Origin: DASVDK01 sp036381125 [NCBI: Thermodesulfobacteriota bacterium]
Lineage (GTDB): Bacteria > DASVDK01
Assembly (NCBI GenBank): GCA_036381125.1
Contig: DASVDK010000029.1
Coordinates: 1 to 17,114 of the forward strand
Length of the DNA: 17,114 nt
Direction of reading: 5' to 3'
In this document: positions 1 through 17,114 of the stretch, one piece after another
Position numbering within the stretch: position 1 is the first letter of the stretch
Layout: each line of letters begins with the position of its first letter
Program-made: the position numbers and the translations under genes
Notes under the pieces: generated by a model
The model's input: only the letters and a program-made list of their open reading frames with translations
Told to the model about the DNA's origin: nothing
Databases searched by the model: none

Positions 1-270
1 GGCCCGGCTTCCGAGCCGACGCTCGCCCGCGGCCCTGCCGGCGCCGATCGACACGCCCGTGCCGTGCCGTGCCGCTCCGGGAGGGGTAGGGGAGCCTGTC
101 GGCTCGTCTCGCGTTGGCGCACACGTTGCTCCGTCCCTGGCGGCGCGCGAGCCCCCGTTCGCGCGGGCGCGCGCCGAAATCGCGAACTCACCGGTCGCTA
201 CGCCGCGAGGAGCGGCGACGACGCCGGCGGCCGGGCCGGACGTCGACACGCCTCACAAGGAGAGGACCTC
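1..270. other. Left-edge non-coding stretch
   Basis: I see no recognisable gene here. Open frames cross it in several phases, but their translations are arginine/proline/alanine-rich GC noise with no family resemblance. A short GTGCC-type tandem run lies around 59-73. The last bases hold the ribosome binding site of the next gene (AAGGAGAGG at 257-265). A promoter for the hydrolase must lie in or left of this stretch, but I cannot point to convincing -35/-10 boxes. Confidence 0.5.
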
Positions 271-1116
271 ATGGGCACGATCACCACCACGGACGGCACG
301 CAGATCTACTACAAGGACTGGGGCAAGGGCCAGCCGGTCGTCTTCAGCCACGGCTGGCCGCTTTCGGCCGACGCCTGGGACGATCAGATGCTCTTTCTCG
401 CCGAGCGGGGCTACCGAACGATCGCGCACGACCGTCGCGGCCACGGCCGCTCGAGCCAGCCGTGGACCGGCAACGACATGGACACCTACGCCGACGACCT
501 CGCGGCCCTGATCGAGGCGCTCGACCTGAAGGACGCGGTGCTGGTCGGGCACTCCACGGGCGGCGGCGAGGTCGCCCGCTACATCGGCCGCCACGGGACG
601 AAGCGGGTGGCCGGGGCGGTCCTCGTCGCCGCCGTGCCGCCGATCATGCTGAGGTCCGCGGCCAACCCCGAGGGCTTGCCGATGGAGGTGTTCGACGACA
701 TGCGGAGCAGAATCACCAGGGACCGCTCGCAGTTCTACAAGGACCTCGCGCCGATGTTCTACGGCGCCAACAGGCCCGGCGCCACGGTCTCGCAGGGGAC
801 GCTCGACCAGTTCTGGCTCTGGAGCATGCAGGCCGGCCTCAAGAACGCCTACGACAGCATCAAGGCGTTCTCCGAGACCGATTTCACCGCGGACCTCAAG
901 GCGTTCGACGTCCCGACCCTGGTCATGCACGGCGAGGACGACCAGATCGTTCCCGTCAAGGACTCGGCGAGGAAATCGGCGAGGCTGATCCAGGGCGCGA
1001 AGGAGGTCTACTATCCCGGCCAGCCGCACGGTCTGACCGCCACCCACAAGGAGCAGGTCAACGCCGACCTGCTCGCGTTCCTCGGGGGACGGGCGAGGGC
1101 ACGCGGCGCCGCCTGA
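271..1116 (+). CDS. Alpha/beta hydrolase, non-haem chloroperoxidase/arylesterase type
   Basis: This 281-aa protein is a single alpha/beta-hydrolase domain of the cofactor-free haloperoxidase/perhydrolase/arylesterase group, whose members are usually about 275 aa. The nucleophile elbow GHSTGG places the catalytic Ser at residue 95. The acid is Asp224 in HGEDDQIVP (220-228) and the base is His253 in PGQPHGL. The oxyanion-hole region SHGWPL is at 26-31, and HDRRGHGRS at 53-61 is typical of the family. The ATG at 271 is chosen because AAGGAGAGG lies 5 nt upstream and family homology starts there; longer frames upstream look non-coding. Such enzymes hydrolyse esters and, with peroxide and carboxylic acid, form peracids. 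The physiological substrate cannot be read from sequence. There is no signal peptide, so it is probably cytoplasmic. It converges on the cyclase gene with 26 bp between them and looks monocistronic. Confidence 0.93.
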
Positions 1117-1131
1117 GGGTCGGAACGGGGC

Positions 1132-1143
1132 GCTCGATCGAGC
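1132..1143. repeat. 12-bp perfect palindrome between convergent genes
   Basis: GCTCGATCGAGC sits in the 26-bp gap between two convergent stop codons and touches the stop of the leftward gene. A hairpin would have only a 4-bp stem and no T-tract follows on either strand. It is therefore at best a weak bidirectional transcription end, and may be chance in GC-rich DNA. Confidence 0.25.
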
Positions 1144-2174
1144 TAGACGATCGCGATCGGCGCCCCCGGCGACCCGGTGGCGCCCTTGAGCTTGAGCGGG
1201 ACGAACATCAGGAGGAACTCCCGCACGTCGTTGGCGATCAGCACCTCGGTGGCGCAGTTCTCGTGGTTGTAGATGCCGTTGCGGGTGATGAACTCCTGGT
1301 GCACCGGGAAGACGAGCTTCGGGTTAGGGTTCGGCACCACCTCGATGCCCCACTGGTCCGCGCCGCACATGACGATCTGCTGCGACACGAACCACTTCGC
1401 CGCGTCCATGCCGATGCCGGGCTCGCCGGCGGTGAAGGCGGCGTTGTCCTTCATCCAGAGTGAGCCCCAGCCGGTGTGGATGTAGACCACGTCGCCCGGC
1501 GTGATCTGGAGCTTCGCCTTCTGCAGGGTCGCCTCGAGGTCCGCGACGCTGATCTCGTACTTCGGCGGCAGCATCTTCATCCCCTTGGCCGCCGCCACGT
1601 CGAGGAGGAGGCCGCGGGTGACGATGGGCCCCACGTTGTGCACGCCGAGCCGCCTGAAGCCGTCGCTGCCGCCCGCGCCGTTCGGGTCCCACATGTCCGA
1701 GAGCGTGATGCCGTTGTAGAACCGGTCGCCGATGCCGATGTGGGCGAGGCCGTCGAACTGCGTGCCGACCTGGCTGATCTGCGTGAAGAGGATGTCGTCG
1801 TTGTACACGAGCTTGTTGTCGCCCAGGGGGCCGGCGGGCGACGGGGAGTGCAGGGCGTACGTGCGGTTGCCGAAGATCGGCATCCCCTTCTCGTAGGTCC
1901 GGCCGAACTCGAGCACCTTGCCCTGCTTCACCAGGCCGACGGCCTCGAGGACTTTGGTCGGCGTGATCCGATTCGCCGCGCCCCGCTCGTCGTCGGGGCC
2001 GAAGGGGCTGCGCAGCGATTCCTGCGCCTCGGCCGCGGCCGCGTCGAGCAGCACGGGCGCCGCCGCGGCCGCCGCGGCGGCAAGGCCGATGCTCGCGAGG
2101 AACTCGCGCCGCGAATGGCCCTCGTGCAGCTCGAACAGCGATCTGGCACCCTCGCCACCCTCGACATCGCGCAT
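1143..2174 (-). CDS. Cyclase-family (kynurenine formamidase-like) protein with Tat signal
   Basis: This 343-aa protein has an N-terminal twin-arginine signal (SRREFL at 21-26, then an Ala-rich hydrophobic stretch to about residue 50), so it is predicted to be exported folded. The mature part resembles the putative cyclase family (PF04199) that includes bacterial kynurenine formamidase, a metal-dependent hydrolase fold. The family metal motif HxGTHxDxPxH appears here as QVGTQFDGLAH (135-145). Asp141 and His145 are kept, but two motif histidines are Gln. Further family-like segments are HTGWGS (233-238) and VHQEFITRNGIYNHEN (291-306). The ATG at 2174 is preceded by GGGGAGGTGA on the coding strand, a strong ribosome binding site. 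The substrate is unknown; amide or lactone hydrolysis in the periplasm is an inference. It is divergent from the tldD-like operon. Confidence 0.9.
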   Translation of the reverse strand: MRDVEGGEGARSLFELHEGHSRREFLASIGLAAAAAAAAPVLLDAAAAEAQESLRSPFGPDDERGAANRITPTKVLEAVGLVKQGKVLEFGRTYEKGMPIFGNRTYALHSPSPAGPLGDNKLVYNDDILFTQISQVGTQFDGLAHIGIGDRFYNGITLSDMWDPNGAGGSDGFRRLGVHNVGPIVTRGLLLDVAAAKGMKMLPPKYEISVADLEATLQKAKLQITPGDVVYIHTGWGSLWMKDNAAFTAGEPGIGMDAAKWFVSQQIVMCGADQWGIEVVPNPNPKLVFPVHQEFITRNGIYNHENCATEVLIANDVREFLLMFVPLKLKGATGSPGAPIAIV

Positions 2175-2288
2175 CGGCGGTCACCTCCCCGGCGGACGTC
2201 GAAAGGCTCTCGCGCCGCCGGCCCTGCTGTCAATCGCTGCGACGAGGTCGCAGGACGAAGCGCCGCCCCCGGAGCGGTCGGGTCTCGC

Positions 2289-2310
2289 GGGCTCGATGTA
2301 AGGGCTCGAT
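2289..2310. repeat. Direct repeat GGGCTCGAT x2 in divergent intergenic region
   Basis: Two copies of GGGCTCGAT start at 2289 and 2302, a 13-bp period, between the divergent cyclase and tldD-like genes. The position would suit an operator for either gene. Nine bases in GC-rich DNA can recur by chance, and I do not recognise a regulator for it. Confidence 0.25.
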
Positions 2311-2419
2311 CCGACAGGGATTTTCGCGCCATTCCCGGGGCCCGGTGCGCTGGCTTCGCCCGCGCGCCTCTGCTACGCTTCCACCTCGCACGTCGACACG
2401 CGAGGAGTCGAAAGCCGCC

Positions 2420-3883
2420 ATGCCGCTCACCGAGCCCGCGCATCCCGTCGTCCCGGACCGCTTCTTCGAGTCGCGCTTCGGCCTCTCGCCCGACCGCGTC
2501 GGGCAGACGCTCGGCGGGACGCTGCGCGCGGCCGTCGACTACGCCGATCTCTTCGTGGAGCACACCATCCGGGAGTCGATCGCGCTCGAGGAGGGGATCG
2601 TCAAGAAGGCCTCGCGCGCCATCGAGCAGGGCGCCGGCGTCCGCGTCCTGGCGGGCGAGAAGACCGGCTACGCCCACACCGACGACCTCTCGACGAAGGC
2701 GCTCCGCGCCGCGGCCGAGGCGGCGAGGGCCATTGCCGAGGGCGGGGGGGCGAAGGGCGCCTCGGTCGCCGTCATGCCGATCAGCCGGCCCCAGCACGAC
2801 CTGTACCCGGCCGTCGAGCCGGCGGCCGACCGGCCGATCGCCGACAAGGTGCAGCTCCTCGAGCGGATCGACCGGCTCGCGCGCGCCATCGATCCGAGGG
2901 TGACGAAGGTCGTCGCCGGCTTTGCCGCGGAGCACAAGGTGGTCCTCGTGGCCGGCTCCGACGGCCGCATGGTGGGCGACGTGCAGCCGCTCGTTCGCCT
3001 GACGGTCCAGGTGATCGTCAAGGACGGCGAGAACCGCCAGGTCGGCACCTACGGCGGCGGCGGCCGGTACCCCTTCGGGTGGTTCCTCGAGGAGGGCCGA
3101 TGGGAGCGCTTCACGCGCGAGGCGGTCCGCATCGCCCTGGTGAACCTCGACGCGGTCGACGCGCCGGCGGGCGAGATGACGGTCGTGCTCGGGCCGGGCT
3201 GGCCCGGCATCCTCCTGCACGAGGCGGTGGGGCACGGCCTCGAGGGGGACTTCAACCGCAAGAAGCTGTCGGCCTTCTCGGGCCGGATCGGCCAGCGCGT
3301 CGCCTCGGACCTCGTCACGGTCGTCGACGACGGCACCATCCCGGGCCGCCGCGGCTCCCTCAACGTCGACGACGAGGGGGTGCCCACCTCGCGCACGGTC
3401 CTCATCGAGAAGGGGGTCCTCAAGGGGTACCTGCAGGACCGGTTGAACGCGCGCCTCATGGGCATGGCGCCGACCGGCAACGGCCGCCGGGAGTCCTATC
3501 GCCACGTCGTCATGCCGCGCATGACCAACACGTTCATGCTCGCCGGGGCCGACGACCCGGCCGACATCCTGCGCGGCGTCCGGCGCGGGCTCTACGCCGT
3601 GAACTTCGGCGGCGGTCAGGTGGACATCACCAACGGCAAGTTCGTCTTCTCGGCGTCCGAGGCGTACCTGGTGGAGGACGGCCGGCCGACGCGGCCCGTG
3701 AAGGGCGCCACCCTCATCGGCAACGGCCCGGACGTGCTCACGCGCGTCTCGGCCGTGGGGCACGACCTCATGCTCGACGAGGGGGTCGGCACCTGCGGCA
3801 AGGACGGCCAGTCGGTGCCGGTCGGGGTTGGGCTGCCGACGATCCGGATCGACGGGCTCACCGTCGGCGGCACGAAGGGTTAG
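2420..3883 (+). CDS. tldD: TldD-like zinc metallopeptidase (catalytic subunit of TldD/TldE)
   Basis: This 487-aa protein matches the usual length of TldD (about 480). The zinc site HEAVGH (267-272, pattern HExxxH) is followed by GLEGDFNRKK and SGRIGQRVASDLVTVVDDG (287-305), the classic TldD core. Cys459 lies in GVGTCGKDGQ, where TldD commonly has a conserved cysteine. TldD pairs with TldE to make a cytoplasmic protease that degrades or matures peptides; the E. coli pair acts on CcdA and microcin B17 precursor. The ATG at 2420 has GAGGAG at 2402-2407; in-frame sequence upstream of it lacks family similarity. The tldE-like gene begins 3 bp after the stop, which supports the pairing. No RiPP precursor is seen nearby, so the substrate is unknown. 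This is the first gene of a six-gene operon. Confidence 0.95.
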   Translation: MPLTEPAHPVVPDRFFESRFGLSPDRVGQTLGGTLRAAVDYADLFVEHTIRESIALEEGIVKKASRAIEQGAGVRVLAGEKTGYAHTDDLSTKALRAAAEAARAIAEGGGAKGASVAVMPISRPQHDLYPAVEPAADRPIADKVQLLERIDRLARAIDPRVTKVVAGFAAEHKVVLVAGSDGRMVGDVQPLVRLTVQVIVKDGENRQVGTYGGGGRYPFGWFLEEGRWERFTREAVRIALVNLDAVDAPAGEMTVVLGPGWPGILLHEAVGHGLEGDFNRKKLSAFSGRIGQRVASDLVTVVDDGTIPGRRGSLNVDDEGVPTSRTVLIEKGVLKGYLQDRLNARLMGMAPTGNGRRESYRHVVMPRMTNTFMLAGADDPADILRGVRRGLYAVNFGGGQVDITNGKFVFSASEAYLVEDGRPTRPVKGATLIGNGPDVLTRVSAVGHDLMLDEGVGTCGKDGQSVPVGVGLPTIRIDGLTVGGTKG

Positions 3884-3886
3884 GGC

Positions 3887-5260
3887 ATGCGCGGCAACGG
3901 CTTCGGCGAGGACCAGGCGCGCGACCTCCTGCACGCCGCCCGCAAGGCGGGCGCCACGGCGGGCGACGTCGTCTACGTGGAGGCCGATCGCTTCGCCGGC
4001 GTCGTCCGCCTGCGCGAGGTGGACCGGGTGAAGCAGGCGCGCGAGCGGACGCTGGGGCTGCGCCTGTTCGTGGGGCGCCGCTCGGCCACCACCTCCACGG
4101 CCGACCTGTCGAAGGAGAGCCTCGCGCGGCTCGTGGCCGACACGGTGGCCATGGCGCGCGCCACGGCGGAGGACCCGGCCGCGGGGCTTCCGGAGGACGA
4201 CGGCGCGCCGGGCGCCGACGAGGGCCTGGGGCTCCGGGACGACCGGATCGAGGCCCTGCCGGTGGGCGACCGGCTCGCCCTCGCGCGCGACGCCGAGGCC
4301 GCCGCCCTGGCGGCCGATCCGCGCGTCGTCAACTCCGAGGGGGCCGGCTTCGACAGCCACGCCTCGACGGTCGTCTACGCCAACACCGCCGGCTTCTCCG
4401 GCTCCTATCGCGCGACGGCGGCCACCCTCTGGGTCTCGCCCATCGCGGCCGATCCGGCGGCGCCCGAGCTCGGCATGCAGCGCGACGGCTGGTACACCTC
4501 GGCGCGGGCGCTCGCCCGCCTCGAGGCGCCGGCCGACGTGGGGCGCACGGCCGCGCTGCGGGCGGTGCGGCGGCTCGGCGCCCGCAAGGTGGCGACCTGC
4601 GAGGTGCCGGTCGTCTTCGACCCCGAGTCGGCGGCAAGCCTCCTGCGCGCCCTCGCGCAGGCGGTGAACGGCCAGTCGATCTACCGCGGCGGATCGTTCC
4701 TCGCGGGCAGGCTCGGCGAGCGAGTCGCGTCGGACCTCGTGACGGTGGTGGACGACGGGCGCCTGGTGGCCGGCCTCGGCAGCCGACCCTTCGACGCCGA
4801 GGGGCTCTCCACGCGCCGCACCGTGGTGCTCGACCGGGGCGTCCTGCGCTCCTACCTCCTCGACGCCTACAGCGCGAGGAAGCTCGGCCTCGAGCCGACC
4901 GGCAACGCCAGCCGGTCGCCGGGCGAGGCGCCCGTACCGGCGCCGACGAACTTCATGCTGGTGCCGCCGGCCGACGCACCGGCGCCCGAGGCGATCATCC
5001 GCCAGACGAGGCGCGGCCTCTACGTCACCGACATGATCGGTTTCGGCGTGAACGTCGTGACGGGCGACTACTCCCGTGGGGCCAGCGGCTTCTGGATCGA
5101 GAACGGGGAGCTGGCCTATCCGGTCGAGGAGATCACCGTCGCGGGCAACCTCGCGCGCATGCTGGCCGACGTCGACGCCGTCGGTCGAGACCTCGACCTG
5201 CGCGCCTCGGTTGCGGCGCCCACCGTCCGGGTGGCCCGGATGACCGTGGCGGGTCGTTAG
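3887..5260 (+). CDS. pmbA: TldE/PmbA-like subunit of TldD/TldE protease
   Basis: This 457-aa protein is homologous to the preceding TldD-like protein but has no HExxxH. The corresponding region reads VPVVFDPESAASLLRALAQ (about 240-258), as expected of the non-catalytic TldE/PmbA subunit (usual length about 450). The block RVASDLVTVVDDG (279-291) is shared word for word with the TldD-like partner (293-305), which shows their common origin. PmbA-typical C-terminal features follow: EPTGNASRSPGEAP, APTNFML, and GFGVNVVTGDYSRGASGFWIEN. In known systems TldE shapes the substrate cleft of the heterodimer and supplies no zinc ligands. It starts 3 bp after the tldD stop, so co-translation is likely. 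The 161-aa unrecognised gene follows after 13 bp. Confidence 0.94.
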   Translation: MRGNGFGEDQARDLLHAARKAGATAGDVVYVEADRFAGVVRLREVDRVKQARERTLGLRLFVGRRSATTSTADLSKESLARLVADTVAMARATAEDPAAGLPEDDGAPGADEGLGLRDDRIEALPVGDRLALARDAEAAALAADPRVVNSEGAGFDSHASTVVYANTAGFSGSYRATAATLWVSPIAADPAAPELGMQRDGWYTSARALARLEAPADVGRTAALRAVRRLGARKVATCEVPVVFDPESAASLLRALAQAVNGQSIYRGGSFLAGRLGERVASDLVTVVDDGRLVAGLGSRPFDAEGLSTRRTVVLDRGVLRSYLLDAYSARKLGLEPTGNASRSPGEAPVPAPTNFMLVPPADAPAPEAIIRQTRRGLYVTDMIGFGVNVVTGDYSRGASGFWIENGELAYPVEEITVAGNLARMLADVDAVGRDLDLRASVAAPTVRVARMTVAGR

Positions 5261-5273
5261 AGGGCCGTTGCCG

Positions 5274-5759
5274 GTGGCGGCGCTGGCGTTGATCGGTCTC
5301 CATCTGACGCCGCCGGTCCGCGGCCTCACGCGGGACGCGGTGGCCGTCGAGGCGCGCACCCTCGCACGGGCGAGCCGCCTCGTCCTCAAGCCGCTGCCGC
5401 GGATGGCGGCGGGCGGGCCCATCGGCCGCGCCGCGCTCGGCTTCGCCGCCATGCCCGACGGCGACGCGCCGGGCGAGGCGCTGCCCCGCCTGCGGCGTCT
5501 CGTGGTCGGCCTCGCCCGGCTCCGCGCGGTCGAGTCGGTCTCCATCCTCGTCCGCCCGGGTGCCGGCGGGACCGGCGGCGATCCGGCGCCGGCCGCCGGG
5601 CTCCCCTCCGTCGAGGTCCCCGCGGGCGCCTTCGAGTCGGCCGGCGAGCAGGGGCTCCTGCCCGATCGCGTGTACGTGGTGTCGGTCGAGGACGACGAGG
5701 AGGAGCGGCCCGCGCCGCGGCGGGCCTCGCGCGCCCTCACGGCCGGCGACCCGGAGTAG
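5274..5759 (+). CDS. Hypothetical 161-aa protein in the tldDE-polX operon
   Basis: I do not recognise a family. The frame is convincingly coding, because third positions are almost all G/C throughout and it fits tightly between tldE (13 bp) and polX (5 bp). I chose GTG at 5274 because AGAGGG lies 9 nt upstream; a TTG at 5268 is the alternative and would add two residues. The N-terminal third is basic and alanine/leucine-rich, the middle (about 85-110) is glycine/proline-rich, and the C-terminal part contains VYVVSVEDDEEER, an acidic stretch followed by an Arg-rich tail. There is no signal peptide and no cysteine cluster or known catalytic motif. Its position suggests a function linked to the protease or the PolX protein, but nothing in the sequence shows which. 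Confidence 0.65.
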   Translation: MAALALIGLHLTPPVRGLTRDAVAVEARTLARASRLVLKPLPRMAAGGPIGRAALGFAAMPDGDAPGEALPRLRRLVVGLARLRAVESVSILVRPGAGGTGGDPAPAAGLPSVEVPAGAFESAGEQGLLPDRVYVVSVEDDEEERPAPRRASRALTAGDPE

Positions 5760-5764
5760 GCGCG

Positions 5765-7438
5765 GTGCGCGTCTCGCGTGAGGAGATCGCCAGGGTCCTC
5801 GACGAGATCGCCGTCCTGCTCGAGATCAAGGGGGAGAACCCGTTCAAGACGCGCGCGTACGCCAACGGCGCGCGAGCCATCGAGGCCTTCCCCGGCGACC
5901 TCGAGGCGATGGTGCGCGAGGGGCGGCTCCAGGAGATCCCCGGCATCGGCAAGGCGCTGGCCGACAAGGTGACCGAGCTCGCGACGACCGGCCGCCTCGG
6001 CTTCTACGATCGGCTGATCGCCGAGGTGCCGCGCGCCCTGGTCGAGCTGGCCGCCGTGCCGGGGCTCGGGCCGAAGAAGGCGCGCGCCGTCTACGAAGGG
6101 CTCGGGATCACGACCCCCGGCGAGCTGGAGTACGCGATCCACGAGAACCGCCTCGTGACCCTTCCCGGCTTCGGGGCGAAGACGCAGGCGCGGATCGCCG
6201 CGGGGCTCGAGCGGATGAAGGCCGGGCGGGGGCGGGTGCTGCTCGACGAGGCCGACCGGCTCGTCGGCGGGCTCGTCGGGCAGGCGCGCGCCGCCGGCCT
6301 CACCGCCGTGGCGGCCGGCGAGTGGCGCCGCCGGCTCGAGGTCGTGGGGGAGGTGCCCGTTCTGGTCGTCGATGCCGACGGGGCCGCCCTCGAGCGACTC
6401 CCCGCGCTGGAGGCGGTCAGGGCGCGCGGGCTCCGCGTGACGGTCGAGCCGGTCGCACCGGGGGCCCTCGGCGCGGCGCTTGCCCTCGCCACCGGCCCCG
6501 ACGGCTTCGTGTTCGGCCTGATCGAGCGGGCGCGCGCGCGGGGGCTCGACCTCACGCCGGCGGGGCTGCTCGAGGGGGGCGAGCCGCTCCCCACGCCGGA
6601 CGAGGCGGCCCTCTTCGCCGCGCTGGACCTCGTCGAGGTGCCGCCCGAGTGGCGCGACGCGCCGGAGGCGCTCGCCGCCGCGGCCTCCGGGCAGGTGCCC
6701 CGCCTGGTCGAGCCGTCCGACATCACCGGCGTCTTCCACGTGCACACCACCTACTCGGACGGCTCGGCGAGCGTCGCCGACATGGTTGCGGCGGCGGCCG
6801 CCAGGGGATACACATACGTCGGGATCTCGGACCACAGCCCGGCCGCCTTCTACGCCAACGGCGTGACGCGCGAGCGCCTCGCCCTGCAGCACGCGGAGAT
6901 CGAGGCGGCCGAGCGCGCGCACCCGGGGATCCGGGTGCTCAAGGGGACCGAGGCCGACATCCTGGCCGACGGCTCGATCGACTACGATGCCGAGACGCTG
7001 GCGCGCTTCGACTTCGTCATCGCGTCGGTCCACTCGCGGTTCCAGATGGACCGGGCGACGATGACCGCCCGCATCGTGAAGGCGCTCGCGCATCCGCGCG
7101 TCACCATCCTCGGCCACCCGACGGGCCGCCTGCTCCTCGCGCGCGACCCCTATGCGGTGGACGTGGACGCCGTCCTCGAGGCGGCGGCGCGGCACGGCGT
7201 CGTCGTCGAGGTGAACGCCAGCCCGCACCGCCTCGACCTCGACTGGCGGTTCCTCGCGCGGGCGAGGGCGCTCGGCGTCGTCGTGAGCGTGAACCCCGAC
7301 GCGCACGCGGTGGCCGAGTACGACTACGTCGGCTACGGTGTGGGGGTGGCCCGCAAGGGCGGCCTCACCGCCGCCGACGTCTTCAACGCGCGACCACGCG
7401 AGGCCGTGCTCGCGCACCTCGCGGCGCGTCGGGTCTAG
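5765..7438 (+). CDS. polX: PolX-family protein: degenerate polymerase palm plus intact PHP nuclease domain
   Basis: This 557-aa protein is near the usual bacterial PolX length of about 570. Helix-hairpin-helix motifs lie at 58-69 (IPGIGKALADKV), 98-114 (VPGLGPKKARAVYEGLG) and 133-144. The nucleotidyltransferase palm follows (about 155-300), then a C-terminal PHP domain (about 320-550). The PHP metal-site motifs are all visible: HVHTTYSDG (325-333), DH (356-357), GTEADILADGSIDY (394-407), SVHSRF (421-426), GHPTGRL (450-456) and DAH (512-514). In contrast, the palm motif normally ending in GDID reads GEVP (195-198), and the third aspartate strand reads GLRVTV. The protein is therefore predicted to lack polymerase activity but keep nuclease or phosphoesterase activity in base-excision-type repair. 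It starts with GTG, with GGAG 8 nt upstream. moeA follows 17 bp later. Confidence 0.92.
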   Translation: MRVSREEIARVLDEIAVLLEIKGENPFKTRAYANGARAIEAFPGDLEAMVREGRLQEIPGIGKALADKVTELATTGRLGFYDRLIAEVPRALVELAAVPGLGPKKARAVYEGLGITTPGELEYAIHENRLVTLPGFGAKTQARIAAGLERMKAGRGRVLLDEADRLVGGLVGQARAAGLTAVAAGEWRRRLEVVGEVPVLVVDADGAALERLPALEAVRARGLRVTVEPVAPGALGAALALATGPDGFVFGLIERARARGLDLTPAGLLEGGEPLPTPDEAALFAALDLVEVPPEWRDAPEALAAAASGQVPRLVEPSDITGVFHVHTTYSDGSASVADMVAAAAARGYTYVGISDHSPAAFYANGVTRERLALQHAEIEAAERAHPGIRVLKGTEADILADGSIDYDAETLARFDFVIASVHSRFQMDRATMTARIVKALAHPRVTILGHPTGRLLLARDPYAVDVDAVLEAAARHGVVVEVNASPHRLDLDWRFLARARALGVVVSVNPDAHAVAEYDYVGYGVGVARKGGLTAADVFNARPREAVLAHLAARRV

Positions 7439-7455
7439 AGTCAGGGGAGGAGGAC

Positions 7456-8688
7456 ATGGCGCCACGCGAGGCTCCTGCGCTCCGGGTCGCCGAGGCCCAG
7501 GAGACCGTCCTCAACGCCGTCCGGCCCATCGGGACCGAGACGATCGACCTCGTCTCCGCGCTCTGGCGCGTGCTCGCCGAGGACGTCGTCGCGATCCGCT
7601 CGATCCCCCCTGCCGACAACTCGGCCATGGACGGCTATGCGGTCCGCATCGCGGACGTCGCCGCGGCGACGCCCGAGCGCCCCGTGATCCTGCCGGTGTC
7701 GGAGGTGGTCCCGGCCGGCAAGCGGGCGCGCGCGCCGCTCGAGCCGGGGCATGCCGTCAAGATCATGACCGGCGCCCCCATGCCGGAGGGGGCCGACACG
7801 GTGGTACGGGTCGAGCACACCGACGGCGGCACCGAGCGGGTGACGATCGAGCGCGCCCCCGAGCCCGGCGAGAACGTCCGCCGGGCCGGGGAGGACATCG
7901 AGGCCGGCGACGTGGTGCTTGCCGCCGGGACGCTCCTGCGGCCCGCGGAGCTCGGCCTGCTCGCCTCGGTGAACCGGCCGCGCGTGCTCGTGACCGTCCG
8001 CCCCCGCGTCGCGATCCTCGCGACCGGCGACGAGGTGGCCGACCTCGGCCACCCCGATGCGGCGCTCGAGGACCGCGTCCTCGACGCCAACTCCTACTCG
8101 CTCGCCGGGCAGGTGCTCGAGGCGGGCGGGGTGCCGCTCCTCCTCGGCGTGGCGCGGGACGACCGCCGCGTCATCGGCGAGCGGATCGAGGCGGGCCTGC
8201 GAGCCGACGTGCTCGTGACGTCCGGCGGCGTCTCCGTCGGCGACTACGACTACGTCAGGGAGGTGCTCGACCGGCTCGGGCTCGAGCGGCTCTTCTGGAA
8301 GGTGATGATCCGGCCGGGCGGGCCGCTCGCCTTCGGACTGCTCGGCGGCCGCCCGGTCTTCTGCCTCCCGGGCAATCCGGTCGCCTCCATGGTGACCGCG
8401 GAGCTCTTCCTGCGGCCGGCCCTGCGCAAGATGCTCGGCCACCCGAACGTGGCGCGCGAGACGGTCGTCGCCACCCTCACCGAGCCGATCTCCGCCCGGA
8501 AGGGCTACCGGACCTTCGTGCGCGCCGTGCTGCGGCGCGAGCGCGGCGAGCGGATCGTCTCGTCGACCGGTCCCCAGGGCTCGGGCATCCTCCGCTCCAT
8601 GAGCCGCGCCAACGCCCTGATCGTCGTCCCGGAGGACGTCGAGCGCTACGAGGCGGGGGCGCGCGTGGAGGTGATGCGGCTCGAATGA
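7456..8688 (+). CDS. moeA: Molybdopterin molybdotransferase MoeA
   Basis: This 410-aa protein has the full MoeA signature set: DNSAMDGYAV (54-63, with Asp59), KIMTGAPMPEGADTVVRVE (102-120), GENVRRAGEDI (138-148), ILATGDEV (187-194), TSGGVSVGDYDYV (255-267), RPGGPLAFG (286-294) and the C-terminal CLPGNPVASMV (303-313). MoeA inserts molybdate into adenylylated molybdopterin to give molybdenum cofactor, in the cytosol. The domain order and length are canonical, with no fused MogA or PBP domain. The ATG at 7456 follows GGGGAGGAGG. No other Moco genes and no molybdoenzyme are in the window. The last 84 bp are duplicated at 11440-11524 (see findings). The stop overlaps the next start (ATGA). Confidence 0.97.
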   Translation: MAPREAPALRVAEAQETVLNAVRPIGTETIDLVSALWRVLAEDVVAIRSIPPADNSAMDGYAVRIADVAAATPERPVILPVSEVVPAGKRARAPLEPGHAVKIMTGAPMPEGADTVVRVEHTDGGTERVTIERAPEPGENVRRAGEDIEAGDVVLAAGTLLRPAELGLLASVNRPRVLVTVRPRVAILATGDEVADLGHPDAALEDRVLDANSYSLAGQVLEAGGVPLLLGVARDDRRVIGERIEAGLRADVLVTSGGVSVGDYDYVREVLDRLGLERLFWKVMIRPGGPLAFGLLGGRPVFCLPGNPVASMVTAELFLRPALRKMLGHPNVARETVVATLTEPISARKGYRTFVRAVLRRERGERIVSSTGPQGSGILRSMSRANALIVVPEDVERYEAGARVEVMRLE

Positions 8689-9113
8689 TCCGGATCCGGG
8701 AGATCGACCACCTGGTGCTGCGCGTCCGGGACCTCGACCGGATGCTCGCCTTCTACCGCGACATCCTCGGCTGCACCGTCGAGCGGCGGCAGGACGAGAT
8801 CGGGCTCGTCCAGCTTCGCGCCGGCCGCTCGCTCATCGACCTGGTCCCGGTGGACGGCGTGCTCGGGCGGAGGGGTGGGGCGCCCCCGGGGCGCGAGGGC
8901 CGCAACCTCGATCACCTCTGTCTCAAGGTCGAGCCGTTCGACGCCGAGGCGATCCGGACGTACCTTGCCGCGCGCGGCGTCGCGGCGGGGGAGGTCGCGT
9001 CCCGGTACGGCGCCGAGGGCGAAGGCCCGTCGATCTACGTCGCCGACCCCGAGGGCAACACGGTCGAGCTGAAGGGGCCGCCCTGGCCGGCCGGGGCGAC
9101 TCCGTCGGACTAG
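8685..9113 (+). CDS. VOC-family (glyoxalase/dioxygenase fold) protein
   Basis: This 142-aa protein contains one vicinal-oxygen-chelate unit pair. The first module starts IDHLVLRVRDLDRMLAFYRD with His9, and the second starts NLDHLCLKV with His77 and ends YVADPEGNTVELKG with Glu128. These three, plus an acidic residue at Asp52 (LIDLV), are in the positions of the usual four metal ligands, so it is probably an active metal enzyme. VOC proteins include glyoxalases, extradiol dioxygenases and fosfomycin-type transferases; I cannot choose a substrate. It overlaps moeA by 4 bp (ATGA), indicating translational coupling as the last gene of the operon. Part of it is duplicated, with an internal deletion, 2.8 kb downstream. 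Confidence 0.92.
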   Translation: MIRIREIDHLVLRVRDLDRMLAFYRDILGCTVERRQDEIGLVQLRAGRSLIDLVPVDGVLGRRGGAPPGREGRNLDHLCLKVEPFDAEAIRTYLAARGVAAGEVASRYGAEGEGPSIYVADPEGNTVELKGPPWPAGATPSD

Positions 9114-9179
9114 CTCGAGCACTCCGCCAGGACCCGGCAGCCCCCCGGGGCGGTCCCGGTCCGCCGTCCTCCTCTCCGC

Positions 9180-9208
9180 TTGACATCTCGGTCGATCTCG
9201 TCGATAAG
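9180..9208 (+). promoter_or_regulatory. Sigma70-type promoter for the DUF2059 gene
   Basis: A perfect -35 box TTGACA at 9180-9185 is separated by 17 bp from GATAAG at 9203-9208, which matches four of six bases of TATAAT. Transcription would start near 9215, leaving a leader of about 36 nt before the ATG at 9251. This is the best classical promoter in the window and marks the DUF2059 gene as a separate unit from the upstream operon. Confidence 0.7.
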
Positions 9209-9250
9209 CGCCGTCAAACGTGGCCGTTGGCCCAGGCGCGAGGAACCGGT

Positions 9251-9757
9251 ATGAGAATGGCGGCTCTGGCTCTGATCGTCGCGGCGGCGGTGTCGCTTCC
9301 GCCGAGCCTCCACGCGGCCGAACCGCTCACGGCCGCGAAGGGTGAGGACATCCGCAGGCTGCTGCAGGCCACGGGTGCGCTGAGCGTCGCGCAGTTGATG
9401 TCAGAGGCCGTCGTGAGCCAGATGTCGGCCGCCCTGAAGCGGGCCCGGCCGGATCTCCCGGCCCATGTGTTCGACGTCCTCGCCGAGACCGTGAACGAGG
9501 TCATCGCGGAGGAGATGGTCGCCAGGGGCGGCTTCGTCGACGCGATGATCCTGCTGTACCACCGGCATTTCACGCACGAGGAGATCCGGGGGCTGGTCGC
9601 CTTCTACGAGACGCCCCTCGGCCGGAAGGCGGGCTCGCTCGCCCCCATCATGAGCCAGGAGGGCCTTCGGATCGGCCAGCAATGGGGCGAGAGCCTCGGT
9701 CCGAAGATCGCGGAGCGGGTCAAGGCGCGGCTCAAGCAGGAAGGCATCGAGCTCTAG
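9251..9757 (+). CDS. Secreted DUF2059 domain protein
   Basis: This 168-aa protein has an N-terminal signal peptide (MRMAALALIVAAAVSLPPSL, likely cut after LHA near residue 22), so it is exported to the periplasm or beyond. The C-terminal part carries the DUF2059 hallmark HFTHEEIRGLVAFYETPLGR (106-125), preceded by a helical region rich in A/E. The domain is widespread in Gram-negative bacteria and has no firmly established reaction. The ATG at 9251 is preferred over an in-frame TTG at 9227 because GAGGA lies just upstream and the signal peptide then begins correctly; a second ATG at 9257 is possible. It has its own promoter at 9180-9208. The IS110 remnant begins 40 bp after its stop. Confidence 0.88.
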   Translation: MRMAALALIVAAAVSLPPSLHAAEPLTAAKGEDIRRLLQATGALSVAQLMSEAVVSQMSAALKRARPDLPAHVFDVLAETVNEVIAEEMVARGGFVDAMILLYHRHFTHEEIRGLVAFYETPLGRKAGSLAPIMSQEGLRIGQQWGESLGPKIAERVKARLKQEGIEL

Positions 9758-9797
9758 GGCCAATGCCTGCGCCTGGGGTCGGCATCTGTCTTGGGTG

Positions 9798-10091
9798 TCA
9801 AGGCCGAGAGCGGACCGGCTGCCAGGGGCGGCCGGTCTTGACCATGGCATTGAGGATGATGACGAACGTGCGCACGCAGGCGGTCAGGGCGACCTTCGTG
9901 CGCTTCCCCGCCGCCCGCAGGCGCTGGTAGAGGGCCACGCGGTGGCGGCGCAGCTGGGCGACGAGGTCGGCCAGGCCGGCCTCGGTGTAGGGGACCCGCC
10001 AGGGGCGACCGCCCCCCGGGTGCACGTCGATGTCGAGATGCGCCCGGGCGATGTCGATCCCGGCGACGACGGCCGCAGCGGCGTTGGACAT
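9798..10091 (-). pseudogene. Internally deleted IS110-family transposase (in-frame 97-aa remnant)
   Basis: The frame encodes the two ends of an IS110-type transposase joined together. Residues 8-52 (VVAGIDIARAHLDIDV, then WRVPYTEAGLADLVAQL) are the N-terminal DEDD-domain start with its first Asp at residue 13. Residues 53-90 (ALYQRLRAAGKRTKVALTA through ILNAMVKTGRPW) are the extreme C-terminus of the family. The middle, normally well over 200 residues with the other acidic residues and the conserved Tnp_20 serine, is missing, yet the frame stays open. It cannot be an active recombinase. The intact family is typically 320-400 aa. The ATG at 10091 begins the family homology. The non-coding stretch to about 10260 may be what is left of the element's upstream end. 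IS110 elements often lack terminal inverted repeats, so I cannot set the element's ends. Confidence 0.82.
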
Positions 10092-10296
10092 GGATGATGA
10101 GGCCTCCGAAGGGGGTGCCGAGGCCTCTCCCCGGCCCCGCCTTGCGGGATGCGACCTCGGCGGGTCGCGCATCTGTGCGGGCTCGGCGGGAGGCCCACGC
10201 CCGGCGATCCTGGCTGACCCACGGGCTCACGGCCCCAAGGTCTGACGGTCTACCGGGCTCGGCTCGTTGACGCCCCCAAGATACAAGGTCTTTCCG

Positions 10297-10330
10297 TTTT
10301 CCAATCTGGAAAATGGATAGACCTGACCCC
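10297..10330. repeat. REP-like repeat, copy 1 (3' side of the transposase remnant)
   Basis: TTTTCCA (10297-10303) and TGGAAAA (10307-10313) form a 7-bp stem with a 3-nt loop. Eight bases later comes CCTGACCCC (10322-10330). The module TGGAAAA-N8-CCTGACCCC recurs exactly at 11290-11313. Its position just past the 3' end of the REP-associated transposase remnant fits the known association of such transposases with REP palindromes. Confidence 0.65.
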
Positions 10331-10910
10331 ATGGAACGGTCTCGCGCCTCCGCCGCCTCGCCGCCAGCCGACCCGCAGCAGCCACGTGCGAGCGCCGGCG
10401 ACGACGCCACGCGCCGCCGGCGCGGCCGACGAGCACGGGTCCATGCCACGGAAGTCCGGCCGGTGCTTCCTCACGTTCTCGAGCACGTAGACGAGCGCGT
10501 GGTGTACTTCGCGGGGTGTCGCGAGGTCGCGGCGATGGTAGCGGTCCCCCCAGACCCTGCCCCGTCGCCTCGACGAGCAGGTGGACGTGATTGCTCTGGA
10601 CGGAGAAGTGGCAGATGCGGAAGGCGCGCCCGCGCTGCGCGAGGCGAATCGCCTCGCGCAGGGCACCAAAGGCGCGCATGCCACGAAGGCTGGGGAGCCC
10701 GGGACGCGCCCGAAGCGTGATGTGCGAGGGGTGCCGGGCGTCGTGATAGGGCCGGGTTCGGTGCGCGACGTTCGGGCGTTGGCCCTGGCGCTTGCGCCCG
10801 GCGCCCGGACGCCGGCCGCCCCAGGTGATGGGGAGCGACAAGGCGAGTTGCCGCCGGTCGACACGGCGTGGCCGGCGGCGACTCGCCGGCAGGGTGGCGA
10901 GTTGCCGCAT
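10331..10910 (-). pseudogene. REP-associated tyrosine transposase (Y1/HUH, RAYT-like), broken
   Basis: Two leftward frames together encode the parts of a Y1 transposase. From 10910 the first frame gives a basic lead with WGGRRPGAGRK (30-40), then HITLRARPGLPSLRG and CHFSVQSNHVHLLVEA (100-115), the HUH motif (NHVH, 107-110). Near 10555-10571 the frame changes, and RRGRVWGDRYHRRDLATP followed by HALVYVLENVRKHRPD continues the family in another frame; the Tyr of WGDRY is a candidate catalytic residue. The roughly 20-25 residues that normally separate these parts are missing. A second stretch after MDPCSSA is also shortened before TWLLRVGWRR. It is therefore inactive: one frame-changing deletion plus one further deletion. 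It is bounded by the REP-like module at 10297-10330, and more modules lie upstream at 11241-11313. Confidence 0.8.
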
Positions 10911-11240
10911 GAACGACCTTCTCGCGAAGCGGGATCACGTAAACGCGTGGGAAAGCCGACCGAAGACAGGAGGGGAGAGCCGGGCAGGGCGCGTCGCTTG
11001 ATTGAGCACTATTCTATCGTAAGTCGATAGGGCAGGCAAGAGGTGATCAGGCGGGTCCGGTCCGGACGCATCGGTAACAGGTCAGAGCGAGAGAGCCAGG
11101 CCACGCAGGACCGGGTCGTCCGGAGACATGGGTGCCGCTCGGGGGGCATGGACGTGAACGCCGTGCGCTGGAGGGAGATATCGCCGCCGAGGGATGACCA
11201 GGAGACCGGCTTTAGGTTGGTCGCGTGGCCTCGTCGGCGC
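10911..11240. other. Non-coding stretch upstream of the transposase remnant
   Basis: I see no gene. Short frames on both strands have no family resemblance and mixed codon usage. The only structure I note is a small hairpin, CTATCG (11014-11019) and CGATAG (11025-11030), with a 5-nt loop in an unusually AT-rich patch. It is probably decayed DNA of the debris region. Confidence 0.45.
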
Positions 11241-11282
11241 GGGGTCAGGTCTCGACCCTGGCGAAGGTGGAAACCTGACCCC
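11241..11282. repeat. REP-like hairpin, copy 2
   Basis: GGGGTCAGGT (11241-11250) and ACCTGACCCC (11273-11282) are perfect 10-bp inverted repeats. The stem extends imperfectly inwards, TCTCGACC against GGTGGAAA. The arrangement matches the hairpin at 11902-11941 (core GGTCTCGACC) and shares CCTGACCCC with copies 1 and 3. Confidence 0.75.
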
Positions 11283-11313
11283 AACCGGTTGGAAAACGTC
11301 GAGGCCTGACCCC
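11281..11313. repeat. REP-like repeat, copy 3, with palindrome CCAACCGGTTGG
   Basis: The perfect 12-bp palindrome CCAACCGGTTGG spans 11281-11292. The module TGGAAAA-N8-CCTGACCCC spans 11290-11313, identical in layout to copy 1. The segment GTCGAGGCCTGACCCC (11298-11313) is complementary at 15 of 16 positions to the left arm of copy 2 (11241-11256), so it could compete for pairing with it. Confidence 0.7.
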
Positions 11314-11355
11314 GTTGGTGCGCTCGTCGCCGATGACGGAGCCGCCGTTACAGGG

Positions 11356-11439
11356 CGGCTGGTCGAACTCGTGGAGCGGCTACGCATCGGCGGTCGCCAG
11401 GTCCATGACGCGAACGTCGTGGCGACCATGCTGGCGCAT
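11356..11439 (+). pseudogene. Fragment of a PIN-domain (VapC-like) toxin
   Basis: This 28-codon stretch reads RLVELVERLRIGG followed by RQVHDANVVATMLAH, which closely resembles the C-terminal part of VapC-type PIN-domain ribonucleases (typical G-x-VHDA-x-LVA-x-M). The Asp of VHDAN would be one of the acidic metal-binding residues. Nothing of the N-terminal PIN domain is recognisable upstream, where REP-like repeats end at 11313, and no VapB-like antitoxin is seen. The downstream end is cut exactly where the moeA duplicate begins at 11440. It is too short to be functional. The assignment rests on one motif, so confidence is moderate. Confidence 0.55.
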
Positions 11440-11524
11440 CCGCGCCAACGCCCTGATCGTCGTCCCGGAGGACGTCGAGCGCTACGAGGCGGGGGCGCGC
11501 GTGGAGGTGATGCGGCTCGAATGA
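11440..11524 (+). pseudogene. Duplicate of moeA 3' end
   Basis: Bases 11440-11524 are identical to 8604-8688, the last codons of moeA from RANALIVVPED to RLE and the TGA stop. Identity continues through the start of the VOC gene to 11554. The upstream boundary is sharp: the preceding bases match the PIN fragment instead. It is a non-functional scrap of about 27 codons. Confidence 0.92.
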
Positions 11525-11699
11525 TCCGGATCCGGGAGATCGACCACCTGGTGCCGCTCGCTCATCGACCTGGTCCCGGTGGACGGCGCGCTCGGGCGGA
11601 GGAGTGAGGCGCCGCCGGGGCGCGAGGGCCGCAACCTCGATCACCTCTGTCTCGAGGTCGAGCCGTTCGACGCCGAGGCGATCCGGACGTACCTCGCCG
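11521..11699 (+). pseudogene. Truncated, internally deleted duplicate of the VOC gene
   Basis: Bases 11521-11554 equal the first 34 bp of the VOC gene (8685-8718). The copy then jumps to the equivalent of 8825 and follows the original to 8970 (11699) with six substitutions in 146 bp. The missing 107 bp (8718-8825) shift the frame, so the start codon leads into IDHLVPLAHRPG and stops soon afterwards. The deletion joint has a 2-bp microhomology (GC). The C-terminal third, including the last metal ligand, is absent. It has no function as a protein. Confidence 0.92.
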
Positions 11700-11901
11700 G
11701 CCCCGAGGCCCACGACCCGTCGAGGATCGGGGGGCGTACGTCGGCAACGAAAGCGCGGTGCCGGTGCTCGAGATCACGCGGTCGGACCTCAGGGGGTGGT
11801 GGATCGACGAGATCTGGCGCTGGTGCCGTCGCGTGGGCCGCATGGGAGCGGCGCCGCCGAGCGGCGTCGTCGGCCGCGCCAGGTTCGCGATGACGGGACG
11901 A
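11700..11901. other. Unassigned stretch after the duplicate
   Basis: No recognised gene. One frame reads GAYVGNESAVPVLEITRSDL and then RGWWIDEIWRWCRR (roughly 11730-11835), which looks more protein-like than the surroundings and could be the tail of a lost gene, but I cannot name a family. The region ends at the strong hairpin at 11902. Confidence 0.35.
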
Positions 11902-11941
11902 GGGCCGGGTCTCGACCTTCGACAGGGTCGAGACCCGGCCC
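11902..11941. repeat. Perfect 16-bp inverted repeat (REP-like hairpin, copy 4)
   Basis: GGGCCGGGTCTCGACC (11902-11917) and GGTCGAGACCCGGCCC (11926-11941) are exact inverted repeats around the 8-nt loop TTCGACAG. It lies 15 bp past the stop of the leftward aldo/keto reductase, so the hairpin would form in that gene's transcript 3' end. There is no T-tract after it. It shares the GGTCTCGACC core with the hairpin at 11241, so I class it as a REP-like element that may also stabilise or end the reductase mRNA. Confidence 0.85.
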
Positions 11942-11956
11942 CGTTGGGGATACGGT

Positions 11957-13000
11957 CTAGGCGTTGCCGGCGACGGCCTTCTCGCTCTCGGTGGCCCCGC
12001 TCATGTAGGGCCCGGCTGGCGAGGGGACGACGTCGAAGTTCCGCTCGTAGAGGGCGGCGATCTCGGCGAGCTCGGCCGGGGTGAGGTCGGGCACGTCGGT
12101 GGCCGCCGCGAACTCGTCGAGCTGCTCGGCGTTGTAGATGTTCGGCAGCGCCGACACGATCGGGTCCTGCGCGAGGACGAAGCGGAGCGCCGCCTGCGCG
12201 AGCGTCCGCCCCTTGCCCTCGGTCAGGAAGGCGAGACGCTCCACCTTCTTGAGCCCGTCGACGAGCCACTCCTTCCTGCGGTGGTTGCGGTGGTCGCCGG
12301 GCGCGAAGGTGGTGTCCTTCGTGTACTTCCCCTCGAGCATGCCGGACGAGTGCGGGACGCGGACGATGATGCCGACCTGCTTCTCGCGGGCGAGCGGGAA
12401 GAAGGTGCGCCCCGGGTCCTGCTCGAGGAGGTTGTAGATGATCTGGAGCGTCGTGAGCGGCCTGGCGGCCATGACCTCGTTGCCGTGCTCCGTGCCGCCG
12501 ATGGCCGGCCCCAGGGCGGCGCCGTAGGCGCGGATCTTCCCCTCGCGCTTCAGGTCCTCGAGCGTGGCGAAGAGGTCGTCGCGGCGGACGGCGTCCATGC
12601 GGGGGTTGTGGAGCTGGTAGAGGTCGATCCGGTCGGTCCCGAGCCGGCGCAGGCTCTCCTCGCAGGCCTTGCGGCAGTAGGCGGGGGACCAGTCCTGCGG
12701 GATCTCCTGCTGCCCCTTGCGCTCGCCCGCGTAGTTGTAGAAGTCGTAGCCGAACTTGGTGGCGATCTGTAGCTGGTTGCGCTTCGGCCCGAGCGCCTTG
12801 CGGAGGAGTTCCTCGCCGTAGCCGTTTCCGTAGGTGTCCGCCGTGTCGTAGAAGGTGATGCCGCGGTCGAAGGCGCGCCTGAGCAGCGCCAGGCCGGTCG
12901 CCTCGTCCTTGATGCCCCACCAGCTCGTCCCGACCGTCCAGACGCCGAAGCCGATTTCGGAAACGGCGATGTCCGTGCCGGGCAAGGTCCGTGTACGCAT
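11957..13000 (-). CDS. Aldo/keto reductase
   Basis: This 347-aa protein is an NAD(P)H-dependent oxidoreductase of the aldo/keto reductase TIM-barrel family. The catalytic tetrad is visible: Asp52 and Tyr57 in [14 protein letters not shown] (50-63), Lys82 in ATKFGYD and His131 in DLYQLHNP. The N-terminal [16 protein letters not shown] and the closing [18 protein letters not shown] are family-typical. Such enzymes reduce aldehydes and ketones in the cytosol; the substrate cannot be told. The start is secure, because GGAGGAATACATG gives a strong ribosome binding site 5 nt before the ATG. It lies 28 bp downstream of the co-oriented putative lipoprotein gene, so the two may be co-transcribed. A 16-bp perfect hairpin lies just beyond its stop. 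Confidence 0.94.
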
Positions 13001-13028
13001 GTATTCCTCCCTGATTTGCCGGCGCCGG

Positions 13029-13574
13029 TCAGTCCTGCGGCACCAGATCTCCGAGCGACCCGCCCAGATCGCGCAGACGGGCGACCAGGTCGCGCGCCTC
13101 CTCGCACAGCGCCGCGGCCGCCCGCCCCGCTCGGCCCGCCCGCGAGAGGTCCACGGCGACCGGCTCGAACCGGGCGCGCACGCCGAGCGAGTCGAGCGTC
13201 GTCTCCTCGAGGGCCAGCGTGAGCCGTCCGCAGCCCGCCTCGCCGGCGCGTGCGAAGCCGAGCGTGCCGGCGACCCCGGGTACCACCCCGCTGCCGCCGC
13301 GCCCCTCGTAGGCGAGGGTGCCGATGAGCCGGCCGCGGCTCGTCACCTCGTCGGGCGTGAAGCTGAAGGCGACCGTCTCGCCCCCGTCGCCGAGGCGGCG
13401 GGTGAAGAAGACCGTCCGCCCCTGCACCAGGTCGGCGAGGCGGGGGACCGCCTCGGCCGCCACCAGCCGGGGAACGGACGCCTCGTCGGCACTGCCGGCC
13501 GTCGCGGCGCACCCGCTGCTGGCTGCGGCGAGCAGCGTGGCGGCAAGGACGAGGGCAAGGGAGCCGTGCGACAT
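13029..13574 (-). CDS. Putative secreted lipoprotein, unknown function
   Basis: This 181-aa protein begins [20 protein letters not shown] and reaches Cys22 at SSGC. That makes a type II (lipoprotein) signal peptide possible, although Ser rather than Leu at -3 makes the lipobox weak. The mature part has no family I recognise. It contains a beta-rich middle ([18 protein letters not shown]) and a helical Arg/Ala-rich C-terminus with a second cysteine region. I prefer the ATG at 13574 over a GTG at 13592, since the signal peptide then starts directly. There is no Shine-Dalgarno sequence; TACTCT lies exactly 6 nt upstream of the ATG, suggesting a leaderless mRNA. It is followed by the aldo/keto reductase on the same strand. 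Confidence 0.75.
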
Positions 13575-13580
13575 GCCCCA

Positions 13581-13586
13581 AGAGTA
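13581..13586 (-). promoter_or_regulatory. Candidate -10 box of a leaderless promoter
   Basis: On the minus strand TACTCT lies exactly 6 nt before the ATG at 13574, where no ribosome binding site exists. No good -35 is seen. The call leans on the same spacing at 15049-15054 and 15743-15748. Confidence 0.35.
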
Positions 13587-13632
13587 ACGCACGAGAGGCC
13601 GAACTGCCCGCCCCGGCGCCGCGGCCGTGCGC

Positions 13633-13638
13633 TAGGCT
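13633..13638 (+). promoter_or_regulatory. Candidate -10 box for the DinB gene
   Basis: TAGGCT is followed about 7 nt later by a likely start point near 13645. That would give a leader of about 17 nt carrying AGGAGGGA before the ATG at 13663. No convincing -35 is visible. It faces the divergent lipoprotein promoter about 50 bp away. Confidence 0.35.
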
Positions 13639-13662
13639 GTCGAACATGGCAGGAGGGAGCCG

Positions 13663-14133
13663 ATGCCGACCGTTGAGGAGCACCTCGCGACCCTGGGGAA
13701 GACGCCCGACGACCTGGCACGCCTGATCGAGGGGGCCTCGGAGGCCCGGTTGACGACCCGCCCGGCGCCGGACGCCTGGGCCCCGACCGAGGTCCTCTGC
13801 CACCTCCGCGACACGGAGGAGTCGTTCTCGACGCGGCTCTCCCTGACGCTCGACAACGACGACCCCCGCTGGCCCCCCGGTGGAGACGCCGATCGCTGGG
13901 CGAGCGAGCGCCAGTACCTGCGCTGCGACGGCCGGCTCGCGCTGGCCGCGTTCGCCCGCCGGCGCGCCGAGTCGCTCGCGCGCCTCGGGGCGCTCGCGCC
14001 CGAGCAGTGGTCGCGGACCGGGACGCACCCGAAGCGGGGGAAGATGACCCTCCGCGACCTGGTCGAGTTCTGGGCCTGGCACGACGGCAACCACGTGGCC
14101 CAGCTCGCCAGGGCCCTGCGCGGAGAGCCGTAG
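13663..14133 (+). CDS. DinB-family protein
   Basis: This 156-aa protein has the four-helix DinB/YfiT-like fold signature. The three metal-binding histidines are His47 in EVLCHLRDTE, and His140 and His144 in WAWHDGNHVAQL, correctly placed in helix 2 and the last helix. The early segment APDAWAPTEV and the closing MTLRDLVEFW are also typical. DinB-like proteins bind a divalent metal and include thiol transferases (such as bacillithiol or mycothiol S-transferases) as well as many uncharacterised members; the exact role is unknown. The ATG at 13663 is preceded by AGGAGGGA with good spacing. An ATG at 13646 is out of frame. A methyltransferase gene follows 49 bp later in the same direction. Confidence 0.9.
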   Translation: MPTVEEHLATLGKTPDDLARLIEGASEARLTTRPAPDAWAPTEVLCHLRDTEESFSTRLSLTLDNDDPRWPPGGDADRWASERQYLRCDGRLALAAFARRRAESLARLGALAPEQWSRTGTHPKRGKMTLRDLVEFWAWHDGNHVAQLARALRGEP

Positions 14134-14182
14134 GGGCCGGTCCCCGCGCGCCGGTTGTCCCGCCGCCCCGGGGAGGCGTACG

Positions 14183-15010
14183 ATGACCTCGGGAGACCGG
14201 GACATGACGGATCGACCTGCCGAGACGTGGTCCGGCGCGGACGCCTACGAGCGGTACGTGGGGCGCTGGAGCCGGCTCGTGGCCGCGGACTTCGTCGCGT
14301 GGCTCGGTCGGCCGCCCGGCGCCGCCTGGCTCGACGTGGGGTGCGGGACCGGCGCCCTCGGCGAGACCGTCCTTGCCCTCGCCGCGCCGGCGCGCGTGGA
14401 GGGGGTCGACCGCTCGGCGGCGTACGTCGCCCACGCGCGGGCCCGTCTCGGGGGCCCCAGGGCGGCATTCGCCGAAGCGGACGCCGAGCGCCTCCCGCAC
14501 GCGGACGGGACGTTCGACGTCGTCGTCTCGGGCCTGATGCTGAACTTCGTCGCGCGCCCCGAGGTCGCCCTGACCGAGATGGCGCGGGTCGTCCGGCCGG
14601 GCGGCGTCGTCGGGGCGTACGTCTGGGACTACGCGGGGGGGATGGAGTGCATGCGCCGCTTCTGGGACGCCGCGGCGGCGCTCGACCGGGAGGCCGCGGA
14701 GCTCGACGAGGGGCGCCGCTTCCCGCTCTGCCGACCCGAGGCGCTCGAGGCGCTGTTCCGAGGCGCGGGTCTGGCCGAGGTCGCGTCGCGGGCGATCGAC
14801 GTGCCGACGCGGTTCCGCGACTTCGACGACTACTGGTCGCCCTTCCTCGGCGACCAGGGCCCGGCGCCGGGCTACGCCGCGAGGCTCGACGAGGCGCGGC
14901 GGGCGAGGCTTCGCGAGCGACTGCGCGCGGCGCTGCCGACCGGCGCCGACGGCGCCATCGACCTCGTCGCCCGCGCATGGGCCGTCCGCGGGGTGAGGCC
15001 GGGCGCGTAG
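14183..15010 (+). CDS. Class I SAM-dependent methyltransferase
   Basis: This 275-aa protein has motif I, LDVGCGTGAL (50-59), the acidic end of strand 2 in VEGVDRS (about 72-78), the motif EADAERLPHADGTFDVVVSG (about 98-117) and the post-motif EMARVVRPGGVV. These are the UbiE/Methyltransf_11-type Rossmann features, so it transfers a methyl group from SAM to a small molecule or other acceptor that I cannot name. The ATG at 14183 has GGGGAGG 7 nt upstream. A second in-frame ATG at 14204 with a weaker GGGAG is the alternative. There is no signal peptide or membrane segment, so it is cytosolic. The DUF3565 gene follows 50 bp later, with its own probable leaderless promoter. Confidence 0.92.
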   Translation: MTSGDRDMTDRPAETWSGADAYERYVGRWSRLVAADFVAWLGRPPGAAWLDVGCGTGALGETVLALAAPARVEGVDRSAAYVAHARARLGGPRAAFAEADAERLPHADGTFDVVVSGLMLNFVARPEVALTEMARVVRPGGVVGAYVWDYAGGMECMRRFWDAAAALDREAAELDEGRRFPLCRPEALEALFRGAGLAEVASRAIDVPTRFRDFDDYWSPFLGDQGPAPGYAARLDEARRARLRERLRAALPTGADGAIDLVARAWAVRGVRPGA

Positions 15011-15048
15011 CGCGACCGGGCCGGCGGGCGAAGCGCGGCCGTTTCGGG

Positions 15049-15054
15049 TAGCCT
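15049..15054 (+). promoter_or_regulatory. Candidate -10 box of a leaderless promoter (DUF3565 gene)
   Basis: TAGCCT ends 6 nt before the ATG at 15061, and no ribosome binding site lies between. Transcription starting at the usual distance from a -10 box would begin at or next to the ATG. No clear -35 box is present. Confidence 0.4.
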
Positions 15055-15060
15055 CTGGCC

Positions 15061-15270
15061 ATGGCCAGGCGGCGGATCGTCGGCTTCCATCAGGACGAGG
15101 AGCGCCACTGGGTGGCCGACCTCGAGTGCGGCCACGGGCAGCACGTTCGCCACAGGCCGCCGTGGCAGGTGCGGCCGTGGGTGACCACGCCCGAGGGGCG
15201 CGCGCGCATGCTCGGCGCCCGGCTCGAGTGCGTGCGATGCGAGGGCGCGTCGTCGGACGCCGTGACGTAG
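15061..15270 (+). CDS. DUF3565 small zinc-binding-type protein
   Basis: This 69-aa protein matches the DUF3565 pattern closely. It opens RRRIVGFHQDEERHWVADL, continues CGHGQHVRHRPPWQ (23-36), then RPWVTTPEGR, and ends with CVRC (57-60). Cys23, His25, His28, His31, Cys57 and Cys60 could bind zinc. The family is short, widespread in proteobacteria-like genomes and without an established role; some members are fused to or lie next to methyltransferases, and one lies just upstream here. There is no Shine-Dalgarno sequence; the -10-like box 6 nt before the ATG suggests a leaderless transcript. Its stop is only 15 bp from the stop of the convergent secreted-protein gene. Confidence 0.88.
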   Translation: MARRRIVGFHQDEERHWVADLECGHGQHVRHRPPWQVRPWVTTPEGRARMLGARLECVRCEGASSDAVT

Positions 15271-15285
15271 CCGGGGCAGGCGCGT

Positions 15286-15600
15286 CTACCTGGGGCTCGC
15301 CGAGGGCGATGCGGCCGGCGTCCCGTCGGAGCCTCTCCAGGCGCCCGACTGGCCGGTCGTCGTCCCCGACCCGCCGGCCGCCGGCTGACCGGCCTGACCC
15401 GCTTGCCCGGTCGTTGCCGGCTGGCCGGTCGCGCCCGGCGGCCTCCCGGAGCCTTCCGACAGGATCTGCTCGGCGGTCGGGAACTGGCTCGGCACCTCCG
15501 TCGGGCTCGGGCCGTAGCCGCCGGTTGCGGCCTGACCGAACGCGGGGGCGGCCCCGAGGAGCGTGGCGCCGACGACCGCCAGGGCTGGTGCCGATCTCAT
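15286..15600 (-). CDS. Small secreted low-complexity protein
   Basis: This 104-aa protein has a signal peptide (MRSAPALAVVGATLLGAAPA, likely cut near FGQA, residues 21-24). The mature part is Gly/Pro/Gln/Thr/Ser-rich and probably disordered, with repeated TGQ or AGQ triplets at 58-72 and 82-84. The only ordered-looking piece is VPSQFPTAEQILSEGSGRP (36-54). I prefer the ATG at 15600 because GGAGGA lies 8 nt upstream within the longer frame; an ATG at 15618 would add six residues ahead of the signal peptide. I do not recognise a family; it may be a periplasmic or surface protein. It is convergent with the DUF3565 gene and divergent from the cobalamin-binding-like gene. Confidence 0.65.
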   Translation of the reverse strand: MRSAPALAVVGATLLGAAPAFGQAATGGYGPSPTEVPSQFPTAEQILSEGSGRPPGATGQPATTGQAGQAGQPAAGGSGTTTGQSGAWRGSDGTPAASPSASPR

Positions 15601-15719
15601 CGCGTCGTCCTCCGTCATGCCTCGAGGCGCCTCGACCGGGAGCCGCGCGCACGTGCGCCGTGGCGCGTCGCAGGCGGTGCGCCCCGGCGTCGTCAGCCTC
15701 GACGGGGCCGAGGGCTCGT

Positions 15720-15748
15720 TTGCCGCGCCGGGGCCGGGCGGTTAGGAT
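15720..15748 (+). promoter_or_regulatory. Promoter of the cobalamin-binding-like gene
   Basis: TTGCCG (15720-15725, four of six to TTGACA) and TAGGAT (15743-15748, four of six to TATAAT) are 17 bp apart. The -10 ends 6 nt before the ATG at 15755, so the mRNA is probably leaderless. AGGA inside the -10 could instead be read as a weak ribosome binding site if transcription started further upstream. Confidence 0.5.
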
Positions 15749-15754
15749 GAGCAC

Positions 15755-16684
15755 ATGCGCATCGTCTCCCTCCTGCCCAGCGCGACGGAGATCCTGTTCC
15801 TGCTCGGCCTCGGCGACCAGGTCGTCGGGGTGAGTCACGAGTGCGACTACCCGGCGGAAGCCGCCAGCCGCCCGGCGCTCGTCCGCCCGGCCGTCGATCC
15901 CACGCTCCCCAGCGCCGAGATCGACCGCCAGGTGTCGGCCAGGCTGGCCGCCGGGCAGGGTCTGTACCTGCTCGACGAGGCGCGCCTGGCCGACCTCGCG
16001 CCCGATCTCGTCGTCACGCAGGCCCTCTGCGACGTCTGCGCGGTCAGGCACGACGAGGTGCTCGAGGCGGCGGCGCGGCTGCCGTCGCGTCCCGCCGTGG
16101 TCTCGCTCCTGCCGTCGAATCTCGCCGACGTGATGGGCGACATCCGGCGCGTTGCGGAGGCCACGGGACGGGTGCGAGAGGCCGCGCGCGTGGTGGCCGA
16201 CCTCGAGGCGCGGATCGATGCCGTGCGGCAACGGGTGGCGGGGGCCGACCGTCCGGTCACGGCCGCGATCGAGTGGCTCGACCCGATCATGATCGGCGGC
16301 CACTGGGTGCCCGAGCAGGTGAGCATCGCCGGCGGGACCGATCCGCTCGGCCGGGCGGGGGTGCCGTCGGCGAAGGTCGAGTGGCAGGCGGTGGTCGACG
16401 CGCGGCCCGAGGCGCTCGTCCTCATGCCGTGCGGCTTCGACCGGGAGCGCACGACGCGCGAGGCGCCGGCGGTCTCGCGCCGGCCGGGGTTCGCCGACCT
16501 GCCCGCGGTCCGGGCGGGCCGCGTCTTCGCGGTGAACGGCCACGCGTACTTCAACCGGCCGGGACCCCGACTGGTCGACGGGATCGAGCTGCTCGCGCAC
16601 CTCCTCCACCCGGAGCTGGTCTCCTGGCCCGCGGGGCTTCCGGCGTCGGCCGGCGGCCCGCTCGCCGCGCGGAGCGGTTCGTGA
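15755..16684 (+). CDS. Cobalamin-binding / BtuF-like periplasmic-binding-fold protein
   Basis: This 309-aa protein opens RIVSLLPSATEILFLLGLGD, the standard start of the BtuF/Peripla_BP_2 fold. It continues with SHECDYP (27-33) and TQALCDVCAV (88-97), signatures of a subfamily often annotated as cobalamin-binding protein. EWLDPIMIGGHWVPEQ (173-188) and the C-terminal FAVNGHAYFNRPGPRLVDGI are also typical. It has no signal peptide, unlike true BtuF, so it is predicted to be cytoplasmic and to act outside an ABC importer; no permease or ATPase is adjacent. The ligand, whether corrinoid or other metal chelate, is not proven by sequence. It overlaps the downstream rhodanese start by 3 bp (GTGA), so the two are probably translated together. 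Confidence 0.88.
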   Translation: MRIVSLLPSATEILFLLGLGDQVVGVSHECDYPAEAASRPALVRPAVDPTLPSAEIDRQVSARLAAGQGLYLLDEARLADLAPDLVVTQALCDVCAVRHDEVLEAAARLPSRPAVVSLLPSNLADVMGDIRRVAEATGRVREAARVVADLEARIDAVRQRVAGADRPVTAAIEWLDPIMIGGHWVPEQVSIAGGTDPLGRAGVPSAKVEWQAVVDARPEALVLMPCGFDRERTTREAPAVSRRPGFADLPAVRAGRVFAVNGHAYFNRPGPRLVDGIELLAHLLHPELVSWPAGLPASAGGPLAARSGS

Positions 16685-17114
16685 CGCGCGGCAACCCGGA
16701 CCTCCTCTGGACGCCCGAGACGCTCGCGGCCCGCATGGAGGCCGACCCGCGGCTCCTCGTGCTCGACACCCGCTTCCCCGAGCAGTTCGCGATGGGGCAC
16801 CTCCCCGGCGCCACGGCGTGCGACGTCTGGGCCATCTCGTTCCACGACACGCGGCCCGGCTGCGCGGAGGCGTTCCTCTACACGCTCCAGCACTACCTGG
16901 AGATCCGGGGGGTCACGCTCGACCGTCCGGTCTGCTGGTACTCCGACTTCACGGACCTCAAGGCGGCGCGCGGCTTCTGGATCCTCGACTACTTCGGGCA
17001 CGACGACGTGCACGTCCTCGACGGCGGCTACAACGCCTGGGTCGCGGCCGGCATGCCGGTCACCCGCGACGCCGTGCCGCCGACGGCGGCGGTCCTCACG
17101 CCGAGGCCGAGGCG
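16681..17114 (+). CDS. Rhodanese-like sulfurtransferase, 3' end beyond window
   Basis: A GTG start at 16681 overlaps the preceding stop and opens a frame of at least 144 codons that leaves the window. It contains a rhodanese domain: LLVLDTRFPEQFAMGHLPGA (25-44), then VCWYSDFTDLKAARGFW (84-100) and LDYFGHDDVHVLDGGYNAWV (102-121). In the position of the active-site loop it has SDFTDLKA with no cysteine, so this domain is probably catalytically silent. In tandem rhodaneses (thiosulfate or mercaptopyruvate sulfurtransferases) the N-terminal domain is inactive and the C-terminal one carries the cysteine, so a second domain is expected past the edge. Coupling to the cobalamin-binding-like gene is suggested by the overlap. 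Confidence 0.85.
   Translation, partial: MTRGNPDLLWTPETLAARMEADPRLLVLDTRFPEQFAMGHLPGATACDVWAISFHDTRPGCAEAFLYTLQHYLEIRGVTLDRPVCWYSDFTDLKAARGFWILDYFGHDDVHVLDGGYNAWVAAGMPVTRDAVPPTAAVLTPRPR

What the first reader, a model, noticed from the sequence alone, without database searches (positions are those of the whole stretch)
5765..7438. PolX protein with a dead polymerase palm but an intact PHP nuclease domain
Seen: the palm motif normally written G-S-x-R-R...G-D-I-D reads AGEWRRRLEVVGEVP (184-198), so both metal-binding Asp of the GDID pair are replaced (Glu196, Pro198). The third Asp strand (normally DLRVV) reads GLRVTV, and the GSKxHN-like motif reads GPDGFV. The PHP metal-site motifs at 325-333, 356-357, 394-407, 421-426, 450-456 and 512-514 are all preserved. 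Known: PolX polymerisation needs the three Asp. Inferred: the protein has become a nuclease with a DNA-binding, non-polymerising front half. If conserved across the lineage this would be a distinct functional class.
Basis: partly seen in the sequence, partly recalled or inferred. Interest (0 to 1): 0.6.

Follow-up and report, generated by a model that had tools for sequence, protein, structure and literature searches.

The report
Polymerase-dead PolX with intact nuclease domain
This bacterial gene encodes a DNA-repair protein that has very probably lost its DNA-building site but kept its DNA-trimming site; such proteins were already described in 2022, so this is a new, apparently independently arisen example of a known kind.

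Summary
The gene at 5765-7438 encodes a full-length PolX (8 kDa, thumb, palm, fingers, PHP). The palm lacks 17 residues and a beta-hairpin against its nearest relative, and the dNTP pocket is altered. All nine PHP metal ligands and six PHP DNA-contact residues are kept. The interpretation, a nuclease that no longer polymerises, is the best reading but not new: Prostova et al. 2022 (PMC9226535) defined 'noncanonical PolX' (809, 27.5% of their set) and showed that two Deinococcus members lack polymerase and are Mn2+-dependent 3'-5' exonucleases. Hence E/P is not shared by the relatives found. Side finding: the serine of the palm GSxRR motif is Asp or Glu in 21 of 32 noncanonical and 0 of 140 canonical PolX aligned. 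No enzyme was assayed, and the window's own genome is not held, so partners (Ku, LigD, a second PolX) are unknown.

The parts
5765..7438 (+). noncanonical (very probably polymerase-dead) PolX gene, 557 aa
5780..5998 (+). 8 kDa HhH domain (Pfam HHH_8, residues 6-78)
   Evidence: 77.2 bits
6044..6211 (+). thumb HhH (Pfam HHH_5, residues 94-149)
   Evidence: 58 bits
6269..6475 (+). degenerate palm (residues 169-237): 17 residues shorter than the canonical relative L106, beta-hairpin missing in the model
6317..6331 (+). palm motif GEWRR (residues 185-189; canonical GSxRR), Ser replaced by Glu186
6350..6358 (+). E196-V-P198 in place of the first two catalytic Asp
6440..6442 (+). T226 in place of the third catalytic Asp
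6476..6655 (+). fingers (Pfam DNA_pol_B_thumb, residues 238-297), full length
   Evidence: 36.2 bits; canonical L106 76.5, L097 60.6; no gap against L106
6494..6511 (+). GPDGFV (residues 244-249) in place of the dNTP-binding GSKxHN/S motif
6722..7435 (+). PHP nuclease domain (residues 320-557), all nine metal ligands HHHEHHEDH and DNA-contact residues F426, R455, R460, N484, R489, K531
2345..3883 (+). TldD, upstream on the same strand (context)
3887..5260 (+). TldE/PmbA-like (context; below the model's cut-off)
5268..5759 (+). 163-aa ORF without Pfam or NCBIfam match, ends 5 bases before polX (context)
7456..8688 (+). MoeA-like molybdopterin molybdotransferase, starts 17 bases after polX (context)
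8685..9113 (+). glyoxalase-superfamily protein (context)

Best explanation
The gene encodes a noncanonical PolX. Shown from sequence and model: the metal-binding triad of the palm is gone (E196, P198, T226), the dNTP pocket is changed and a palm hairpin is lost, while the HhH DNA-binding front and the full PHP metal site with its DNA-contact residues are kept, in a protein predicted to keep the overall PolX fold. Inferred: it cannot add nucleotides; the front half binds nicked, gapped or broken DNA and delivers 3' ends or abasic sites to the Mn2+-dependent PHP site, which trims them (3'-5' exonuclease, AP-endonuclease, 3'-phosphatase) in base-excision or double-strand-break repair. The polymerase was probably lost in this lineage separately from the other noncanonical groups sampled.
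For: Triad EPT and dNTP-site changes GS->GE, Y->L, GS->GP, K->D, N/S->V. Palm identity to the canonical relative L106 only 29% plus 17 gaps, against 63% in PHP; the canonical pair L106-L097 has 45% and 54%. PHP HHHEHHEDH intact. Residues matching B. subtilis F440, R469, R474, N498, R503, K545, whose mutation severely reduces the nuclease activities (PMC6616362, passages), are all kept (matched by spacing and alignment). Model pLDDT 93.0, pTM 0.86; TM 0.88, rmsd 2.9 A to Thermus PolX 3au6, Z 46.0 over 542 residues. Best PDB sequence match is D. radiodurans PolX 2w9m, whose AEE protein showed no polymerase activity and Mn2+ exonuclease. Independent loss: grouped with canonical L106-L108 at 97/94; one clade with the main noncanonical group p-AU 0.025, all noncanonical rows of the set as one clade p-AU 0.004.
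Against: No biochemistry on this protein. One sequence only: the nearest relative is about 50% identical, so selection on this gene could not be measured. E196 and E228 are acidic, so a weak metal site is not strictly excluded. The placement rests on a long branch with biased composition; support was just over threshold in one tree (97/94), not starred in another (90), and the window protein was unplaced in the first; the AU groups were named after the trees were seen. No NHEJ or BER gene was recognised in the window, and the genome is not held.
Confidence: 0.82

Rival explanations
1. The palm still polymerises weakly, with E196 and neighbouring acids (E186, E228, D203, D205) coordinating metal in place of the Asp triad.
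For: Acidic residues are present near the site; a short-patch polymerase activity had been reported for the D. radiodurans AEE protein (as told in PMC9226535).
Against: The second site is Pro and the third Thr; D203/D205 follow the end of strand 196-202 rather than its active-site end; the dNTP pocket is altered as well; Prostova et al. could not reproduce the D. radiodurans report.
Confidence: 0.04
2. The gene is decaying, or the palm is a sequencing or assembly artefact.
For: A single copy; the palm is strongly diverged and odd in first-position GC.
Against: Open frame, GC3 0.94-0.98 in every domain including the palm; PHP is 60-63% identical to L106-L108 with all ligands kept; the deletion is in frame; high-confidence fold.
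Confidence: 0.05
3. The protein is mainly a DNA-end scaffold or acts on a substrate other than DNA, with PHP hydrolysis of DNA secondary.
For: PHP domains of similar sequence or fold include phosphatases; the whole DNA-binding front is retained; Prostova et al. propose architectural roles as well.
Against: The residues needed for nuclease action on DNA are kept, and related noncanonical proteins are exonucleases.
Confidence: 0.09

Closest known systems
Noncanonical PolX of Deinococcus radiodurans (PDB 2w9m, triad AEE) and D. gobiensis (triad ARE)
   Same: Same five-domain order; no full Asp triad, altered dNTP site, shortened palm and intact HHHEHHEDH PHP site (2w9m aligned here; D. gobiensis from the paper only).
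   Different: Triad EPT instead of AEE/ARE; 23% identity to 2w9m in the palm and 47.5% in PHP; not grouped with it in the larger trees.
   Same: Nearest relatives found, 49-51% identical overall, with the same PHP ligands.
   Different: They keep DDD and GSxRR; the L106 model has five palm strands against three in the window model.
Noncanonical PolX in other genomes of that same unnamed phylum (L136-L139, L141-L144)
   Same: Triad lost (SSS, ESR, ASR, ESR, SSS, QTR, DVD, RVE) with PHP ligands intact.
   Different: A separate clade; palm segment 63 residues in seven of eight (46 in L141), against 48 in the window protein.
Rhizobial plasmid noncanonical PolX (L085-L088, L091)
   Same: Triad lost, Ser of GSxRR acidic in all five, palm strongly shortened, PHP ligands intact.
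   Different: 37-41 palm-segment residues against 48; of the four with annotation, two have ligD adjacent or two genes away, which the window gene does not.
Thermus thermophilus PolX (3au2, 3au6)
   Same: Overall fold, TM 0.88 to 3au6.
   Different: Catalytic DDD and intact dNTP pocket; first PHP ligand is Gln there, His here.

Membership tests
Noncanonical prokaryotic PolX (Prostova et al. 2022) | homologous full-length PolX: 8 kDa, thumb, palm, fingers, PHP | tested here: met
   (no Pfam palm match, but canonical L106 and L097 have none either)
Noncanonical prokaryotic PolX (Prostova et al. 2022) | one or more of the three acidic triad residues replaced (the classification rule) | tested here: met
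   E196, P198, T226
Noncanonical prokaryotic PolX (Prostova et al. 2022) | changed dNTP-binding residues, hydrophobic residue at the Asn279 position | tested here: met
   V249 at that position; other pocket changes
Noncanonical prokaryotic PolX (Prostova et al. 2022) | palm deletion (common, not required) | tested here: met
   17 gaps against L106; segment 48 residues, 62-68 in 140 canonical rows
Noncanonical prokaryotic PolX (Prostova et al. 2022) | fingers truncation (occurs in many, not required for the class) | tested here: not met
   63 of 63 fingers columns filled against L106; an optional trait, so it does not bar membership
Noncanonical prokaryotic PolX (Prostova et al. 2022) | intact PHP site HHHEHHEDH (98% of altered PolX in the paper) | tested here: met
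Noncanonical prokaryotic PolX (Prostova et al. 2022) | no polymerase activity, Mn2+-dependent 3'-5' exonuclease | not testable with these tools
   needs purified protein; shown in that paper for two Deinococcus members
Main noncanonical clade (common origin) | groups with Deinococcus and other noncanonical PolX on a tree | tested here: not met
   p-AU 0.025 (group tested included two canonical rows nested in it) and 0.004 for all noncanonical rows of the 38; groups named after seeing the tree; few Bacteroidota and one Deinococcus sequence were in the set, so the evidence is moderate
Canonical PolX | three acidic triad residues | tested here: not met
PolX-like PHP-only proteins (PMC12926913) | polymerase region and part of the 8 kDa domain absent | tested here: not met
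   8 kDa, thumb, reduced palm and fingers present

The most novel reading that the evidence does not exclude
Polymerase loss in PolX is repeated and directional: in separate lineages, this one included, a canonical PolX gives up its triad and also swaps the serine of the palm GSxRR motif (a triphosphate contact in Pol beta, from recall) for Asp or Glu while keeping the arginine pair. This would turn the nucleotide pocket into a closed, salt-bridged scaffold that shuts nucleotides out and commits the enzyme to PHP trimming. On this view loss of polymerisation is selected, not mere decay.
Probability: 0.2. Interest if true: 0.42.

Novelty: new member of a known kind. Interest (0 to 1): 0.22.

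Why it matters
It adds a noncanonical PolX whose nearest sampled relatives are canonical, giving a dead/live comparison for asking what the polymerase half does for the nuclease, a question Prostova et al. leave open. It also supports their view that polymerase-dead PolX arose more than once and should not be read as one inherited class.

Tried and rejected
Reading the missing Pfam palm match as evidence of degeneration: rejected, because canonical L106 and L097 show no palm match either. Operon as a clue to function: tldD-tldE-orf-polX-moeA is tightly spaced here, but in the 5.5-19 kb stretches fetched around four relatives' polX (L178-L181) only polX matched any of 14 window genes; of ten neighbouring proteins scanned, eight had Pfam matches, none to a DNA-repair family, and two had none. 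NHEJ link: Ku is in 8 of 8 genomes with a noncanonical PolX read in the G142 phylum against 42 of the 87 others (Fisher p 0.006), but lineage and genome size confound this, no PolX was read in 46 of the 87, and Ku is in 0 of the 3 genomes of the window protein's nearest relatives; no claim is made for the window. Acidic residue at the GSxRR serine as proven convergence: parsimony gives 7 changes, but only 4 independent pairs lie on supported branches and the sign test cannot reach 0.05. Naming the organism: 69 of the 95 genomes of the G142 phylum have a long TldD match of 63-70% identity; the others have partial or weaker ones (G223 45%, G224 42%; G219 only a weak one); G114, alone in its phylum here, scores highest of all (68%, 718.8 bits). 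So the lineage is not fixed. Large and small high-GC genomes would fit Methylomirabilota (recall), but no call names it. Viral contigs: no relative. AU tests on the 113-row tree did not finish and were run on 38 rows. Paper searches: (listings).

Rows dropped: L095 (no palm/PHP) and L082 (duplicate of L017) before the first alignment; 59 of 172 rows left out of the 113-row tree and 134 of 172 out of the 38-row tree, to cut near-copies and run time. The 172 rows (L029 and L083 are identical; L145 and L152 are partial) are not a random sample: L136-L155 were picked partly for shorter or weaker matches and L158-L177 by score and length, so 32 of 172 is no frequency. The scan of named genomes starts from six short exact peptide patterns and kept 80 of 392 relatives, so closer ones may have been missed.

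Full report
1. The observation. The ORF at 5765-7438 (+) is 557 aa from a GTG start. Pfam finds HHH_8, HHH_5, HHH, DNA_pol_B_thumb (the fingers) and PHP above their cut-offs; the NCBIfam PolX model scores 374.6 bits, below its curated cut-off of 426; the best PDB sequence match is D. radiodurans PolX 2w9m (318 bits), then T. thermophilus PolX (303.8). Against Thermus D198/D200/D243 the triad is E196, P198, T226, so the third site is T226 and not G222. Further changes sit in the nucleotide pocket: GS->GE (E186), Y->L, GS->GP, K->D, N/S->V, while the arginine pair is kept. All nine PHP ligands are present.

2. Is it more than drift or error? By domain, identity to the canonical relative L106 is 51% (8 kDa), 47% (thumb), 29% plus 17 gaps (palm), 41% (fingers) and 63% (PHP). 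The canonical pair L106-L097 shows 59, 49, 45, 60 and 54%. Loss is thus concentrated in the palm, with the fingers also lower, and PHP is the best-kept part. GC at third codon positions is 0.94-0.98 in every domain, as in four other window genes (0.94-0.96); first-position GC is raised in the palm (0.94, against 0.72-0.87 elsewhere), which fits relaxed constraint there. The six residues matching B. subtilis F440, R469, R474, N498, R503 and K545, whose mutation severely affects the nuclease activities (PMC6616362, passages read), are F426, R455, R460, N484, R489 and K531 (matched by spacing and alignment).

3. Structure. AlphaFold2 on 46 aligned sequences gave pLDDT 93.0 and pTM 0.86. Foldseek's seven best hits are all bacterial PolX chains (Thermus and Deinococcus); 3au6 (rank 7 by E-value) superposes best, TM 0.88 and rmsd 2.9 A, the others with TM 0.66-0.70 and large rmsd, that is, shifted domains. 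VIA-align 2: Z 46.0 over 542 residues to 3au6, 41.6 to 2w9m. Palm strands in the window model are 180-183, 196-202 and 224-230; in the canonical relative L106 (pLDDT 94.0) they are 180-186, 198-205, 221-227, 231-236 and 241-247. The strands that bear the triad remain; the intervening hairpin is gone, with a helix at 213-220. D203 and D205 follow strand 196-202, so they are unlikely stand-ins for the triad (inference; distances not measured).

4. Relatives. One scan of named genomes (one per 84,980 species) gave 392 relatives, of which the best 80 were kept; none exceeds 45% identity. The nearest are L106 (G219), L107 (G222) and L108 (G220), all DDD, then L097 (G105, DDE). In the G142 phylum 50 PolX loci from 49 genomes were read (L106-L135, L136-L155); 8 are noncanonical. 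One genome, G255, has both kinds (L140 DDD, L141 SSS). The window's TldD is 63-70% identical to long matches in 69 of these 95 genomes, but G114, alone in its phylum here, scores slightly higher; the window probably comes from this phylum or near it, unnamed here.

5. Tree. With palm and adjoining columns removed, the window protein groups with L106-L108 in a 113-row tree (SH-aLRT 90, not starred) and a 38-row tree (97/94). Forcing it into a clade with the main noncanonical group (and two canonical rows nested there) costs 11.7 log units (p-AU 0.025); forcing all noncanonical rows of the set together costs 60.6 (p-AU 0.004). The groups were named after the tree was seen and the branches are long, so independent loss is likely but not proven. 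An earlier tree with poorer sampling left the window protein unplaced. Prostova et al. already infer several independent origins.

6. Known work. PMC9226535 (abstract and sections 10-16 read, of section 15 only the first of two parts) classes 809 PolX (27.5%) as noncanonical, gives their traits, and shows that the D. radiodurans (AEE) and D. gobiensis (ARE) proteins lack polymerase activity and are Mn2+-dependent 3'-5' exonucleases; PHP mutants of the D. radiodurans protein lose the activity. PMC12926913 (passages) finds PHP residues conserved in 95% and polymerase residues in 75% of its PolX1 group.

7. Side finding. At the serine of the palm GSxRR motif, 21 of 32 noncanonical rows (window included) carry Asp or Glu, against 0 of 140 canonical (139 Ser, 1 Gly). 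On the 113-row tree this needs 7 changes, but only 4 independent pairs lie on supported branches, too few for a test. In the main text of PMC9226535, S180 and S188 do not occur, and the passages found for GSARR, serine and triphosphate do not speak of this change; figures and supplements were not seen, so it may be shown there.

8. Verdict. A real, well-preserved, very probably polymerase-dead PolX nuclease: a new member of a known kind, probably an independent loss. Its function in the cell is inferred by analogy.

Noticed in passing
L176 (G152:C1:2393500-2399500): A PolX-family protein with triad DNS and the PHP ligands replaced as well (RSAERPEGQ instead of HHHEHHEDH): both active sites look dead, the only such case among 172 aligned rows.
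   Followed up: no
L095 (Gemmatirosa kalamazoonensis plasmid NZ_CP007129.1), ORF from 2761: PolX-type HhH front (matching query residues 3-159) in an ORF of 359 codons; the rest did not match the query's palm or PHP.
   Followed up: partly
L086 and L088 (Mesorhizobium and Bradyrhizobium plasmids): Noncanonical PolX genes in plasmid stretches with ligD nearby, plus dinB and SOS-response peptidase genes in L086.
   Followed up: partly
L140 and L141 (genome G255): One genome with a canonical (DDD) and a noncanonical (SSS) PolX.
   Followed up: no
window 11440-11699: Partial second copy (96-98% identical) of 8604-8970, the end of moeA and start of the glyoxalase-like gene, with about 107 bases missing inside: a recent partial duplication.
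   Followed up: partly
window 9754-11030: Overlapping ORFs, mostly on the minus strand, that resemble transposase remnants to the eye; the four tested have no Pfam match.
   Followed up: partly
Ku in the phylum of G142: Ku found in 50 of 95 genomes, including all 8 in which a noncanonical PolX was read; lineage and genome size confound this.
   Followed up: partly
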